Of a stretch of 64,000 bases of DNA, positions 1 to 64,000 are shown in pieces; position 1 is the stretch's first letter, and every line of letters starts with the position of its first letter. The DNA comes from Rufibacter sp. XAAS-G3-1 (GTDB lineage Bacteria > Bacteroidota > Bacteroidia > Cytophagales > Hymenobacteraceae). The stretch spans positions 1-64,000 of the forward strand of contig NZ_JABFAM010000015.1 in NCBI RefSeq assembly GCF_013623775.1, in the 5' to 3' direction. Under the pieces are notes generated by a model, which saw only the letters and a program-made list of their open reading frames with translations, was not told the DNA's origin and did not search any database. Made by a program: the position numbers and the translations under genes.

Positions 1-64
1 TCAACTCTATAGCTTTGTCCTTGTCAATAGAATTTGGCTTTTTATAATATTCCCAATTTGTCAT
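1..64 (-). CDS. partial gene running off the left edge, unknown product
   Basis: A reading frame opens at the ATG whose complement lies at 62-64 and stays open to the left edge. It gives about 21 residues beginning MTNWEYYKKP, rich in Lys, Asp and Asn. The fragment is too short to assign a family. It faces left, away from the transposase gene. It could be the start of another small accessory gene beside the cassette-like region, or a chance open frame. Confidence 0.3.
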   Translation of the reverse strand, partial: MTNWEYYKKPNSIDKDKAIEL

Positions 65-69
65 AATTT

Positions 70-1706
70 AAATTGCAGCTAACTCTTGGCTAAAGGAGAG
101 CTACAATAGTTGCTTCCTCCCTGGCTTGAAGAATTTTCTACCCCTTGCGCCAAAGAAGCCTTAAAAAAAGCCTGCTGGTCAGGCCTGGGCAGCGCCATAA
201 CACCTGTTTGGGCTCTTTTCCGGGTGAAGCGCATCAGTTTCTGCAGGTTGTAGGCCGCGGCGGCCAGCAGCATCCCCTTCTGGGCCTGTTGGATGCCCCT
301 GGTGTTGATCTTCCTCATGCCCATGAAGTTGATGAGCGTGCCCAGCACGGGCTCCACCGTCGCCTGCCGGAGCCCTTTCATCTTTCGCCCATAGCGGCTT
401 TTCAGGCGGGCGATCACCCGCTCGTACTCATCGCGGCAGTAGGTGATCCCCGCCTTCTTCTCGTGGCCCTTGCCGATGCAGCCCTCCCGCAGGGGGCAGC
501 CCTTGCAGTCCCTGCGGGTGGTGAGGTAGACCTTCTTCTTGATGTTGCCCTTCGGCTCCACCTTGACCTTCCGGAACGTGGCTTTCTTTCCCTGCGGGCA
601 GACCCAGCAGTCCCCTTCCTTGTCGTAGGTGAAGCCCTCCGGCGCTCCCTTGTAGGTGCCGTGCGGCGGGATGAAGGCCGTGATGCCTTCCTGCTCAAGC
701 AAGGCGTAGTTCTCGCCCGAGGAGTAGCCCGCATCAGCCAAGACGGTGCCGCAGCCAAGATGCAGGCTTTGCAGTCTATGGGTGAGGCCCTCGAGCAGAC
801 GGGGCAGGCACTGGTTGTCCTTCCTGTCGGCCTGCACGTGGGTGATGGTGTGGCGTCCGGTGTCCACGGCCACCTGCGCCAGGTAGCAGAGCCTGCGGGC
901 CTTGCCGGGCTTGACGGCGATGCGCGCGTCCGGGCCCACGGGGGAGTAGTGCGTCTTGTTGGAGGTGTACTTGCTGTTTTTGCTGCGGGCTCCGGTTCTG
1001 TAGTCCTGCTCCAGGCTCCACTTCCTGTTGCGGGCCTTGATCTCCAGCAGCTCATCGGAAGAGGCGGTAATCGTCTGCTGCTCCAGGGAGGCTTTGTTAA
1101 AAGCCGCTTTTCTGTCGCCGCGGCTGATGGCCCTGACCCGCTCCAGGTGTGCGTCCAAGTCCTGATGGGGTACCTTCAGCTCGAGCGAGCCCATGGAGGC
1201 GTTGGCCTTGACCAAGGCTGAGTCCACCGCCTGGGTGTGCCCCGCCACCATGCCCGCCTCCACGCATAGGGAGAGCACCCGGGTGAAGACCTCCTCGAAG
1301 GGAGACCCGGGCAGCAGCTGGCGGGTGCGCGAGACGGTGGAGTGCCAGGGCAAGGGCTCGCCAAGTTGGTAACCCAAAAAGTAGAGCAGGTCCAGCCTGA
1401 GGCCGCAGTGCTCGATGAGGCTGCGGTCGGAGACGATGTTCTCAAGGTAGCCCACCAGGCAGAGCCTGAAGAACACCGCCGGGTCGATGGACTGCTGGCC
1501 GCAGGTGCCATAGTAGGGACGGGTGAGAGCGTGGAGGAAGTGTAGGTCCAGCCGGTCTTTGAGCCTGCGGTAGAAGTTGTGCTCCGGCACGTGCGCCGAA
1601 AGCGAGAAGCGCAGTTCCCGCTCGTCGGCAAAGTGCTTCCTGCCCTGCATCGGTAAAAAGAGTTGGTGGAACATCCTTTTACGTGTATCTTCAGTCGGTT
1701 GTGCAA
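70..1706 (-). mobile_element. IS1182-type insertion sequence (approximate ends)
   Basis: The element is defined by its single transposase gene, which runs leftward. Its ends are uncertain. A TTGCA at 74-78 on the plus strand and a TTGCA read inward from 1706 on the minus strand are the best terminal inverted repeat I can see, and similarity beyond those five bases is weak. The right end abuts or overlaps the first attC-like site of the toxin-antitoxin cassette. Confidence 0.45.
79..1674 (-). CDS. IS1182-family transposase
   Basis: DDE transposase of about 531 residues. The N-terminal third resembles the DUF772 domain of IS5/IS1182 transposases (YGTCGQQSIDPAVFFRLCLVGYL and following). The middle part carries the first catalytic Asp in TQAVDSALVKA and a second in VLADAGYSSGENY. 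The C-terminal third holds a Cys cluster (CWVCPQG, CKGCPLREGC) typical of the IS1182 group and ends with a conserved Glu region (ATVEPVLG...NFMGMRK). The Met at 1674 (MFHQLFL) is preferred to one at 1713, because the upstream 13 codons run into the attC-like repeat. The frame is intact, so the element may be active. Family assignment is confident; exact subgroup is not. Confidence 0.9.
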   Translation of the reverse strand: MFHQLFLPMQGRKHFADERELRFSLSAHVPEHNFYRRLKDRLDLHFLHALTRPYYGTCGQQSIDPAVFFRLCLVGYLENIVSDRSLIEHCGLRLDLLYFLGYQLGEPLPWHSTVSRTRQLLPGSPFEEVFTRVLSLCVEAGMVAGHTQAVDSALVKANASMGSLELKVPHQDLDAHLERVRAISRGDRKAAFNKASLEQQTITASSDELLEIKARNRKWSLEQDYRTGARSKNSKYTSNKTHYSPVGPDARIAVKPGKARRLCYLAQVAVDTGRHTITHVQADRKDNQCLPRLLEGLTHRLQSLHLGCGTVLADAGYSSGENYALLEQEGITAFIPPHGTYKGAPEGFTYDKEGDCWVCPQGKKATFRKVKVEPKGNIKKKVYLTTRRDCKGCPLREGCIGKGHEKKAGITYCRDEYERVIARLKSRYGRKMKGLRQATVEPVLGTLINFMGMRKINTRGIQQAQKGMLLAAAAYNLQKLMRFTRKRAQTGVMALPRPDQQAFFKASLAQGVENSSSQGGSNYCSSPLAKS

Positions 1707-1773
1707 CAAGCACACTGTGTAAAAGTCATCTCGGCCGACGGCCTCCGCCGTCGTTTAGCCAAGCCGTTGGGTG
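1701..1773 (+). repeat. attC-like site 1 (cassette boundary)
   Basis: This stretch aligns with the site at 2441-2510: ACTGTGTAAAAGTCAT matches ATTGTATAAAAATCAT, and GGCCGACGGCCTC matches GGCCGACAGCCTC. It ends CCGTTGGGTG, an integron-type G|TTRRRY core at 1766-1773. The left half is less clear and may be damaged by the neighbouring insertion sequence. Confidence 0.5.
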
Positions 1774-1802
1774 CAATGTTAAACAATCTTCACCAGAAGG
1801 GA

Positions 1803-1830
1803 TTGTATCCGTATAAAAAGGATAAATTTG
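1803..1830 (+). promoter_or_regulatory. possible Bacteroidota promoter for the toxin-antitoxin pair
   Basis: TAAATTTG at 1823-1830 fits the Bacteroidota -7 motif TAnnTTTG and lies 17 bp before the antitoxin ATG. A TTG at 1803-1805 is the only -33 candidate, with a spacer of 17 that is slightly short. This is a motif match only. Confidence 0.3.
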
Positions 1831-1847
1831 GAAAAGGAAAAACTACA

Positions 1848-2081
1848 ATGGACGCATTAATCAATAGAATTACCTTAAACCCAGAAATCTGTCATGGGAA
1901 GCCTACCATCAGGAACATGCGCTACCCAGTAGAAATGATATTGGATTTGCTTTCCTCAGGGATGACCTTTAATGAAATAATGGAAGATTACCCTGCGATT
2001 GAGGAAGAAGACATCAAAGCATGCCTAGCCTTCGCCTCTAGGCTAACCAAAATCAAAGCGATACACAAAGTGGTTGCATGA
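1848..2081 (+). CDS. DUF433 antitoxin
   Basis: Protein of 77 residues: MDALINRITLNPEICHGKPT, then IRNMRYPVEMILDLLSSGMT and DYPAIEEEDIKACLAFA. This is the standard DUF433 layout: a short beta pair with the P-x-I-R-x-x-R/Y-P-V motif, then a helix-turn-helix-like region. DUF433 proteins are the usual partner of DUF5615 PIN-like toxins and act as the antitoxin, probably also repressing the operon. The stop overlaps the next start (ATGA), so translation is coupled. An upstream in-frame extension to 1683 crosses the attC-like site and is rejected as start. The pair lies between two attC-like sites, as an integron cassette would. Confidence 0.85.
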   Translation: MDALINRITLNPEICHGKPTIRNMRYPVEMILDLLSSGMTFNEIMEDYPAIEEEDIKACLAFASRLTKIKAIHKVVA

Positions 2082-2431
2082 AATTTATCGTAGACGCCCA
2101 GCTCCCAAACGGGATTGCATGGATATTGAACAACAGGGGTTTCGACGCGTTGCATACAGACAATCTTCCAGACCAAGAAAGAACGACCGACAATCAAATC
2201 AGGGAAATATCTATCAAAGAAAACAGGATTGTAGTCACAAAGGACTCTGATTTCCTTGATTCCCACTACATAAAAAATATACCGGAGAGGCTATTACTCA
2301 TTTCAACTGGCAACATCAGTAACAAAGAACTTTACAATATTTTTGGAAATAATCTGCATCAGATAATTGATTTGTTTGCCACCTGTAACTTAGTTGAGAT
2401 GGACAATACAGAAATAATCGGGCACGGTTAA
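2078..2431 (+). CDS. DUF5615 PIN-like toxin
   Basis: Protein of 117 residues. It starts MKFIVDAQLPNGIAWIL, where the Asp after FIV is the first acidic residue of PIN-like nucleases. The second acidic pair is in VVTKDSDFLDSHY, followed by ERLLLISTGNISN. This is the DUF5615 (Mut7-C/PIN-like) pattern, predicted to be an RNA-cleaving toxin controlled by the upstream DUF433 protein. Start and stop overlap with the antitoxin by 4 bp. The next attC-like site begins 10 bp after the stop, so the two genes fill the putative cassette. RNase activity is inferred from the family. Confidence 0.85.
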   Translation: MKFIVDAQLPNGIAWILNNRGFDALHTDNLPDQERTTDNQIREISIKENRIVVTKDSDFLDSHYIKNIPERLLLISTGNISNKELYNIFGNNLHQIIDLFATCNLVEMDNTEIIGHG

Positions 2432-2440
2432 AAAACACTC

Positions 2441-2510
2441 CACCCAACATTGTATAAAAATCATGCTACGGCCGACAGCCTCGCACGTTTTTTATACTAA
2501 CCGTTACCCG
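2441..2510 (+). repeat. attC-like site 2 (end of the toxin-antitoxin cassette)
   Basis: It starts CACCCAAC (2441-2448), the exact reverse complement of GTTGGGTG at 1766-1773. It ends CCGTTACCCG with a G|TT core at 2503-2505. Inside, GTATAAAAA pairs with TTTTTATAC, outer AAC pairs with GTT, and GGCCGACAGCC forms the inner part. Length is about 70 bp. Complementarity between a cassette's first bases and the first bases of its own attC is the diagnostic rule for integron cassettes. No integrase gene is visible. Confidence 0.6.
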
Positions 2511-2606
2511 CTGTTAAGAAAATAGAAGCTGGAGCCGCACAGTAAAACCCCACGGACATGCAGAAATCATGGACACCGTTTGCAAGCAGACGGATGTATC
2601 TGCCGG

Positions 2607-2644
2607 CGTTTTCGGGCTGGTTTTCTGTAAACAGGCCCAAAACG
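2607..2644. repeat. 38-bp palindrome family, copy 1
   Basis: CGTTTTCGGGCTGGTTTT, a short loop, then AAACAGGCCCAAAACG. Confidence 0.8.
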
Positions 2645-2866
2645 GAAAGAAAAAAACAAAGACCAGCCAGCAGCGAAAGAACAGTAGGGCGCAGAGAGAA
2701 TTGATCGTCAGTCGGGCTCCATTTGGTAGACGCGCATCTTTCCTGTGGTCGGCGTTCCTGTCAACTTATTCTACATACTGGGTTTACAGCCATTGCAAGG
2801 CAGAACGGTTTCACGCAAACTTTTTTAAATAAAAGGGATGAATTGATAAAAATTCAGTAACTATGC

Positions 2867-2951
2867 TCCCTATAAATGCACGGGGTGCCCACGTGAAAAC
2901 GTAGGCTGAGATGATACCCGACACCTGATTTGGATAATGCCAACGTAGGGA
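2867..2951 (+). promoter_or_regulatory. TPP (thiamin pyrophosphate) riboswitch
   Basis: The THI-box elements occur in order: ACGGGGTGCCC at about 2880, GGCTGAGATGATACCC at about 2913, ACCTGATTTGGATAATGCC at about 2932, and CGTAGGGA at about 2944. The closing stem pairs TCCCTA (2867-2872) with TAGGGA (2946-2951). TPP riboswitches bind thiamin pyrophosphate and lower expression of the gene downstream. The element lies 85 bp before the methyltransferase start and points at it, so the four-gene operon at 3037-5748 should be repressed by TPP. Confidence 0.93.
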
Positions 2952-2980
2952 TGCAGGATGAAAGGACTCCTTTGTATACT

Positions 2981-3020
2981 CCATTCCGTTGGTCTGCCCA
3001 ATTGAATGGATTTTTTGTTT
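2981..3020 (+). terminator. terminator of the riboswitch expression platform
   Basis: CCATTC (2981-2986) pairs with GAATGG (3004-3009), extended inside by GTTGG against CCAAT with a G-U pair. The stem is followed at once by ATTTTTTGTTTT. Its place between aptamer and first gene suggests control by transcription termination. Confidence 0.7.
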
Positions 3021-3036
3021 TACAACAATACGTACC

Positions 3037-3762
3037 ATGGAGCTAGAGAAACACACCGCCGGATTACTCCCCCAAACGCAGCAGAACTGGCAGAACAGAT
3101 CAGAATGGTTCTTTAACCGAGCCCATACAGACACATACGAGCAATGGTACGAAGGACGGTACAAACGAGCCGAAATCTGGCAGAAGAAAGTCATGGAACA
3201 ACTGGTGTCCAAAGACACCCGGGTAAAAACCCTGCTGGAGTTTGGCTGCGGCACTACCCGTTTTACCAGATGGTGGAAAGAGATAGGCATAGAAGCCACC
3301 GGAGGCGACATTTCGCCCCTCATGCTGTCACAGGCCATTCATTTATTTGACGGTGATCTGGTCATGGCAGACTCCCACCACATGCCTTTTAAGGATAATA
3401 CCTTTGATGCCCTGGCCTTTATCACCACGTTTGAATATTACAAAGACCCCGTGCAAGTGATCAGAGAGGCTGCGCGGGTAGCCCGGTACGGCATAGCCAT
3501 GGGCATGATGAACCGAAACTCGCCCAAAGTGGCAAGAAGGCGGGTGCAGCAGTTATTCGGTAAAAATCCGTTCTATGTGACGGCCACTTTTTACACCCCG
3601 CAGAAACTCATGGAGATCATTCACCACGCTCTGGCCGGAAGGGAATATTCCATAGAATGGACGTGTACCGGCTTGCCGAAATGGTTTCCGGTGCAGCAGT
3701 GGAGTTTGCCCTACGGTGACTTCTTCGGGTTATATGTCACACTCCATGACGTAAAAAGATGA
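3037..3762 (+). CDS. class I SAM-dependent methyltransferase, first gene of TPP-riboswitch operon
   Basis: Protein of 241 residues. A 60-residue N-terminal helix region rich in Trp and aromatics precedes a Rossmann methyltransferase domain: motif I LLEFGCGTTRF (about residue 67), acidic end of strand 2 in GGDISPLML, motif II/III MADSHHMPFKDNTFDAL, then FITTFEYYKDPVQVIREAAR. It belongs to the Methyltransf_11 group; the substrate cannot be read from the sequence. The ATG at 3037 is used because the upstream extension to 2989 overlaps the riboswitch terminator. It overlaps the next gene by ATGA. The operon's last gene encodes a Trm112-like protein, a known type of methyltransferase activator. 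The riboswitch suggests the methylated product belongs to thiamin synthesis, salvage or use. Confidence 0.85.
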   Translation: MELEKHTAGLLPQTQQNWQNRSEWFFNRAHTDTYEQWYEGRYKRAEIWQKKVMEQLVSKDTRVKTLLEFGCGTTRFTRWWKEIGIEATGGDISPLMLSQAIHLFDGDLVMADSHHMPFKDNTFDALAFITTFEYYKDPVQVIREAARVARYGIAMGMMNRNSPKVARRRVQQLFGKNPFYVTATFYTPQKLMEIIHHALAGREYSIEWTCTGLPKWFPVQQWSLPYGDFFGLYVTLHDVKR

Positions 3763-4811
3763 ACGATACATCCGGTAAAATCAGCCAGGCGTCTTTTGAG
3801 CAGTTGGTGCTCTCAAAATGCGGTTCTAAACGAGAAGAGGTGCGCGTAGGGCCTCACTTTGGGGTAGACGTGTCCCTCATAGATTTACCCGGCCTAATGA
3901 CCATGGCCGTGACCAGCGATCCCTTGTCCCTTATCCCCTCGTTGGGGCTGGAAGAGTCGGCCTGGCTTTCGGTTCATCTGATGGCCAATGACATGGCTAC
4001 CACCGGTTTCGCCCCCATGTACGGGCAATTCGTGCTGAATCTTCCGGCAGTTCTCTCAAAGAATGACTTCAAACTCTATTGGGAGTACATTGATAAATTC
4101 TGCACCGAGATTGGGGTAGCTATTACCGGTGGGCACACGGGTTTTATGGAAGGGCAAAATTCCACAATCGCCGGGGGCGGAACCTTTATCACCGTGGCCC
4201 CCAAAGCCGAGGTACTGGTTTCTAAATACGCCCAGCCGGGCAACTCCATCTTGGTCACCAAAGAAGCGGCCCTCTCTTCCTCGGCCATTCTGGCCATGAG
4301 CTTTCCTGAAACCGTCAGAAACAAAATAGGCCCCGAGAATTACCAGAATGCCTGCCGCCTGTTCTATCAAACTTCCTCGCTCCAAGATGCGCTCACCGCG
4401 GTAGGCGGGAACCGGCCGGGTGCTGTCACGGCCATGCATGATGTCACGGAGGGCGGGCTGTTGGGAGCCATTTATGAACTGGCCTGGGCCTCGGGCAACG
4501 GGGCCGTCATTTATAATGAGCAACTCCCTATAGGCCACGTGCAGCAGGAAATTTGCAATCTGTTTTCCATAGATCCCCGCTATTCCATTGGGGCGGGTTC
4601 CATGATTATCTGTTGCCACAAAGGTACGGCCCCGTCTGTGATAGAGCGCTTACACCGTGAAAACATACCGTGTGTAGAGGTGGGTGAGATCAAGGAAAAG
4701 GACTTCGGCATAAAACTGGTTCAAAACGGGGTGGCGCAGGACTTGGTGTATCAGGCAGAAGACCCGTATTGGGCCGCTTTCTTCCAGGCGTACAAGGCAG
4801 GATGGAAATGA
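3759..4811 (+). CDS. HypE/PurM-like (AIR synthase-related) protein
   Basis: Protein of 350 residues with the two-domain PurM fold. N-terminal half: VTSDPLSLIPSLGLEESAW, MANDMATTGFAPMY and GGHTGFMEG, which match the AIRS N-terminal domain as found in HypE-like members. C-terminal half: MHDVTEGGLLGAIYELAW, matching the HypE HDxTRGGL segment with Glu in place of Arg. It lacks the C-terminal PRIC cysteine used by true HypE, and no hydrogenase genes are nearby. Relatives bind ATP and phosphorylate or activate a substrate; ThiL, the thiamin-phosphate kinase, is one. In a TPP-controlled operon a kinase or ATP-dependent activation step on a thiamin-related compound is plausible but inferred. The stop overlaps the next gene. 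Confidence 0.8.
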   Translation: MNDTSGKISQASFEQLVLSKCGSKREEVRVGPHFGVDVSLIDLPGLMTMAVTSDPLSLIPSLGLEESAWLSVHLMANDMATTGFAPMYGQFVLNLPAVLSKNDFKLYWEYIDKFCTEIGVAITGGHTGFMEGQNSTIAGGGTFITVAPKAEVLVSKYAQPGNSILVTKEAALSSSAILAMSFPETVRNKIGPENYQNACRLFYQTSSLQDALTAVGGNRPGAVTAMHDVTEGGLLGAIYELAWASGNGAVIYNEQLPIGHVQQEICNLFSIDPRYSIGAGSMIICCHKGTAPSVIERLHRENIPCVEVGEIKEKDFGIKLVQNGVAQDLVYQAEDPYWAAFFQAYKAGWK

Positions 4812-5449
4812 TGGGTAAGCGGAAGATATCCTCGGGAATCTATCTGGTGGTGGATCCCTCCCTGGAGGAAAAGGTATTGCTGCGTAAGCTGGAGGTCATT
4901 CTGGAAGAACAGCTGGCGGCCCTGCAGATATGGGATAACTTTTATGCGGGCCAGCATGTCTATGGGCTTATCCAGAAAATAGTAGACCTGTGCCATGCCA
5001 AAGAAGTGCCGGTACTCATCAACAATAAGTGGGAGTTTCTTATGGACACAGCCCTGGACGGCGTGCATTTTGACGTTATTCCTGCTGATTTTGCGGCTAT
5101 CCAGAAAGCCGTGAACCGGCCCTTCCTTACCGGCCTCACGTGCGGCAATGATGAGGCATTGGTAAAATGGGCGCAGGAAGAGCAGTTAGATTATATTTCT
5201 TTCTGCTCCGTTTTTCCTTCGGCAACCAGCACTAGCTGTGAACTGGTCACCTTTGAATCCATTGCCAGGGCGAAAAAGATAAGTTCTCTGCCCGTTTTTC
5301 TGGCGGGCGGAATCAAACCCGACAACCTACAGCAACTTGCCGGATTGGAGTACGAGGGAGTAGCGGTCATCTCCGGCATCATGAATTCTGAACACCCAAG
5401 TGCCGCCGTGCAAGAATACGTAAAAAGGTTACCTAAAAACAAAGCATGA
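4802..5449 (+). CDS. ThiE/TenI-superfamily protein with divergent active site
   Basis: TIM-barrel protein of 215 residues. Recognisable ThiE-fold segments are GIYLVVDPS, VPVLINNKWEFL, TALDGVHFDVIPADF, LDYISFCSVFPSATS, PVFLAGGIKPDN and YEGVAVISGIMNS. Thiamin-phosphate synthase normally shows Q-x-R-x-K near residues 35-45 and ND in the IINDR motif. Here the first region reads LQIWDNF and the second LINN, so the pyrophosphate-binding residues look changed. TenI thiazole tautomerases or a new activity are therefore possible. Candidate ATGs are 4802, 4808 and 4811, all overlapping the previous gene's end. It overlaps the next gene by ATGA. Superfamily is confident; the reaction is unknown. Confidence 0.78.
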   Translation: MEMMGKRKISSGIYLVVDPSLEEKVLLRKLEVILEEQLAALQIWDNFYAGQHVYGLIQKIVDLCHAKEVPVLINNKWEFLMDTALDGVHFDVIPADFAAIQKAVNRPFLTGLTCGNDEALVKWAQEEQLDYISFCSVFPSATSTSCELVTFESIARAKKISSLPVFLAGGIKPDNLQQLAGLEYEGVAVISGIMNSEHPSAAVQEYVKRLPKNKA

Positions 5450-5748
5450 AACTAGAAACCATTGAAAAGCTGTGCTGTCCTTTTGACAAAGCAGATATAG
5501 AACTAACCGTGATCACCCAGAGCCCCACCGGTACTATTCTGGAAGGGTTACTCGCCTGCAACACCTGTGCACGGGTGTATCCTATTGTAAAAGGCATCCC
5601 TATCATGAACCCAGACGAGTACCGTGAATACAAGCTGGAACAACCCTTACTGGACAAATGGAAACCTTTCCTCAAGGGCAGGCAGATTGAGAATTTCCGA
5701 TTTCTTACCCCAGAAAAAGGCAATGAGCCGCTTGCCCTAACCTCCTAA
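5446..5748 (+). CDS. Trm112-family zinc-ribbon-like protein
   Basis: Protein of 100 residues. MKLETIEKLCCPFDKADIEL starts the family's first half, with cysteines where a CPxC/H pair is usual. LLACNTCARVYPIVKGIPIM is the typical second half (C-x2-C, then YPI-x2-GIP). Trm112 proteins bind and activate class I methyltransferases acting on tRNA, release factors or rRNA, and short bacterial Trm112-like proteins are also common. Because the operon starts with a methyltransferase, the simplest idea is that the two form a complex. This is inference from context. The last 40 residues are an unusual tail. Confidence 0.82.
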   Translation: MKLETIEKLCCPFDKADIELTVITQSPTGTILEGLLACNTCARVYPIVKGIPIMNPDEYREYKLEQPLLDKWKPFLKGRQIENFRFLTPEKGNEPLALTS

Positions 5749-6186
5749 ACCGCATGTCCCGCTTCTGGCCTAGCACGCAGGTTGGCCAGCAGCGGGGCAC
5801 ACAGGTCAATGCTTAGTGCGGTAGGGCCCCTGGGGTTTCCCCGTAACAATCTCGCAATAGTAGCTTCCTGCAAATAAATGCCCCGTACCTACACCAGGCA
5901 TCGTCAAATCAGCTAACTTCCCTGAAAACCATTTTCCTCCACTTCGCAAAGCAGTTCTACCGTCAGAAAAACGGAACCTGAATCGAGTTTCTGTTTGGAA
6001 CAAAAAGCAATGTTTCCGCGGGTGCCTGTGTCTGTTCGTGTCCCCGTTTTAGGTCTGTTTTGGCGAAATTACGTCAAAAGCAGAGATAGCACACCTAAGC
6101 AGACGCTTGCGCAAGGAGCGAAGAAAGTACGAACTAGAAGCAAGTGCAGAAACCACGGGGTCCTTCCCTTCTAACCCTCTACAAGC
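5749..6186. other. intergenic stretch of 438 bp
   Basis: After the hairpin at 5758-5796 I see only a degenerate half copy of the 38-bp palindrome near 6043-6083 (CGTTTTAGGTCTGTTTT without a good right arm). No gene is supported. Confidence 0.5.
5758..5796 (+). terminator. hairpin after the TPP operon
   Basis: CCCGCTTCTGGCC (5758-5770) pairs with GGCCAGCAGCGGG (5784-5796), 12 of 13 positions, starting 9 bp after the last stop codon. There is no T-run, so it may terminate weakly or protect the 3' end. Confidence 0.5.
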
Positions 6187-6969
6187 ATGGCAGAAGACGT
6201 TGAACAGTCAGGTCAACAGGAAAAGTCAGACCGAAGAAAAGAGGCCGGAAACGAGTTAGTATTTTCCTACTTAACCCTTAGAAACCTGATTGGGATAAGT
6301 GGGATGCTGCTGCCTTTTGTCTTGCTCACCACCACCAAAAGAGCCGCCAATGACAGGTGGGTAGAGCCTTCCATCAGCGACTACTATTATTCCAGCAATG
6401 GTGATGTGCTGGTGGTGATGCTAAGTGTACTGGGCGTATTTCTGATCACCTACCAGGGGTACAACTGGAAAGAAAATGCCCTGTCTACGCTAGCCGCCAT
6501 AGGCGGACTAGGCGTTGCCTTTAGCCCCACCGCCACCCAGAGTGCCAACTCCCGCAGCATCCACACCAGCATGACCGAAGTGCCCACCCTCTGGGGCATG
6601 GAACGGCATTTCATCTTTGCGGCCGTGTTCTTTATTTCCCTGGCCATCATCTCCCTGAAATACTTCCCCCGCACAGATAAAGAATGCCTCAGGACAGCGC
6701 AAGGCAAGCTAACCCAGAAAGCGAAACGGAACCGGGTGCATCAACTCTGCGGATGGCTGATTATCATCTGTGTGGTGGTACTGGGTGCTTATATCGTCTT
6801 CAGGCCCATCTCCGCGCTTGCAGATGTTCCGGTTGTTTTTGTGCTGGAAACCATAGCCGTTGAGGCGTTCGGAGTCTCCTGGATCACCAAAGGCGAAACC
6901 CTGTGGCCAGACGGCGAGCATTACCTGAAAAAAGGCTACCGCAAAGCAAAAATGAAGCTGCACGGTTAG
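6187..6969 (+). CDS. multi-pass membrane protein of unknown function
   Basis: Protein of 260 residues with about six hydrophobic segments: near residues 33-48 (GISGMLLPFVLL), 75-91 (VLVVMLSVLGVFLITY), 97-112, 140-156 (FIFAAVFFISLAII), 187-205 (GWLIIICVVVLGAYIVF) and 212-228. The N-terminal 25 residues are charged and cytoplasmic-looking. Between the first two segments is PSISDYYYSSNGDV, an extracytoplasmic motif that with YQGYNWKENALSTLA recurs in uncharacterised bacterial membrane proteins. No catalytic motif is visible. It is flanked by non-coding DNA on both sides, so it is probably transcribed alone. Confidence 0.8.
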   Translation: MAEDVEQSGQQEKSDRRKEAGNELVFSYLTLRNLIGISGMLLPFVLLTTTKRAANDRWVEPSISDYYYSSNGDVLVVMLSVLGVFLITYQGYNWKENALSTLAAIGGLGVAFSPTATQSANSRSIHTSMTEVPTLWGMERHFIFAAVFFISLAIISLKYFPRTDKECLRTAQGKLTQKAKRNRVHQLCGWLIIICVVVLGAYIVFRPISALADVPVVFVLETIAVEAFGVSWITKGETLWPDGEHYLKKGYRKAKMKLHG

Positions 6970-7003
6970 TGCCATTCTCCTGCAAGAATGATCCCTAAAC
7001 AAT

Positions 7004-7163
7004 AGTATGCGGACAAAATTAGTTTGACGTACTTTTCTTGTTGTCCTCCTGGAAGGATCTTGGTGGCGAACGGCACTAGCGCTCCATCACAGCTATTCTG
7101 GTTCGCCACCAAGATCCTTTCAGGAGGACAAATAGGATAACGTAATGCTGTCTCCAGACTTAG
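7004..7163 (+). repeat. GGATC-type inverted repeat element, copy A
   Basis: The core 7041-7132 has 31-bp arms that match at 31 of 32 positions around GGATCTTGGTGGCGAAC. The flanks (a GGACAAAATTAGTTTGAC region on the left and GATAACGTAATGCTGTCTCC on the right) recur in reverse order around copy B near 43.8 kb, so the mobile unit is about 160 bp. Confidence 0.7.
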
Positions 7164-7190
7164 TTCAGTTCTCACGACCTACTGTTGGTG

Positions 7191-7252
7191 GTTCCCGGCA
7201 AGTCTGGAGACTCGCTTCATCCCATGGCACTAGACTTCAGTCTCGCGCCAGT
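7191..7252 (-). repeat. GAGACT module, copy 1
   Basis: Reverse complement of the roughly 60-bp module also found at 20128, 33398 and 45378. It contains GATGAAGCGAGTCTCCAGAC. Confidence 0.7.
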
Positions 7253-7262
7253 TGGTTTTAAA

Positions 7263-7291
7263 ACCTGTGAGGTCTTCAAGACCTCACAGGT
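7263..7291. repeat. perfect short palindrome
   Basis: ACCTGTGAGGTCTT followed by a single C and AAGACCTCACAGGT: 14-bp arms with a one-base centre, too tight to be an ordinary RNA hairpin loop. Could be a protein-binding site or a repeat fragment. Confidence 0.55.
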
Positions 7292-7380
7292 CTTAGCGGT
7301 TCCAGCCTATTTTCCGCAACACCGCCTGCTCCAAAGGCCTCGGTAATGTGCGTAGCTCCTACGAGCGTCTGCGCCAATGC

Positions 7381-7418
7381 CGTTTCCAGCCTGTTTTCCT
7401 GAAAATGGCCCCTAAACG
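7381..7418. repeat. 38-bp palindrome family, copy 2 (degenerate)
   Basis: CGTTTCCAGCCTGTTTT, loop CCTG, then AAAATGGCCCCTAAACG. Confidence 0.55.
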
Positions 7419-7465
7419 CTGGGGAGAATGTTTGTACCCCCAGAAAAACCAACGGGAGAAAGCAA

Positions 7466-7665
7466 TGCGTGCCGGAGACAAGGCAGTGCCTGGTTTCTAC
7501 GGGTTCCCATCATCACCGCTTCTGCTACTTTCCCCAGTTCCAGTCTTTCCCGAGCGCGCCTCGCTTTTGGCCTTGGATAAACTTTAGCGAAGAGAGACAA
7601 ACGGCTCAGGCCGAAAGGGCAGTGCGAGAGGGGAAGACGGGGCCCCGCGGCCGTGAGCGCTTAGC
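7466..7665 (+). repeat. 200-bp repeat block, copy 1
   Basis: Shares GAGCGCGCCTCGCTTTTGGCC and GGGCAGTGCGAGAGGGGAAG with blocks at 17030-17195 (same strand) and 57625-57825 (opposite strand). The two shared stretches are themselves imperfect inverted repeats of each other. Confidence 0.65.
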
Positions 7666-7689
7666 GGAAGCTATGCAAAGAGCCGCACC

Positions 7690-7788
7690 TGCACCCACGC
7701 AAAGCGGATAAACCAAGGGAGCAGCAAACTGCGTGCACCCACGCAAAGCAGCCAAGCCAAGAAAACAGCAAAGGGCATGCACCTACCA
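7690..7788 (+). repeat. 43-bp direct repeats
   Basis: Two units and the start of a third begin TGCACCCACGCAAAGC (about 7690 and 7734) and TGCACCTACC (about 7778). Related direct repeats lie beside the block copy at 57.5 kb. Confidence 0.5.
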
Positions 7789-7875
7789 ATTCTCTCCAAA
7801 AGAAACCAGTTCCAGGCAGAGGCTACTGCGCAGAAAGAAACCAATAGGGTACTCTACAAAGCGCTCCAGCGCAAA

Positions 7876-7933
7876 AGAGAACTCCCGTTTTAGGCCTGTT
7901 TTCAGCAAAACAGACCAAAAACGGGAGTTCTCT
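7876..7933. repeat. 38-bp palindrome family, copy 3 (extended stem)
   Basis: Core CGTTTTAGGCCTGTTTT, loop CAGC, AAAACAGACCAAAAACG, extended on both sides by AGAGAACTCC and GGAGTTCTCT. It starts 15 bp after the tamL stop and is probably its 3' end structure. Confidence 0.85.
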
Positions 7934-7948
7934 TCGGGAGGGAAATTC

Positions 7949-10297
7949 TTAGAACGGATACCCGATGGCCAGGTTCAGCACCCCCGTCCCGAAGAGACCA
8001 GAGGTAGGTCTGTCCCCGTTAGGGTACGTAGGGTCACGGAGCGGATAGGCCAGATCGGCCCGTATCACGAAGAACTGCACATCTATTCTCACCCCGGCAC
8101 CGGCCCCAACGGCCAGTTGGCTCATGAAGTTGCCGCTGAATTTTCCGCCGGGGCGGGTGGGGTCTTCGTTCACGAGCCAGATGTTACCGGCATCCACAAA
8201 CAGGGCACCTTTCAGGTACGGATCTAGGAGCGGGAACCGGAACTCGGCGTTTCCTTCCAGGCGTATGTCGCCGGTCTGGTCAAAGTAAGAGAAGCTTTGC
8301 GATACCTCATTTCCGCCTTCCATCAAGACCGTTGGGTCATAGACGCCCGGGCCAAGGCTGCGGGCCGGAAACGCCCTGATGCTGTTAGGCCCGCCAATGC
8401 CGTATTGTTTGATGTACGGCAGTACGTTGGAGTTGCCGTACGGCAAGCCGTACCCGCCCAGCAAGCGAGTGGCGAGTACCAGTTTGTCTGTGATGTTGAA
8501 GTAATAGCGGGCTTCCAGGTCAAACTTGGCGTACTGCGAAAGCGCCTGCCCTCTGAACGTATTGGGGTTCTCCGGGTCTGCGGGGCGGCCGTTCTTGGCC
8601 CGGTAGAACAATCCCCACAGACCACCCGAGAAATCAAGCCCGGGGCTGATGTAGAATTGGTGCGTACGCCCTGCAATGCCCTGGGTATTGTACACCAGCC
8701 GGTAATTGCCGCCAATGATTAACTGCTGGTCAAAAGCCCGCGCCAGGAACGGACGTAATGCCAATTCCTCCTGAAAGGCCGGGGTAGGGTTGAGTAACCG
8801 CGAGTATTGTACCTGCACCGGGTTTATCTGGAGTTCTGTGGTGGCGTATTGCCGCCAAGAATAGCCGTACTCAAAGTTGAAGGAGTTCTGCTGAAAGAAT
8901 TCCTGCCGATTGATGAACCGGAAGCCCAGTTTGAACCTGGTTCTGGGCTGGTACATGCTGCCGGAGATCCTAATGTTAAACGGCGAGATGATACGGGGTA
9001 CGTGCAATTCGGCATCGGCACCCACTTCCATAGACGTAAGGCCAGAACGGGCACTGTCGCCATGGAGCTGCGATTCAAAAGAACCCACCAGGTTGACCAT
9101 CAGCAGTTCGGCCCCGCGCAGGGCGTTGCGGTTGCGGAAACCAACCGTAAGGGCTGGGCCGGCATACCCGTTCGATTTCTGCACCGTCTGTACCTCTGCC
9201 CGCACAGATTTTTTCTTGGCTTGGGTCAACAGAATGTCAGCATTCAGACGTCCGTCTAAACCAATGGAGTCCAGGGGGGTGAACCGCACTTCGGCGAATT
9301 TGAAGGTGCCCAAATCCATGAGCCGGTTTATGGTTTGTAGGTGGCGCTTTCGGCTGTACAGGTCGCCATTTTCCACAAAGACCGCGTTCAGAATAGTTTT
9401 GGCCTTGAAGGTTTCTTCGTCTGGGTAATACTGGTAGTCTCTGAACTGCACGGGAGGCTCAGAATCGCCCAGGGTGTCACCTAGGGAGAAGTCGGTAAAG
9501 ATGCGTACCTGTTGGTAACGGTACGGGATCAAAGCCTTCTGCGGAGCCGTGTCTTTTAAGCGCACGTAGATGTTGACCTTGTTGTTAAGGGTGCTGTCTA
9601 CGTGGTAAATAAGGTAACCTTCGTCAAAGAAGAAGAAGCCCCTTTCTTTGAGAACCTCGTTTACGCGCAGGCGCTCGGCAATAAGCGTTTCCAGGTGATA
9701 CGGGTCATTCACTTTGAGCAGGCTTTGGGGTTCGGTTTCCCTGATAGCCATGGATAGGCTGTCATTCCCCTGCGGGAACTGAATCTGCTGAATCGTGTAC
9801 TGGCGGCCTACCGTGGCGCTGTAGTGCACCATTGCCATCTTGCGTTTGCTGGTGGTGTCAACGCTGTGCTCTACCGTAGGCGAGAAATACCCGTTGTTGT
9901 ACAAGCGGTTCACCATCTGGCCCTGTACCCGCTCTGGGTGGGCATCGCTCAAAAGCACCGGCGGTTCGCCCAGGCGGGTTTTAATCCAGTTGGCAATGCC
10001 TTTGCGCTCCCGGTTGCCGCCCATGGCGTTGTAGATCCAGAGTTTAGGCCGCATGCCCAGAAAAGAAAGGTTAGGCTGCGGCCGGATGGCGGCGTTCAAC
10101 TCAGGCTCCAGTGCCTTGGTGTCCGTCTCGGGGTAGGGGGAAGCGGCCTTGATGTCGCCGCCAATGTAGAGGTAATCGCCCTGGGGCACGCTCTTGGTGC
10201 TGCTGCAACCAGCCAGAATAGCCAGTAGCCCTACCAAAGGCAGGCCCCTTAGGAAGGAAGAAAGGGAGAAGGTCACGTGTCTTGAAAGGGGCATCAT
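7949..10297 (-). CDS. tamL: TamL, BamA/TamA-family outer-membrane lipoprotein
   Basis: Protein of 782 residues. A lipoprotein signal ends in the lipobox LAILAGC (about residue 30). POTRA-like domains follow (VNRLYNNGYFSP, IQQIQFPQGNDS, then VNEVLKERGFFFF), and the C-terminal half is an Omp85/D15 beta-barrel with GIGGPNSIRAFPARSLGPG, the conserved barrel loop, and a final Phe (LAIGYPF). In Bacteroidota the TamA-like partner of TamB is a lipoprotein called TamL; the pair moves proteins or lipids to the outer membrane. The start overlaps the tamB stop (TAATG), so the two are one operon. A second Met three bases on is an alternative start. Confidence 0.9.
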   Translation of the reverse strand: MMPLSRHVTFSLSSFLRGLPLVGLLAILAGCSSTKSVPQGDYLYIGGDIKAASPYPETDTKALEPELNAAIRPQPNLSFLGMRPKLWIYNAMGGNRERKGIANWIKTRLGEPPVLLSDAHPERVQGQMVNRLYNNGYFSPTVEHSVDTTSKRKMAMVHYSATVGRQYTIQQIQFPQGNDSLSMAIRETEPQSLLKVNDPYHLETLIAERLRVNEVLKERGFFFFDEGYLIYHVDSTLNNKVNIYVRLKDTAPQKALIPYRYQQVRIFTDFSLGDTLGDSEPPVQFRDYQYYPDEETFKAKTILNAVFVENGDLYSRKRHLQTINRLMDLGTFKFAEVRFTPLDSIGLDGRLNADILLTQAKKKSVRAEVQTVQKSNGYAGPALTVGFRNRNALRGAELLMVNLVGSFESQLHGDSARSGLTSMEVGADAELHVPRIISPFNIRISGSMYQPRTRFKLGFRFINRQEFFQQNSFNFEYGYSWRQYATTELQINPVQVQYSRLLNPTPAFQEELALRPFLARAFDQQLIIGGNYRLVYNTQGIAGRTHQFYISPGLDFSGGLWGLFYRAKNGRPADPENPNTFRGQALSQYAKFDLEARYYFNITDKLVLATRLLGGYGLPYGNSNVLPYIKQYGIGGPNSIRAFPARSLGPGVYDPTVLMEGGNEVSQSFSYFDQTGDIRLEGNAEFRFPLLDPYLKGALFVDAGNIWLVNEDPTRPGGKFSGNFMSQLAVGAGAGVRIDVQFFVIRADLAYPLRDPTYPNGDRPTSGLFGTGVLNLAIGYPF

Positions 10298-13200
10298 TAT
10301 TTTGCTTTGCCAGTGTTTTTAAAGAGTTCTGCGAGGCTGTCATACTCGCGCACAAAAAGGAGAGAGAGGCCGGTACGTTGGAGCTGGCCGTCCAGGAAAC
10401 CTTCATAGGCGTTCTGCCGGAAGGCGCGCAACCGCAATCTCCCGTCTTTGGTCAAGGAGTATTCCACAGACACATCACCCGCGAACCCACTGGTGCTACT
10501 TGCGCTGGATTGCTCCCGGCCCTCCAGCCCTATGTCCGTCCCGAACCGGATGGTCAGGCGTTCGTTCAGGAGTTGCCGCTGCATGGCCACGTTCAGATCC
10601 GTGCGGCTCTGGGCTTCGCCCGATGAGTAATCTTCATAGGTGTTCAGGCCCAGCTCCAGACCCAGGCCGCCCAGGTATTGACCGGTTAAGGCATTGAGTT
10701 GGTCAGAGAGTACTTTGCTGGCACTGCCCCGCAACGCACTGTTAATCCCGCCTCCGCCCGACGAAGCCAGTGGATCCTGAGCCATGAATCTTCCCAACAC
10801 TAAAAGCGAGAAGACCTGTTTGGTGCGCTCAGATTCCTGCGTAGGTTGGCTCAACTGATCCAGGCGGGCATCTACCTCTTCTACCATGGCCCCACTCGCT
10901 TTCTCATCCAGCTCAATGTTGAAAGAGATCATGGGGTTCATGAGTTCTCCCTTCATGTTCAGGCGTACATCAAAAGGAAGCTTCTGGCGGTACTGGTTAG
11001 CCGAGCCCGCGTCCATACCCGATGTCTGGCTCTGAATCAGTTCCAGCGGGGCGGCATCTACGTTGTAGATGGCGGTGATGTTGACATCGGCGTTGTAGGG
11101 ATCTCCAGTCCAGGCAATATAGCTTTCCGGGTCAAAGGTAAACTCGCGCTTCACCAGTTCATACAGGTTCATGGCGTAAAGGCCCTCGGTTACGTCAAAC
11201 CGGCCAGATAAGGTAATGTTCTCGGTCACATCATAGCCTACGTTCAGGTTTGCTTCCCCTCTAATGGTCAAGTTGTCGCCCGACTCCGGATCTACAATCA
11301 CCGTGATCGGCGTCTCGTCGGTCAGGTTTAGGGTCATGGCCATTTCAATGCCTTGTAGCTCGGCCTCCACGGTGTCTATGTCTTTCTGGCGGTTGATGCG
11401 GCGGTTGCGGGTACTGTCTACGTCCACAAAGATCACAATGCCCTCCCGGTTTACGCTCACCTCTTCCTGGGGCATGACATAGGTTAAGGTAGAGTTAGGC
11501 GCTACCGTTACGCTGGTATTGATGACGGGCACATTCAGGTCGCCGGTAATGCGGGTGTCGCTGTCCAGGAACACCCTGCCGTAGTACAGCGGGTTGTCGG
11601 CCGCGGTACTGTTCATGACCATGAAATCTTCGGTGGTAGCCCGCAGGTCAAATTGGTAATCCAGGAAGTTGGAGGTAAGGATGGCTCCGTTCACGGTGGC
11701 GCGGTTGTTCAGGGAATCCAGCATTTCAAACTCATTGAACTGAATGCCCTGGTTGTTGATGCTGAGGCGCTCATCCGCCACCCGGAAGGTAGAGTTGAGC
11801 ATGGCCACGTTAAAAGTCGCATCCCTAAACTGCAGGTCGCCCACCATGCTTGGGGCATCTACCGTACCTCTAATGGCCACCGATCCTAAAAGGTTACCGC
11901 CCATGTTTTTCACCATGCCTGCGGTGAAAGGTTGAAGGCTGGCTAGGTTCAACTGCCCCATATCCAGGTCAAAAGAAATGGGTTGCCCTTCGGTGGTGAG
12001 GTAATAGCCCGCTAGCGTGACATTGTTGCCGTAGCCAGTGAGGCGGGCCGTCATGTTGTAGCGGCTGGCGCTGGGGTTGCTGGCTTGCAGGGTTAGATCA
12101 CCCACCGGGAAGGTTTGGTATTCTAAACCCGTAAGACCCATGTCTGCGGTAAAGCTCATATTACCGGCAATGTCATTCACGATGGCTTGCCCGTTGAGAA
12201 TACCGCCCACCAAACTGTCCTGATCCAGGAAGGCCCGAGACAGGTAACCGATGTCCAGGTCAGTGATGTTGACGTTGAGCGGGGAGTTGGGGTTCTGCGG
12301 ATTCTGGCTCTGCAACCCCAAAGACATAGGCCCGTTGGACAGACGCAAAGCATCGGCCACCACCGCCCCAGAGGTAGTGTAGTAACGCACGTAGTTGTTC
12401 GCAGAGACTTCCCAGCGGTCACGGTTAAGGAGCAGGTCTGGGTCAAAGCGCACCTCAAGCGCGTTTCTCAGCTGCGACAGGCGCATCCCCAAAGAAGTCT
12501 GGTCTTCGCCGGCTTCGTTCTGGATGGCGGCCCGGGTGGCTACAATGTTGTCCTGCACATTACCTGTCAGTACAATGTTCTCAATCTGTAGGGTATCTTG
12601 CCGCGCCCGCTCCGCCCGTACCGCGTAGTTCAACTGGTCTGGGGTAGAATTCATTTCCAGGTTAAGCGAGTCTAACCTTATGTTGGTGTACCGCAGGCGG
12701 GGCACATCGGCTACTATTTGCAGGTTAGCGGTTTGGCTGTTGTACCCGCCATACAAGGTATCTAGTTTCACTCGTTTAAGGCCAGGCACAAAGGCTTGGA
12801 ACACGCGGGGTTTGTGCAAGGCCATTCCGAAGGTGAACTGACGGGCGACAGTGCTTGGTCTGTAGGCACCCTCGCCCAGGTCATAGTAGCGGCTGATGTG
12901 GTTCATCAGTTCAGGGCCAATGTCCCCTAAGCCAATGTTCCCGTTCAGGTGGGCCGTAATCACGTCAGACAGTACCCGTAACTCTGTCCTTCTGGGCTGT
13001 TGCACCACGTAAACGGCTAATGAGTCAAACTTAAGCGGACGGTTGTTGCTGGTAAGCGCGGTATTGCGGGCAATGATGGAGCCGTTGAGGCTGTTGGCAT
13101 CGCCGCCGCGTAAATCTGCGATGATATCGCCGCGTAACCGAAGGTCTTCAGAATACAGTTTCAAGGCTTGGAAATCTACCGCTCTCAGATTCGCGTTCAG

Positions 13201-15318
13201 GGCGATGGCGGGTTGGCTGCCCCGCAGGTTCACGGTGCCGTTCAGGGCGAAATCCAGGTTTTCATCTTTGGTGCTGTTGGCTTTGATGGCGTAACGGTTG
13301 CGGTTGGCGTCCACGTCAAAGTTGAGGTCATGGTAGTTGTAGCCGCCGTACTCAAAGCCCTGCACGGTGCCGTCAATCTTGGCGACCATGGTCTCCGGGG
13401 TAAGGCCGGTGCCGTTGATGTTGGCTACCAAGGAAGCCCGGCCCAAGGTTTTATCGTTCATCAGGCGGCCCAGGTCAAAGCGCATGAGCCGCACGTTTCC
13501 TTTGATACGTTCCTGGCCCGCGGTGCGGCCCGGCGTCATGTCAATGTTGGCAATGGCGTTCCCGAAGGTGGTTCTGATGGTGGCGTCTACGTCAAAGGCG
13601 GTCATGGTGCCGCTGAACGAGCCCACCAAATCCATGGAAGGCGGCAGGGTGATGTTAGCCGGTAGTGTACCCGCCGGAAGCAGGGAGTTTACGTCGGCCG
13701 CGGTGGTATGGAAACGGTTGATCTGGATATTGGCGGCCAGATTATCGGGGTTAGGTAAGCCTCTGATGCGACCGTTCAAGGCCAGTTGGGTGTTGCGCCA
13801 GCCGCTTACGCGCACGTTGCTCAAGAGCAGATTGTCCATACGGCCATTGATGACCCCGCTCAGGTTCACCCTTTGGTTCAGGTTTCCGGCCAAAGGAGGC
13901 TGGTTTGCCAAGGCAGGCTGGAGCAAGGCAATGTCTCCGAAACCAATGTGCGTGTTCTGCAAATCGGCGGAAAGGGTGAGTTGGCTCAGGTCATCGGCGG
14001 CGGTTTCCAGCGAGGGGTAGCCCACCTTGATGCGGCGGGCGATGCGGCTGTGTCCCGTTTCCAGCACCAAATCTGATAATTCGGTCTGAACCGAGTCAAA
14101 CAGAATACCGGCCGTGAATTGCCTTACCTCAAAGCCGCTTTTCTCCTGGAAGGTGAGCTGCTCCAGTTGGGCGGTAGTGCGGTTGGTGCTGTAGTAAAGG
14201 TCGTTGAGTTGGATGTTCAGGTTGCGGGCCAGCAGGTGGTTGTAGTCCATGCCGCGGGCCTGCTTGGGCGCGTCATAGTTGTCAAAGGCGGCGTCTACCT
14301 CGGTCACGTTCAGTTTGTCCAGCGTGAACACCCAGTTCACGGGCTCGCCGGTGGTTTTGGAAACGGACTCCTCAATGGCCTCCAGAGCCTCGGCGGGATT
14401 CACGACGCGGTACTCGGCGGGCATCTCGGCGTTCTGCGAGTAGGCGAGGGTACTGTTGTGCAGTTCCAGGTTGCTCAGGTCTACGCGCGAGTTGATGAGG
14501 TCAATGTTATCCGAGGCCATCCGGGCTTGCCCGAGGTTCACGTCTATGTATTGCTTGGCCACGCCGTTGCGGTACTTCAGCTTCACCCTGTCCAACGCCA
14601 CGGTCTTAAGACCGAACTGCATGGTCAGGGGTTCAGATTCGCCTTCGGGCGGAACTTTGGTCTGCACCATGTCTACGTAGGTATCGCGCAGCGAAATGTC
14701 GCCTATGCGGTAGATTTCCTTCGTGAGATCCAGTTCATCCATCTCCACGTTAAGGTTTCCTATGCGGGTGCGCACGTTCTGGCCGTTCACCTCGTCGCGG
14801 TACGTGAGGAAGATGTTCTTGAAAGTAAGGGTGCCTATGTCATAGACAAAGCCGGCACTGGTGGTGTCCTGGGCAACGGTGGTGTCTGCGGGCGTGGCGA
14901 AGGCGGCCAGAATGTAATCAAAGTTGGAGACGCTGTCGGGCAGGGTGCGGTAGATGTGCGCGGTGGCATTCTCCAGTTCCAGCGACTTGAGGGCCACTTT
15001 TGACTGGAGGATGCCCAGAATGTCAAGGTTGGCGGCCAGCCGCTCAGAGTACCAGAGGGTATCGCCTTTCTGGTCTTCCAGGTACACGTCTTCCAACAGG
15101 ATATCCTTCCGGAAATCGCTGCGGAACTTGCCTATGCGCACCTCGGTGCCTATTTTGTTCTGCAGGTAATTCTCGGCCTTGCTGGCGGCAAAGTCCTGCA
15201 CTTTGGGGATCTGCAGTGCCACCAACAGGAGCACTACCAATACCAACACTGCGCCAATAATCCATAGGAGCACGGCCAGTGTCTTAAGCGTGTATTTCTT
15301 AACAGTATGCGTAGACAA
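10297..15318 (-). CDS. tamB: TamB, translocation/assembly module protein
   Basis: Protein of 1673 residues. One N-terminal membrane anchor (LAVLLWIIGAVLVLVVLLL, about residues 13-33) precedes a very long periplasmic beta-rich region of AsmA-like/TamB repeats. The C-terminal TamB domain (DUF490) begins around residue 1200, with a TGLYAMNLYELVKREF-like segment and a closing region of SGGGGINSALRG. TamB bridges inner and outer membrane and works with TamL, encoded directly downstream with overlapping stop and start. The first codon appears to be TTG at 15316-15318, since no in-frame ATG is near the signal anchor. Length is close to other Bacteroidota TamB proteins. The operon probably starts in the 233-bp gap shared with the divergent channel gene. 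Confidence 0.9.
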   Translation of the reverse strand: MSTHTVKKYTLKTLAVLLWIIGAVLVLVVLLLVALQIPKVQDFAASKAENYLQNKIGTEVRIGKFRSDFRKDILLEDVYLEDQKGDTLWYSERLAANLDILGILQSKVALKSLELENATAHIYRTLPDSVSNFDYILAAFATPADTTVAQDTTSAGFVYDIGTLTFKNIFLTYRDEVNGQNVRTRIGNLNVEMDELDLTKEIYRIGDISLRDTYVDMVQTKVPPEGESEPLTMQFGLKTVALDRVKLKYRNGVAKQYIDVNLGQARMASDNIDLINSRVDLSNLELHNSTLAYSQNAEMPAEYRVVNPAEALEAIEESVSKTTGEPVNWVFTLDKLNVTEVDAAFDNYDAPKQARGMDYNHLLARNLNIQLNDLYYSTNRTTAQLEQLTFQEKSGFEVRQFTAGILFDSVQTELSDLVLETGHSRIARRIKVGYPSLETAADDLSQLTLSADLQNTHIGFGDIALLQPALANQPPLAGNLNQRVNLSGVINGRMDNLLLSNVRVSGWRNTQLALNGRIRGLPNPDNLAANIQINRFHTTAADVNSLLPAGTLPANITLPPSMDLVGSFSGTMTAFDVDATIRTTFGNAIANIDMTPGRTAGQERIKGNVRLMRFDLGRLMNDKTLGRASLVANINGTGLTPETMVAKIDGTVQGFEYGGYNYHDLNFDVDANRNRYAIKANSTKDENLDFALNGTVNLRGSQPAIALNANLRAVDFQALKLYSEDLRLRGDIIADLRGGDANSLNGSIIARNTALTSNNRPLKFDSLAVYVVQQPRRTELRVLSDVITAHLNGNIGLGDIGPELMNHISRYYDLGEGAYRPSTVARQFTFGMALHKPRVFQAFVPGLKRVKLDTLYGGYNSQTANLQIVADVPRLRYTNIRLDSLNLEMNSTPDQLNYAVRAERARQDTLQIENIVLTGNVQDNIVATRAAIQNEAGEDQTSLGMRLSQLRNALEVRFDPDLLLNRDRWEVSANNYVRYYTTSGAVVADALRLSNGPMSLGLQSQNPQNPNSPLNVNITDLDIGYLSRAFLDQDSLVGGILNGQAIVNDIAGNMSFTADMGLTGLEYQTFPVGDLTLQASNPSASRYNMTARLTGYGNNVTLAGYYLTTEGQPISFDLDMGQLNLASLQPFTAGMVKNMGGNLLGSVAIRGTVDAPSMVGDLQFRDATFNVAMLNSTFRVADERLSINNQGIQFNEFEMLDSLNNRATVNGAILTSNFLDYQFDLRATTEDFMVMNSTAADNPLYYGRVFLDSDTRITGDLNVPVINTSVTVAPNSTLTYVMPQEEVSVNREGIVIFVDVDSTRNRRINRQKDIDTVEAELQGIEMAMTLNLTDETPITVIVDPESGDNLTIRGEANLNVGYDVTENITLSGRFDVTEGLYAMNLYELVKREFTFDPESYIAWTGDPYNADVNITAIYNVDAAPLELIQSQTSGMDAGSANQYRQKLPFDVRLNMKGELMNPMISFNIELDEKASGAMVEEVDARLDQLSQPTQESERTKQVFSLLVLGRFMAQDPLASSGGGGINSALRGSASKVLSDQLNALTGQYLGGLGLELGLNTYEDYSSGEAQSRTDLNVAMQRQLLNERLTIRFGTDIGLEGREQSSASSTSGFAGDVSVEYSLTKDGRLRLRAFRQNAYEGFLDGQLQRTGLSLLFVREYDSLAELFKNTGKAK

Positions 15319-15410
15319 AATGTATAAGGTAGCAATTTGAGGAGATGTTCCTTGTACTCCAGATATATAGCTGTGGTTACATATTGTCTTGCTAAAGAAT
15401 TGGATTAAAC

Positions 15411-15450
15411 CTGTTTTTGGGGCTTTTTTGAAAAATAAAGGCTAAAACAC
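15411..15450. repeat. 38-bp palindrome family, degenerate copy
   Basis: GTTTTTGGGGCTTTTTTGAA, then AAATAAAGGCTAAAAC. Weak pairing. Lies between the divergent tamB and channel genes. Confidence 0.4.
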
Positions 15451-15551
15451 CACGCTTTTCAAGTTCCTGCCAGAAAGGAAATTGCCGCGGCAGCTTATGA
15501 GAGGCCACCCTTACCCTGCGCTTGCGTATGTTTTAGAAAAAGAACTTTTTG

Positions 15552-16430
15552 ATGAGTGATACGCCTACCCCTCCAACGCGCCCCGCTGATACGGCTTTAA
15601 ACCACGAGCGCCGACAACTCCTCCGCCGGCTACAGCATGCCTTGGAAGGCCCCATGATTTTCCTGGGCTTTGTCTGGCTGGTGCTGCTGGTGATAGAGTT
15701 GATCTGGGGACTGGGTGCTGTGCTGCAGTTGGTGAACTACGCCATCTGGGTCATTTTTATCCTGGACTTTGCCCTCCGGTTCACCCTGGCCCCAGAGAAG
15801 CTGGACTTTCTGAAGGCCAATTGGTTAACCGCTATTTCGCTGGTGGTGCCGGCCCTGCGGGTTTTCCGGATTACGCGTTTCGTGCGGGTGTTCAGAACCG
15901 TGCGGGCGGTGCGCGGCATCCGGCTGGTGCGGGTGTTGAGTTCCCTGAACCGGGGCATGAAAAGCCTGGGCGCGACCATGGGCCGACGCGGCTTCGGGTA
16001 CATGCTGGCGCTTTCATTGGCGGTACTGTTCTCCGGCGCTGCCGGAATGTACGCCTTTGAAAACGAGGTAACCGGCGGCATTTCCTCCTATGGCGAAGCG
16101 CTCTGGTGGACGGCCATGATCCTGATTTCACTAGGCAGTGAGTACTGGCCCAAAACCCCCGAAGGCCGGGCACTTTGCTTTGTACTGGCACTCTATGGTT
16201 TTGCCGTGTTTGGGTATTTCACGGCGTTGCTGGCCAGTTTCTTTTTAGACCGAGATGCCGCCAGCGACACCTCTGAGGTAGCCGGGGCGGCGCAGATTGA
16301 ACAGTTGCATCTGGAGGTAAGGCAACTACGGCAGGAATTACAGGCAGTGTTGGCGTTGCGGCAGAATGATCTTGGAGTTGGGCCAGAGAAGCCGGGGGCT
16401 GATAAGGGCAATAAAGGTGGAGAAGGGTAG
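15552..16430 (+). CDS. voltage-sensor ion channel with non-canonical selectivity filter
   Basis: Protein of 292 residues in the six-transmembrane ion-transporter family. S1 is near residues 34-54, S2/S3 near 60-80, and S4 is a regular Arg array (VFRITRFVRVFRTVRAVRGI, about 105-125). S5 follows, then a pore loop WWTAMILISLGSEYWPKTPE, and S6 (ALCFVLALYGFAVFGYFTAL). The C-terminus has a coiled-coil-like stretch (QIEQLHLEVRQLRQELQAVL, about 245-265). The usual K+ filter TVGYGD is replaced by SLGSEYWP, so selectivity cannot be assumed to be potassium. The pattern G-S-D/E-Y-W-P looks like a subfamily trait. Start is the ATG at 15552; the TTG just before it is less likely. Confidence 0.85.
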   Translation: MSDTPTPPTRPADTALNHERRQLLRRLQHALEGPMIFLGFVWLVLLVIELIWGLGAVLQLVNYAIWVIFILDFALRFTLAPEKLDFLKANWLTAISLVVPALRVFRITRFVRVFRTVRAVRGIRLVRVLSSLNRGMKSLGATMGRRGFGYMLALSLAVLFSGAAGMYAFENEVTGGISSYGEALWWTAMILISLGSEYWPKTPEGRALCFVLALYGFAVFGYFTALLASFFLDRDAASDTSEVAGAAQIEQLHLEVRQLRQELQAVLALRQNDLGVGPEKPGADKGNKGGEG

Positions 16431-17330
16431 GGTTTTGGCACAGACGCCCGTAGGTCTTCCAGATGCTGCGAGGTCTTTTGAGTTGGCGATACTTTGTGAG
16501 TGCCAGCAATGTGTGTGCTCGGCAGGTGTAAACATCCCCCTTCGCCCCCTTCAAAGGGAGTATCTGCTAACGTAGGGGTAACGTGTTCCAAAGGAGATTT
16601 AGGGAAAACAGGCTTGAAACGGAATTGGCAGAGACACTCACAAACTTGGTAGACGCTACGAGGTCACGGTATTGCGGAGCGAAACAGAACCCACCCCTGC
16701 CCCTCCGAGGAGGGGAATACGCCTTTGCGGTAGAATACAGATAATGCAACTACTACCCAATCACCTAAAGTATCTTCCATCACTAGTTAGCTGCCTCCTG
16801 GCGCAAGCGTCCGCTCGTGTCCGCACGCATTGCTGATCTTTTGCATGCGTAAGGATTTGATCTGATTGGGCACTTTTTAATTTTATTTTTTGAAACGCTG
16901 TTTTCAGTATATTTTTAAGAAAAGAGGCTGGAAACAGGTTTTTCTAAAACAGAGGTTCAGGAATGCGTGCGGACACAAGCAGACGCTTGCGCCAGAAAAC
17001 CAAGGGAAGCAGGTAAACGCAAGTTGGCATAACCGCTACTACCTTTGCTACTTCCCCAGTTCCCGTCTTCCCCGAGCGCGCCTCGCTTTTGGCCATAGAT
17101 AGACACCCACTAAGAGAGACAGACTTACCGGGCCGAAAGGGCAGTGCGAGAGGGGAAGACGGGGCCTCGCGGCCGTGAGCGCACGGAGGGCAGCTATGCA
17201 ACAGTCAAGTATAAGGGCCTCGCATCAACCCGCCGCCACGCCAGCAATGGCAAACGAAGTGTACCATAAAACTGTACCACCGTAAACCTATGAATCTCCA
17301 ACTCAGAACTCAAGACTCAGAACTTAAAAC
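16431..17330. other. intergenic stretch of 900 bp
   Basis: Made of repeat remnants: half copies of the 38-bp palindrome near 16600-16625 and 16892-16938, a CCCCCTTC-type fragment at 16534-16562, and the second copy of the 200-bp block (17030-17195). No protein-coding frame has a recognisable domain. Confidence 0.55.
17030..17195 (+). repeat. 200-bp repeat block, copy 2
   Basis: CCCGTCTTCCCCGAGCGCGC and GTGCGAGAGGGGAAGACGGG form the imperfect inverted arms. Same strand as the copy at 7466; ends GGCCGTGAGCGCACGG. Confidence 0.65.
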
Positions 17331-17891
17331 TCAAAACCCCGTTTGCCTTTCCCCACAACTCTGATCCGTTCTAACCAACCGGCGGGTGTCAAATCCTAGT
17401 TCTTGGGCTTTTTGGGATAACCGGGCGTAAACGGTGGGAGCCAACTGCGGAGAACGGGCCAGAATCCAGAGGAAGTCACGGTCTGGGGAGCCTACCAAGG
17501 CGTGGGAGTAATCTGCGGCCAAATCCAGAATCCAGTAATCGCCCCGGAACGGCCAAAAGAACTGCACCCGCAGTTTGGCGTTGTGGCTGCCTTCTACGGG
17601 AAAGGCTTTGCCCAGAGCGCCGTCATCTTTGCCGTTGGCGCTGCCTTTGCGGCAGGAGTTGCGCACTTCCACATAGCCCTCTTTGGGGACGTACTCAGCG
17701 GTGGTACAGTGGCAGCCCTTCTCAAAACGGTTGGGAATAAGGGCAATCTCGTACCATTTTCCGGCATAACGCCGCAGATCCACGGAGGCAACGGTGGGCA
17801 AAGGCGCGGGATTGGGCTGCAAGGCCAGGTACACCGCACCTAAGACCAGCAAACCAACACCTATTCCGGCAAAGACAAGGGATTTTTTCAT
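17331..17891 (-). CDS. lipocalin family protein (Blc-like)
   Basis: Protein of 186 residues. An N-terminal hydrophobic segment (residues 5-25, VFAGIGVGLLVLGAVYLAL) acts as signal or anchor; unlike E. coli Blc there is no lipobox Cys. The lipocalin motifs are complete: YAGKWYEIALIPNRFEKGC (structurally conserved region 1), EVRNSCRKGS, LRVQFFWPFRGDYWIL and DFLWILARSP. Bacterial lipocalins bind lysophospholipids or other hydrophobic ligands in the envelope. A palindrome copy separates it from the GNAT gene upstream on the same strand. Confidence 0.88.
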   Translation of the reverse strand: MKKSLVFAGIGVGLLVLGAVYLALQPNPAPLPTVASVDLRRYAGKWYEIALIPNRFEKGCHCTTAEYVPKEGYVEVRNSCRKGSANGKDDGALGKAFPVEGSHNAKLRVQFFWPFRGDYWILDLAADYSHALVGSPDRDFLWILARSPQLAPTVYARLSQKAQELGFDTRRLVRTDQSCGERQTGF

Positions 17892-17916
17892 GACAGCAAG
17901 CGATAAAAGTACGTCC

Positions 17917-17954
17917 CGTTTCTGGCCCGTTTACGCAAAAACAGCCCGAAAACG
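17917..17954. repeat. 38-bp palindrome family, copy 4
   Basis: CGTTTCTGGCCCGTTTACGC, then AAAAACAGCCCGAAAACG. Begins 26 bp after the GNAT gene's stop. Confidence 0.75.
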
Positions 17955-17980
17955 GAACAATGGCTTTTACCAAGGGCTGT

Positions 17981-18418
17981 TTAGTAAAGGGGTTTCCGCA
18001 TCTGGTAATGCTGCACCTCCCCAAAGAGCAGGTGCGAAGGGAACTCTTCGGTAAACCCGTTCCGCTTGTAAAAGTTTCGGGCGTACTCACGGGCCTGTAC
18101 AATGAGGTCTTTCGCGCCCAGGCGGCGGGCTTCCTCTTCCACGGCCTGCAACAGACGGCGGCCTACCTGCTTGTTCTGGTATTTGGGCCCCACGGCCAGA
18201 AACCGGAGCTGGGCTTCGGTGTCAGATTCCAGGTGTACGCGGCACCCGCCCATGATTTCACCGGTATTCTCGTCAATGGCCATTAAGTGCGTGGCCTGGG
18301 GGTCATCTTCCATGCGCTCGCTGCCTACCGGCTGGTGCCAGGGCTTGCGCAACATTTCATAACGTAAACGGTAATACTGCTCAAACTCGTGAAAGCTGGA
18401 GGGCTGAATAATTTGCAT
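17981..18418 (-). CDS. GNAT family N-acetyltransferase
   Basis: Protein of 145 residues covering a single GNAT domain. The acetyl-CoA binding motif A is LRFLAVGPKYQNKQVGRRLL (Q-x-x-x-G-x-x-L, about residues 71-90), preceded by strand beta4 and followed by AREYARNFYKRNGF, a typical motif B end. The N-terminus (YRLRYEMLRKPWHQPVGSE) resembles the ElaA/YitH-type group that reads the amine substrate. The acceptor is unknown. It stands alone between palindrome copy 4 and the divergent yajQ gene. Confidence 0.87.
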   Translation of the reverse strand: MQIIQPSSFHEFEQYYRLRYEMLRKPWHQPVGSERMEDDPQATHLMAIDENTGEIMGGCRVHLESDTEAQLRFLAVGPKYQNKQVGRRLLQAVEEEARRLGAKDLIVQAREYARNFYKRNGFTEEFPSHLLFGEVQHYQMRKPLY

Positions 18419-18533
18419 GACTGCGTTTTTAAGCTCTTTTCCGTAAAATTTTGCTAAACTAGTAACTTTGTACGGCTTCCGGCAATAAAACTATTCAATT
18501 ACATTTCATTTTATTTCATTTAAAACTTCTGTT

Positions 18534-19025
18534 ATGCCCTCATTTGACATTGTGAGCAAAGTAGACCCGCAAACGCTGGAAAACGCCATAAACACCGTGA
18601 AAAAGGAAATCCAGACCCGCTTTGATTTCAGAGACACCAAAGGGAGCGTGGAGCTGGACAAGAAAACCAACCTGGTGCACATCGTCACCGAGAACGACAT
18701 GCGCCTGCGCCAGATTGAAGACATTATCCTGAGCAAGATTGTGAAGCAGCAGATAGACGCCACCGCCCTTGACTTCAGCAACGAGGCCACGCCCAGCGGG
18801 CCCATGATCAAGAAAGACGTGAAGGTGCGGGCCGGCCTGGACAAGGAAGACGGCAAGAAAATAGTGAAGCTCATCAAGGACAGCAAACTCAAGGTGACGC
18901 CCGCCATCATGGACGACCAGGTGCGCGTGACCGCCAAGAAGATTGATGACCTGCAAGACGTGATCGCGCTGCTGCGCCGGTCAGAACTGGGCATTCCGCT
19001 GCAGTTCGTGAACATGAAGTCCTAG
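18534..19025 (+). CDS. yajQ: YajQ family nucleotide-binding protein
   Basis: Protein of 163 residues, the usual length for the family, starting with the hallmark MPSFDIVSKVD. Two RRM-like ferredoxin folds are expected; conserved segments are ENAINTVKKEIQTRFDFRDT, DMRLRQIEDI and IKDSKLKVTPAIMDDQVRVT, ending ELGIPLQFVNMK. Family members bind nucleotides, and some bind cyclic di-GMP and act on transcription. It is transcribed rightward, 115 bp from the divergent GNAT gene and 123 bp before the TerC gene. Confidence 0.95.
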   Translation: MPSFDIVSKVDPQTLENAINTVKKEIQTRFDFRDTKGSVELDKKTNLVHIVTENDMRLRQIEDIILSKIVKQQIDATALDFSNEATPSGPMIKKDVKVRAGLDKEDGKKIVKLIKDSKLKVTPAIMDDQVRVTAKKIDDLQDVIALLRRSELGIPLQFVNMKS

Positions 19026-19148
19026 GTGTTGGGCTTCCGTAGCGCCACCAAAAAGGAAGGCTGTTCTGGTTGGTTTAACCCAGCCGGGCAGACTGCGTTT
19101 AAATCCCTAACTTGCCGCGTATAACCCATTACCTGACCCAATAAAACT

Positions 19149-19937
19149 ATGTTTGACGTATTCTCCAACCCAGATGTCTGGCTAAGTCTCCTCACCCTTA
19201 CCTTCATGGAGGTGGTGTTGGGGATTGACAATATTGTGTTCATCTCCATTGTGGTCTCACGGCTGCCCAAAGACCAGCAGGGCAAAGGCCGCACCATTGG
19301 CCTCATTCTGGCCCTGGTGTTCCGGATTATTCTGTTGATGTTCATCAGTTCCATCGTGAACGCCAACCAACCGCTGTTCACCGTAGAACCGTTCTGGATG
19401 GATGAGCCTTTTGCGGTGTCTTGGCGCGACATTATCCTCTTTGGCGGTGGTATGTTCCTGCTGGCCAAAAGTACCACCGAGATCCACAACAAGCTGGAAG
19501 GCGAGGAAGAGGAGCACGGGGTAGCCGGAGGCACCACCACCATGGGCAAGATCCTCGTTCAGATCATCCTGGTAGACATCGTTTTCTCGTTTGACTCCAT
19601 CCTGACGGCCGTGGGCATGGTAGACCACCTTATTGTGATGGTGATCGCCGTGATTCTGTCCATGGGCATCATGCTGGCCTTCGCCAAGGTGATCAGCGAC
19701 TTCGTGAACAACCACCCCACCGTGAAAATGCTGGCGCTGTCCTTCCTTATCCTTATTGGGGTAATGCTGATAGTGGAGGCCTTCCACGGCGAGATCCCGA
19801 AAGGCTACATCTACTTCGCCATGTTCTTCTCTTTGCTGGTGGAGTTCCTGAACATGAAGCTCCGCAAGAAAGTGGAGCCGGTGCAATTGCGCCAAAGCGA
19901 GATCAAAACAGAAGATATCACGGCGCAAGGGCGGTAA
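19149..19937 (+). CDS. TerC family integral membrane protein
   Basis: Protein of 262 residues with seven to nine membrane segments. The two family signature acidic motifs are present: FMEVVLGIDNIVF (about residues 20-32) and LVDIVFSFDSILT (about 140-152). These acidic residues lie in the membrane and are thought to bind metal. TerC/Alx-type proteins export manganese or help metal loading of exported proteins. I searched the 123-bp leader for a yybP-ykoY manganese riboswitch and did not find its conserved core. A long terminator follows the gene. Confidence 0.92.
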   Translation: MFDVFSNPDVWLSLLTLTFMEVVLGIDNIVFISIVVSRLPKDQQGKGRTIGLILALVFRIILLMFISSIVNANQPLFTVEPFWMDEPFAVSWRDIILFGGGMFLLAKSTTEIHNKLEGEEEEHGVAGGTTTMGKILVQIILVDIVFSFDSILTAVGMVDHLIVMVIAVILSMGIMLAFAKVISDFVNNHPTVKMLALSFLILIGVMLIVEAFHGEIPKGYIYFAMFFSLLVEFLNMKLRKKVEPVQLRQSEIKTEDITAQGR

Positions 19938-19952
19938 GTCCTTGATTTCATA

Positions 19953-20022
19953 AAAAGAAGCCCCAAAAGCAGAAGCGGCAACCCTATCTTGGGTTGCCGC
20001 TTTTGCTTTTGGGGCTTCTTTT
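19953..20022. terminator. strong bidirectional terminator after the TerC gene
   Basis: Two 32-bp arms (19953-19984 and 19991-20022) match at 31 positions with a 6-base loop. The stem has an A-run at one end and TTCTTTT at the other, so it can end transcription from either side. Confidence 0.85.
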
Positions 20023-20034
20023 GCGAAAACGGGC

Positions 20035-20190
20035 TGTAAACGGCATTGGTGCAGGCACGCGTAGGAGCTGCGCGCACTACGAGGTCTTTGCAGTAGGCGG
20101 CATCGCGGAGGCAGGCAGCCGGAAAGTACTGGCGCGAGACTCCCGTCTTGTGACCTGGGATGAAGCGAGTCTCCAGACTCGCCGGGAACC
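20035..20190 (+). repeat. composite repeat block, copy 1, including GAGACT module copy 2
   Basis: Reads as half a palindrome, then GGCATTGG, GCGCACTACGAGGTCTTTG, GCGGCATCGCGGA, and the module at 20128-20190 with GATGAAGCGAGTCTCCAGAC. The same order recurs at 33312-33460, and in part at 45026-45110. Confidence 0.65.
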
Positions 20191-20358
20191 TCCGGCGGCA
20201 TTTTGCAGATGATTCCCTAAGAGGAGGCTCTCAGAAGAAGCCAGCGGTTAGGCAGATGCTCTCCCGCTCAAGTAAACCAATAGGGGTATAACTTCTGCCG
20301 TGCCGCCCACTCAAAAGACCTTTTGGTGCCCGACGGTTCTACGCCTGGCTACGGCGGC

Positions 20359-20396
20359 CGTTTTAAGGCTGCTTTCAGCAAAACAGGCCCAAAACG
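20359..20396. repeat. 38-bp palindrome family, copy 5
   Basis: CGTTTTAAGGCTGCTTT, loop CAGC, AAAACAGGCCCAAAACG. Confidence 0.75.
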
Positions 20397-20640
20397 GCTT
20401 TTGGCAGAGTGGCCGCCCTTGTTCTATAGAGTGCTTGCTCCTTCCCTGATTTTCAATTTTTTAGGTAGTTACACCCAGTTGCTTGCTTTTGCAGATTTTA
20501 AATTTTATTATTAAAAGGCGATATCGTTACTACTATGTTAAGCGGAACTGTAGTAATGACTTGTGTTTTGTGATTACTTTATCTTTATTCCAACGCATAG
20601 ACCTAAACCCTTACTGCCTACTAAGCAAACAACCTTCTTT

Positions 20641-22320
20641 ATGGCTAATAATACCTACGATGCCATTGTCATTGGATCTGGAATTTCTGGCGGCTGGGCA
20701 GCCAAAGAACTCACCGAAAAAGGACTGAAAACCATTCTGCTGGAGCGGGGCCGAAACATAGAGCACGTCAAAGACTACGTGAACGCCAACAAACACCCGT
20801 GGGAACTGCCGCACCGCGGTGGCCGCACGCAGGAGATGATTGAGAATTACCCGGTGCTCAAGCGCGATTATGTGCTCAGTGAAGACACCCTGGGCTACTG
20901 GGTAAACGAAAAAGAAAGCCCTTATGTAGAAAGCAAGCGCTTTGACTGGTACCGGGGCTACCACGTGGGAGGCCGCTCCCTTATGTGGGGCCGCCAAAGC
21001 TACCGCCTCAGTGACCTTGACTTTGAGGCCAACGCCAAAGAAGGCATCGCCGTGGACTGGCCCATCCGCTACAAAGATATAGCGCCCTGGTACAGCTACG
21101 TGGAGAAGTTCGCGGGCATCAGCGGGGCCAAAGACAACATCCCGCATTTGCCAGACGGCGACTTTCTGCCACCCATGGAGCTGAACTGCGTAGAGAAAGA
21201 CGTAGCCGCCCGCCTCAAGTCGCATTACAACGGCAACCGGCACCTGATCATCGGCCGTACGGCCAACCTGACCACCGGCCACCACAACCGCACCAACTGC
21301 CAGTACCGCAACAAGTGCCGCTTGGGCTGTCCGTTTGGGGCCTACTTCAGCACGCAATCTTCTACGTTGCCCGCCGCCATGGCCACGGGGAACCTCACGC
21401 TGCGGCCGCACTCCATCGTGACCAAGATCCTGTATGACAAAGACACCAAGAAAGCCAAAGGCGTGGAGGTGCTGGACGCCGAAACGAACCAGACCTATGA
21501 GTACCTGGCCAAAGTGGTGTTCCTGAACGCGTCTACCCTCAACTCGGCGTGGGTGCTCATGAACTCCGCGACGGATGTGTGGGAAGGCGGTTTAGGCAGC
21601 AGCAGCGGGGAGTTAGGGCACAACCTCATGGACCACCACTTTAGAACCGGGGCCAGGGGCGAGGTGGAAGGCTACGAAGACAAATACTATTACGGCCGTC
21701 GGCCGAACGGCATCTACATCCCCCGGTTCCGGAACGTGAACGGCGACAAGCGCGACTACATCCGGGGTTTCGGGTACCAGGGCAGTGCCAGCCGCACCGG
21801 TTGGGGCCGCGAGATTGCGGAAATGGGCATTGGCGCAGATCTGAAAGAAGCCATGACCGAGCCCGGTGCCTGGACTATGGGCATCAATGCCTTCGGGGAG
21901 ATGCTGCCGTACCACGAAAATATGGTGCGGCTGGACAAGAACAAGAAAGACAAATGGGGCCTGCCGGTGCTGGACATTTCCTGCGAGATAAAGGAAAACG
22001 AGCACAAAATGCGCAAAGACATGGCCAATGACGCCAAGGAGATGCTGGAGATAGCCGGCCTCAAGAACGTGTCTACCTTTGACTCTGGGTACGCCATGGG
22101 CCAGGGAATCCATGAAATGGGCACCGCCCGCATGGGAAGAGACCCTAAATCCTCGGTACTGAACCAGTACAACCAGGTGTGGGACGCCCCCAACGTGTAC
22201 GTGACCGACGGTGCCGCCATGACCTCGGCGGGCTGCCAGAACCCGTCGCTCACCTACATGGCCCTCACTGCCCGGGCCGTAGACCATGCCGTAAGCGAAC
22301 TGAAAAAAATGAATATCTAA
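20641..22320 (+). CDS. GMC family FAD-dependent oxidoreductase, probable glycoside 3-dehydrogenase large subunit
   Basis: Protein of 559 residues. The N-terminal FAD-binding motif is AIVIGSGISGGWAAKELTEK with LLERGR. Central segments include GGRSLMWGRQSYRLSD and a Cys cluster CQYRNKCRLGCPFGAY (about 220-235) typical of gluconate/glycoside-dehydrogenase-like members. The C-terminal GMC domain has HEMGTARMGRDP with the catalytic His and NVYVTDGAAMTSAGCQNPSL. It has no signal peptide; such subunits travel with a Tat-exported small subunit, which is encoded at 24656. Together with the cytochrome c at 25660 this is the set of FAD-dependent glycoside 3-dehydrogenases, which oxidise C3 of sugars. 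The upstream extension to 20563 is not used as start. Substrate is inferred. Confidence 0.85.
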   Translation: MANNTYDAIVIGSGISGGWAAKELTEKGLKTILLERGRNIEHVKDYVNANKHPWELPHRGGRTQEMIENYPVLKRDYVLSEDTLGYWVNEKESPYVESKRFDWYRGYHVGGRSLMWGRQSYRLSDLDFEANAKEGIAVDWPIRYKDIAPWYSYVEKFAGISGAKDNIPHLPDGDFLPPMELNCVEKDVAARLKSHYNGNRHLIIGRTANLTTGHHNRTNCQYRNKCRLGCPFGAYFSTQSSTLPAAMATGNLTLRPHSIVTKILYDKDTKKAKGVEVLDAETNQTYEYLAKVVFLNASTLNSAWVLMNSATDVWEGGLGSSSGELGHNLMDHHFRTGARGEVEGYEDKYYYGRRPNGIYIPRFRNVNGDKRDYIRGFGYQGSASRTGWGREIAEMGIGADLKEAMTEPGAWTMGINAFGEMLPYHENMVRLDKNKKDKWGLPVLDISCEIKENEHKMRKDMANDAKEMLEIAGLKNVSTFDSGYAMGQGIHEMGTARMGRDPKSSVLNQYNQVWDAPNVYVTDGAAMTSAGCQNPSLTYMALTARAVDHAVSELKKMNI

Positions 22321-22338
22321 TTTCCCTCCAGAACCATC

Positions 22339-23805
22339 ATGGCCGAAGAAGAAAAAAAATCTACCCCACAAGACAACTCCAGAAGACAGTTTCTGAAAAC
22401 CGGGGCCCTGGCCGCCGCCGGGTTTATGATTGTGCCCCGCTATGTGTTGGGCGGCAAAGGCTACACCGCGCCAAGTGACCGGCTACGGATAGCCGCCGTG
22501 GGCGTAGGCGGAAAAGGCGAAAGCGACATCAAAAGCTTCTATGACAGCGGCAAAGCCGATATTGCGTTTCTCTGCGACGTAGACGATGCCCGCGCCGCCA
22601 ACTCGCGGCAACGGTTCCCCAAGGCCAAGTACTACAAAGACTGGCGCGAGATGTTTGACAAGGAAGCCAAGAACTTTGACGCCGTCTCGGTCTCTACGCC
22701 AGACCATAACCACGCCGTCACCACCATGGCCGCCATGCAACTGGGCAAGCACGTCTACGTGCAGAAGCCGCTCACGCATGACATCTACGAGGCCCGCATG
22801 CTCACCGATGCCGCCAAACGCTATAAAGTAGTCACGCAGATGGGCAACCAGGGCGCCTCCGGCGATGGCGTGCGGCAACTGCGTGAGTGGTATGATTCAG
22901 GGGCCATTGGCCAGGTACACACCATCTACAGCTGGACTAACCGGCCGGTTTGGCCCCAGGGTATTCAATGGCCCGCCACCAAGGCAGACGTACCCCAGGG
23001 CCTGGACTGGGATCTTTGGTTAGGCACCGCCCCCTACAAAGAGTACGTGAACAAGCTGGTGCCTTTCAACTGGCGCGGCTGGTGGGACTACGGCACCGGT
23101 GCCCTGGGCGACATGGGCTGCCATTTGATTGAAGCGCCGTTCAGAGTACTGGATTTAACCTACGCCACTGATGTGCAGGCCAGCGTGGGCAGCGTGTACG
23201 TAGACGAGTTCAAACGCGGATACTTCCCAGAAAGCTGCCCCCCGTCCAGCCACGTGACCCTGACTTTCCCTAAAACAGATAAAACCAAAGGCCCGGTGAC
23301 CCTTCACTGGATGGATGGCGGTATTCAGCCCGTGCGCCCCGAGGAGCTGGGCCCGAATGAAGTATTTGGCGATGGCGGCAACGGAACGCTCTTCGTGGGT
23401 ACCAAAGGCAAGATGATGTGCAGCACCTACGGGGCAGACCCGCGTCTGCTGCCCACTTCCCGCACCCATCACGTAAAACCGAAACACCAGTTAGCCAGAG
23501 TACCCGGCGGAGCCAACGGACATTATGCCCAATGGGTGGAGGCCTGTCTAGCGGGTTACGGCAAAATGGAGGTAAGCTCTCCGTTTGAAATAGCGGGCCC
23601 GCTCACTGAGGCCTTGCTCATGGCCAACCTTGCCATCAGGGGCATAGACGTGCGTAAGCCTAAAGCAGGCGGAGATGGGTTTGACTATCCTGGCCGTGGG
23701 GTAAAGCTACTCTGGGACAACGACAACATGCGCGTCACCAACTTTGACGAGGTAAACCAGTTTGTGAAACGCGATTACCGCGCCGGGTGGACGTTGGGTG
23801 CCTGA
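22339..23805 (+). CDS. Tat-exported Gfo/Idh/MocA family oxidoreductase
   Basis: Protein of 488 residues. Twin-arginine signal: SRRQFLKTGALAAAGFMIVP (about residues 15-34). The Rossmann fold then starts with LRIAAVGVGGKGESDI, and the NAD(P)-site Lys motif is VQKPLTHDIYEA (EKP in the family, here QKP). The C-terminal GFO_IDH domain includes WWDYGTGALGDMGCHLIEAPF. Proteins of this type in Bacteroidota oxidise or reduce the C3 position of glycosides using a tightly held nicotinamide. The gene begins 18 bp after the GMC gene, so they are co-transcribed. A direct role in 3-keto-glycoside turnover is inferred from neighbours. Confidence 0.87.
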   Translation: MAEEEKKSTPQDNSRRQFLKTGALAAAGFMIVPRYVLGGKGYTAPSDRLRIAAVGVGGKGESDIKSFYDSGKADIAFLCDVDDARAANSRQRFPKAKYYKDWREMFDKEAKNFDAVSVSTPDHNHAVTTMAAMQLGKHVYVQKPLTHDIYEARMLTDAAKRYKVVTQMGNQGASGDGVRQLREWYDSGAIGQVHTIYSWTNRPVWPQGIQWPATKADVPQGLDWDLWLGTAPYKEYVNKLVPFNWRGWWDYGTGALGDMGCHLIEAPFRVLDLTYATDVQASVGSVYVDEFKRGYFPESCPPSSHVTLTFPKTDKTKGPVTLHWMDGGIQPVRPEELGPNEVFGDGGNGTLFVGTKGKMMCSTYGADPRLLPTSRTHHVKPKHQLARVPGGANGHYAQWVEACLAGYGKMEVSSPFEIAGPLTEALLMANLAIRGIDVRKPKAGGDGFDYPGRGVKLLWDNDNMRVTNFDEVNQFVKRDYRAGWTLGA

Positions 23806-23839
23806 TGGACGTGTGCTTGTTAGCTGATAGGTGTGAGGT

Positions 23840-24400
23840 ATGATAGTCGGGTATATCTTATGGGGACAGGATAACGGTTCTGACATGTTCAGCGACAGCG
23901 ACACACTTATGGAAGTGAGAAAGTGTTCCAAATGCGGATTTCGCGTGGATTATAGGCAAATGAACAACCTGTTTAGAATCAAAAGAAAAGCATACCACCT
24001 TTCCTTCACCTATGATAACATTGCCATATCATCTTTGAGGTTTAAGGAGTTTTGCAACAGGAATAACTACAGAAATGTCCTATTCAAAGAACGAGAAAGA
24101 AGCCCTGGATTCTACCAATTACTTATACAAGACAGCACGATTCCGTTTAGCGCTCGATTGATAGAAGACTATTGCCATGCATGTGGACAATATAGAACTG
24201 TAGTTGGACCTAAGGCAGACACAGAAGCATTTGAACTACCTCTAGTAGATGGCTCCTATCAATCTGACTTGTTGTTTGGCGGTAGAATGGGAAAACATGA
24301 TAATCCATTGACACCCGTTTTTATAGTCTCACCAGTCACTAAGGGCAAATTGCACTGTGAAGGATTTAGGAATCTGATTTTTGAACCGATAGAAAAGTAA
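23840..24400 (+). CDS. unknown protein with two CxxC pairs
   Basis: Protein of 186 residues that I do not recognise. Two zinc-ligand-like pairs lie at KCSKCGF (about residue 30) and YCHACGQY (about 113), so it may fold around one zinc. The rest is soluble, without signal or membrane segment. Alternative starts are ATGs at 23885 and 23909. The gene is clearly more AT-rich than both neighbours and separates the GMC/Gfo-Idh genes from the rest of the glycoside locus, with a MITE-like element right behind it. It vaguely recalls double-CXXCG immunity-type proteins, but I cannot show that. Confidence 0.6.
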   Translation: MIVGYILWGQDNGSDMFSDSDTLMEVRKCSKCGFRVDYRQMNNLFRIKRKAYHLSFTYDNIAISSLRFKEFCNRNNYRNVLFKERERSPGFYQLLIQDSTIPFSARLIEDYCHACGQYRTVVGPKADTEAFELPLVDGSYQSDLLFGGRMGKHDNPLTPVFIVSPVTKGKLHCEGFRNLIFEPIEK

Positions 24401-24432
24401 AGAACAATCCCACAATAAAGCTAAAAAGCATT

Positions 24433-24597
24433 AAGAGCTTGTTTAAATTTCATCTTTGCGCTACAAACGACCATAAAAAGAACCTGCGTTCTCCTTTTTC
24501 TCGCACCGTAGCGCTGCTACGCTGCTCAAAAAACGCTTCCGCAGAACCTTTCTCTGGTCATTTTCGCCTGCAAACCTCAAATGTAAACAAGCTCTAA
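24433..24597. mobile_element. MITE-like element, copy 1 (165 bp)
   Basis: Terminal inverted repeats AGAGCTTGTTTAAATTT and AAATGTAAACAAGCTCT (16 of 17 pair), flanked by TA. The interior, without an open frame of note, is nearly identical to the copy at 33477-33641, including CGTAGCGCTGCTACG. A non-autonomous element is the simplest reading. Confidence 0.75.
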
Positions 24598-24655
24598 ACG
24601 CTTTTTAGCCCAACCCTTGAGAAATTAAAACAGAAGTTCATAGAGCCTTTTACAT

Positions 24656-25219
24656 ATGAATAGACGAGAAGCGATTTCCGCTATTGGATGGATCATGGGC
24701 GGTACCATGATTGGTGCCGAGTTCCTGGTTTCCTGCACCAATAGTTCTCCCAAAGTCAATAAGCTGTTTGACCAGGATCAGGTAACTTTTTTAGACGAGG
24801 TAGGGGAGACCATTATTCCCACCACCAGCACGCCCGGCGCGAAAGCCGCCAAGATTGGTGCGTTCATGGCCGTTATGGTGCAGGACTGCTACACCCCCGA
24901 AGACCAGAAAATATTCCTAAAGGGCATCTCCCAATTAGACAAGGCCAGCAAGCAGAAGTTTGACAAGACGTTCCTGGAAGCCACTGCCCAGCAGCGCACC
25001 CAACTGCTGAACCAACTGGACACCGAGCAGAAGAACCACCAAAAAAACAAAGAAAAGGAAGCCCCTAACCATTACTTCCGGATGATGAAGGAGTTGACGC
25101 TGTTGGGGTACTTCACCTCAGAGGTGGGGGCCACCCAAGCATTGCGCTACCTTCCGGTGCCGGGCCGCTATGACGCCTGTATTCCCTATAAAAAAGGAGA
25201 CAAAGCCTGGGCTACCTAA
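24656..25219 (+). CDS. gluconate 2-dehydrogenase subunit 3-like protein (Tat-exported small subunit)
   Basis: Protein of 187 residues. It starts MNRREAISAIGWIMGG and reaches a lipobox-like FLVSC at about residue 27, i.e. a Tat signal for a probable lipoprotein. The mature part carries the subunit 3 features VTFLDEVGETIIPTTSTPGA, then FMAVMVQDCYTPEDQ, and near the C-terminus YFTSEVGATQAL. This family binds the GMC catalytic subunit and carries it across the membrane. Its GMC partner is encoded at 20641, unusually three genes upstream rather than adjacent, apparently because an orphan gene and a MITE now sit between. Confidence 0.88.
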   Translation: MNRREAISAIGWIMGGTMIGAEFLVSCTNSSPKVNKLFDQDQVTFLDEVGETIIPTTSTPGAKAAKIGAFMAVMVQDCYTPEDQKIFLKGISQLDKASKQKFDKTFLEATAQQRTQLLNQLDTEQKNHQKNKEKEAPNHYFRMMKELTLLGYFTSEVGATQALRYLPVPGRYDACIPYKKGDKAWAT

Positions 25220-25291
25220 GAACCTGGTTAGAGTTTTTCATAAACAGGCTCTTAAAGCAATTCCTCTGGGGCAAGCGTGGGCTTATGCCGC

Positions 25292-25329
25292 CGTTTTCAG
25301 GCTACTTTTATGAAAACAAGCCCAAAACA
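25292..25329. repeat. 38-bp palindrome family, copy 6
   Basis: CGTTTTCAGGCTACTTT, loop region TATG, AAAACAAGCCCAAAACA. Confidence 0.7.
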
Positions 25330-25360
25330 GGAGGTCTATTTGTACACTGCCGCCAGCCGC

Positions 25361-25398
25361 CGTTTTTAGGTTGTTTTTATGAAAACATGCTCTAAACA
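25361..25398. repeat. 38-bp palindrome family, copy 7
   Basis: CGTTTTTAGGTTGTTTT, loop region TATG, AAAACATGCTCTAAACA. Confidence 0.65.
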
Positions 25399-25520
25399 GC
25401 TTCTCAGGATAAATAAGTTTTCTGCGAAGAAGGCGCGCCATTTCCTGCGCTTTGCGAAAGCAGTTGATGGAGAATAAAGAGGTAGCTGAATGAAGTGCCC
25501 CAATAATAGTCCATATTTAA

Positions 25521-25550
25521 GCAGTTTTTCAGAAAACAGGCCTAAAACAG
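25521..25550. repeat. 38-bp palindrome family, copy 8 (truncated)
   Basis: GCAGTTTTTCAG then AAAACAGGCCTAAAACAG; the left arm has lost its GGCC part. Confidence 0.5.
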
Positions 25551-25659
25551 AGATTTTGCCCCTGCCAGAACAATGGCAAAAGTAGTTGCTCTGTTAAACT
25601 CTGGCTAGAACCATCTTCAATAACCAAACCTAAAACAAACAGTATTGCGCATTCCCACT

Positions 25660-26127
25660 ATGAAAAAAGTTTTCCTTCTCTTAAGCTGCTGCGCTTTCAT
25701 GGCCGCCTGTAACAGCAATTCTTCTACCACCAATGAAGGTGCCCTGGAAAGTGCAAGCGCTGATTCTTCTGCGGCCGCGAACATCAGTGCCGCTACCCGC
25801 CAGTCTGACGCAGGCACCAGCAGCCTGAACATAGGGACAGACCGTGCCGCGGGCACCGGCATAGATTCGCATGAGAACGGGCCCAAACTGATTGCCCAGT
25901 CAGATTGCACCGGTTGCCATAGAGTAGACCAGAAACTAGTGGGCCCCGCCTACCAGGCAGTGGCGGATAAATACGAGAACAACGAAAAAGCTACCCAGTA
26001 CCTGGCCGGGAAAATCATCAATGGCGGGAGCGGCGTTTGGGGCCCGGTGGCAATGACGCCGCATCCCAACTTAAGCGAAGAAGATGCCAAGCAAATGGCC
26101 CAGTACATCCTTTCACTCAAAAAATAA
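25660..26127 (+). CDS. c-type cytochrome lipoprotein
   Basis: Protein of 155 residues. Lipoprotein signal MKKVFLLLSCCAFMAAC with the lipobox Cys at about residue 17, then a 60-residue Ser/Ala/Thr-rich linker. One haem-binding site CTGCH (about 84-88) and the distal Met in GPVAMTPHPNL make it a class I cytochrome of the c551/c552 type. It is the likely electron acceptor for the GMC dehydrogenase system. The ATG at 25660 fits the signal peptide better than an earlier Met at 25645. It is followed 12 bp later by the DUF1080 gene. Confidence 0.92.
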   Translation: MKKVFLLLSCCAFMAACNSNSSTTNEGALESASADSSAAANISAATRQSDAGTSSLNIGTDRAAGTGIDSHENGPKLIAQSDCTGCHRVDQKLVGPAYQAVADKYENNEKATQYLAGKIINGGSGVWGPVAMTPHPNLSEEDAKQMAQYILSLKK

Positions 26128-26139
26128 AAAAAGTCAACC

Positions 26140-26883
26140 ATGGTCTTCCAGAAAATTCTCCCGCTTCTAGCAATAGGTGCTTTTTGCGCCTGCACGCCTT
26201 CCCCCACTAAAACAGCTATGGATAACAACCAGTCGGCGGGCTCTTCTGCCCAAGCTTCCTTCCGTCCTTTGTTTGACGGGAAAACCACCAAAGGCTGGCA
26301 CACCTATGGGCAAGCCACGGTAGGCAGGGCCTGGGTGGTAGACAACGGTACCCTGCACCTGAACACCGCCAACAAGAAGAACTGGCAGAAAGGCGACGGC
26401 GGGGACATTGTGACAGAGGAAAGCTTCGATAATTTCCACCTGAAACTGGAGTGGAAGATTGCGCCTAAGGGCAACAGCGGCATTATCCTGTTTGTGCAGG
26501 ATGAACCCGCCAAGTACCCCAACACCTGGAACACCGGCCCCGAGGTGCAGGTACTGGACAACGAGGGCCACCCCGATGCCAAAATCCACAAGCACCGCGC
26601 CGGCGATTTGTATGATTTAATCGCCAGCAACCCAGAGACGGTGAAGCCTGCCGGTCAATGGAACCAGGTGGAGATCATCAGTAGCAAGGGCCAGTTGGAG
26701 ATTAGACAGAACGGCAAAAAAGTAGTCACCACCACCCTCTGGGACGATAACTGGAAAGAGATGGTGGCCGGAAGCAAGTTCAAAAACATGGCTGGTTTCG
26801 GGACTTTCAAATCTGGGAAGATTGCCTTGCAAGACCACGGCGATGACGTGTGGTACCGGAACATCATGATCAAGCGGCTGTAG
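26140..26883 (+). CDS. DUF1080 / 3-keto-disaccharide hydrolase family lipoprotein
   Basis: Protein of 247 residues. Lipobox GAFCAC near residue 18. The DUF1080 (PF06439) beta-sandwich follows: FRPLFDGKTTKGWHTYG, GDIVTEESFDNFHLKLEWKI, GNSGIILFVQDEP, TGPEVQVLDNEGHPDAK and DVWYRNIMIKRL. Members of this family cleave 3-keto-glycosides, a bond-breaking route that starts with oxidation at C3. Its place behind the dehydrogenase and cytochrome genes and ahead of two isomerase-like genes agrees with that. Likely periplasmic. The exact sugar is unknown. Confidence 0.88.
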   Translation: MVFQKILPLLAIGAFCACTPSPTKTAMDNNQSAGSSAQASFRPLFDGKTTKGWHTYGQATVGRAWVVDNGTLHLNTANKKNWQKGDGGDIVTEESFDNFHLKLEWKIAPKGNSGIILFVQDEPAKYPNTWNTGPEVQVLDNEGHPDAKIHKHRAGDLYDLIASNPETVKPAGQWNQVEIISSKGQLEIRQNGKKVVTTTLWDDNWKEMVAGSKFKNMAGFGTFKSGKIALQDHGDDVWYRNIMIKRL

Positions 26884-26963
26884 ACGGCAGGCCCCGCCTC
26901 TTCGGCAAAGCCCGAGAAAGTAAAACGGAAACGGTAACGTGCCCCCATCATTTTGGTACTCTT

Positions 26964-27848
26964 ATGTCAGATAACAATAGAAGAACGGCCATCAAAGGAA
27001 TATTGGCCACCGCCGCCTTAACCGCCACCGGGTCTTTGTCGGGCTTTGCCCAAAACGAGCAGAAAATGGAAGCCGCCTATTCCCTGAAGGGAAACATCAA
27101 CCACTCGGTATGCCGCTGGTGTTTCAATGACTTGTCTGTAGAAGAACTGTGCGTGGCCGCCAAGGGAATGGGCCTGAAAGGCATTGACCTGGTAGGCCCT
27201 AAAGACTGGCCCATCCTGCAGAAGCACGGCCTGGTTTCCACCATGTGCAACGGCGCCGAAATCAGCCTTACCCAAGGCTGGAACCACCCGCAGTACCACG
27301 CCCCGCTTCTGAAGAATTACACAGAGATGATCCCCCTGGTTTCCAAAGCCGGGTACACCAACCTCATCTGCTTCAGCGGTAACCGCAACGGCCTGGATGA
27401 CGAGACCGGCTTGAAGAACTCAGCAGAAGGCCTGAAAAAGCTGCTGCCTTTGGCCGAGAAACACAAAGTAGTGCTGGTGATGGAGCTCCTGAACAGCAAG
27501 GTCAACCACAAAGACTACCAATGTGACCGTACCGCCTGGGGTGCCGAACTGGCCCGGCGGCTGGGTTCTGAGAACTTCAAACTGCTGTATGACATCTACC
27601 ACATGCAGGTAGACGAAGGCAACGTGATCCAGACCATTCGGGAAAACCATCGCTACATTGCGCATTACCACACGGCCGGGGTGCCGGGCAGGCACGAGAT
27701 TGATGACACGCAGGAACTCAATTACCCCGCCATCATGCGCGCCATCAAAGCCACCGGTTTCAAAGGCTTCGTGGCGCAGGAATTTATCCCGCAGGCCAAA
27801 GACAAATTAGCCTCCCTGAGAAAAGCCGTTCAGATCTGCGATGTCTGA
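26964..27848 (+). CDS. hydroxypyruvate isomerase-like TIM-barrel protein, exported
   Basis: Protein of 294 residues. Tat-like signal NNRRTAIKGILATAALTATG, cleavage near GFAQ (about residue 30). The AP-endonuclease-2/Hyi-type TIM barrel follows: HSVCRWCFNDLSVEELC, GLKGIDLVGP, VMELLNSKVNHKDYQCD, LLYDIYHMQVDEGNVI, HYHTAGVPGRHEI and FKGFVAQEF. The Glu, His and Asp residues in these segments are the expected metal ligands. Paralogues in similar loci epimerise or hydrate 3-keto sugars. The start at 26964 is chosen from the signal peptide. It lies 80 bp after the DUF1080 gene. Confidence 0.85.
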   Translation: MSDNNRRTAIKGILATAALTATGSLSGFAQNEQKMEAAYSLKGNINHSVCRWCFNDLSVEELCVAAKGMGLKGIDLVGPKDWPILQKHGLVSTMCNGAEISLTQGWNHPQYHAPLLKNYTEMIPLVSKAGYTNLICFSGNRNGLDDETGLKNSAEGLKKLLPLAEKHKVVLVMELLNSKVNHKDYQCDRTAWGAELARRLGSENFKLLYDIYHMQVDEGNVIQTIRENHRYIAHYHTAGVPGRHEIDDTQELNYPAIMRAIKATGFKGFVAQEFIPQAKDKLASLRKAVQICDV

Positions 27849-27889
27849 TCTGCTCTTCTTCCAGTGAACCGTTTAGAGCTTGTTTAAAC

Positions 27890-28852
27890 ATGATGAACAA
27901 CAGAAGAGCTTTTTTACAGAAGTTCGGGTTACTGTCAGCGGGAGTTGCTTTTGCGCCCTCGCTGCTCACTCCCTGCGATTCTTCGCCCCAAAACACCGGC
28001 AGTACCGCCGCCGCCTCGGGCGCGACGGGAGCCAGCGCCGCTGGTGCCGGGAATTCCCGCATCAGCAACATTGGTGTCCAGCTCTACACCCTGCGGGAGC
28101 TTTTGCCGAAGGACGTGAAGGGTGTGATTGGGAAAGTGGCGCAGATTGGGTACCAGGACGTAGAAACCTACGACTATTCTCCCCAGACCGGCTACTGGAA
28201 CCTTGCCCCCAAAGCCTTCAGAGAACTGTTGCAAGCCAATCACCTGGTGTCTACCAGCGGGCACTATGAATTTGGGCAGTACATGAAAGACGGCAACACT
28301 GATGTGGTGAAGCGTTACATTGAAGCAGGAAACCTGGTGGGGCATACCCACATTACCGTGCCTTACCTGGACGAGGAACTGCGTGGCTCCGCTGATGGCT
28401 ACAAAAAAATCGCGGAGAAAATAAACAAGGCCGCCGAACTGTGTAACGCCTCTAACCTGAAGCTGGCCTACCACAACCACGATTTCGAGTTCAAAACCTA
28501 CGGTGACACCACCGGCTATGACATCCTGCTCAAAGAAACCGACCCTGCCTTGGTAAGTTTTGAGGCCGATTTGTTCTGGATGGAAAGAGCAGGCCACAAA
28601 CCGGTAGACCTGTTCAACCAGCACAAAGGCCGTTTTGTGATGTGGCACGTAAAGGACATAGACAAGAATTCACCAAGCCTGAACACCGAGATTGGGAGCG
28701 GCACCATGGACTACAAAGCCATCTTCGCGCAAGCCCAGACGTCTGGCGTAGACCGCATCTTCGTAGAGCAGGAAAACTTCGCCCCCGGCATGGATCCTTT
28801 CCAAAGCCTCAAACAAAGCCATGATTACGTGAAAAACACGTTGCTGGCCTAA
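27890..28852 (+). CDS. sugar phosphate isomerase/epimerase-like TIM-barrel protein, exported
   Basis: Protein of 320 residues. Tat-type signal NNRRAFLQKFGLLSAG, then an Ala/Gly/Ser-rich linker to about residue 55. The barrel has IGVQLYTLRELLPKDVKGVI, IGYQDVETYDYSP, HITVPYLDEELRG, LAYHNHDFEFKTYGDT, SFEADLFWMERAGH, FVMWHVKDID and RIFVEQENF; His and Glu/Asp in these form the usual divalent metal site. This family acts in 3-keto-glycoside breakdown in some bacteria, which fits the neighbours, but the true substrate is unknown. The sequence just before the ATG, AGAGCTTGTTTAAAC, is a solitary end of the MITE-like element. Confidence 0.85.
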   Translation: MMNNRRAFLQKFGLLSAGVAFAPSLLTPCDSSPQNTGSTAAASGATGASAAGAGNSRISNIGVQLYTLRELLPKDVKGVIGKVAQIGYQDVETYDYSPQTGYWNLAPKAFRELLQANHLVSTSGHYEFGQYMKDGNTDVVKRYIEAGNLVGHTHITVPYLDEELRGSADGYKKIAEKINKAAELCNASNLKLAYHNHDFEFKTYGDTTGYDILLKETDPALVSFEADLFWMERAGHKPVDLFNQHKGRFVMWHVKDIDKNSPSLNTEIGSGTMDYKAIFAQAQTSGVDRIFVEQENFAPGMDPFQSLKQSHDYVKNTLLA

Positions 28853-28877
28853 GGCTTTCCATTCTTTTAAGCCTTGC

Positions 28878-28915
28878 CGTTTCAGGCCTGTTTTCCAAAA
28901 AGCAGGCCCGAAACG
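28878..28915. repeat. 38-bp palindrome family, copy 9
   Basis: CGTTTCAGGCCTGTTTT, loop CCAA, AAAGCAGGCCCGAAACG, 25 bp after the preceding stop. The outer GTTTC pairs with GAAAC, a paired change from GTTTT/AAAAC. Confidence 0.8.
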
Positions 28916-29150
28916 CGTTTGCAAGTTTCTGTTTCCTTCTCATGATTCTCCCATTAGTCAGAAAGCAGTTAAGCCGCAGTTCTGATTGTTGGTGAGAACA
29001 CCAACAACGGTGGGGAGGAAGTCTTGAGTAAGTTTTAGGGGTACCTCTTGTAGTATGCACCGGTTCATTATGTCCCATACCGTAGAGACAAGGCAACGCC
29101 TTGTCTTTGCATTTTCATGAATACGTTGCAGAGGATTGTTCGAATGGATT

Positions 29151-29188
29151 GCTTTTTGGCCCAGTTTCATTAAAACAGGCCAAAAAGC
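29151..29188. repeat. 38-bp palindrome family, copy 10
   Basis: GCTTTTTGGCCCAGTTT, loop CATT, AAAACAGGCCAAAAAGC: outer bases changed on both arms together. Confidence 0.75.
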
Positions 29189-29276
29189 CTAATTGAAGCT
29201 CTGAAAAACGTGAACTCGGCAATAGAGCGATCTGCTCAGTCGAAGAATCTTAGCCACACTTCTTATCTTTCCAGCA

Positions 29277-29432
29277 CGCATTCCGTCCCCCTTTGAAGGG
29301 GGTAGGGGGATGATTGCCCGTGCTGATCAGGCATTCCCGAGAATCATCTTTACATGTTTTCTAATATCTGTAGATCGTTCTTTAACCGCCCTTGTCATCC
29401 CCCTACCCCCCTTCAAAGGGGGACGGAATGCG
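29277..29432. repeat. CCCCCTTC inverted repeat element, copy 1 (156 bp)
   Basis: Arms of about 37 bp (29277-29313 and 29395-29432) contain GCATTCCGTCCCCCTTTGAA and its complement and are nearly perfect. The 80-bp centre differs from the second copy at 45183-45347. MITE-like. Confidence 0.65.
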
Positions 29433-29667
29433 TACCCTACTCTATGCAAAGAGCATGTGTCCCAAGGCGGAATTGACGCTTTTAGATGCTTCAGCACGGC
29501 CTTCGGCTTCTGTATAGCTCTTGCAATTCCCGTGTTCACGTTAAGAACATCCTGATGTAGGAAAAGTTACAGAGGAATCCTGCGCCAGTACAAAGAAGCT
29601 CAGCAACCTATTCAAACAATCCTTATCTTCACAAATCCCAAACTATCAACCTACTAACCCTTTTATT

Positions 29668-32600
29668 ATGAAGCAGTTTTTTACCAGCAACCTTTCTGGC
29701 TGGAAGAAACCCGTGTTGCTGCTTTGCACCTTGGGGCTGTTCTCTGAGGCGTCTTTGGCCCAGAACGCACCCGCCCCGGCAAAGAAAGACAGCCCCAAAA
29801 AAGAAGAGAAAAAAGACCTGCCTTTAGAAGCGGGCCGCACCATTGACATCAACACCAATGAAGGTTCCTGGCTGTCCTTGGATGTGCATCCCGCCGGAGG
29901 TCAGCTCATTTTCAGCATGTTGGGTGATTTATACCTGTTGCCCATGACCGGTGGCAAAGCCGAGCAACTCACCGAAGGCATGGCCCTGGACGTGCAGCCC
30001 CGTTTCAGCCCAGACGGAAAGTCCCTTGTGTTCTTGTCTGACCGTGATGGCAATGACAACGTGTGGGTGATGGATCTGGCTACCAAAAAGACCCGCCAGA
30101 TCAGCAAGAGCAAAAACGAGAACTTTCAGGCCGCCGAGTGGACACCTGATGGCGAATACCTGGTAGTGTCACAGGGTCGCCGTAACCTGAAGCTGCACCT
30201 GTACCACAAAGACAGCGGCGGCGGAACGCAACTGATTAAAACGCCGGAAACCCTGAAAACGGTGGAGCCGGCGTTTGGCAAAGACCCGCGCTACATCTGG
30301 TATTCGCGCCGCACGGGTGGTTGGAACTACAACGCGCAGTTGCCGCAGTACCAATTAGCCACCCTTGACCGCGAAACCGGGGAAACCGACACCAGAACTT
30401 CACGCTACGGTTCGGCATTCTCGCCCACCTTGTCCCCTGACGGTACCCTACTGGTGTACGGAACCCGTTACAACAACGAAACCGGCTTGATTATCCAGAA
30501 CCTGAAATCTGGTGATGAGAAGTGGCTGGCGTACCCGGTGCAGCGTGATGAGCAGGAATCCATCGCCCCCTTGGGCGTATTACCGGCCATGTCGTTTACG
30601 CCAGACAGCAAAGAAGTGGTGGCTTCTTACGGCGGTAAAATCTACCGTATTCCGGTAAGCGGCGGTCAGGCCAAGGAGGTTCCGTTTCAGGTAGATACCA
30701 AAATTGCCATCGGGCCGAAACTGGAGTTCAAGTACCCCATCAGCGATGACAAAACCATGAAGGTGACGCAAATCCGCGATGCGGCCATGTCTCCAGATGG
30801 CAAGCGTCTGGCGTTTACCGCGCTGGACAGGTTGTACATCACTGATTACCCGAACGGCACACCCAAACGCGTCACCACCAATGATTTTACTGAGGCGCAG
30901 CCTGCCTGGTCGCCAGACGGTAAGAGCCTGGCGTTTGTGACCTGGCACGAGAAAACCGGCGGCGCAATCTACAAAGTAGCCGCTACGGGCAAAGGCAAGC
31001 CAGAGAAGTTGACCGTGGAGAATTCTGTTTTCCAGGAGCCGGTGTGGTCGCCCAAAGGCGATAAAATCGTGTTCGTGAAAGGCTCGGCGCAGACGTATCG
31101 TGAGTCGGCAGGGCCGGGGGCGTTTGATGCACGGCAGACCATTAACTGGATCTCAGCGAAAGGCGGAGCCAGCACGTTTGTGACCAAAGCTAATTTGGGT
31201 GCGAACCCGCATTTTGTGCAAGGCGATGACCGCATTTATTTGTACAGCTCATCAGACGGGTTGATCTCCATCCGTTGGGATGGCACCGATAAGAAGCCGT
31301 ACGTGAAAGTGAAAGGCATTACCACCTTCGGCTCGTACGCCGACATGCTGGAGGAGGAGATGAGCCACAACCACCACCTGAACGAACGTGAGCCGCAGCA
31401 ACAGGCCTCTACCGCCACTACCATCATCAAAGCGCCTAAAGGCGACAAAGCCCTGGCCTTGATCAACAACGAGATCTACGTGGTAACCATCCCGTTTGTG
31501 GGCGGTGAAACGCCCACCATCTCTGTGGCCGACATTGCCAGTTCACAGTTCCCTTCCTGGAAATTGACCGATATTGGTGGTCAATTCCCGAGCTGGTCTG
31601 CTGACGGAAAGAGCGTGTACTGGTCTATCGGGAACGCCTTCTTCGCTTACAACATGGATGCCGCCTTCGCCAAGAAACGCGAGATGGAAGCGGCCGAGGA
31701 GCTGAAGAAAGATGCCAAACCCGCTACCGAAGTTAAGAAAGACAGCACCGGTGCCAAAGAAGCCCTGAAGATTGAAGGCTATAAGCCGGTAGAAACCAGA
31801 ATTGCGATTACCGTGCCGCGTGACATCCCCACCGGAAATATCCTGCTGCAAGGTGCCCGCCTCATCACCATGAACGGCGACGAGGTGATTGAAAACGGCG
31901 ACATCCTGATCCAGGACAACCGCATCAAAGCGGTGGGTGCTTCCGGTACTTTGACTGTTCCGCAGAACGCTACCGTGATGGACGTGAAGGGCAAAACCAT
32001 TACGCCGGGTTTTGTAGATACCCACGCGCACATGTGGCCCCGTTGGGGCGTGCACTCCAACCAGGTTTGGATTTACGCCGCTAACCTGGCCTACGGTGTC
32101 ACTACCACCCGCGACCCACAAACCGCCACTACCGACGTACTCACGTACAGCGACATGGTGGAAACCGGCAAGATGATAGGGCCGCGCGTGTACTCTACCG
32201 GCCCAGGCGTTGGGTACTGGTCGTATAACCTGAAAAGCTTAGACCACGCCAAAAGTGTGCTGAAGCAATACTCAGATTACTACAACACCAAGACCATTAA
32301 AATGTACCTGGTGGGCAATCGCCAGCACCGTCAGTGGATCATCATGGCCGCCAAAGAGCAAGGCCTGATGCCCACGACCGAAGGCGGTCTGGATTTCAAA
32401 CTGAACCTGACTGAGATTTTGGACGGTTACCCGGGCCACGAGCACTCGTATCCCATCTATCCGCTGTACAAAGACGTGCTGGAGTTTGTGTCTAAGTCAC
32501 AGATTGCCTACACGCCAACCCTGTTGGTGGCGTACGGCGGGCCTTGGGCCGAGAACTACTACTATGCCACTGAGAACCTGGCGGGTGATAAGAAGCTGAA

Positions 32601-33090
32601 CTACTTCACCCCTAAAGTGGAGTTAGATGAGAAATCGCGTCGCCGCGCGGGTTGGTTCATGAAAGAAGAACACATCTTTGACAAGCACGCCCAGTTTGTA
32701 AACCGCTTGGTGAAAGACGGTGGTCTGGCCGGGGTGGGTTCCCACGGACAGCTACAGGGCTTGGGTTACCACTGGGAACTTTGGTCTATCCAATCGGGGG
32801 GCATGAAGAACCTGGATGCCTTGAAAGTAGCCACCATCTTAGGCGCGAAATCCCTTGGGTTGGACGGTGATCTAGGTTCTATCCAGAACGGTAAACTGGC
32901 GGATTTGGTGATCATGGATCAGAACCCGTTGGAGAACATCCGGAACACCAATTCCATCAAATACGTGATGCGCAACGGCCGTCTCTACGATGCCAATACG
33001 CTGGATGAATTAGCGCCAACCAAGAAGAAAGCCCCAGACTTTGACTGGCACAGCGCGCTTCCGCTGGGCGTACCAGGTATTCAGGAATAG
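29668..33090 (+). CDS. secreted PD40 beta-propeller/amidohydrolase fusion protein
   Basis: Protein of 1140 residues. Signal peptide ends near LFSEASLAQ (about residue 31). A TolB/PD40 beta-propeller takes up about residues 70-680, with repeats such as VQPRFSPDGKSLVFLSDRDG, AEWTPDGEYLVVS and QPAWSPDGKSLAFVTW. The C-terminal amidohydrolase begins at about 720: GFVDTHAHMWPRWG with the HxH metal motif, PGHEHSYPIYPLY, and GVGSHGQLQGLGYHWELW, then GSIQNGKLADLVIMDQNPLE. The position that is a metal-binding Asp in most amidohydrolases falls in VGSHGQ, a feature I associate with this fused family. Substrate unknown, possibly peptides or cyclic compounds. A good terminator follows. Confidence 0.88.
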   Translation: MKQFFTSNLSGWKKPVLLLCTLGLFSEASLAQNAPAPAKKDSPKKEEKKDLPLEAGRTIDINTNEGSWLSLDVHPAGGQLIFSMLGDLYLLPMTGGKAEQLTEGMALDVQPRFSPDGKSLVFLSDRDGNDNVWVMDLATKKTRQISKSKNENFQAAEWTPDGEYLVVSQGRRNLKLHLYHKDSGGGTQLIKTPETLKTVEPAFGKDPRYIWYSRRTGGWNYNAQLPQYQLATLDRETGETDTRTSRYGSAFSPTLSPDGTLLVYGTRYNNETGLIIQNLKSGDEKWLAYPVQRDEQESIAPLGVLPAMSFTPDSKEVVASYGGKIYRIPVSGGQAKEVPFQVDTKIAIGPKLEFKYPISDDKTMKVTQIRDAAMSPDGKRLAFTALDRLYITDYPNGTPKRVTTNDFTEAQPAWSPDGKSLAFVTWHEKTGGAIYKVAATGKGKPEKLTVENSVFQEPVWSPKGDKIVFVKGSAQTYRESAGPGAFDARQTINWISAKGGASTFVTKANLGANPHFVQGDDRIYLYSSSDGLISIRWDGTDKKPYVKVKGITTFGSYADMLEEEMSHNHHLNEREPQQQASTATTIIKAPKGDKALALINNEIYVVTIPFVGGETPTISVADIASSQFPSWKLTDIGGQFPSWSADGKSVYWSIGNAFFAYNMDAAFAKKREMEAAEELKKDAKPATEVKKDSTGAKEALKIEGYKPVETRIAITVPRDIPTGNILLQGARLITMNGDEVIENGDILIQDNRIKAVGASGTLTVPQNATVMDVKGKTITPGFVDTHAHMWPRWGVHSNQVWIYAANLAYGVTTTRDPQTATTDVLTYSDMVETGKMIGPRVYSTGPGVGYWSYNLKSLDHAKSVLKQYSDYYNTKTIKMYLVGNRQHRQWIIMAAKEQGLMPTTEGGLDFKLNLTEILDGYPGHEHSYPIYPLYKDVLEFVSKSQIAYTPTLLVAYGGPWAENYYYATENLAGDKKLNYFTPKVELDEKSRRRAGWFMKEEHIFDKHAQFVNRLVKDGGLAGVGSHGQLQGLGYHWELWSIQSGGMKNLDALKVATILGAKSLGLDGDLGSIQNGKLADLVIMDQNPLENIRNTNSIKYVMRNGRLYDANTLDELAPTKKKAPDFDWHSALPLGVPGIQE

Positions 33091-33108
33091 ATTTCCTTGG
33101 AGGTTTAG

Positions 33109-33146
33109 AAAGGCCCCGCTTGCTTAGCAGGTGGGGCCTTTTGTTT
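33109..33146 (+). terminator. intrinsic terminator after the amidohydrolase gene
   Basis: AAAGGCCCCGC, a loop, then GTGGGGCCTTTTGTTTTT: GC-rich stem with a T-rich tail, 18 bp after the stop. Confidence 0.85.
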
Positions 33147-33179
33147 TTAGCCTGTTTTCAGGAAACTGGCCGGTAAACA
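33142..33179. repeat. 38-bp palindrome family, copy 11
   Basis: TGTTTTTAGCCTGTTTT, loop CAGG, AAACTGGCCGGTAAACA. Confidence 0.65.
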
Positions 33180-33274
33180 AATCAAGACCTGATATTAAAG
33201 CATTATCTGTTGTGGGGCAGCAAAGAAGTGAGAGTCATTCTGTTATGGTTCTTACGCAAAAAGCACCGCTGATT

Positions 33275-33312
33275 CGTTTTAGGGCTAGTTTGCGGAAAAG
33301 AGGCTTGAAACG
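33275..33312. repeat. 38-bp palindrome family, copy 12
   Basis: CGTTTTAGGGCTAGTTT, loop GCGG, AAAAGAGGCTTGAAACG. Runs straight into the composite block. Confidence 0.65.
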
Positions 33313-33460
33313 GCATTGGCATAGACACTCGTAGGAGCTGCGCGCACTACGAGGTCTTTGCAGTAGGCGGCATTGCGGAAGCAGACCGTAAGAAAGTACT
33401 GGCGCGAGACTCTAGTCTCGTGACAAAGGATGAAGCGAGTCTCCAGACTCGCCGGCAACC
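33313..33460 (+). repeat. composite repeat block, copy 2, including GAGACT module copy 3
   Basis: Contains GTAGGAGCTGCGCGCACTAC and GAGGTCTTTGCAGTAGGCGG, identical to the block at 20035-20190, and the module at 33398-33460. Confidence 0.7.
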
Positions 33461-33476
33461 ACCGGCAGTTTTGTCT

Positions 33477-33641
33477 AAGAGCTTGTTTAAATTTCATCTT
33501 TGCGCTACAAACGACCATAAAAAGAACCTGCGTTCTCCTTTTTCTCGCACCGTAGCGCTGCTACGCTGCTCAAAAAACGCTTCCGCAGAACCTTTCTCTG
33601 GCCGTTTTCGCCAGCAAACCTCAAATTTAAACAAGCTCTAA
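33477..33641. mobile_element. MITE-like element, copy 2 (165 bp)
   Basis: Perfect 17-bp terminal inverted repeats AGAGCTTGTTTAAATTT and AAATTTAAACAAGCTCT, flanked by TA. Almost identical inside to the copy at 24433-24597. Confidence 0.8.
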
Positions 33642-33652
33642 TGACTTAGTTG

Positions 33653-33690
33653 CGTTTCTTGCCTCTTTTAGCCAAAACAGCGCAGAAACG
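33653..33690. repeat. 38-bp palindrome family, copy 13 (degenerate)
   Basis: CGTTTCTTGCCTCTTTT, loop AGCC, AAAACAGCGCAGAAACG. Confidence 0.55.
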
Positions 33691-33744
33691 CTTTCGCGCC
33701 ATCCATTATTTTTCAGCGCAAGAAAGAACCTACTCTTGGCCATA

Positions 33745-33781
33745 AAAAAGGGAGGCTTCTGTCATGAAGCCTCCCTTTTAG
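33745..33781. terminator. bidirectional terminator between convergent genes
   Basis: AAAAAAGGGAGGCTTC, loop TGTCAT, GAAGCCTCCCTTTTA. Lies 16 bp after the OmpA gene's stop on the minus strand. Confidence 0.85.
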
Positions 33782-33797
33782 AATTGGTGGTGTGCTG

Positions 33798-34955
33798 TTA
33801 TTTAGAGTGCAGGTGCACTTCCACTTTGCGGAAGTCTGGGCCTTCGCTGCCCAGGACATCGCTGGCGGTTTCTACCTTGAACTGACGGGTTCCGTGGTAC
33901 CGTTGGAGGTACTTTCTGAGGAACTCGGCCCGTTGGCGGGCTACCCTGCTTTTGGCTTGGTCTGGGCCTACGCTGTCAGAATACCCTTTCACCCACAGGG
34001 AAGCGTTGTCGGGTTGCTGCGCGAGGAAGGTGTCCAGAGATGCGGCCTGTTCTGGAGATAAGAACACTTCATTGAAGCCGAAACCCAGCGTTATTTCAGT
34101 GGGCGCGGGAGTTGGGGCTGCCGGTGCTACAGGGACTTCTTCCACTGCCGCAGGCGTCTCCTGGACGGGAGCGGGCTCGGTGAGGTAAACGGTAGAAAGG
34201 CCGTCTGGCGTGCGGGTGATCCACATTTCTGTGTTTCCTTTCCGTTTGTAGGCCGAGGTGAAGGCGTTTTCCTTGTTTATGCTGTTTCCTGCTTTCAGGG
34301 GCTGGCCGGTGGGCTTAGAGTCCTTGTCCAGGGGCATGGAATACACGTAGGCCTGCTCGCCAGCTTTCTGCGAGAAGTACAGCGAATCGTTCACCACGTA
34401 AGGGGAGAATTCTGCCTGGCGGGTGTTGAGGGGCGCACCTACGTTGGCCAGTTTAGACCATTTGCCGTTTTCCCACTTGCTCAGGTAAAGATCTTCGTAG
34501 CCTTTGGTGTTGCGCAGATCTGCCGTGATCAAAAGCGTGTTCTGGTCTGGCGACAGATAGGAACCTAAGTTGTACGAATGGTTCTTGAGCTTAGGAAACG
34601 GTTTTTCGCCTATTTTCTGGAAAGTGCTGCCATCCCAGCGGTAAGTGGCAATCTTCTCCTCGTTCCGGCCGGTTTTCTGATAGATGTACAGTTCGTCACC
34701 GGCGGCATTAGACCCAATCAAGGCATTCACCGCGCCGGTGTTCAGGACGGGTTCTTTCTGGTAAGAAGACTGGTCGCCGCGCTTTTCAGAGTAGAGGTAC
34801 TGCCCGTCTCCGGTTTTCACGGCATAAATCATTAAATCCTGGCCTACCAAAAAAACATCGGCGATTTGCTCCCGGGTTTCTTTGATAGGGCTTTGGGCGC
34901 GGGTCACTGCTGCGGTAGACAGAAGGAGGGCAATTGTGTAAAAGGTTCTTTTCAT
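33798..34955 (-). CDS. OmpA family protein with PD40-like N-terminal region
   Basis: Protein of 385 residues. Signal peptide MKRTFYTIALLLSTAAVTRA. The N-terminal two thirds has WD40/PD40-like strands (YNLGSYLSPDQNTLLITADL, TRQAEFSPYVVNDSLYFSQK). A Pro/Ala/Val linker follows (about residues 255-280) and then a C-terminal OmpA domain with LWVKGYSDSVGPDQAKSRVA, in which the expected peptidoglycan-binding Asp/Arg motif is recognisable. Last gene of the adhesin-PorP-OmpA run, 19 bp after the PorP/SprF gene. Such proteins often occur with T9SS type B cargo and tie the outer-membrane partner to peptidoglycan; that role is inferred. Confidence 0.88.
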   Translation of the reverse strand: MKRTFYTIALLLSTAAVTRAQSPIKETREQIADVFLVGQDLMIYAVKTGDGQYLYSEKRGDQSSYQKEPVLNTGAVNALIGSNAAGDELYIYQKTGRNEEKIATYRWDGSTFQKIGEKPFPKLKNHSYNLGSYLSPDQNTLLITADLRNTKGYEDLYLSKWENGKWSKLANVGAPLNTRQAEFSPYVVNDSLYFSQKAGEQAYVYSMPLDKDSKPTGQPLKAGNSINKENAFTSAYKRKGNTEMWITRTPDGLSTVYLTEPAPVQETPAAVEEVPVAPAAPTPAPTEITLGFGFNEVFLSPEQAASLDTFLAQQPDNASLWVKGYSDSVGPDQAKSRVARQRAEFLRKYLQRYHGTRQFKVETASDVLGSEGPDFRKVEVHLHSK

Positions 34956-34974
34956 TCTTTCTGAAAAATTCTGG

Positions 34975-35967
34975 TTACCACATAGTTACTTTTCTTCCCA
35001 TTTTAGGGTATTTGGCCGGAATCAGGTTGTACGTCACCATGAACTCACTGGTGTTTTTGCCAATCAGGTGGGCATCGCCGGTAGGCATCTCGTGCACGTA
35101 CCCCACCCGGAACTGATTCAGTCTTACGCCGGCGTTCAGCGTGTAGGCCAGGTTATGCCGGTAACCGCCACCCACCCAGAAGATATTCTGGAACACGGCT
35201 TTGGCCTGTACTTCGGTGGTTTCTTTCTGCTTGCTGTCATAGCGGAAGATTCCGTTTGCCACCAAGCCTACCTGCTCTGATACCGCGGTGCGGTACCCCA
35301 CTTGGGCTACGTGTTGCATGGTGTAGGTTCCGTCCATGAATTCATCTCCGGAGGAAATTCCGCCTTTGGTGGCATCCTGCAAGGCATACCCGGCATAGAA
35401 GTTTTCGCCGGTCAGCATCACACCCAGATTCACGTCCAGCTTGTTTACCCGGTTCTCATTGCCCAGGTAATTGGCGAACTCCTGGTCATTGGCTTGGTCT
35501 AGCACCAGCTTGTTGCCGTTCATGCGCTGGATGCCATAGGTAAGGGCCGCTCCGGCCCGAAGGCTCAGGCTTTCAGAAAGCCGGATGCGGGAACCGTAGC
35601 TCAGGTTTACCTGGGTTTCTACAAACGGCCCGAACGAATCATGTAGCAAAGAAAGACCCCAGGCGTGCTTGGCACCGGCCTGGCGGCTGTAGGCATCGGT
35701 CTCCTGGGTTTTGAGCACGTCAGTTTTCCGCCAGGCGGAGATATCTGCCTGGTCTAACTCAACGGAGGCGAAGAGGGTGCGCGGCGCATCTTCAAAGCCC
35801 GTCCACTGGTCGCGGTAAAAGGTCTTCACCATGGAGCCTTCATAGCCCGTCAGGGCCGGGTTGAAGTACTGCTGGAACAGGGAGAAGTTGGCAATGTGTT
35901 TCCGGCTCTGGGCGGAAGCGCCCAGAGCAGAAAGCAGTAAACAAATGGATATGGTCAACTTTTTCAT
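34975..35967 (-). CDS. PorP/SprF family type IX secretion membrane protein
   Basis: Protein of 330 residues. Signal peptide ends near ALGASAQ (about residue 20). The family hallmark N-terminus follows: FSLFQQYFNPALTGYEGS and YRDQWTGFEDAPRT. The rest forms a beta-barrel, with LSLRAGAALTYGIQRM and VNKLDVNLGVMLTGENFYAGYAL. PorP/SprF proteins are outer-membrane partners needed to export and hold cargo with a type B C-terminal signal, as SprF does for SprB in Flavobacterium. The cargo is the adhesin gene directly upstream, 5 bp away, so the two are translated from one message. Confidence 0.93.
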   Translation of the reverse strand: MKKLTISICLLLSALGASAQSRKHIANFSLFQQYFNPALTGYEGSMVKTFYRDQWTGFEDAPRTLFASVELDQADISAWRKTDVLKTQETDAYSRQAGAKHAWGLSLLHDSFGPFVETQVNLSYGSRIRLSESLSLRAGAALTYGIQRMNGNKLVLDQANDQEFANYLGNENRVNKLDVNLGVMLTGENFYAGYALQDATKGGISSGDEFMDGTYTMQHVAQVGYRTAVSEQVGLVANGIFRYDSKQKETTEVQAKAVFQNIFWVGGGYRHNLAYTLNAGVRLNQFRVGYVHEMPTGDAHLIGKNTSEFMVTYNLIPAKYPKMGRKVTMW

Positions 35968-35972
35968 TTTCG

Positions 35973-38900
35973 TTATTTCTTAAGGATTGTCACGGTACCT
36001 TTCTTCACATAGTTGATGTCTTTCACGTGGATGATGTACAGGTAAGGCCCTGCCAACACATCGCCGTGCTGGTTGCGTCCGTTCCAGCCCTGCTCAGGAT
36101 TGGTGGTTTGGAAAAGGCGTACACCGGAGCGGTCAAATACTTGTACTTCTATGTTATTGTAGAACTTCAATTCCGGCACAGTCCAGGTATCGTTCACGCC
36201 ATCGCCGTTAGGGGAGAAGGCATTCACTATTTTAAGGTCTACCGTGGCCACGTTGTAGCCTTCTTTGGTAAGGGTGAAGGTTTTCTCAAACGTGTTGTTG
36301 TACGGGTCTACCGTTCTCACTCTAATGGAGAAGGATGTTTTGCCGGACAAGCCTTTGTTTGATTTCAGGAACAGTTGGTTTCCGTCTATCTCAAACAGCG
36401 CGTTGTCTGTGCTGCCTGCGCCCGTTACCAGTTCATACAAGTGTTGGTTCTCGGGCTGGTTGTCAAGCGGATCATCCACGTCGGTAGCGGTCAAAGTCCC
36501 GATGGCCTGATCTGGTGTAATGCTAGGCTGGAAAGATGCTTTGCTCAACGTGATGTTGGTAGGAGCCTGGTTTGGCATAACACGCACTGTCCATTTCACG
36601 TCCACGTTGTTCACGTTAGACCGGTCTGAAGGCGTGGTAAGCGCTCCCGTGAGTTCATAGTCTCCGCTTTCCAACCCGTTATAGGTTCCCTGTTGCCAGG
36701 TGACGGGCACTTGCACTACGTTGCCGTCAGTAAAGGTCACCGCTACGGTAGCAGGCTTGTTCACCTTAGCGAAGGTAGTCCGGATAGGCACCTCTAACGT
36801 GGCGGGTCTGGCCGCAGAAACCGCATTCGGCTTCACGATTACCAGTTGCGTGGCGGTAGCCGTATTGCCCGAGGCATCAGTCACAGTCCAGGTGACGGTG
36901 GTGGTGCCGGTTGGGTACTCAGCAGGAGCATTGTTGGTGACCAACGCTACAGAACAATTATCTGCCGTTACCGGAGTACCTAATGCTACATTGGAGGCCG
37001 TTGTTTTGCCTGGGTCAACCGTTGCCGTCACCGCTGCGGGAGCTGTAATGGTGGGGTTGATTTTGTCTTCTACCGTTACAGTAGCCGTAGCCGTAGACTT
37101 GTTGCCATGAACATCGGTCACGGTTAAGGTAACGGTGGTAGCGCCTACGTTAGAGCAATCAAAGCTGGTTTTGTCTAAGCTATAGCCGTTCTCAGCAATT
37201 GAGCAGTTGTCCGTAGAGTTGTTATTTACGTCAGCTGCCGCGATGGTCACGGTGCCAGACGCGTTTAGTTGAACCGTAATGTTCTTCGCTTTTGCTACTG
37301 GTGCAACTTTGTCTTCTACTGTTACGGTGGCAGTGGCGGTATGTGTGTTGCCGCTCTTATCCGTCACGGTGAGAATCACGGTGTTGGTACCTACATTGGC
37401 ACAGGTGAAGCTGAGCTTGTCAAGGGCAATGGTGGTGATGCCGCAGTTATCAGTAGAATTGTTGTTTACCTGATCTGCCGTGATGGAGGCATTGCCAGTT
37501 GCATCTAGTTGAACCGTGATGTTCTTGGCAATGGCTGTAGGTGCTACTTTGTCCTCTACGGTAACTGTGGCGGTGGCGGTATGGGTGTTGCCGCTTGCGT
37601 CTGTGACGGTTAATGTCACTGTGTTTTCGCCTAAGTTGTTGCAGCCAAAAGTTAACTTGGAAAGGGCCAGCGTTACTGATCCACACAAGTCAGAAGAACC
37701 GTTATTCACCATTTCTGGGGTAATCACGGCTTCTCCGTTGGCCGCCATTTGCACGGTAATGTTCTTCGCAACCGCAATTGGAGCGGTTTTGTCTTCTACT
37801 GTTACTGTTGCTGTTTTGCTTTCTACGTTGCCATTTACGTCAGTTACGGTTAACGTAACTGTGTTGGCTCCCACATTAGAACAGTTAAAGCTGGTTTTGT
37901 TTAAGCTATACCCATTTTCAGGAATTGAACAGTTGTCAGTAGAGCCGTTGTTGATCTGAGCCGGTGTGATAGTTGCGGCACCATTGGCATCTAGCTGAAC
38001 CGTAATGTTCTGGGTTACAACTGTTGGCTTCTGCGTATCTGTAACGGTTACAGCAAAGCTGGTGGTAGAGGTGTTTCCAGCGGCGTCAGTTGCCACGAAG
38101 GTGTTGGTAGTGGTACCAACCGGGAATAAGGAACCTGAAGCAAGACCGGCGGTTTGGGTAACTGTCACTGGGGTTGTGGCTGCATTCCCAATCCCCCAAG
38201 TAACACTTGTAGGGTTGGAAGCAGAGATGTTCCACCCGTCATACCCATTCTCAAAGCTTCCGTTGACAAGGCTGCTGCCAGTCACTTTTACATTATCTAA
38301 TAGAATATCAATATAATGAGAAGGATTAGCCACATCTACCATCTCTAATCTTACTGATCTTCCAGCAAACTCTGAGATATCAAAGTTAAGATTGGTCATT
38401 GGTATTGCAGCAGGGGTATTAGGTGAGCTTATAGAGTAAATCGTGCGCAGAATAGCATTACTACCAGGATCCCTTAGTCGAACTGATAAGTTTTGCCCAT
38501 TAATCGTTGATCCTGTATGGTTTTTATACTGAAAGTCAAAGGAAAGGCTTATAGGGCCTGAGGCTGGCAGCACAATGTCTTGATATAACCTAGCGGTACT
38601 TGAATTACTAACTAGGTATACAGCCATGTTCTTCCCATCAGTTGGGTTGAAGGTTATTGGTAAACCTGGGGAGATTTGACTCTTTAGCACTTTGCTCAAA
38701 TAATCATACAACCGTCCTCCCTGAGAAAGTGTATGAACTGCATTAGGATCATTCACACGACAGTTATCTGTAGCTGTTGGGGCTGGATAAGTAACAACGG
38801 CACCACACTTATCAAGATCATTATTTTTTGCAACAGGAGCAGTTGCTGCAAATACTGGTTTGGTAACATCTTTCACCTCTACAGTTTGGGTTTGGGAAGA

Positions 38901-40661
38901 AGTATTGCCAGCGGCATCTGTATATATCCAAGTAATGGTATAGTTTCCTTGTGCAGTATAGGAGAGAGGGGCTGCTGTTGTTCCAGTAATTTCACCTGTG
39001 ACATTATCATTGGCTTTGGGTGCCGTTGCTGCAGCAGAGCATTCACCGGTGATTGCGGGCAAAGTGGCTAAAACAGGAACTGGTGCCTCGGTGTCATTTA
39101 CCGTTACCGTAAATGTTTTCGTGTCTGCGTTGCAACTGTTGGTTGCCGTTGCGGTTACCGTTGTGGTGCCTGCCGGGAAAAAGTAAGGAGACGTAACTGC
39201 TACACCGTTGATTGTATAGGTGATTGCTGGGTTTGGTGTTCCTGTAGCCGTAGCTGTAAAGGAAACAGTGGCACCCGCTCTACCTGCTTCTGTTGTAGTC
39301 ACAATGTTTTCTGGTGCTGTAATGGAAGCCGAAGCATTCACCGTCACTTTGGCAGAGCCGGTAACTGAGGTGGCAGCGCACAGCGCATCTGAGACAGCCG
39401 TCAAAGAATAGGTTGTTGTGGCTGTTGGGTTAACTGAAACGGTGTAAGGGGAAGTTGATATGCCGTTTACGGTTACAGGGGTAGTTCCGTCTGTATAGGT
39501 GATGCTCCATGGGGCTGTACCTGTCAGGTTGAAAGTAAGGGTTGTCGATTGGCCTGCACAGGTAGTATTGCTGCCGCTTAAAATGCCTGTTGGCCTAGTT
39601 AATACTACACCGTCGCAGTTGCGGTCAATACCGTCGCATAAATCTGTAGCTCCTGGGTTGAAAGAAGCATCATTATCATTGCAGTCTCCGCCACGCAGTA
39701 CATAACCTACTGGGGGAGTTAAAGCCATTGCGCTTACAGCAGAATTACCATAACCATCTGCATCAGAGTCTTGATAGTAGGTTGCAGAGAGTACCGTTAT
39801 GATCGCTTTCCCATTGCCTGTATTGACACCGGCCAAATTATTCTGGTTGGTGCCTGCATTGTATGAGCCGCCGCCGCCGCCGTTGCCTGGGTAATGATAG
39901 GAACCACCGCCGCCGGAGTAGCCGCCGCCGCCGCCACCGCCTGCGTTTCCGCCAGCGCCGCCGCCGCCAAAGCCCCCTTCCGCACTGCAGCCTGTTCCTC
40001 CTGCGCCACCTGTGATAAAGGCCTGACCGGGCCCTCCGCAAGATCCATCCTGACCTGCAGTAAAGAACCCACCTCCATTACCCGCGTGAGGGTCACCGGT
40101 TGGGCTATTTTGTGCTCCATTGCCATCTGTGCCCCCTGCTCCAAATAAAGTTGGTGAATAAGTGCTGTTTCCATCAAAGCCAGAGGTAGAGGCTGAGGCG
40201 TGTATATTGCCATTAGGGGAGCCTACGTTTCCGCCGCCGCCTCCAGAAACAACTAACGGAATATTATCATCCGTTGCTACAAAGGTACCTCCGCCGCCAC
40301 CTGAACCATGATGTTGGTTGAAGTCTCCTGCAAAGGAGGTGGCGCCTTGTTGCCCTACTAGAACTTTCAGGGTTTGACCAGGTTGTACATTGAATTCTCC
40401 CTTCATTCTGGCTCCCAAGCCACCGTTATTACCACCTTGTGCCCCAAAGGTTTCAATTGAAATCCTGGTTACACCAGCAGGGACGGTATAGGTTTGGATT
40501 TTCCCTGTGTAAGTAAGTTCAGTTGTCTGTCCTTTACTCGTGAAAGAAATTCCCAAAAGCAAGATGGGAACCATCCATCGCAAGAGCGTTTTGGATTTCG
40601 ATCTTTCAAAGATTAATGTTTGCCACCAATGTGTTGTTGGTGGTGCGTAAAAGTGTTTCAT
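35973..40661 (-). CDS. giant T9SS type B cargo adhesin with glycine-rich, HYR and cadherin-like domains
   Basis: Protein of 1562 residues. A long signal has its hydrophobic core at about 30-48. A glycine-rich domain follows (about 80-275, poly-Gly runs). Then come a MopE-like metal-binding repeat (DSDADGYGNS, GGDCNDNDASFNPGA, CDGIDRNCDG, about 290-350), Ig-like strands and HYR-type domains. Four tandem 80-residue repeats (about 877-1200) each contain a KNITVQL-type start and TVTLTVTD. A cadherin-like domain (about 1355-1470) and a type B C-terminal signal (FSPNGDGVNDTW, about 1480-1562) end the protein. It is exported through T9SS and displayed on the surface, probably for attachment or gliding. 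One HYR domain appears split by a foreign domain near 38180-38757. The ATG at 40661 is preferred to an upstream TTG. Confidence 0.9.
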   Translation of the reverse strand: MKHFYAPPTTHWWQTLIFERSKSKTLLRWMVPILLLGISFTSKGQTTELTYTGKIQTYTVPAGVTRISIETFGAQGGNNGGLGARMKGEFNVQPGQTLKVLVGQQGATSFAGDFNQHHGSGGGGGTFVATDDNIPLVVSGGGGGNVGSPNGNIHASASTSGFDGNSTYSPTLFGAGGTDGNGAQNSPTGDPHAGNGGGFFTAGQDGSCGGPGQAFITGGAGGTGCSAEGGFGGGGAGGNAGGGGGGGYSGGGGSYHYPGNGGGGGSYNAGTNQNNLAGVNTGNGKAIITVLSATYYQDSDADGYGNSAVSAMALTPPVGYVLRGGDCNDNDASFNPGATDLCDGIDRNCDGVVLTRPTGILSGSNTTCAGQSTTLTFNLTGTAPWSITYTDGTTPVTVNGISTSPYTVSVNPTATTTYSLTAVSDALCAATSVTGSAKVTVNASASITAPENIVTTTEAGRAGATVSFTATATGTPNPAITYTINGVAVTSPYFFPAGTTTVTATATNSCNADTKTFTVTVNDTEAPVPVLATLPAITGECSAAATAPKANDNVTGEITGTTAAPLSYTAQGNYTITWIYTDAAGNTSSQTQTVEVKDVTKPVFAATAPVAKNNDLDKCGAVVTYPAPTATDNCRVNDPNAVHTLSQGGRLYDYLSKVLKSQISPGLPITFNPTDGKNMAVYLVSNSSTARLYQDIVLPASGPISLSFDFQYKNHTGSTINGQNLSVRLRDPGSNAILRTIYSISSPNTPAAIPMTNLNFDISEFAGRSVRLEMVDVANPSHYIDILLDNVKVTGSSLVNGSFENGYDGWNISASNPTSVTWGIGNAATTPVTVTQTAGLASGSLFPVGTTTNTFVATDAAGNTSTTSFAVTVTDTQKPTVVTQNITVQLDANGAATITPAQINNGSTDNCSIPENGYSLNKTSFNCSNVGANTVTLTVTDVNGNVESKTATVTVEDKTAPIAVAKNITVQMAANGEAVITPEMVNNGSSDLCGSVTLALSKLTFGCNNLGENTVTLTVTDASGNTHTATATVTVEDKVAPTAIAKNITVQLDATGNASITADQVNNNSTDNCGITTIALDKLSFTCANVGTNTVILTVTDKSGNTHTATATVTVEDKVAPVAKAKNITVQLNASGTVTIAAADVNNNSTDNCSIAENGYSLDKTSFDCSNVGATTVTLTVTDVHGNKSTATATVTVEDKINPTITAPAAVTATVDPGKTTASNVALGTPVTADNCSVALVTNNAPAEYPTGTTTVTWTVTDASGNTATATQLVIVKPNAVSAARPATLEVPIRTTFAKVNKPATVAVTFTDGNVVQVPVTWQQGTYNGLESGDYELTGALTTPSDRSNVNNVDVKWTVRVMPNQAPTNITLSKASFQPSITPDQAIGTLTATDVDDPLDNQPENQHLYELVTGAGSTDNALFEIDGNQLFLKSNKGLSGKTSFSIRVRTVDPYNNTFEKTFTLTKEGYNVATVDLKIVNAFSPNGDGVNDTWTVPELKFYNNIEVQVFDRSGVRLFQTTNPEQGWNGRNQHGDVLAGPYLYIIHVKDINYVKKGTVTILKK
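37060..38045 (-). repeat. four tandem 240-bp coding repeats in the adhesin
   Basis: Repeat starts at about 37064, 37308, 37551, 37788 and 38030 on the plus strand are spaced 237-244 bp. Each unit encodes about 80 residues with ATATVTVEDK and STDNC motifs. High identity between units suggests recent duplication and a variable copy number. Confidence 0.8.
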
Positions 40662-41911
40662 TTTTAACAATTGATTAAGCTTGAAATATTTGACTTGGGT
40701 TTTGTTTCAACAAGTTTGCAGCAGACATGCTTCTCCAAGAGAAATTCATGTTGCTGCCGCTAAAACCATGTAGAGAAATCGGCATCACAAGTACTAGCTG
40801 GATGGAGTAAGTATGATGGAGTAGAAGGGCAAAGACCTTCTCAAGTGAGACTTGGAAAAGGCATGCCGTATACTTTCACTCTTTTGGGAAGAGTTAATAG
40901 TAAAGGTTTTCATAAAGGGTTGGGTAGTAAAGTTGGATTATATAACCTGTGCTTAATTTGGAATTACTGTTTTAGGGTCTGTTGATGGCTGTTCTCTTCT
41001 GTCGGTTCCGTTTCTATTGCCGTCTATAAGTGGTTGATAGTAAAAAATACAAGTAATAGTAAATTATAAAGTTGCTGCCGATGAGTTGCTTCACTAGGTA
41101 TCTACATGGGTAGAGTTGGATCTGGCGCACTGCTTTGTTTTTTAATAACTGGTAGAGTAAGCTCTGGGGGAGATGCTTGCTTTGTAAAGTTTCTGAGGGG
41201 GGACTAGGAACTATTAACAATGCAAAGTTTATGGATAATTTAATAAATACAACAAGTATAAAAAAATACTTTAAAAGTAACCATAACAACTACTTTTAAT
41301 TATAATAGTGCAAATTATATAGATGAGGATGTTTGGAATGTTGCTTTGCGTAGTACAAAACAACATTTCAAATATTTTCTTACCCATAGACGTGTTCTTG
41401 TTCGTGAAAGCAATTCTAGTTAGTCTATTTGCTTTAAAAAATGATAGATGTCAGCTTTTAGAAGAAGTAGATTTTGTGGAAAGTAAAATATGAATTTTAG
41501 TATATAAGGTTGAATGGGGCGCTGGTGTGGGGTAAGGCAGAAAGTAGCCTTCCGTATCTCAAGTGAGTAACCCTGCTGTTGGCGCATTTCCCTGCAGCCA
41601 ATGGGCAGGCAATCTGTTCCATGTGCAGGCCGTGCAAGCCTATGAGCCTGCCTGTTTTCTATCTTGCTAGCGGGTGTGCAGCACTACAGAAGAATCCATT
41701 TTCAGTTCGTTTTCCCTAAAACCGCCTGAAAACCAATCAGCTAGATAAAAGGCGGGCGTATGTTGGTCAAAGGAGGGAGTGGCTTTTGCGTTTTCCTTTA
41801 TGTCCATTACGCAAACGTACTTTGGAGGAGCAGGGCATCAAACAAAACCCCGTCTGCGGCTAATGAGTAAAGATAGGTACATCTTTGATCAAATAATCTC
41901 AGGCAGAAAGA
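40662..41911. other. AT-rich intergenic stretch of 1250 bp
   Basis: Upstream of the adhesin on one side and the SDR gene on the other. It is strongly AT-rich between 40900 and 41500. A 91-codon frame at 41014-41289 is hydrophobic only because of base composition. Palindrome copy 14 lies at 41699. I see no gene; regulatory sequence for the adhesin operon is probable. Confidence 0.5.
41699..41732. repeat. 38-bp palindrome family, copy 14 (degenerate)
   Basis: TTTTCAGTTCGTTTT, loop CCCT, AAAACCGCCTGAAAA. Confidence 0.5.
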
Positions 41912-42655
41912 ATGAAATTAGCGGGAAACACAGTACTGGTCACCGGAGGCGCCTCAGGAATTGGGTTGGCCCTTGCCGAACGGTTTTTAAAGGCGGGGAG
42001 CACCGTCATTGTCTGTGGCCGACGCGAGGACAAACTGAAGGAGGCGCGGCAGAAACATCCCGGTTTGCATACCAGGGTGTGTGACGTGGCGCAAGAGGCA
42101 GAGCGGCTAACGCTGGCAGAATGGGCTACCAAGGAGTTTCCGGGGCTCAACGTGCTGGTGAACAATGCCGGTATTCAGCGGCGGGTAAACCTGGTAGACG
42201 AGCAGGAGGCGTGGGGCAAGACGCAGCAGGAAATAGCCATCAACCTGGAGGCACCCATTCACCTGTGCAGTTTGTTTGTGCCGCACCTGCGTGAGCAGCC
42301 CACCGCAGCCATTGTGAACGTCACCTCTGGATTAGCCTTTACGCCCGCCGTCTTTGCGCCGGTGTATTGCGCCACCAAAGCGGCCTTGCACTCCTTTACC
42401 ATGTCTCTGCGGTATCTGCTTTCCAAGACCAGCGTGGAAGTGGTGGAGATAGTGCCGCCCGCCGTGAATACAGCGTTAGGCGGAACGGGTTTGCACACCT
42501 TCGGGGCCCCTCTGGATGAGTTCGCAGATTCGGTGATGGGGCGCATGGACAGCGGTGAGCTGGAAGTTGGTTTCGGAACCTCAGAGGTGAGGCGCAATGC
42601 CTCCAGAGAAGAGAACGATGCCTTCTTCCAGGAGATGAATTCCAGATGGGCATAA
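41912..42655 (+). CDS. SDR family NAD(P)-dependent oxidoreductase (DltE-like)
   Basis: Protein of 247 residues, classical short-chain dehydrogenase length. Cofactor motif VTGGASGIGLALAERF (TGxxxGxG), VLVNNAGIQRR (NNAG), catalytic Ser in VNVTSGLAF, and YCATKAALHSF with the YxxxK pair. Best resemblance is to DltE-type oxidoreductases, whose physiological substrate is not established. It stands alone; palindrome copy 15 begins 3 bp after the stop. Confidence 0.92.
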   Translation: MKLAGNTVLVTGGASGIGLALAERFLKAGSTVIVCGRREDKLKEARQKHPGLHTRVCDVAQEAERLTLAEWATKEFPGLNVLVNNAGIQRRVNLVDEQEAWGKTQQEIAINLEAPIHLCSLFVPHLREQPTAAIVNVTSGLAFTPAVFAPVYCATKAALHSFTMSLRYLLSKTSVEVVEIVPPAVNTALGGTGLHTFGAPLDEFADSVMGRMDSGELEVGFGTSEVRRNASREENDAFFQEMNSRWA

Positions 42656-42658
42656 GCT

Positions 42659-42698
42659 GTGTTTAGGGCCTGTTTTCAGGAAAACAGGCCTTAAACAC
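42659..42698. repeat. 38-bp palindrome family, copy 15
   Basis: GTGTTTAGGGCCTGTTTT, loop CAGG, AAAACAGGCCTTAAACAC. One mismatch in 18 pairs. Confidence 0.85.
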
Positions 42699-42917
42699 TT
42701 TTCTCGTTCCATTTTCGTCTCGGCTTCGTTAAACGGCTTCGGCCTAAAGCCGGAGCTGGCGAGAAGAAATGAGGTAAGTTGCTAGTATTTAACGGGTAAG
42801 TTTTGTAACTTCAATGCAGGGCGAAGCCTTGTTCTTCTCTGCTGTCATAGCCGCAAGAGATTGCTTTCTGTAAGTACTTCCCCTATCCTGATTTTCTAAT
42901 CCTTTACTTTCTATAAG

Positions 42918-43589
42918 ATGAGATGGGTATATAGTGTTAAGCATAAAACAAAGGCCGCGCTTCTGTTGGCCGTGGTGTTGGTATTGGTGCTGGCCAAAAA
43001 CATGATGGACAGTAAGAATGTGACAAAACTAGGTTCTTCCTTTGCCGCCGTGTACGAAGACAGGCTGTTGGTGGAGAGCTACATTTACCAGCTTTCGGGG
43101 CACCTGTACCAGAAGAAGATGCTGGTAGACAATAGCTTCTATGCTGAAACCGACCATGGTCTGCTGCCAGAGAAGCTGATGGGAAACAATTCGGCCATCT
43201 TGGGGCTGCTGGAAAAATATGAGAAGACCGAGTTAACCAGAGATGAGGCCCGGTACTTTAGTGCTTTCAAGCAAAACCTGCAGGAGCTAAGGGCCCTGGA
43301 AAACCAATTCGTGCTTCAGCCAGCAGTAGGGCAGGAACGGCTACAGGCCAAAAACCTGATGGATGCCCAATACAGAGAAGCGGCCAGCCATTTAAACTAT
43401 CTGTCGCATATTCAGGTGGCAGAGGGGAAGCGACTCAATGAGCAGTCTAAGCAGATCATAGCCGGTTCTGCCATTCTCACGCAATTTGAGTTTGCCCTCA
43501 TCATTGCTATAGGTGTCATGATTCAGATGCTGGTGTTCGCCTCCAAATCAAAACTCTCTAAGTTTCCGCAGAACCCCATGCTAAACTAA
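42918..43589 (+). CDS. stand-alone MCP-type four-helix-bundle membrane protein
   Basis: Protein of 223 residues. Membrane segment 1 is at about 14-27 (ALLLAVVLVLVLAK) and segment 2 at about 190-208 (FALIIAIGVMIQMLVFA). Between them are about 160 residues predicted to be long helices (LLVESYIYQLSGHLYQKKM, NSAILGLLEKYEKTELTRDE), the arrangement of the 4HB sensor of methyl-accepting chemotaxis proteins. There is no HAMP, methylation or kinase domain after the second segment, only about 15 residues. It may sense an envelope ligand and work through another protein. No signalling gene is adjacent. Confidence 0.75.
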   Translation: MRWVYSVKHKTKAALLLAVVLVLVLAKNMMDSKNVTKLGSSFAAVYEDRLLVESYIYQLSGHLYQKKMLVDNSFYAETDHGLLPEKLMGNNSAILGLLEKYEKTELTRDEARYFSAFKQNLQELRALENQFVLQPAVGQERLQAKNLMDAQYREAASHLNYLSHIQVAEGKRLNEQSKQIIAGSAILTQFEFALIIAIGVMIQMLVFASKSKLSKFPQNPMLN

Positions 43590-43805
43590 CGGTTGGCCAG
43601 GTGCATGCGTGTAAGCCGAAGCCAAAAACGTTTCTGCTGAAGCATGGCAGAAATGCGGGATAACCAGCAAAGGGAGCATGTCTTTCACTTGAACCATGCT
43701 AACCTTGCAAGGGAACTTTTGCTAAAGGTGCTGTTAGGGATTGATAAACTTGAAAGAGCAAGAAAGTAACCTTGAGCCACGGAAGTAAGTAGCAGGACAA
43801 ATGAA

Positions 43806-43967
43806 GCTAAGTACGGAGACAGCATTACGTTATACTATTTGTCTTCCTTAAAGGATCTGGTGGGCGAACTAGAATAGCTTTGATGGAGCGCTATTGCCGT
43901 TCGCAACCAAGATCCTTCCAGGAGGAAGACAAAAGAGTAGGACAAACTAATTTTTCCGCGTACTTAT
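43806..43967 (-). repeat. GGATC-type inverted repeat element, copy B
   Basis: The core 43838-43933 pairs TTTGTCTTCCTTAAAGGATC with a mostly complementary right arm. Its outer flanks are the reverse complement of those around copy A at 7 kb. Confidence 0.65.
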
Positions 43968-43973
43968 CTCTTT

Positions 43974-44092
43974 TGTTTTCCTTAAAGAATCTGGTGGGCG
44001 AATCGGGAATAAACGCCCTTGCCCTCCGCCACCCAAATCCTTGCAGGAGGACAGGGAGCAGAGAAGAGAAAATTATTTCTGTCCGAATACTT
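43974..44092 (-). repeat. GGATC-type inverted repeat element, copy C (diverged)
   Basis: TTGTTTTCCTTAAAGAATCT and AAATCCTTGCAGGAGGACAG form the arms. Directly follows copy B, so the two may be a tandem insertion or a duplication. Confidence 0.55.
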
Positions 44093-44309
44093 AAATCCGC
44101 GGCATTGTCAGGTCATTAAGAACAGCTTCTGTTTTTTCGCTTCTAAGGGGTCAAAGCGTTTTGTAGATAATGCAATTATTCTGAAGAAAGTGGGAATTGT
44201 AAACCTTCTTAATAGTAAGGACAGGAACTCCTGCTAACTTTTTCTTATCTTGTAGGTGCGGGCGGCTACAACCAGTGGTTTCCCGGCCTTTATTTTTTAC
44301 ATGTTGAGT

Positions 44310-44756
44310 ATGAAAAACACGATTCCGGTAGTTTTGGCTGCCTCTCTGTTCTGCTTTGCAAGTTGCTCTAAAACCAATGATACAACTGCTGCAGAGAACA
44401 ATAAAACGCAAAATACGGCCTTGCCGGTGAATTCCCCTACCGTAAACACCACCACGCCTGTTATGACCCAGCCGACGCCTGCGGGACAACCGGCGCAAGC
44501 GTCACAGCCAGTGGTTGCCGCCGGTTTAAACCCGGCACACGGCCAGCCCGGCCACCGCTGTGATATTCAGGTGGGCGCACCCTTGAACTCGCCCCCCCAG
44601 ACAACTGCCACCCCCGGTGCTGCTCCCGCGGGCTTACCGCCCGCGCCCGTTCTTCCGTCTGCGCCACCTATCTCTACCGCCAAGGGGTTGAACCCACCGC
44701 ACGGACAACCCGGCCATGACTGCAGTATTGCCGTAGGCGCTCCTTTGAAAAAATAA
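44310..44756 (+). CDS. lipoprotein with duplicated HGxPGHxC motif
   Basis: Protein of 148 residues. Lipobox LFCFASC at about residue 16-19, then a low-complexity Thr/Pro/Ala/Gln chain. It contains two copies of a 20-residue module: GLNPAHGQPGHRCDIQVGAP (about 76-95) and GLNPPHGQPGHDCSIAVGAP (about 124-143). Each has one Cys and two His, which could hold a metal or form a disulfide between copies. The function of this motif is not known to me; similar modules occur at the ends of other Bacteroidota lipoproteins. A second start at 44301 is possible. Confidence 0.75.
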   Translation: MKNTIPVVLAASLFCFASCSKTNDTTAAENNKTQNTALPVNSPTVNTTTPVMTQPTPAGQPAQASQPVVAAGLNPAHGQPGHRCDIQVGAPLNSPPQTTATPGAAPAGLPPAPVLPSAPPISTAKGLNPPHGQPGHDCSIAVGAPLKK

Positions 44757-44836
44757 CTTTAGAATGCGCAGGCAATCCCTGAGTGCTTCTGCTTTCATTA
44801 CCTGGCCTTCCGCAGAAAGTACCGTAGAAGGTGATG

Positions 44837-44874
44837 CGTTTTGGGCCTATTTTTCGGAAAACAGACCCAAAACG
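44837..44874. repeat. 38-bp palindrome family, copy 16
   Basis: CGTTTTGGGCCTATTTT, loop TCGG, AAAACAGACCCAAAACG. Confidence 0.75.
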
Positions 44875-44989
44875 CAGAAACCGGAGTTATTGGATATTGG
44901 TTGAGACCAGGCACTGCCTTGTCTCGGGCACGTATTGCTTTCTGCGGTTGGTTTTTCCCGCGGGGGCAGACATCCTCCCTTCGCCCCAG

Positions 44990-45027
44990 CGTTTTGGGGC
45001 TGGTTTGCGGAAAACGGGCTCTAAACG
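44990..45027. repeat. 38-bp palindrome family, copy 17
   Basis: CGTTTTGGGGCTGGTTT, loop GCGG, AAAACGGGCTCTAAACG. Followed by GGCATTGG of the composite block. Confidence 0.65.
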
Positions 45028-45182
45028 GCATTGGCCCAGACGCTCGCAGGTCTAAGGACGCTATGAGGTCTTTGGCGCAGACGGCATCGCGGAAGCAGGC
45101 TTTAGAAAACGTGAACTCGGGAATTAAAGGGATACGATAATCCATTTTGTTTCCATTGTTTGCCTTTCTACTAGGCTGTACA

Positions 45183-45347
45183 CGCATTCCGTCCCCCTTG
45201 GAAGGGGGTAGGGGGATGCCAAAGGCGGAAGAGGGCGGAAATCCGCCTGTCCAATGGTACATCCTCCCCCTCTTGGAGCTTCCAAAATGCCGTATTCAGC
45301 ACGAGTAATCATCCCCCTACCCCCTTCCAAGGGGGACGGAAGGCGTG
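45183..45347. repeat. CCCCCTTC inverted repeat element, copy 2 (165 bp)
   Basis: Arms 45183-45219 and 45310-45347 carry GCATTCCGTCCCCCTTGGAA and its complement. In both copies the arm centre is itself palindromic (TTTGAA in copy 1 and TTGGAA in copy 2, between C and G runs). Confidence 0.65.
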
Positions 45348-45377
45348 AGAATTTCCGAGTTCACGTTAGAAAGTAAA

Positions 45378-45435
45378 CTGGCGCGAGACTCCGGTCTCGT
45401 GCCATGGGATGAAGCGAGTCTCCAGACTCGCCGGG
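45378..45435 (+). repeat. GAGACT module, copy 4
   Basis: GGCGCGAGACTCCGGTCTCG then GATGAAGCGAGTCTCCAGAC. Two small palindromes around GAGAC/GTCTC. Confidence 0.7.
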
Positions 45436-45467
45436 GCTCTCCATTGATGCTCTCCTGCAAAGGTGGG

Positions 45468-46781
45468 TTACTGCTTCTTTTTCTTCGCCGCTTTCTTTAC
45501 CGCTTTGGTGTACCTGGCAATAAGCGGCATGGTGCTGTCTGTGTCAAAAACAGAATTGAGGCCTTGTTCTTCCTGCGGAGGATCTCCCATGAGGTCATCG
45601 CCGGGTTTCCAGAAATGGCGCGCTGGGTTAGGCCGGGCGGTTCCGCTGAAGCCCCAGAAATTGGCTCCGGCCAAGGCGTCTTTCTCTTTCGCGCTGGTGA
45701 GTACCCGCTCAAACACGTGCCGGTAATACTTGTTACGGGCAGAGGTAGGATCAGTAAGGTTGTATTGGTGGTGATCTCGCGGTAACCCGAATTCTTCCAT
45801 CACAATCGGCTTTTTCTGTTCGCGGGCGAAGGCGATGTGCCGATCCATGTACTGGTCTGTCTTGGCGACGGCAGAATCTACCGTGCCGGGGATGTTCTTG
45901 ATGTCCAGCCAGCCCCAGTTTTTCGGCCAGATGTGCATGGTCAAGTAATCAATGTTAGGGTCAGTGTGCACTTGCTTGAACACGTCTATGGAAGCCTCAG
46001 AGCCGTGCGAGCCTTCTGAGCCGGTAGAAACCAGGTGGTTTTTGTCTAAGGATTTGATTAATGCGGCAGTGCTTTTAATCCATTTATCATAAGCCGGTAC
46101 GTTGGCCATGGAGAAAGCGCGGGGCTCGTTCGCAATCTGCCAAGCCATGATCACCGGGTCTTCGGTGTACTTTTTGTTTGTGAACTGATTTGTGCGGCTT
46201 AGCATATAGGTAATATGATCAGCAAATTGCTGCTTACAGGGGGCGCATTGGTGGAACTGGCCTACATAGCGCATGAAACCAGCCCAGTCATTGTTGTTCG
46301 CCAGCGCGTAGGGGATGGGGCCGTAGCCGTTCCAGTTCAGGTACTGCCCGTACCCACCCGACCATTCCCAGGAGTTGTTCAGGTACAGCACGGCTTTCAT
46401 ATCGCGTTTGGCCATTTCGGCTAACAGGAAGTCAAGCCCGGCCAGCAGCGTGTCATTGTACACGCCCGGTGACATCTGTAACCCCGGTGAGACGCGGTAA
46501 GGCTGATTGTTCGGGCCTTCGGCACCGGCCAGAATACGCAGGTTGGTTGCGCCCGTTTTCTTCAGCATATCCAATTCTTTGGTTAGTCTAACGCGGTCAC
46601 CGCCTTGGCCGGTAGAACCCAGCAAACCACCGTACCAGTAATTGGTGCCCACATAGTAGTAAGGCTTGCCGTCTAAGGTGAACAGGTGGCCGTCTGTTTC
46701 CACAAAGCCAATTGCCTTCTGGGCGTAAAGCTGGGAAAAGGAAGTACACAGCAGGGCGAGAAGAAGATAGAGTTTTTTCAT
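45468..46781 (-). CDS. glycoside hydrolase family 5 endo-beta-mannanase
   Basis: Protein of 437 residues. Signal peptide ends near SQLYAQ (about 21). The GH5 barrel starts with LDGKPYYYVGTNYWYGGLLG, the start typical of GH5_7 mannanases. The acid/base Glu is in AWQIANEPRAF (about 221) and the nucleophile in PIVMEEFGLPRD (about 321). A Lys-rich tail (KAAKKKKQ) ends it. It would cut beta-1,4-mannan chains outside or in the periplasm. It is the last gene of the leftward mannan cluster, separated from the esterase gene by a GGATC inverted repeat, so it may have its own promoter. Confidence 0.9.
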   Translation of the reverse strand: MKKLYLLLALLCTSFSQLYAQKAIGFVETDGHLFTLDGKPYYYVGTNYWYGGLLGSTGQGGDRVRLTKELDMLKKTGATNLRILAGAEGPNNQPYRVSPGLQMSPGVYNDTLLAGLDFLLAEMAKRDMKAVLYLNNSWEWSGGYGQYLNWNGYGPIPYALANNNDWAGFMRYVGQFHQCAPCKQQFADHITYMLSRTNQFTNKKYTEDPVIMAWQIANEPRAFSMANVPAYDKWIKSTAALIKSLDKNHLVSTGSEGSHGSEASIDVFKQVHTDPNIDYLTMHIWPKNWGWLDIKNIPGTVDSAVAKTDQYMDRHIAFAREQKKPIVMEEFGLPRDHHQYNLTDPTSARNKYYRHVFERVLTSAKEKDALAGANFWGFSGTARPNPARHFWKPGDDLMGDPPQEEQGLNSVFDTDSTMPLIARYTKAVKKAAKKKKQ

Positions 46782-47079
46782 ATACTTTCAAATAAGGAGT
46801 GCTGTTTGAGTTAGCATGAAGCAAGCAGCAGAGTGGAGAGACAAATCAAACTATACCTCTCTGTCATCCTGAAAGGATCTTGGCAGCAAACGGCAGTAGC
46901 GTTTATTTAAGGCCTGTTTAGTTCGCCCATAAGATCCTTTCAGGATGACAGAGAGGGGTTGAATGAGGAATAGAGAATGAATTGTTTAGTTATTCGCAAG
47001 CCTTTTAAAGTCTCTAGGAGAGCTTTTGGAGGGCTTTAGGTGCCTTTTTCAGAAAAGCCGCTTAAAATAAGGTATGAAG
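46782..47079. other. intergenic stretch of 298 bp between GH5 and esterase genes
   Basis: Holds GGATC inverted repeat copy D. Nothing else recognised. Confidence 0.5.
46856..46956. repeat. GGATC-type inverted repeat element, copy D
   Basis: Perfect 26-bp arms (46856-46881 and 46931-46956) with TCATCCTGAAAGGATCTT at the inner end. Lies 75 bp upstream of the GH5 start. Confidence 0.75.
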
Positions 47080-48483
47080 TTAGTTCCTCTTTGGCCAGTT
47101 ATCGGTTCTGAAGGCAGAGGCGGGTTGGCCTGCTTTGTTGAAGAGGTTAGGATTGGCGCTATTGCTCCAGCCCATCCGGACGGCCACCGGGTTCTTCACG
47201 CCCTTGGCGCTCACCACAATGGTTTGGCCGTCTACTTTGGCCTGGGCGGGCACAAACTTCTGGTCTTCGCCGGCGATCTCAAAATGGGTGAGTTCTTTGC
47301 CTTTCACCACCAGGCCTTGGTCTGCATAGTCAAAATGGAGGCGGATTTTGTCTCCTTCTTTCTTCATCTCGCGGTACACCGGGCCAGAGAAAAGCACGTC
47401 TTTCTTACCGTAAGTTTTGTTCAGGGCCCAGGCAGCGAGGCGTTTGCCTACGTCCAGTTTGTTTCTGGGGTGGATGTCGTCTACGTTGCCCACGTCACTG
47501 ATGACGGCCATGCCCGTGTTGGGAACGCTTAAGGTTTTCAATTGGGCTTCGGCTAAACGGGGCCATTCTTCGGCACCGCCGTACTTGTAAGGCGCAATCT
47601 GCACAAAGTAGAAAGGGAACTTGTTTTTCCAGGCGGTGCGCCAATCTTGGATTAAAGCGGGCAGCATTTGGGCGTAGACGTCTGGGGCATCTACGTTAGA
47701 CTCGCCCTGGTACCAAAGCGCACCCGCCAGGCGGAAGGGGATGAGCGGCGCAATCATGGCGTTGTAGGCTTTGGCGGGCTGCGTGGGGCCGTATTCCACT
47801 TCTTTGCGTTTTGCGGCAGATTCTGCCAAAACAGGGTTAGAAGCGATGGCGGGCGCACTAAACCAAATCTCGGCGGGGGTGCCGCCCCAACTGCTGTTAA
47901 TCAAGCCAACCGGCGCTTTCAGGTTCTGGTGAATCTCCCGCCCGAAGAAATAGCCCACCGCACTGAAATGTTTCATGGTCTCGGGCGTGCAGACTACCCA
48001 TTGGCCTGGCAAATCTAGTTGCGGCGCATCGGCGGTACGCTTTGAAACCTGGAAGAAGCGGATAGACGGGTAATTGGCTTCTTGGATGTGCTGCTCGGCG
48101 TTGTCAATACCGGCGTTGGCGTTCCAGTCCATATTGGATTGACCCGAGCATAACCAAACTTCGCCCAGCAACACGTCTTCCAGCACCAAGGTGTTATAGC
48201 CTTTCACCGTTACCGTTTGCGGGCTGCTGGCGGCGGAAGTCTGCAATTTTACTTCCCACCTGGCCTGGTTATTCACCTTGGTTTTGACGGGTTTGTTGTC
48301 CCAACTGCCGGTCACGGTGACTTCCTCGCCGGTGTTGCCCCAGCCCCAAATGGTTACCTCGGCCTTGCGCTGCAGTACCATGTGGTTCCCGATGATAGCC
48401 GGAAGGGAGACGGCTCCCGCCGAGGTGGTTGCGCCGGTAAGCAGCATGCCAATAAAGAGTTTTCCTACTGATTTCAATTTCAT
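47080..48483 (-). CDS. sialate O-acetylesterase-family carbohydrate esterase
   Basis: Protein of 467 residues. Signal peptide ends near TSAGAVS. The SGNH-type catalytic Ser lies in LCSGQSNMDWN (about residue 113), preceded by the beta domain with IIGNHMVLQRKAEVTIWGWG. Further blocks are LINSSWGGTPAEIW and ALWYQGESNVDAPDVY, and the Asp/His pair is in VDDIHPRNK near the C-terminus. Members remove acetyl groups from sialic acid or plant polysaccharides. Within this cluster deacetylation of acetylated glucomannan is the more likely role. Palindrome 18 separates it from the GH27 gene upstream. Confidence 0.88.
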   Translation of the reverse strand: MKLKSVGKLFIGMLLTGATTSAGAVSLPAIIGNHMVLQRKAEVTIWGWGNTGEEVTVTGSWDNKPVKTKVNNQARWEVKLQTSAASSPQTVTVKGYNTLVLEDVLLGEVWLCSGQSNMDWNANAGIDNAEQHIQEANYPSIRFFQVSKRTADAPQLDLPGQWVVCTPETMKHFSAVGYFFGREIHQNLKAPVGLINSSWGGTPAEIWFSAPAIASNPVLAESAAKRKEVEYGPTQPAKAYNAMIAPLIPFRLAGALWYQGESNVDAPDVYAQMLPALIQDWRTAWKNKFPFYFVQIAPYKYGGAEEWPRLAEAQLKTLSVPNTGMAVISDVGNVDDIHPRNKLDVGKRLAAWALNKTYGKKDVLFSGPVYREMKKEGDKIRLHFDYADQGLVVKGKELTHFEIAGEDQKFVPAQAKVDGQTIVVSAKGVKNPVAVRMGWSNSANPNLFNKAGQPASAFRTDNWPKRN

Positions 48484-48565
48484 CTTGCCTAAACTATTGC
48501 GTGAATCTTAAGGTAAGCAGAAGTTCTAAAAGAACTGCGGTTATCGTTCACTTCTGCTGTAAATG

Positions 48566-48603
48566 CATTTTAGGCCTGTTTTGCAGAAAACAGGCCTAAA
48601 ACA
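48566..48603. repeat. 38-bp palindrome family, copy 18
   Basis: TTTTAGGCCTGTTTT, loop GCAG, AAAACAGGCCTAAAA: perfect 15-bp arms, 12 bp after the GH27 stop. Confidence 0.85.
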
Positions 48604-48615
48604 GAAAAAGATACT

Positions 48616-49845
48616 TTATTCAGAAAGCACCAATAGCACCACGTCGTGGGCAGGCACGGTAGCCTCGAAAGCTTTTTTAGTGGTGCCCTGGCTTTTCTTC
48701 GTCCACACGTCTCTGATTTTGTAGTCAGTTTTGCCGCCGTTCAGCTCTCTTTTGGAAAGGTCATCGGTGATGGGCGTTTTCTTCCAGTCGAAGGTTACTT
48801 TCTGCGGAGTCTTGGCTCTGTTCAGGAAGGTCACGGCCCACTTGCCGCCCTCCAACGGTTTCACCCAGGTTTCCAGGCTGTCTTTCACCAAATACCTTAA
48901 GCCCTGCACGCCGAGTTTGTCTTGGTTGATGGCGAGCACTTCCTGGTCGGTTAAAATGGCAACGGTTTCTTTGCTCATCTTGCGCAGATCGTTTCCGGCG
49001 ATGAGCGGGGCGGCTAGCATGCTCCACATGGTGAAGTGGGCCCGGTCTTCGTTCACGGCCATCCCGTTGCCTACTTCCAGCATGTCGGGGTCGTTCCAGT
49101 GACCCGGCCCAGCGTATTGGCGCAGGCCTTCCTGCTTGTCCAGAATCTGCATCACGCCCCATGATTTCCAGGTGCCGTGGTCTTCCACGCAGTCAAAGCA
49201 GTTGTAGATGTCGCCGGTAGTTCTCCATAGGTGCCCAACGGCCGGGCCCCATTCCCAGGGCTTGTCGGTGCCCCACTCGCAGATGCTGAGCACTACCGGA
49301 CGGCCGGCTTTTTGCAAGGCGGCGGCAATGGTTTTGTAAGCGCCTTCGGCTTTCAGGCCTTCGGTGTTGCACCAGTCGTATTTGAGGTAATCAATGCCCC
49401 AGTTGGCGTACATCTGCGCGTCCTGGAACTCATACCCGCGGCTACCCGGACGGCCCCCGCAGGTCTGGGAACCGGCATCAGAGTAGATGCCTAGTTTCAA
49501 GCCTTTGGAGTGCACGTAATCGGCTAAGGCTTTCATTCCAGACGGGAAGCGCTTAGGATCGGCGTGGATGAAGCCCAGGCTGTCGCGGTCGCCGTGCCAG
49601 CAGTCGTCAATGTTGATGTACTCATAACCGGCGGCTTTCATGCCCGAACTCACCATGGCATCGGCGGTTTCTCTAATCAGTTTTTCGTCTACGTTGCAGG
49701 CAAATTTGTTCCAACTGTTCCAGCCCATGGGAGGGGTCATGGCCAAGCCTTCGTACTTCTTATAGTTCTGCGTGTAGTTGTTTCCCTGGCTAAAGGCCGA
49801 GAGGGACAGTAAGAAGGTGGCCGCGGAAAGGAATAGTTTTTTCAT
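48616..49845 (-). CDS. glycoside hydrolase family 27 alpha-galactosidase
   Basis: Protein of 409 residues. Signal peptide MKKLFLSAATFLLSLSAFS. GH27 blocks: LAMTPPMGWNSWNKFACNVD, YEYINIDDCWHGDRD, the nucleophile Asp in DYLKYDWCNTEG (about 155) and the acid/base Asp in PGHWNDPDMLEVGN (about 225). A C-terminal beta-sandwich domain completes it. It would release alpha-1,6-galactose from galactomannan. A longer reading frame reaches back to 49998 but crosses palindrome 19 and lacks a signal, so the Met at 49845 is used. Confidence 0.93.
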   Translation of the reverse strand: MKKLFLSAATFLLSLSAFSQGNNYTQNYKKYEGLAMTPPMGWNSWNKFACNVDEKLIRETADAMVSSGMKAAGYEYINIDDCWHGDRDSLGFIHADPKRFPSGMKALADYVHSKGLKLGIYSDAGSQTCGGRPGSRGYEFQDAQMYANWGIDYLKYDWCNTEGLKAEGAYKTIAAALQKAGRPVVLSICEWGTDKPWEWGPAVGHLWRTTGDIYNCFDCVEDHGTWKSWGVMQILDKQEGLRQYAGPGHWNDPDMLEVGNGMAVNEDRAHFTMWSMLAAPLIAGNDLRKMSKETVAILTDQEVLAINQDKLGVQGLRYLVKDSLETWVKPLEGGKWAVTFLNRAKTPQKVTFDWKKTPITDDLSKRELNGGKTDYKIRDVWTKKSQGTTKKAFEATVPAHDVVLLVLSE

Positions 49846-49895
49846 GTTTGTTTGATGGGTTAGGTCTGGGGAAGTATGATGTTTTGTAGGTGAAT

Positions 49896-49949
49896 CCACT
49901 TGCTGTTTTAAGGCTGTTTCTGGAAAAATAGGCTCAAAACAGCAAGTGG
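49896..49949. repeat. 38-bp palindrome family, copy 19 (extended stem)
   Basis: CCACTTGCTGTTTTAAGG on the left and AGGCTCAAAACAGCAAGTGG on the right. The eight extra outer pairs are unique to this copy. Lies 50 bp upstream of the GH27 start. Confidence 0.75.
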
Positions 49950-49983
49950 GTGAAAGCGTATTCTTCCACTTCTTTGACGGAAT

Positions 49984-50020
49984 GGTTTTAAGGCTCATTT
50001 TCCAGAATCAGCCCTCAAAC
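49984..50020. repeat. 38-bp palindrome family, copy 20
   Basis: GGTTTTAAGGCTCATTTT, then AGAATCAGCCCTCAAAC. Tandem with copy 21. Confidence 0.6.
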
Positions 50021-50028
50021 AGGAGGCT

Positions 50029-50065
50029 GGTTTTGAGTCATTTTCGCAAAAACAGGCGATAAACC
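50029..50065. repeat. 38-bp palindrome family, copy 21
   Basis: GGTTTTGAGTCATTTTCG, then AAAAACAGGCGATAAACC. Begins 13 bp after the AGE epimerase stop. Confidence 0.6.
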
Positions 50066-50078
50066 TTCTCCAAGCTGT

Positions 50079-51311
50079 TTAGCTATGAACCAGTTCTTTC
50101 TCACATCTATGAATGATTTCCAGGCAGGCCCTGGCATTGTGGTAAGGGCATTTCCAGAAACCAACTTTGTCTTCCTTTGACATGAGCGTGTAATCATCGT
50201 GCACGCCCCAATGCCATTCGCCTTCCGCCAGATCCAGAAAGTAGGTTTGGGCGAATTTCCAGGAGCCCAGCGACCGCTGCAGAAAGTCTTCGGAGCCGGT
50301 TAGCTCAAAGGCGTTGAAGAAACCCACCATCGCCTCGGCGCTCACCCACCATTCGCGGTGTTTGTCATAGTGGTTCTTGTCCACGTTGAGTTCATGGTAC
50401 AGGCTGCCATCGGGGAGCAAGGCTTCGGCGGTGGCGTTTGCCATGGTGAGGGCTACTTCCTTTACCTCTGATAAAAGGGCCTGGTCGCCCAGCGCCTCGG
50501 CGGCTTCCTGCAACAGCCAGGAGGCCTCAATGTCATGGCCGTAGGAAACCAGGTTGGCTGAGGAAATCCAGTCGCGGGAGAAGAAGAGTTTCAGGTGGCC
50601 GGTGGCCGTATCCACTATCTTTTGCAGAAACACCCCAATAAGGCTCCTTAGCTGGTTTCCCAACTGCGGGTCTGGCCAGGCACGGTACAGGTTGGCGTAG
50701 GCTTCCAGAATATGCAGGTGCGTATTCATGGTCTTGGGGTCATTGCGGTCTTTTTCGCTCAGGCGCAAGTCTTCCAGCAATTCGCCCGCTTGGCTGAAGG
50801 CCTCCAGGTACCCGCCGTGCTCGGGGTCATAGCTGTGTTTCTCCATCCACTGGAATAATTCCTGGCTTACTTTTAACGCTTCGGGGTTTTGGGTAGCCAG
50901 GTGAAATTCGCTTAGGCCGTAGATGGTGAATGCCAGCGCGTAAATCTGCTTGCGGGTGTTTAGGGGTTGGCCCTTGGCGTCCACCATCCAGTAGATTCCG
51001 CCCACGGCGGAATCCAAGAAGTGCTTGGTCAGGTATTCAAAGGCTCGGTTGGCAATGGTGAGGTACGTTTCCTGCCCCGTTTTCCGAAAAGCGGCCGAAA
51101 ACGTCCACAGGATGCGGGCATTCAGGATGCTGCCTTTGGGTGCCTCGGGGTTGACGGTTCCGGTGTGGTTTATCTGCCCCACGAAGCCGCCGTTCTGGTG
51201 GTCAAGGGTGCGCTCCATCCAGAAAGCCAATATTCTCTCCAGTTCGGTTTCCATCTCCTGCCGGTAGACCGAAAGCTGGGGTGCGAAAGAGGTATTGGGA
51301 GAAGAAATCAT
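50079..51311 (-). CDS. AGE-family epimerase, probable mannobiose/cellobiose 2-epimerase
   Basis: Protein of 410 residues, cytoplasmic (no signal). The alpha6/alpha6-barrel motifs are [60 protein letters not shown] with a catalytic His (about 250), [12 protein letters not shown] and [14 protein letters not shown] with the second His. These match cellobiose 2-epimerases. It would convert beta-1,4-mannobiose to mannosyl-glucose, the substrate of the GH130 enzyme encoded next to it. Its start overlaps the GH130 stop by 4 bp, so the two are translationally coupled. Confidence 0.9.
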
Positions 51312-52531
51312 GAAGCAACGCCGTTTAATTCTGGGGCTACTGCCTGCTTTTTGCCTTGGATGTACGCTTGGTTTTTGTCTACCAGCAGATTGATTTGCTG
51401 CACCGACGCGGCAGAACGAAGCCCGTCGGCGGGGGTGTGCAGCACGTAATCCAGCAACTGGTTCACGGTGGAAGTAGCCACGTGCATTCTGGTGTCTGAA
51501 GAAGCGTAGTAGATGAACACGCTGCCGTCTTCGTCCACAATCCAGCCATTGGCGAATACCACGTTAGAAACGTCGCCCACCCGCTCTTCGCCTTCGGGGG
51601 CAATGAAGTACCCGCCCGGTTTGGCAATCACCTTGGACGGGTCTTGCAGGTCGGTGAGGAACAGGTACAGCACGTAGCGCAGACCGGCGGCGGTGTTTCT
51701 CACGCCGTGGGCCAGGTGCAGCCAGCCTTTATCCGTTTTGATAGGGGCGGGGCCCTGGCCGTTCTTTACCTCATAAACTGTGTGGTAGGCTTTTGGGTCT
51801 ACAATGAGCTCCTCGTTTACCACGGCGTTCTCCATGGAATCGGTCAAACCCCAGCCAATACCGCCGCGGCTGCCCGCTTCAATAAAGCTGTCCTGCGGAC
51901 GGGTGTACAGGGCGTATTTGCCGTTTACAAACTCCGGGTGTAGAACCACGTTGCGCTGTTGCGGTGAAGTGGTCTTCAGGTCAGGTAATCTTTCCCAGGT
52001 TTTCAGGTCATGGGTACGGGCAATGCCGCACTGGGCGGTGGCCGAAGACTGGTCGCCTTCGGGGGCAAAAGGGTCTTTGCGCTCGGTGCAGAACAGGCCG
52101 TAAATCCAGCCGTCTTCGTGCTGTGTCACGCGCATGTCGTACACGTTGATGTCTGGGTCTTCGGTCTCGGGCAGGGTGATAGGCCGCTCCCAGCACTGGA
52201 AGTTGTCAATCCCGTTCGGGCTCTCGGCCACGGCGAAGAACGATTTGCGGTCATTGCCTTCCACCCGCACCACCAGCAGGTAGTTGCCGTTCAGCTTGAT
52301 GGCGCCCGCGTTGAAAGCCGCGTTCACGCCGATGCGCTCCATAAAGTAGGGGTTCGTCTCGGGGTTCAGGTCGTAGCGCCAGGCAATGGGGGCATGCTGA
52401 TGGGTTAAAACCGGGAATTTATATTTGTCATAGATGCCGTTGCCCAGGGGCTGCTTCTCGTTCTTTCTGGTGATTAGGGCAGAATGAAACTGCTCCAATG
52501 CTTGCTGTCTTTTCTGGAAGGTGTTTTCCAT
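51308..52531 (-). CDS. GH130 beta-1,4-mannosylglucose phosphorylase
   Basis: Protein of 407 residues without signal peptide. Five-bladed propeller motifs include [39 protein letters not shown] (catalytic Asp region), [18 protein letters not shown] and [11 protein letters not shown]. The pattern is that of GH130_1, 4-O-beta-D-mannosyl-D-glucose phosphorylase, which uses phosphate to give mannose-1-phosphate and glucose. The epimerase gene is fused to it by a 4-bp overlap and the transporter gene lies 51 bp upstream. Together they form the cytoplasmic arm of mannan use. Confidence 0.92.
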
Positions 52532-52582
52532 GATGGTAATGGTAAAGGGTTAATATGCGGCAGATGTTGGGCCGCGGATTGC

Positions 52583-54454
52583 TTATGAATGGGAAACTAA
52601 TTTTCTTTTTAGGGAAGAGGCCACGCTGTCGCCGTCATGGTCGAGCCGGTTCCACCAGGTTTTCTTGAGGATCACGCCCACGACCAAGATGATGCCCAGC
52701 ACCACCATGAGTTCGGTGAACATGCTTAAGACAAGGTAGATGGGCAGCAGCGTAAGCGCCATCTGGCCCACCACGCCAATGACCACGTTGAACATGTCCA
52801 GCCAGAAGTTCTTGTTCTCCACAAAAGAGGGGTCTTCGGCCTTCACTTGCTCCGCCACCGGCCCCCAGAAGCCCCACGGACGTACGTTGCGGTAGAAGCC
52901 TTTCAGGGTTTCCATGTCGGTGGGCGGTGCCAGATAGGTGCCCACAATGCTACCCACCAAAGAGATAAGCAACAGGTACGGGAAGTAATAGAGATCCAGG
53001 CCCTCGGTGAAATAAGGGAAAACAAGCGCTGGGATAATTCCGGCCAACATGCCCCAGAAGAAGCCGTTGCCGTTGAAGCGCCACCAGTACCATTTGAGAA
53101 CATTGGCCGAGATGTAGCCTCCGTACAAACCGGCCACAATCCACTGCAACAAGCTGTTCACGTCTTTGGCGAACAAGCCCAGCACCATGCTCACCAACAC
53201 CACCACAATACCAGTCAGATAGTTGATGCTGTTCACCGTTTTGTTGGAGGCCTTCGGGTTGACATATTTCAGGTACACGTCATTCACCAGATAGGCCTGC
53301 GCGGCATTCAAGGTGCCCGCGAAGGTTCCAATAAAGGCGGCCAGAAGACCAGCCAGAATTAAGCCCATGAGTCCGTTGGGCGCGAAGTTCTGGATGGCGG
53401 CTGGCAGGATGCGTTCAAAGTCAATGCCGTTGGCCGAGTGCAGGTTGAGTTGGTTGTAGTTGAGCAGCGCCAGTACGGTGAACCCGATAATCATCAGGTA
53501 ACGGGTAGGAATCAACACTACTGACACGAAACCACTCATTTTAGCGGCGTCTTGCGGAGATTTAGCCGAAAGTACTTTCTGCATGTCATAGCTGGGGGTA
53601 GGGCCCGCCAAACTAGCCAGTACGCCTTTGAATAGCATCAGCATGAAGAAGATGCCGAAGAGGGAATAGCCATCGGCCTGAATCTTTGCGTTTACCTCGT
53701 CAATAATGCCCGTCCAGTCCAGGTCAAGGGTAGCGCCAAAGAAAGGAGTCTTCCAGCCTTCGGGCACGTTCAGTTGGGCAACATCCAGGTTGTTCATGGC
53801 CAGAACCGCAATGGCCACTGCGGCGGCGGTCATAATCATGTATTGCAGCACATCGGCCCACACAATACTGGCCATGCCGCCCAAAATAGAGTAAAATACC
53901 GCGAAGAAGGTGAAGAGCATGCCGTAGAAATGGGGCACGTACGCTGCCGGAATGGTGAAAGGCAAATACGGCTGCACCACTGACCAGGGCACGAATATCT
54001 CCACGAACTTGCCCAAACCAATGAAACCATACGCCAGGAAACCCATGCAACTGAGCAAGGCAAACACCACCACAATGGCGTGCGATTTGTTGGAGTCCTT
54101 CCCCCGCCCGAAGCGGGTAAGCATCCACTCGGCCCCGGTGGTTACGTTGGAGCGGCGGAGCCAAGCGGCCAGGTACATCATCAGGAAAATCTGGTTGAAG
54201 GACGGCCACAGCCACGGAATCCAGATACTTTTAAGGCCGTAGACAAAGCCCAGCATGACCATCCACATGGTGCCGGAAATGTCAAACATACCCGAGGCGT
54301 TGGAAAGACCCAGCGCGTACCAGGGCAGGGTGTTGCCGCCCAGCAAATAGGCTTCTTTGTTCGCCTGGGCTCTCTTCTGCAATATCAATCCTATGGCCGC
54401 CACCGAAACCAGGTAGAGGAGGATGATGCCTACGTCAAGCGCTGTTAACTTCAT
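52583..54454 (-). CDS. sodium:solute symporter (SSS family), probable manno-oligosaccharide importer
   Basis: Protein of 623 residues with about 13-14 membrane segments. The N-terminal helix is ALDVGIILLYLVSVAAIGLI. The family's substrate/sodium region is YLLGGNTLPWYALGLSNASG, followed by FDISGTMWMVMLGFVYGL, and a later conserved stretch is GLAGLLAAFIGTF-like (LILAGLLAAFIGTFAGTLNA). It would bring mannobiose or mannose into the cell using the sodium gradient. It lies between the GH26 and GH130 genes with gaps of 49 and 51 bp. The substrate is inferred from neighbours. Confidence 0.9.
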   Translation of the reverse strand: MKLTALDVGIILLYLVSVAAIGLILQKRAQANKEAYLLGGNTLPWYALGLSNASGMFDISGTMWMVMLGFVYGLKSIWIPWLWPSFNQIFLMMYLAAWLRRSNVTTGAEWMLTRFGRGKDSNKSHAIVVVFALLSCMGFLAYGFIGLGKFVEIFVPWSVVQPYLPFTIPAAYVPHFYGMLFTFFAVFYSILGGMASIVWADVLQYMIMTAAAVAIAVLAMNNLDVAQLNVPEGWKTPFFGATLDLDWTGIIDEVNAKIQADGYSLFGIFFMLMLFKGVLASLAGPTPSYDMQKVLSAKSPQDAAKMSGFVSVVLIPTRYLMIIGFTVLALLNYNQLNLHSANGIDFERILPAAIQNFAPNGLMGLILAGLLAAFIGTFAGTLNAAQAYLVNDVYLKYVNPKASNKTVNSINYLTGIVVVLVSMVLGLFAKDVNSLLQWIVAGLYGGYISANVLKWYWWRFNGNGFFWGMLAGIIPALVFPYFTEGLDLYYFPYLLLISLVGSIVGTYLAPPTDMETLKGFYRNVRPWGFWGPVAEQVKAEDPSFVENKNFWLDMFNVVIGVVGQMALTLLPIYLVLSMFTELMVVLGIILVVGVILKKTWWNRLDHDGDSVASSLKRKLVSHS

Positions 54455-54503
54455 GAGGTGTTTTTAGGTTAGTTTTTTGAGTCAACTGATGATAGGCTAA
54501 TGC

Positions 54504-55658
54504 TTACTTCGCGGCTTGTTTGTTCTGCGGAACCGGCGCGTACAGGTTTTCTTGCTGAACCTTGTTAATAAAGAATACTCTGGGGTTCTGATAAAAGACC
54601 TTGAAATCATCGGCAGATTTCTGGCCTGGGTAGGGAGCGTAGAAATGGTCTTTTCTGGCGTTGCGCCAAACCATCACGTAAGACAAACCCGCATCTTTGA
54701 TGATGGGAATGAGCACATTCGTCCACCAGTCTGCCTGGGGCAGGGTTTCCAGGCCGGTTTCGCTCAGAGTCCAGACTTTGTTTTTCTCCTGGCCAATCTG
54801 GCGCAGGGTTTCCACCATTCGGCGGGTGTCCTGGATGAAGTTTTGGTTGGCCTGGGCCAATTGGTTGGGGGCAGCGGGCGGACGGTGGTAAAGGTCAAAG
54901 CCTACTATGTCTACGTAGTCATCGCCGGGAAAACGCTCCAGGTAATCTTCGCGCGAGGTGAAGCGGTCTGTGGAGTAGGCGAACAGCAGGTTGTTGGCTT
55001 TCTTCTTGCGCAGGTAATCCACGGTGAAGCGCCACATCTGCTTGTATTCTTCGGGAGAGCAATGCTTGCGGCCCCACCAGAACCAGCTACCGGTATGCTC
55101 ATGCAACGGGCGGAATACCACCGGGATCAACTCGCCGTTGGGCCCTTTCAGGGTTTTCATGAAACCAGCCAGGCCATCTAACCAAGACTGGTAGCGTTTC
55201 ATGGCTTTCTTGTCTTTGAACAGATGCTGAATGGTGGAATCTGCCGCGTCCCAGCTGGTCTTGGAAGGGGCAACCGGGTTGTTCAAGTGCCAACTGAAAG
55301 TGTTCAGGCCACCTTTGGCGTATACCTCCTGCGCGAATTCCCTCATTTTCTGGAACGGAACGCTGTCCAGGTTCATGGGCTTGTCTAGTTCCAGGTGTCC
55401 CAATTCCCAGCCCACTACCGCCGGATACTCGCCCACCACTTCCTTCACGTCTGACCGGCCGGGTTCGTATTTCCAACCTACCCCATACGCCAGGGCGTCT
55501 TGGTGACCGAACATGGTTCCCTTTTGCGAGAGGCGTTTCAGGTTGGCATACAGATTTCTGGTTTCCTGCGTGGCTTTCTTATTAATAGGTGAAGCCTGCC
55601 CGAAGGAGGTAAGGTGGGTGAACACCAGAAAAAGGGAAGCCAGTAGGGTTCTAGTCAT
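54504..55658 (-). CDS. glycoside hydrolase family 26 beta-mannanase
   Basis: Protein of 384 residues. Signal peptide MTRTLLASLFLVFTHLTSFG. GH26 motifs are GTMFGHQDALAYGVGW, FSWHLNNPVAP, the acid/base Glu in VFRPLHEHTGSWFWWG (about 187) and the nucleophile Glu in VWTLSETGLETLPQ (about 290). It would act on mannan to yield mannobiose. First gene of the leftward mannan operon. A longer frame to 55766 has no signal and is not used. The 756-bp region upstream is shared with the divergent AraC gene. Confidence 0.92.
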   Translation of the reverse strand: MTRTLLASLFLVFTHLTSFGQASPINKKATQETRNLYANLKRLSQKGTMFGHQDALAYGVGWKYEPGRSDVKEVVGEYPAVVGWELGHLELDKPMNLDSVPFQKMREFAQEVYAKGGLNTFSWHLNNPVAPSKTSWDAADSTIQHLFKDKKAMKRYQSWLDGLAGFMKTLKGPNGELIPVVFRPLHEHTGSWFWWGRKHCSPEEYKQMWRFTVDYLRKKKANNLLFAYSTDRFTSREDYLERFPGDDYVDIVGFDLYHRPPAAPNQLAQANQNFIQDTRRMVETLRQIGQEKNKVWTLSETGLETLPQADWWTNVLIPIIKDAGLSYVMVWRNARKDHFYAPYPGQKSADDFKVFYQNPRVFFINKVQQENLYAPVPQNKQAAK

Positions 55659-55783
55659 GGGTGCTGTTGGTAAAGGGCTTAAAACGTAATCGCTGTAGTT
55701 CTTTTGACTTAAAACCTGTTTAGAGTTTTTCATTAATCGGCATTTAGAGCAATTCCTCTGGTGCAAGCGTCCGCTGGTGCCAT

Positions 55784-55820
55784 TGTTTTTAGGCTACTTC
55801 TATGGAAATAGGCCAGAAAC
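55784..55820. repeat. 38-bp palindrome family, copy 22
   Basis: GTTTTTAGGCTACTTCTATG, then GAAATAGGCCAGAAAC. Confidence 0.6.
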
Positions 55821-55862
55821 AGCGGTTTGTCTGTACACTAGTGCAAGCATCCGCTTGTATCG

Positions 55863-55900
55863 CCGTTTTCAGGCTGTTTTTATGAAAACAGGCATAAAAC
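55863..55900. repeat. 38-bp palindrome family, copy 23
   Basis: CGTTTTCAGGCTGTTTT, loop region TATG, AAAACAGGCATAAAAC. Confidence 0.65.
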
Positions 55901-56321
55901 TCCAAACAGCTTCTTAGCAAAAACAGGTGCTTTCGCTGGCTTGGGCGTTCATAGGCTATGCTTTGATAAAATGCTCAGATTGGGATTCAATCCCTTTTTC
56001 CCGGTACCCAACAGATGTGGATTAAGAACGCTTAGCTACCATACAAAACTATGCAGATTCTAAACGTAGATGTGGTATTATTTTATCGTTTATTTGATGG
56101 AATATACCTCTCTTGCTTGTCTTTAGCTTAGCGGGCAGTTTTTGGGCTGTTTTTTAAAAATCAGAGGTAGCCGCTGTAAAGGCTCTGCTATTTTGTTGAT
56201 ATTGTAAAAATGGTTGTTAAAAGAAGGTTTGTTTTAACCATTTGGCGGCGAGTTGAAAAGATAAATCCAAGCTGATGTGGCAAAACTGCTCTAAAGGTTC
56301 TCACTGTAAAGAGGTAAGTTC

Positions 56322-56337
56322 AGATGTATATACATCT
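56322..56337. promoter_or_regulatory. possible operator upstream of the AraC gene
   Basis: AGATGTATATACATCT is a perfect 16-bp palindrome 77 bp before the AraC start. Its place and symmetry fit a dimer-binding site; which protein binds is unknown. Confidence 0.4.
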
Positions 56338-56414
56338 AAACAGTAGTATTTTTTTATCAGTATCTTAATAAGTATAGATCATATTGAGTAACTTAACGTT
56401 ATAATTCAGCTATT

Positions 56415-57287
56415 ATGAGCTCAATCTACCGTGAGATTACCCCTTTAACCCAAAACGATTGCTTCACCTTATTTTCCCGGGTAAAGGAGGAGTTTAATTT
56501 TCCGCTTCACTACCATGAAGACTTTGAGTTGAACTTCATCTGCAACGCCGCCGGTGCCAAACGGGTGGTAGGAGACCACGTGGAGATCATTGATGATCTG
56601 GAATTGGTGTTGGTAGGCAGTAATTTGCCGCACGGCTGGTTTACGCACCAGTGCAAAAGCAAGAAGATTGTAGAAATCACCATCCAGTTTCACAAGGATC
56701 TTTTAGACGAGAAATTCCTGCGCCGGAACCAGTTAAGCTTCATCAGAGCCTTGTTGGAACGGGCCGGCAAAGGCATTTCTTTTTCCCGCGAGATCAAAGA
56801 GGCGTTCCGGCCGCGGTTGGAGCAACTGACCCAAAAGGGCGGTTTTGACTCGGTGCTGGAACTGATTTCTATTCTGCATGATCTGTCTATCTCCCGTAAC
56901 ATGCGCACGCTCTCCAACAGCACCTTTACCTCAGACCAGTTCACTTACTACAGCCGTCGCATTGAAAAGGCCTTTGAGTACATGCAGACCTACTATGACA
57001 AAGAGGTTTCCCTGGCCGATGTGGCCAAAGTGGTGAACATGCCCGAGGTCTCTTTCAGCCGGTTTATCAAAAAACGAACGGGAAAGACCTTCATAGAAAG
57101 CCTGAACGAGATTAGGTTAGGCCACGCCTCCCGTATGCTCATTGACACCACTGAGACCATCTCAGAGGTGTCCTTTAAATGCGGCTTCAATAATCTTTCT
57201 TACTTCAACCGAATTTTTAAACGGAAGAATGGCTGTACGCCCAAAGAGTTCCGGCAGAACTATTCCGGCTCCAGGGTGTTCATTTAA
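56415..57287 (+). CDS. AraC family transcriptional regulator
   Basis: Protein of 290 residues. The N-terminal cupin-like ligand domain has FNFPLHYHEDFELNFIC and GSNLPHGWFTHQC with paired His. The C-terminal double helix-turn-helix spans about 185-285: VSLADVAKVVNMPEVSFSRF for the first HTH, then EVSFKCGFNNLSYFNRIFKR and the signature GCTPKEFRQNY. It is divergent from the mannan operon and 13 bp ahead of a palindrome. It probably senses a mannan-derived sugar and controls these genes; the ligand is inferred. Confidence 0.92.
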   Translation: MSSIYREITPLTQNDCFTLFSRVKEEFNFPLHYHEDFELNFICNAAGAKRVVGDHVEIIDDLELVLVGSNLPHGWFTHQCKSKKIVEITIQFHKDLLDEKFLRRNQLSFIRALLERAGKGISFSREIKEAFRPRLEQLTQKGGFDSVLELISILHDLSISRNMRTLSNSTFTSDQFTYYSRRIEKAFEYMQTYYDKEVSLADVAKVVNMPEVSFSRFIKKRTGKTFIESLNEIRLGHASRMLIDTTETISEVSFKCGFNNLSYFNRIFKRKNGCTPKEFRQNYSGSRVFI

Positions 57288-57300
57288 GGTGTTTGGTTCC

Positions 57301-57337
57301 CGTTTTAAGGGTGGTTTCTTGAAAACAGGCCTAAAAC
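57301..57337. repeat. 38-bp palindrome family, copy 24
   Basis: CGTTTTAAGGGTGGTTT, loop CTTG, AAAACAGGCCTAAAAC. 13 bp after the AraC stop. Confidence 0.7.
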
Positions 57338-57624
57338 AAGCTTGAAGATCAAGTGTATTGAACAGGAAGAAGTCCGGTTTGACCAGATGTGTTGTCTGTT
57401 AGACCGGGCTTTCTGTTATTAGGTGATGCCCTATTGGTTCATTTCTGCGGGTTGGCTTTTGCCTGGGGCTGGCTTCTTTAAGGAGATTGGTGGGGCACGC
57501 CTTACGCTTTTCCCTTGGCCTGCCGCTTAGAGCTTGGATATTAGTTTGTGCATGCCTTACGGTGTTCCCCTGGCTTGTCCGCTTATTCGGTGGGTGCAAG
57601 TGCTGTATTGTTTCATTTTTGGCG

Positions 57625-57825
57625 GTATGCGCTCACGGCCGCGAGGCCCCGTCTTTCCCTCTCGCACTGCCCTTTCGGCCTGAACTGTCTGTCTCTCTTA
57701 GTTGGTGTTTGTCCAGGGCCAAAAGCGAGGCGCGCTCGGGGAAGACTGGAAAGGGGAATGTAGCGGAAGCGGTGATGATGGAACCTGTAGAGACCAGGCA
57801 CTGCCTTGTCTCTTGCATAAATTCC
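57625..57825 (-). repeat. 200-bp repeat block, copy 3
   Basis: Reverse complement of the blocks at 7466 and 17030, with GGCCAAAAGCGAGGCGCGC and AGACCAGGCACTGCCTTGTC. Confidence 0.65.
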
Positions 57826-57917
57826 TTTCTCCTACAAAAACGTATTCCCCTCCTCAGAGGGGTGGGTTTCTGCGCATCACCATCTCCTCCTTAGACGAAG
57901 CGATCAATTAGTCCTTG

Positions 57918-57951
57918 TTTAGGGGCTGTTTTTGGGAAAACAGCCCCTAAA
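57918..57951. repeat. 38-bp palindrome family, copy 25
   Basis: TTTAGGGGCTGTTTT, loop TGGG, AAAACAGCCCCTAAA: perfect 15-bp arms, 10 bp after the GH3 stop. The stem core is GGGGCTG/CAGCCCC, not GGCCTG/CAGGCC. Confidence 0.85.
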
Positions 57952-57961
57952 TGGCTTTTGC

Positions 57962-60271
57962 TTACTGTAGCGTAACCACGGTTTTCTGGTCGCCTACCAT
58001 CAGGTCGAACGCGCCGGGCTCGGTTACCCATTGGCCGGCCTCGTTTACGAAGGCTAAGTCTTTGGCGGAGATCGTGAAGCTTACTTCTTTCTCTTCGCCG
58101 GGCTGCAAGGCCACTTTAGTGAAAGCACGCAGGCGTCTGGCGGCAGGCGTGATGCTGGCGTATTGGTCGTGGCTGTACAGTTCCACGGCTTTCTTGCCGG
58201 CTTTGCTTCCGGTGTTCCGCACTTTCACGGTGACGCGGAGGTTGTCATTGTTGCTGAACGTGGTTTTGTCGGTGCGCAGGTCAGAGAAGGCGAAGGTGGT
58301 GTAGCTTAACCCGTGTCCGAACGACCACTGCGGGTTGAAACCACGGTTGCCCGCCACGTTTGGTACATCTTCGCGGATGACCTCAGTGCCTTTGTGGTCA
58401 TAGGTCAGCACGTCTCCGGAGAAGCGTGGGTACGTGAAGGGCAACACGCCGTCTGGGTTGTAATCCCCGAACAGCACATCGGCGATAGCCGTCGCCCCGA
58501 AGGTTGCCGGTCTGTACGCCATCACCACGGCATCGGCCAAGGGCTCTACCGAAGACAGTACGCGCGGCCTGCCTTCCAGCAGCACAATGATCACGGGTTT
58601 ACCGGTTTCTTTGGCGGCTCTCACCAAAGCCAGTTGGTTTTCTTCCAGATCCAGGTCGTCAATTACGCCGGGGCTTTCGGCGTACGCTTTCTCGCCTAGG
58701 CACAGCACAATGGCCTGGGCTTGGGCCGCGTCTTTTTTCAGTTGGGCCACGTTGTAATTGGCGGCATGGGTGAAATCTGCTACGGAACGGGAAATCACGC
58801 GGTCTTTGCCTATCTTGGCGCTGAGGCCTTGCACCACGGTTTTGGCTTTGGCCGGGTACTGCGACTCATCGTTTCCTTGCCAGGTATATGACCAGCTGCC
58901 GTGCAGTGCGCCCAGCGTGTTGGCGGTTGGCCCGGCTACCAGAATCTTGCTGCTCTTCTTGAGGGGCAGTACCTGGTTGTTGTTTTTCAGCAGGGTAATG
59001 CTTTCCAGCGCAGACTGCAGTGATACCTGGTCGAACTCCGGTTTATGGATAGTGGTTTTGAGGGCTGCTTTCGGCCTAACCTGCTCAAACAAGCCCAATT
59101 TCTTCTTCAGAGCCAGAATACGGCGCACCGAAAGGTTGATGCGCTCCTCAGAGATGCTGCCTTCCTTCACCAACGCCACCAAATGGTCATAGAAAGAGAA
59201 ATCGGTGGGCACCATGCTCATGTCCAAACCAGCTTCCACGGCCATTCTTACTGCTTCTTTGGGCGTGGCGGCTACTCTGTGGCGGGTATGCAGCCTAATC
59301 ACATCTTCCCAGTCAGACACGGCCACGCCCTGGAAGCCTAGTTCGTTCCGCAGGATTTGCGTGAGGTAATACTTGCTGCCGTGCACGGGCACCCCGTTGA
59401 TTTCGCCGGAGTTGATCATGACGGTGGAGGCTCCGGCTTCCACCGCAGCTTTGAACGGCGGAAGGAAGATCTCACGCAGCATCTGCTCCGGAATGTAAGA
59501 TGGCGTACGGTCTTTGCCAGTGGCAGGGTAGGAATAACCCAGAAAGTGTTTCATGCTGGCCGCTACCGAGAAATCAGGCCCCTTGCCGTTCTGCTCGTAG
59601 CCCCTGATGGCGGCGGCACCCAAGGTTTTCACCACAAACACGTCTTCGCCGAAGGTTTCCTCAAAGCGCGGCCACAACGGCTGACGGCCTACGTCCAGCA
59701 CCGGGTCAAAGTTCCACGGAATGCCGGCGGCCCGGGTTTCCAGGGCGGTGATTTGGGCCAGGCGGTTCACCAACTCGGGGTTACGGGTGGCGGCCATTCC
59801 TATGTTGTGCGGGTAAAGGGTAGTACCGGCTAAATAGTTGTTTCCGTGGATGGCGTCAATCCCGTAGATCACCGGAATCTTCAGCCGGGTCTTGTCCGTC
59901 ACGTCATGGATGGCGTTCAAGATCTGGTGCCACTCGTCAATGGTGTAGGCTCGGTTGCGCACGTTCAGGATGGAGCCCACGTGGTAGTTCACCAATACAT
60001 TCCTGAGTTTGGCGGTGTCTACGGTGGCCACTTCGTTGCCTTTCAGGATAACGTCAATGGTGAGCTGGGTCATCTGGCCAACCTTTTCCTCCACCGTCAT
60101 GTTAGAGATCAGGTCGTCTATCTGCTTGTCCCGGGCTGGCTCGGCGGGAGCCGGAGCGGCAGTGGGCGGGGTGGTGCTGGCAACAGCCTGGTTTGTTGAA
60201 ACAGCTTGCGTGCCGCTACAGGCCTGTACCCCTAGCGCCACCGCCAAAGCCAGTGGGGTGATGTATCTCAT
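57962..60271 (-). CDS. glycoside hydrolase family 3 beta-glucosidase (BglX-like), lipoprotein
   Basis: Protein of 769 residues. Lipoprotein signal with ALGVQAC at about residue 18. GH3 N-terminal domain: DLISNMTVEEKVGQMTQLTI, VIYGIDAIHGNNYLAGTTLY, MKHFLGYSYPATGKDRT, and the nucleophile Asp in GVAVSDWEDVIRLH. The C-terminal GH3 domain (ITLLKNNNQVLPLKKSSKIL) and a fibronectin III-like domain (AVELYSHDQYASITPAARRL) follow. It would remove beta-linked glucose from gluco-oligosaccharides. The Met at 60271 is chosen because of the lipobox; an upstream extension lacks one. Divergent from the GH9 gene. Confidence 0.92.
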   Translation of the reverse strand: MRYITPLALAVALGVQACSGTQAVSTNQAVASTTPPTAAPAPAEPARDKQIDDLISNMTVEEKVGQMTQLTIDVILKGNEVATVDTAKLRNVLVNYHVGSILNVRNRAYTIDEWHQILNAIHDVTDKTRLKIPVIYGIDAIHGNNYLAGTTLYPHNIGMAATRNPELVNRLAQITALETRAAGIPWNFDPVLDVGRQPLWPRFEETFGEDVFVVKTLGAAAIRGYEQNGKGPDFSVAASMKHFLGYSYPATGKDRTPSYIPEQMLREIFLPPFKAAVEAGASTVMINSGEINGVPVHGSKYYLTQILRNELGFQGVAVSDWEDVIRLHTRHRVAATPKEAVRMAVEAGLDMSMVPTDFSFYDHLVALVKEGSISEERINLSVRRILALKKKLGLFEQVRPKAALKTTIHKPEFDQVSLQSALESITLLKNNNQVLPLKKSSKILVAGPTANTLGALHGSWSYTWQGNDESQYPAKAKTVVQGLSAKIGKDRVISRSVADFTHAANYNVAQLKKDAAQAQAIVLCLGEKAYAESPGVIDDLDLEENQLALVRAAKETGKPVIIVLLEGRPRVLSSVEPLADAVVMAYRPATFGATAIADVLFGDYNPDGVLPFTYPRFSGDVLTYDHKGTEVIREDVPNVAGNRGFNPQWSFGHGLSYTTFAFSDLRTDKTTFSNNDNLRVTVKVRNTGSKAGKKAVELYSHDQYASITPAARRLRAFTKVALQPGEEKEVSFTISAKDLAFVNEAGQWVTEPGAFDLMVGDQKTVVTLQ

Positions 60272-60923
60272 TGTGTAGGATTGGTTGATGCGTGGTGAAG
60301 GTTTTCCGTTCGTTCCAAACGGAAGGGTGTGCAATAATAACCGAACTTTTTGAGTAGAACTTGCAGCAGTAGGTTTTCCTGTCAAAAATGACATTAAAAG
60401 GATAAAATAGTATTATGTAGTTCTGGTTGAAGTTCTATCTTTTTGTATCTGGAAGCGATGTTGCTTTTTGGGTGAGGCGAGGGCAACTGTTTAGGAGAAA
60501 AGAGTCTTGACGTTTTAGCTCTGTTTTCCTGAAAACAGAGCTAAAACGCGGTCGAATTTGAGGGCAGAAGTTTTGCCTGGCGGTTCTGGGAAGTACATCT
60601 GCATACCGGGCTTTCATTTTTACCTTAATTTCCTAAATACAACCTATAAACAGGCTCTTGGATGGGAAGAAAGGTGCGCTGGGCGGTGTAAGGATAAATT
60701 CAGAAGCGGGAGAGGAGAGGTAACCTCTGATGCGGATGATTGAAACCTTTGGTCATTTTGGTGCACCAGCGTTGTCTAACTTGGCAGGATGAAGCAGGAG
60801 AGCAGAGCCGCGTTTCAAGCGGTAAGGAGCGCTGGTGAGCAGCCAGGCTATTCAATAGAGAAATAACGTAAGTCCTTCAGGAGGTGCCCCGCGCGTGCCG
60901 GGCATGCCATTATAACCCCAAAC
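60272..60923. other. divergent region of 652 bp between GH3 and GH9 genes
   Basis: Contains palindrome 26 and no recognisable gene. Promoters for both glycosidase genes should lie here. Confidence 0.5.
60511..60548. repeat. 38-bp palindrome family, copy 26
   Basis: CGTTTTAGCTCTGTTTT, loop CCTG, AAAACAGAGCTAAAACG: perfect 17-bp arms. The stem core GCTCTG/CAGAGC shows paired change from the family consensus. Confidence 0.9.
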
Positions 60924-62732
60924 ATGCACCCTTTTTACCAGACCCTCAGCAGAGCGCTGCTCTGCCTTTCCGTTTTCTGCGCCCAGGCCCAGACCCCAAC
61001 GCAAAATACGGCACTCAGCCAGGAGGCCATCCGGCTGAATCAAGTCGGTTTTTACCCAAACGCCGCTAAAATAGCCGTGGTGGTGGGCGAGAACAAAGCC
61101 AGTAAGTTCTACCTTAAAACCGCCGATGGCTCAAAAACGGTATTCACCGGTAACCTCTCAGACGTGAAGCCCGCCGAGTTGTCTGGCAAACCCACGCGGG
61201 TAGCCGATTTCAGCGGGTACAAGGCCAATGGAACTTACGTGCTGGAAGTGCCGGGCGTGGGCAGTTCGTATCCGTTTGAGATCAAGCCCCAGGTGCACCA
61301 GGACGTGGCCGCGGCGGCCATCAAGGGATTTTACTTCCAGCGCACGGCCATTGAGTTGCCCAAGGAATACGCCGGAAAATGGCATCGCCCGGCCGGGCAC
61401 CCAGACAGCAAAGTGGTGGTGCACCCCTCCGCCGCCACCGCCCAGCGGCCGGCCGGAACGGTCATCTCATCCTCGCGCGGCTGGTATGATGCCGGAGACT
61501 ATAACAAGTACATCGTGAACAGCGGCATTACCATGGGAACGCTGCTGTCGGCCTATGAAGATTTTCCGCGGTTCTACCAGGCCCAGAAACTGAACATCCC
61601 CGAGAGTGCAAACCAAGTGCCCGATATTCTGGACGAAACGCTCTGGAACCTGCGGTGGATGCTGACCATGCAAGACCCCACCGATGGCGGCGTGTACCAC
61701 AAACTCACCAATCCGGCCTTTGACGGGATCATCATGCCCCACGCAGCCACGGGGCCGCGGTACGTGGTGCAGAAAGGAACCGGGGCCACGCTCAACTTTG
61801 CCGCCGTCATGGCCCAGGCCAGCCGCGTGTACCAAAACTTCTCCCAGGATTTTCCCGGCCTGTCTGACTCTTGCCTCACCGCCGCCGCCAGAGCGTGGGA
61901 GTGGGCCCAAAAGAACCCGAACCTAGCCTACGAGCAGGACGCCCTAAACAAAAGCTTCGACCCAGACGTGAGCACCGGTGCCTACGGCGACAGAGATTTC
62001 AGCGATGAGTTCCTGTGGGCCGCCGCCGAACTGTACACCACCACCCAGAAAGAAAGTTACTACAAAGCCGTAAACATGCTGCCCAATGCCAGAATGCCCA
62101 TCCCAAGCTGGGCGCAGGTGCGGTTGTTGGGCTATTACACCCTCCTGCGGAACAAAGACCACCAAAGCGCAGCGGTGCAGAAAGATCTGCCTGAGATCAA
62201 AAAAAGACTGCTTCGGCTAGCCGATGGTATGGTAACCGGGGCCGCCGCCGGCGCTTACCGAACCGCCATGGGCCGAGTGAAAGAAGACTACAACTGGGGA
62301 AGTTCCTCGGTGGCGGCCAACCAGGGCGTGGCGCTGGTGCAGGCCTATCAACTTACCGGCCATAAAAAGTACCTGCAAGCCGCCCTCTCCAACCTGGATT
62401 ATCTCTTGGGCCGCAACGCCGTGGGGTATTCCTTTGTCACTGGGTTCGGGGAGAAATCTACCATGAACCCGCACCACCGCCCGTCCATGGCAGATGGCAT
62501 CAAGGAGCCCGTGCCGGGCTTGCTCTCCGGCGGCACCAACGGCCAAGCCAATAAGCAGGACAAATGCGACGGCTACACCGCTACCACGCCAGATGAGATG
62601 TACATAGACTCAGACTGTTCCTACGCCTCCAATGAAATCGCCATCAACTGGAACGCCCCGCTCGTGTATCTGGCCGGAGCCGTAGAGGCCCTTCAGCAAC
62701 AGGCGGGCTTTGCCGCGCATGGCAGCAAATAA
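60924..62732 (+). CDS. glycoside hydrolase family 9 endoglucanase with N-terminal Ig-like domain
   Basis: Protein of 602 residues. Signal peptide ends near VFCAQAQ (about 23). An Ig-like CelD_N domain (about 35-125, IRLNQVGFYPNAAKIAVVVG) precedes the GH9 alpha6/alpha6 barrel. Catalytic motifs are SRGWYDAGDYNKYIVNSG with the Asp pair (about 192), GFGEKSTMNPHHRPS and ASNEIAINWNAPLVYLAGAV with the acid Glu near the C-terminus. It would cut beta-1,4-glucan or the glucose stretches in glucomannan. Followed by palindrome 27 and a strong terminator. Confidence 0.93.
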   Translation: MHPFYQTLSRALLCLSVFCAQAQTPTQNTALSQEAIRLNQVGFYPNAAKIAVVVGENKASKFYLKTADGSKTVFTGNLSDVKPAELSGKPTRVADFSGYKANGTYVLEVPGVGSSYPFEIKPQVHQDVAAAAIKGFYFQRTAIELPKEYAGKWHRPAGHPDSKVVVHPSAATAQRPAGTVISSSRGWYDAGDYNKYIVNSGITMGTLLSAYEDFPRFYQAQKLNIPESANQVPDILDETLWNLRWMLTMQDPTDGGVYHKLTNPAFDGIIMPHAATGPRYVVQKGTGATLNFAAVMAQASRVYQNFSQDFPGLSDSCLTAAARAWEWAQKNPNLAYEQDALNKSFDPDVSTGAYGDRDFSDEFLWAAAELYTTTQKESYYKAVNMLPNARMPIPSWAQVRLLGYYTLLRNKDHQSAAVQKDLPEIKKRLLRLADGMVTGAAAGAYRTAMGRVKEDYNWGSSSVAANQGVALVQAYQLTGHKKYLQAALSNLDYLLGRNAVGYSFVTGFGEKSTMNPHHRPSMADGIKEPVPGLLSGGTNGQANKQDKCDGYTATTPDEMYIDSDCSYASNEIAINWNAPLVYLAGAVEALQQQAGFAAHGSK

Positions 62733-62810
62733 GTAAGCGCGTGTTTGCTAAACCATTAAGCACCGTGAAGTTACCGCACCGTGGGGTGGGCCACAGGTTA
62801 GTGGGATGAG

Positions 62811-62848
62811 GCGTTTTGGGGCTGTTTTGCGGAAAGCAGCCCCAAAGC
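62811..62848. repeat. 38-bp palindrome family, copy 27
   Basis: GCGTTTTGGGGCTGTTTT, loop GCGG, AAAGCAGCCCCAAAGC. Confidence 0.75.
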
Positions 62849-62862
62849 AGAGATATTTGTTT

Positions 62863-62908
62863 GCAAGCGGGCCAGAAAGGATTATCTCTTTCTGGCCCGC
62901 TTGCTTTT
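62863..62908 (+). terminator. intrinsic terminator after the GH9 gene
   Basis: GCAAGCGGGCCAGAAAG (62863-62879) and CTTTCTGGCCCGCTTGC (62888-62904) pair perfectly over 17 bp, followed by TTTT. Confidence 0.85.
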
Positions 62909-62946
62909 ACCGTTCTTGCCCAAAAGTTTCTATCTTGTTTCTACCT

Positions 62947-63351
62947 ATGAACACAAAACTGGTAATGCTTACGAGTGCTTTCGTGATGGCCGTTGTAGGG
63001 GCCACTGCTTCTTTTCTGCCGCAGGAGATGCTGCAATACCTGGGGGCGGAGGCCACCGGAACGACTCCTTTACTGGTGCAGTTGCTGGGTGCGCTGTACC
63101 TGGGTTTCGCCCTCCTGAACTGGATGGCGAAAGGAATTCTGATAGGCGGGATCTACGCGCGGCCGGTAGCCGTGGGAAATTTCCTGCACTTTTTCGCCGG
63201 GGCGATGGCCCTGTTGAAAGGATTGCAGGCGGGCCATCCGTCAGAAATCTTGTGGGCTCTGGCGGCGGTGTACAGTTTGCTGGCGGGGCTGTTCGGGTTG
63301 ATTACGTTCCGGCATCCGCTGAAAGCGACCCTTGCCGGTGACAACCAGTAA
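62947..63351 (+). CDS. small membrane protein of unknown function
   Basis: Protein of 134 residues with four hydrophobic segments: about 5-22 (VMLTSAFVMAVVGATASF), 44-62 (VQLLGALYLGFALLNWM), 74-92 (AVGNFLHFFAGAMALLKG) and 103-120 (WALAAVYSLLAGLFGLI). It resembles uncharacterised four-helix membrane proteins found across Bacteroidota. The Met at 62947 is chosen, since the upstream frame runs through the terminator. It is followed by palindrome 28 and the regulator gene. Confidence 0.75.
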   Translation: MNTKLVMLTSAFVMAVVGATASFLPQEMLQYLGAEATGTTPLLVQLLGALYLGFALLNWMAKGILIGGIYARPVAVGNFLHFFAGAMALLKGLQAGHPSEILWALAAVYSLLAGLFGLITFRHPLKATLAGDNQ

Positions 63352-63378
63352 GGAAACGATAAGCTCTGTTCTGCGGCT

Positions 63379-63416
63379 TGTTTTAAGGCTGGTTTCTGAA
63401 AACAAGCCTTAAAACA
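63379..63416. repeat. 38-bp palindrome family, copy 28
   Basis: TGTTTTAAGGCTGGTTT, loop CTGA, AAACAAGCCTTAAAACA. 27 bp after the stop of the preceding gene; core AAGGCT pairs AGCCTT. Confidence 0.8.
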
Positions 63417-63466
63417 GGGGCGGGGGAAATGCCTAATTTGACTATGAAAGCAAACCAAATCAACGC

Positions 63467-64000
63467 ATGAACCGGGTAGACAGGCTTTTTGGGATATTGA
63501 CCTTGCTGCAGTCTAAAAAGTACGTGACCGCCGAGAAGATCGCGGAAGCATTCGGCATTAGCGTACGCACCGTGTACCGCGACGTGAAGGCGCTGGGCGA
63601 GCAGGGTGTGCCGCTGGGGTTTGAGCCGCACAAAGGCTATTTTGTGGTGCAAGGGTATTTTCTGCCGCCCGTCTCGTTTACCTCCGAAGAAGCCAACGCG
63701 CTGCTTTTGATGGAAGCCATGGTCTTCGGTTTCACCGATAAGTCCATCCACACGCATTATGCCTCGGCGTTGAGCAAGGTGAAAGCCGTGCTGCGCACCA
63801 CCCAGAAAGAAAAGCTGGACTTCCTCACCAACCTCATCAAGCTGCAGATGCCGCCCTGCTTCAACAATGACTATGAGTACCTGGCGGTCATCCAGCAGGC
63901 CATCTCCAATAATTCTATCCTGGAAATAGGCTACAAAAACAAAAACGAGGAAGTAAGCAAACGGCAACTGGAGCCCATCGGGTTGATTTTCTACGCCTTC
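63467..64000 (+). CDS. YafY/WYL-type helix-turn-helix regulator (partial, cut by window edge)
   Basis: Reads open from the ATG at 63467 to the end of the window, 178 codons. An N-terminal HTH_11 domain has MNRVDRLFGILTLLQSKKYV and ISVRTVYRDVKALGEQGVPL. The segment GYFVVQGYFLPPVSFTSEEA follows, then the start of a WYL domain with ILEIGYKN, cut off at the edge. WYL regulators bind small ligands or nucleic acids and repress nearby genes. It lies behind the small membrane protein gene, from which palindrome 28 separates it. Confidence 0.88.
   Translation, partial: MNRVDRLFGILTLLQSKKYVTAEKIAEAFGISVRTVYRDVKALGEQGVPLGFEPHKGYFVVQGYFLPPVSFTSEEANALLLMEAMVFGFTDKSIHTHYASALSKVKAVLRTTQKEKLDFLTNLIKLQMPPCFNNDYEYLAVIQQAISNNSILEIGYKNKNEEVSKRQLEPIGLIFYAF

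What the first reader, a model, noticed from the sequence alone, without database searches (positions are those of the whole stretch)
2867..5796. TPP-riboswitch operon of methyltransferase, HypE/PurM-like, ThiE/TenI-like and Trm112-like genes: candidate undescribed thiamin-linked pathway
Seen: a TPP aptamer and terminator, then four genes each overlapping the next by a few bases and closed by a hairpin. Known: TPP riboswitches control thiamin synthesis, salvage and transport genes. No ThiC, ThiD, ThiG, ThiH, ThiM, transporter or TonB receptor is present. Inference: the four proteins make or repair a thiamin-related compound, with the methyltransferase and HypE-like ATPase as unusual steps.
Basis: partly seen in the sequence, partly recalled or inferred. 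Interest (0 to 1): 0.9.

Follow-up and report, generated by a model that had tools for sequence, protein, structure and literature searches.

The report
Undescribed thiamin-controlled four-gene operon
Many Bacteroidota bacteria carry a mobile set of four genes switched by a vitamin B1 sensor RNA; it matches no known B1 pathway and occurs mostly in species that lack the usual B1-making genes, so it probably recovers or repairs the vitamin by chemistry not yet known.

Summary
A TPP riboswitch (RF00059, 62.8 bits) with a terminator-like hairpin precedes four overlapping genes: a class I methyltransferase, a HypE/ThiL-superfamily ATPase, a ThiE-like barrel and a Trm112 protein. It is a fixed unit: in 102 distinct loci examined, 99 show all four genes in this order and 3 are cut by contig ends; 101 have the aptamer, and the exception has a truncated methyltransferase match. 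No flanking gene recurs, and the tree suggests horizontal transfer. The 13 carriers in a 395-genome Bacteroidota sample lack ThiC, full-length ThiG and any other full-length ThiE; 12 lack ThiD above cut-off; all keep a canonical ThiL. Over 62 carriers ThiC occurs in 4, against 138 of 382 non-carriers. Riemerella anatipestifer, a carrier species, is reported to need thiamin, so de novo synthesis is unlikely. The ThiE-like protein lost the Arg and Lys residues of ThiE's pyrophosphate motif, so it is probably no ordinary thiamin-phosphate synthase. Best reading: a TPP-repressed salvage or repair pathway without a classical pyrimidine-pyrophosphate step, with Trm112 activating the methyltransferase. 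Substrates are unknown. My searches of the open literature listed no description.

The parts
2871..2968 (+). TPP riboswitch aptamer (RF00059)
   Evidence: cmscan 62.8 bits, E 5.9e-10
2980..3010 (+). terminator-like hairpin followed by a U run; probable OFF expression platform
   Evidence: fold z -3.9; hairpin plus T-rich tail in 54 of 88 loci with a readable core against 21 of 264 shuffles
3037..3762 (+). class I SAM methyltransferase, 241 aa; most conserved of the three larger proteins
   Evidence: PF08241 1.2e-17; mean column identity 77% over 47 sequences; Foldseek ranks 5-6 are a Trm112-bound archaeal methyltransferase, 6f5z (model of modest confidence)
3759..4811 (+). AIRS/HypE/ThiL-superfamily ATPase-like protein, 350 aa
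   Evidence: PF02769 2.4e-18; below the hypE, thiL and selD equivalog cut-offs; AlphaFold pLDDT 93.3, nearest HypE with TM (query) 0.80
4808..5449 (+). ThiE/TenI-like TIM-barrel protein without the pyrophosphate-binding Arg/Lys residues, 212-213 aa
   Evidence: PF02581 3.8e-30; TIGR00693 100.4 against a cut-off of 145.1; alignments with canonical ThiE
5446..5748 (+). Trm112-like zinc-knuckle protein, 100 aa
   Evidence: PF03966 1.3e-6; NF038101 partner Trm112 56.6 bits, cut-off 77
5755..5799 (+). GC-rich hairpin after the last gene, no U run
   Evidence: fold z -3.3 for 5735-5830

Best explanation
A horizontally moving operon that lets bacteria mostly lacking de novo synthesis obtain more usable thiamin from imported thiamin-like material. 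SHOWN: a TPP aptamer precedes the genes in nearly every copy, in most with a terminator-like hairpin; gene order is fixed; the carriers tested mostly lack ThiC (58 of 62), and the 13 tested further lack full-length ThiG and canonical ThiE, 12 of them ThiD, while all 13 keep ThiL; the ThiE-like barrel lacks the Arg and Lys of the ThiE pyrophosphate motif but keeps the GGI and VxS loops. INFERRED from families: TPP shuts transcription off; the methyltransferase works as a heterodimer with the Trm112 protein; the HypE/ThiL-like protein phosphorylates or activates a substrate with ATP; the ThiE-like barrel binds a thiazole-phosphate and/or the pyrimidine, or a damaged TMP, and acts on the bond between them or on the ring without pyrophosphate as leaving group; the product, thiamin or TMP, goes to TPP through ThiL or TPK. 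SPECULATIVE: methylation turns the group attached to the pyrimidine methylene into a leaving group, so that the barrel can join the pyrimidine to thiazole-phosphate.
For: Aptamer in 101 of 102 loci; two of the four proteins belong to superfamilies that contain thiamin enzymes; ThiC 0 of 13 and 4 of 62 against 138 of 382; full-length ThiG 0 of 13, ThiD above cut-off 1 of 13, other full-length ThiE 0 of 13, ThiL 13 of 13, TPK 11 of 13; in each of the 13 carriers another TPP aptamer precedes a large ORF that reads like a TonB receptor (one of the 13 tested in Pfam); a carrier species needs thiamin.
Against: No substrate, activity or expression data. A methyltransferase has no obvious place in any thiamin salvage route I know. 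4 of 62 carriers have ThiC, so the operon is not strictly for non-makers. The Riemerella growth data are for the species and its type strain; the named carrier is strain CCUG25054. The ThiC association is not corrected for kinship: 15 of the 20 non-carriers listed first also lack ThiC. ThiL is no sign of the operon, since all 20 non-carriers have it too.
Confidence: 0.55

Rival explanations
1. A new de novo route to thiamin, or to its pyrimidine or thiazole half, that replaces ThiC and/or ThiG.
Against: R. anatipestifer carries the operon and is reported to need thiamin. In a leaf-bacteria study the table rows for ThiC (7 and 100) and ThiG (14 and 100) with n 14 and 21 read, as I take them, as percent of thiamin auxotrophs and prototrophs, so every tested prototroph had both (PMC9666465, passages; whether any strain carries the operon is unknown). 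Three enzymes are few for both halves plus coupling.
Confidence: 0.15
2. The operon makes, modifies or detoxifies a thiamin antivitamin or a TPP-derived compound rather than supplying TPP.
For: A methyltransferase would fit an antivitamin of the methoxy kind; bacimethrin and methoxythiamin are named in PMC12345177 (search listing and start of abstract).
Against: A TPP-repressed operon (inferred from aptamer plus hairpin) in species mostly without ThiC points to supply; no flanking gene family recurs in more than 6 of 80 loci, so no export or resistance partner is evident.
Confidence: 0.1
3. Methyltransferase-Trm112 is an RNA- or protein-modifying enzyme carried along with two mis-annotated but ordinary thiamin genes (ThiL-like and ThiE-like duplicates).
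For: Known Trm112 partners modify tRNA, rRNA and a release factor (PMC5372719, passages); the methyltransferase also hits Bud23.
Against: The four genes stay together in 99 loci where all can be seen (the loci were found by the ATPase or the methyltransferase, so lone copies of the other genes would be missed); the ATPase and barrel fall below the thiL, thiE and TenI cut-offs; the 13 carriers already have a canonical ThiL and 12 of 13 no ThiD to feed a ThiE.
Confidence: 0.08

Closest known systems
TPP-riboswitch thiamin operons of Bacteroidota (thiSEGCHF-tenI, OMthi, pnuT-tnr3; PMC5613172, passages)
   Same: TPP aptamer in front of a co-directional operon; includes a ThiE/TenI-superfamily gene
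   Different: None of ThiC, ThiG, ThiH, ThiS, ThiF, transporter or TPK in the operon; contains a methyltransferase, a HypE-like ATPase and Trm112; carriers mostly lack ThiC
ThiE, thiamin phosphate synthase (TIGR00693, PDB 1g69/3o16)
   Same: TIM-barrel family, full-length profile match, GGI and VxS loops, Gln of the QxRxK motif
   Different: QxRxK has become QxWxN or QxWxH in the sequences compared (QLYHT in the divergent L161), the Lys after the TxT loop is absent, two Cys are invariant in 47 sequences; 100 bits against a cut-off of 145
HypE, ThiL and SelD (PurM/AIRS superfamily)
   Same: Fold (query TM 0.80 to HypE, about 0.6-0.73 to ThiL and SelD)
   Different: Below every equivalog cut-off; invariant His where HypE has Asp (GHT for GDT); ends in a conserved DPYWxAFF tail
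Trm112-activated methyltransferases (Bud23, archaeal Hvo_0019; PDB 6f5z)
   Same: Class I methyltransferase near Hvo_0019 and Bud23, plus a Trm112 protein with a published zinc signature
   Different: Encoded with two thiamin-superfamily proteins under a TPP aptamer; [quoted passage not shown]

Membership tests
TPP riboswitch (RF00059) | covariance-model score at or above the gathering score | tested here: met
   62.8 against 54.3 bits
TPP riboswitch (RF00059) | TPP binding and TPP-dependent expression | not testable with these tools
   needs in-line probing or a reporter
ThiE (TIGR00693) | equivalog cut-off | tested here: not met
   100.4 against 145.1 bits
ThiE (TIGR00693) | Arg and Lys of QxRxK and the Lys after TxT (pyrophosphate contacts; roles recalled) | tested here: not met
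   Trp, Asn/His and absent in the window and 8 relatives aligned with 4 canonical and 2 TenI-like proteins and in the 47-sequence profile against PDB ThiE
TenI (NF005819) | equivalog cut-off | tested here: not met
   49.7 against 251 bits
ThiL (TIGR01379) | equivalog cut-off | tested here: not met
   59.7 against 184.15 bits; a canonical ThiL lies elsewhere in the genome
HypE (TIGR02124) | equivalog cut-off | tested here: not met
   66.7 against 251.6 bits
HypE (TIGR02124) | C-terminal Cys that carries the thiocarboxamide (recalled) | tested here: not met
   the window protein ends in a GWK tripeptide, no Cys
SelD (TIGR00476) | equivalog cut-off | tested here: not met
   42.7 against 125 bits
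Trm112 | Pfam PF03966 cut-off | tested here: met
   28.6 against 22 bits
Trm112 | NCBIfam NF038101 (archaeal equivalog) cut-off | tested here: not met
   56.6 against 77 bits; the model is for archaea
Trm112 | signature [C/D]PX[C/D]X19-36CX2C (PMC5372719, stated there for an archaeal subfamily) | tested here: met
   C11-P-F-D14, 23 residues, C38-N-T-C41; the four ligand positions at least 99% conserved in 90 rows
Trm112 | binds and activates a methyltransferase | not testable with these tools
   needs co-purification and an assay
de novo thiamin synthesis | ThiC and a thiazole synthase (ThiG or Thi4) in the genome | tested here: not met
   no ThiC and no full-length ThiG in G000; Thi4 was not tested

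The most novel reading that the evidence does not exclude
A thiamin-forming pathway of unknown chemistry: a Trm112-activated methyltransferase and a HypE-like ATPase prepare substrates, and a ThiE-like barrel joins or repairs the pyrimidine-thiazole bond without pyrophosphate. It would give a bacterial Trm112 a pathway and explain how many Bacteroidota without ThiC use thiamin fragments.
Probability: 0.2. Interest if true: 0.95.

Novelty: new variant of a known kind. Interest (0 to 1): 0.78.

Why it matters
Thiamin auxotrophy is usually called from missing ThiC/ThiG. A widespread TPP-controlled operon in just such genomes means that part of vitamin B1 acquisition in Bacteroidota is unread, and its chemistry is unlikely to be the classical HMP-PP plus thiazole-phosphate step. 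It also gives the function of bacterial Trm112, called unknown in 2017, a concrete pathway to test.

Tried and rejected
Considered and set aside: plain ThiE/ThiL duplicates (below all cut-offs; 12 of 13 carriers have no ThiD above cut-off); a hydrogenase or selenium role (HypE and SelD cut-offs not met). ThiM, TenA and Thi4 were not searched. A thiaminase-like role of the two invariant Cys of the ThiE-like protein is only an idea.

Faulty or weak steps: one search picked a wrong ThiE start for L023, and that one-residue row spoils the 99% list for ThiE (I use, which leaves L023 out). One search used a core pattern that missed most aptamers; one search replaces it (93 loci with two double entries; core not found in 5). 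A simple motif missed the aptamer in L100, L110 and L159-L162; covariance models found it. Model R1 was built from 17 operon aptamers, among them L100 and two that recur among the named loci (L019 = L038, L022 = L101), so its 80 of 80 is not wholly independent. Rfam itself was run on 27 of the 102 loci: 25 at or above the gathering score, L029 below it, L163 none. L155, L164 and L165 rest on the motif alone. The terminator scan did not list the 2980-3010 hairpin, probably because its stem is interrupted. Both calls to the pdb_via library failed. The methyltransferase model is weak (pLDDT 72.9; residues 1-42 below 50). The 20 non-carrier genomes are those the tool listed first, not a random draw. 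Only 50 of the 80 named genomes were tested for ThiC (my choice, mostly isolates), and the tool gives no completeness for them. Of 556 relatives only the best 80 were fetched; of the 18 methyltransferase hits, G277 and 12 others were opened and 5 were not.

Literature: searches listed no description of the operon; I saw listings and starts of abstracts (20 of 375, 20 of 36), and only open-licence papers are held.
Full report
WHAT IS THERE. The window holds a TPP aptamer at 2871-2968 (RF00059, 62.8 bits, gathering 54.3), a hairpin with a U run at 2980-3010 (z -3.9; the whole leader z -1.6), and four + strand genes with short overlaps: methyltransferase 3037-3762, AIRS/HypE-like 3759-4811, ThiE-like 4808-5449, Trm112-like 5446-5748. 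A GC-rich hairpin without a U run follows.

IT IS A UNIT. A protein search with the ATPase found homologues at E <= 1e-20 in 13 of 395 Bacteroidota genomes. All 13 have the same four genes in the same order (for the 12 others) and all have the aptamer upstream of the methyltransferase gene (L029 at 47.8 bits is below the gathering score). Methyltransferase and ATPase are adjacent in 80 of 80, the ThiE-like and Trm112 genes follow in 77 of 77 where the contig goes on (L074, L092 and L104 end first), and a covariance model built from 17 operon aptamers hits once upstream of the methyltransferase in 80 of 80, with one further weak hit in 955 kb. In the family of G277 the methyltransferase occurs in 18 of 246 genomes; besides G277, 12 were opened, all with the four genes. 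In one of them (L163) the methyltransferase match covers only residues 82-238 and there is no aptamer; the other 11 have the aptamer (three by motif only). No other gene recurs beside the operon: the commonest flanking ORF family is in 6 of 80 loci.

MOBILITY. In a tree of methyltransferase plus ATPase from the 80 loci and the window, families are split: Pedobacter chinensis is sister to Ferruginibacter paludis (99% SH-aLRT), next to Riemerella; Arenibacter and Algoriphagus each occur in two places. The window's genome has a second, broken copy: aptamer plus part of the methyltransferase gene, 83% mean column identity over the aligned stretch, near a transposase piece. A DDE transposase lies at 79-1713 of the window. 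More than one change per family is no proof of transfer, but together these fit a mobile operon.

REGULATION. A hairpin of -10 kcal/mol or better followed by a T-rich tail lies between aptamer core and start codon in 54 of 88 loci with a readable core, against 21 of 264 shuffled controls (8%; in 5 of 93 loci the core pattern was not found). This fits a TPP-dependent OFF switch in those loci; the rest may act on translation. It is inference; expression was not measured.

THE GENETIC BACKGROUND. I compared the 13 carriers with 20 non-carriers listed first by the tool. ThiC 0 of 13 and 5 of 20. Full-length ThiG 0 of 13 and 6 of 20 (weak partial hits set aside). A full-length ThiE other than the operon's own: 0 of 13. 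ThiD above the cut-off 1 of 13 and 4 of 20. TPK 11 of 13 and 6 of 20; the window's genome and G320 lack it. ThiL 13 of 13 and 20 of 20. Over the whole sample ThiC is in 138 of 395 and never with the operon (hypergeometric P 0.0034). Of 50 named carriers tested (of 80), 4 have ThiC: Ferruginibacter paludis, Gramella sp. AN32, Mucilaginibacter sp. FT3.2 and Mangrovivirga halotolerans. Counting L038 and G277 once gives 4 of 62 against 138 of 382, Fisher P 6e-7, not corrected for kinship. The operon is thus strongly but not absolutely tied to ThiC-less species. In each of the 13 carriers another TPP aptamer precedes a 705-843-residue ORF that reads like a TonB receptor (only that of the window's genome was checked in Pfam), so these cells probably import thiamin-like compounds. 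Further, mostly weaker, aptamer hits in G364, G151 and G171 have no clear partner gene or were not opened; one in G320 precedes a gene that reads like PnuT (not tested).

A PHENOTYPE. R. anatipestifer CCUG25054 has the operon (L045; aptamer 65.4 bits) and no ThiC hit. The genome paper of the type strain says thiamine is required for growth (PMC3111989, passages), and the type strain did not grow in GCB medium without vitamin B1 (PMC8383284, passages). So the operon probably does not give prototrophy.

THE PROTEINS. ThiE-like: profile match to B. subtilis ThiE at 8e-25, but QFREK aligns with QIWDN-type residues and the Lys after TxT is missing, while GGI and VxS remain; two Cys are invariant in 47 sequences. 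That the lost residues bind pyrophosphate is recalled from the ThiE literature. With ThiD above cut-off absent in 12 of 13 carriers, the classical HMP-PP reaction is unlikely. ATPase: model pLDDT 93.3, nearest HypE (query TM 0.80), then ThiL and SelD; GHT replaces the GDT of HypE; below all equivalog cut-offs. Methyltransferase: nearest structures 1vlm, 3l8d and 2gs9, then the Trm112-bound Hvo_0019 (6f5z), from a model of modest confidence; Bud23 appears in the sequence searches. Mean column identity is 77% for the methyltransferase, 65% for the ATPase and 49% for the ThiE-like protein. Trm112: a published zinc signature is met.

MECHANISM. I commit to salvage or repair of imported thiamin-related material under TPP repression, with a methyltransferase-Trm112 heterodimer, an ATP-using activation step and a pyrophosphate-free step on the ThiE-like barrel. 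The order of steps and the substrates are not shown. De novo synthesis remains possible at lower probability.

NOVELTY. Searches of the open library listed no description. PMC5613172 (passages) describes the canonical TPP-controlled operons of gut Bacteroidetes; the word methyltransferase does not occur in its main text. [quoted passage not shown]

Noticed in passing
L005 3797-4444 (own genome, contig C4): A second TPP aptamer with part of a second methyltransferase copy, broken, lying near a DDE transposase fragment.
   Followed up: partly
window 79-1713 (-): DDE transposase (PF13751, PF05598) about 1.2 kb before the aptamer.
   Followed up: partly
window 1683-2431 (+): DUF433 gene overlapping a DUF5615/PIN-like gene, the look of a toxin-antitoxin pair.
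   Followed up: no
L083 8098-8189 (-): A weak extra TPP-like hit just beyond the operon on the opposite strand; not reported by Rfam at the gathering score.
   Followed up: no
G072, G166, G387 (same family as the window): No ThiC, TPK or ThiE hit and no full-length ThiG, but a canonical ThiL and one TPP aptamer before a large ORF that reads like a TonB receptor; how thiamin becomes TMP there is unclear.
   Followed up: partly
L163 (G504): Operon with a methyltransferase match to residues 82-238 only and no aptamer, probably decaying.
   Followed up: partly
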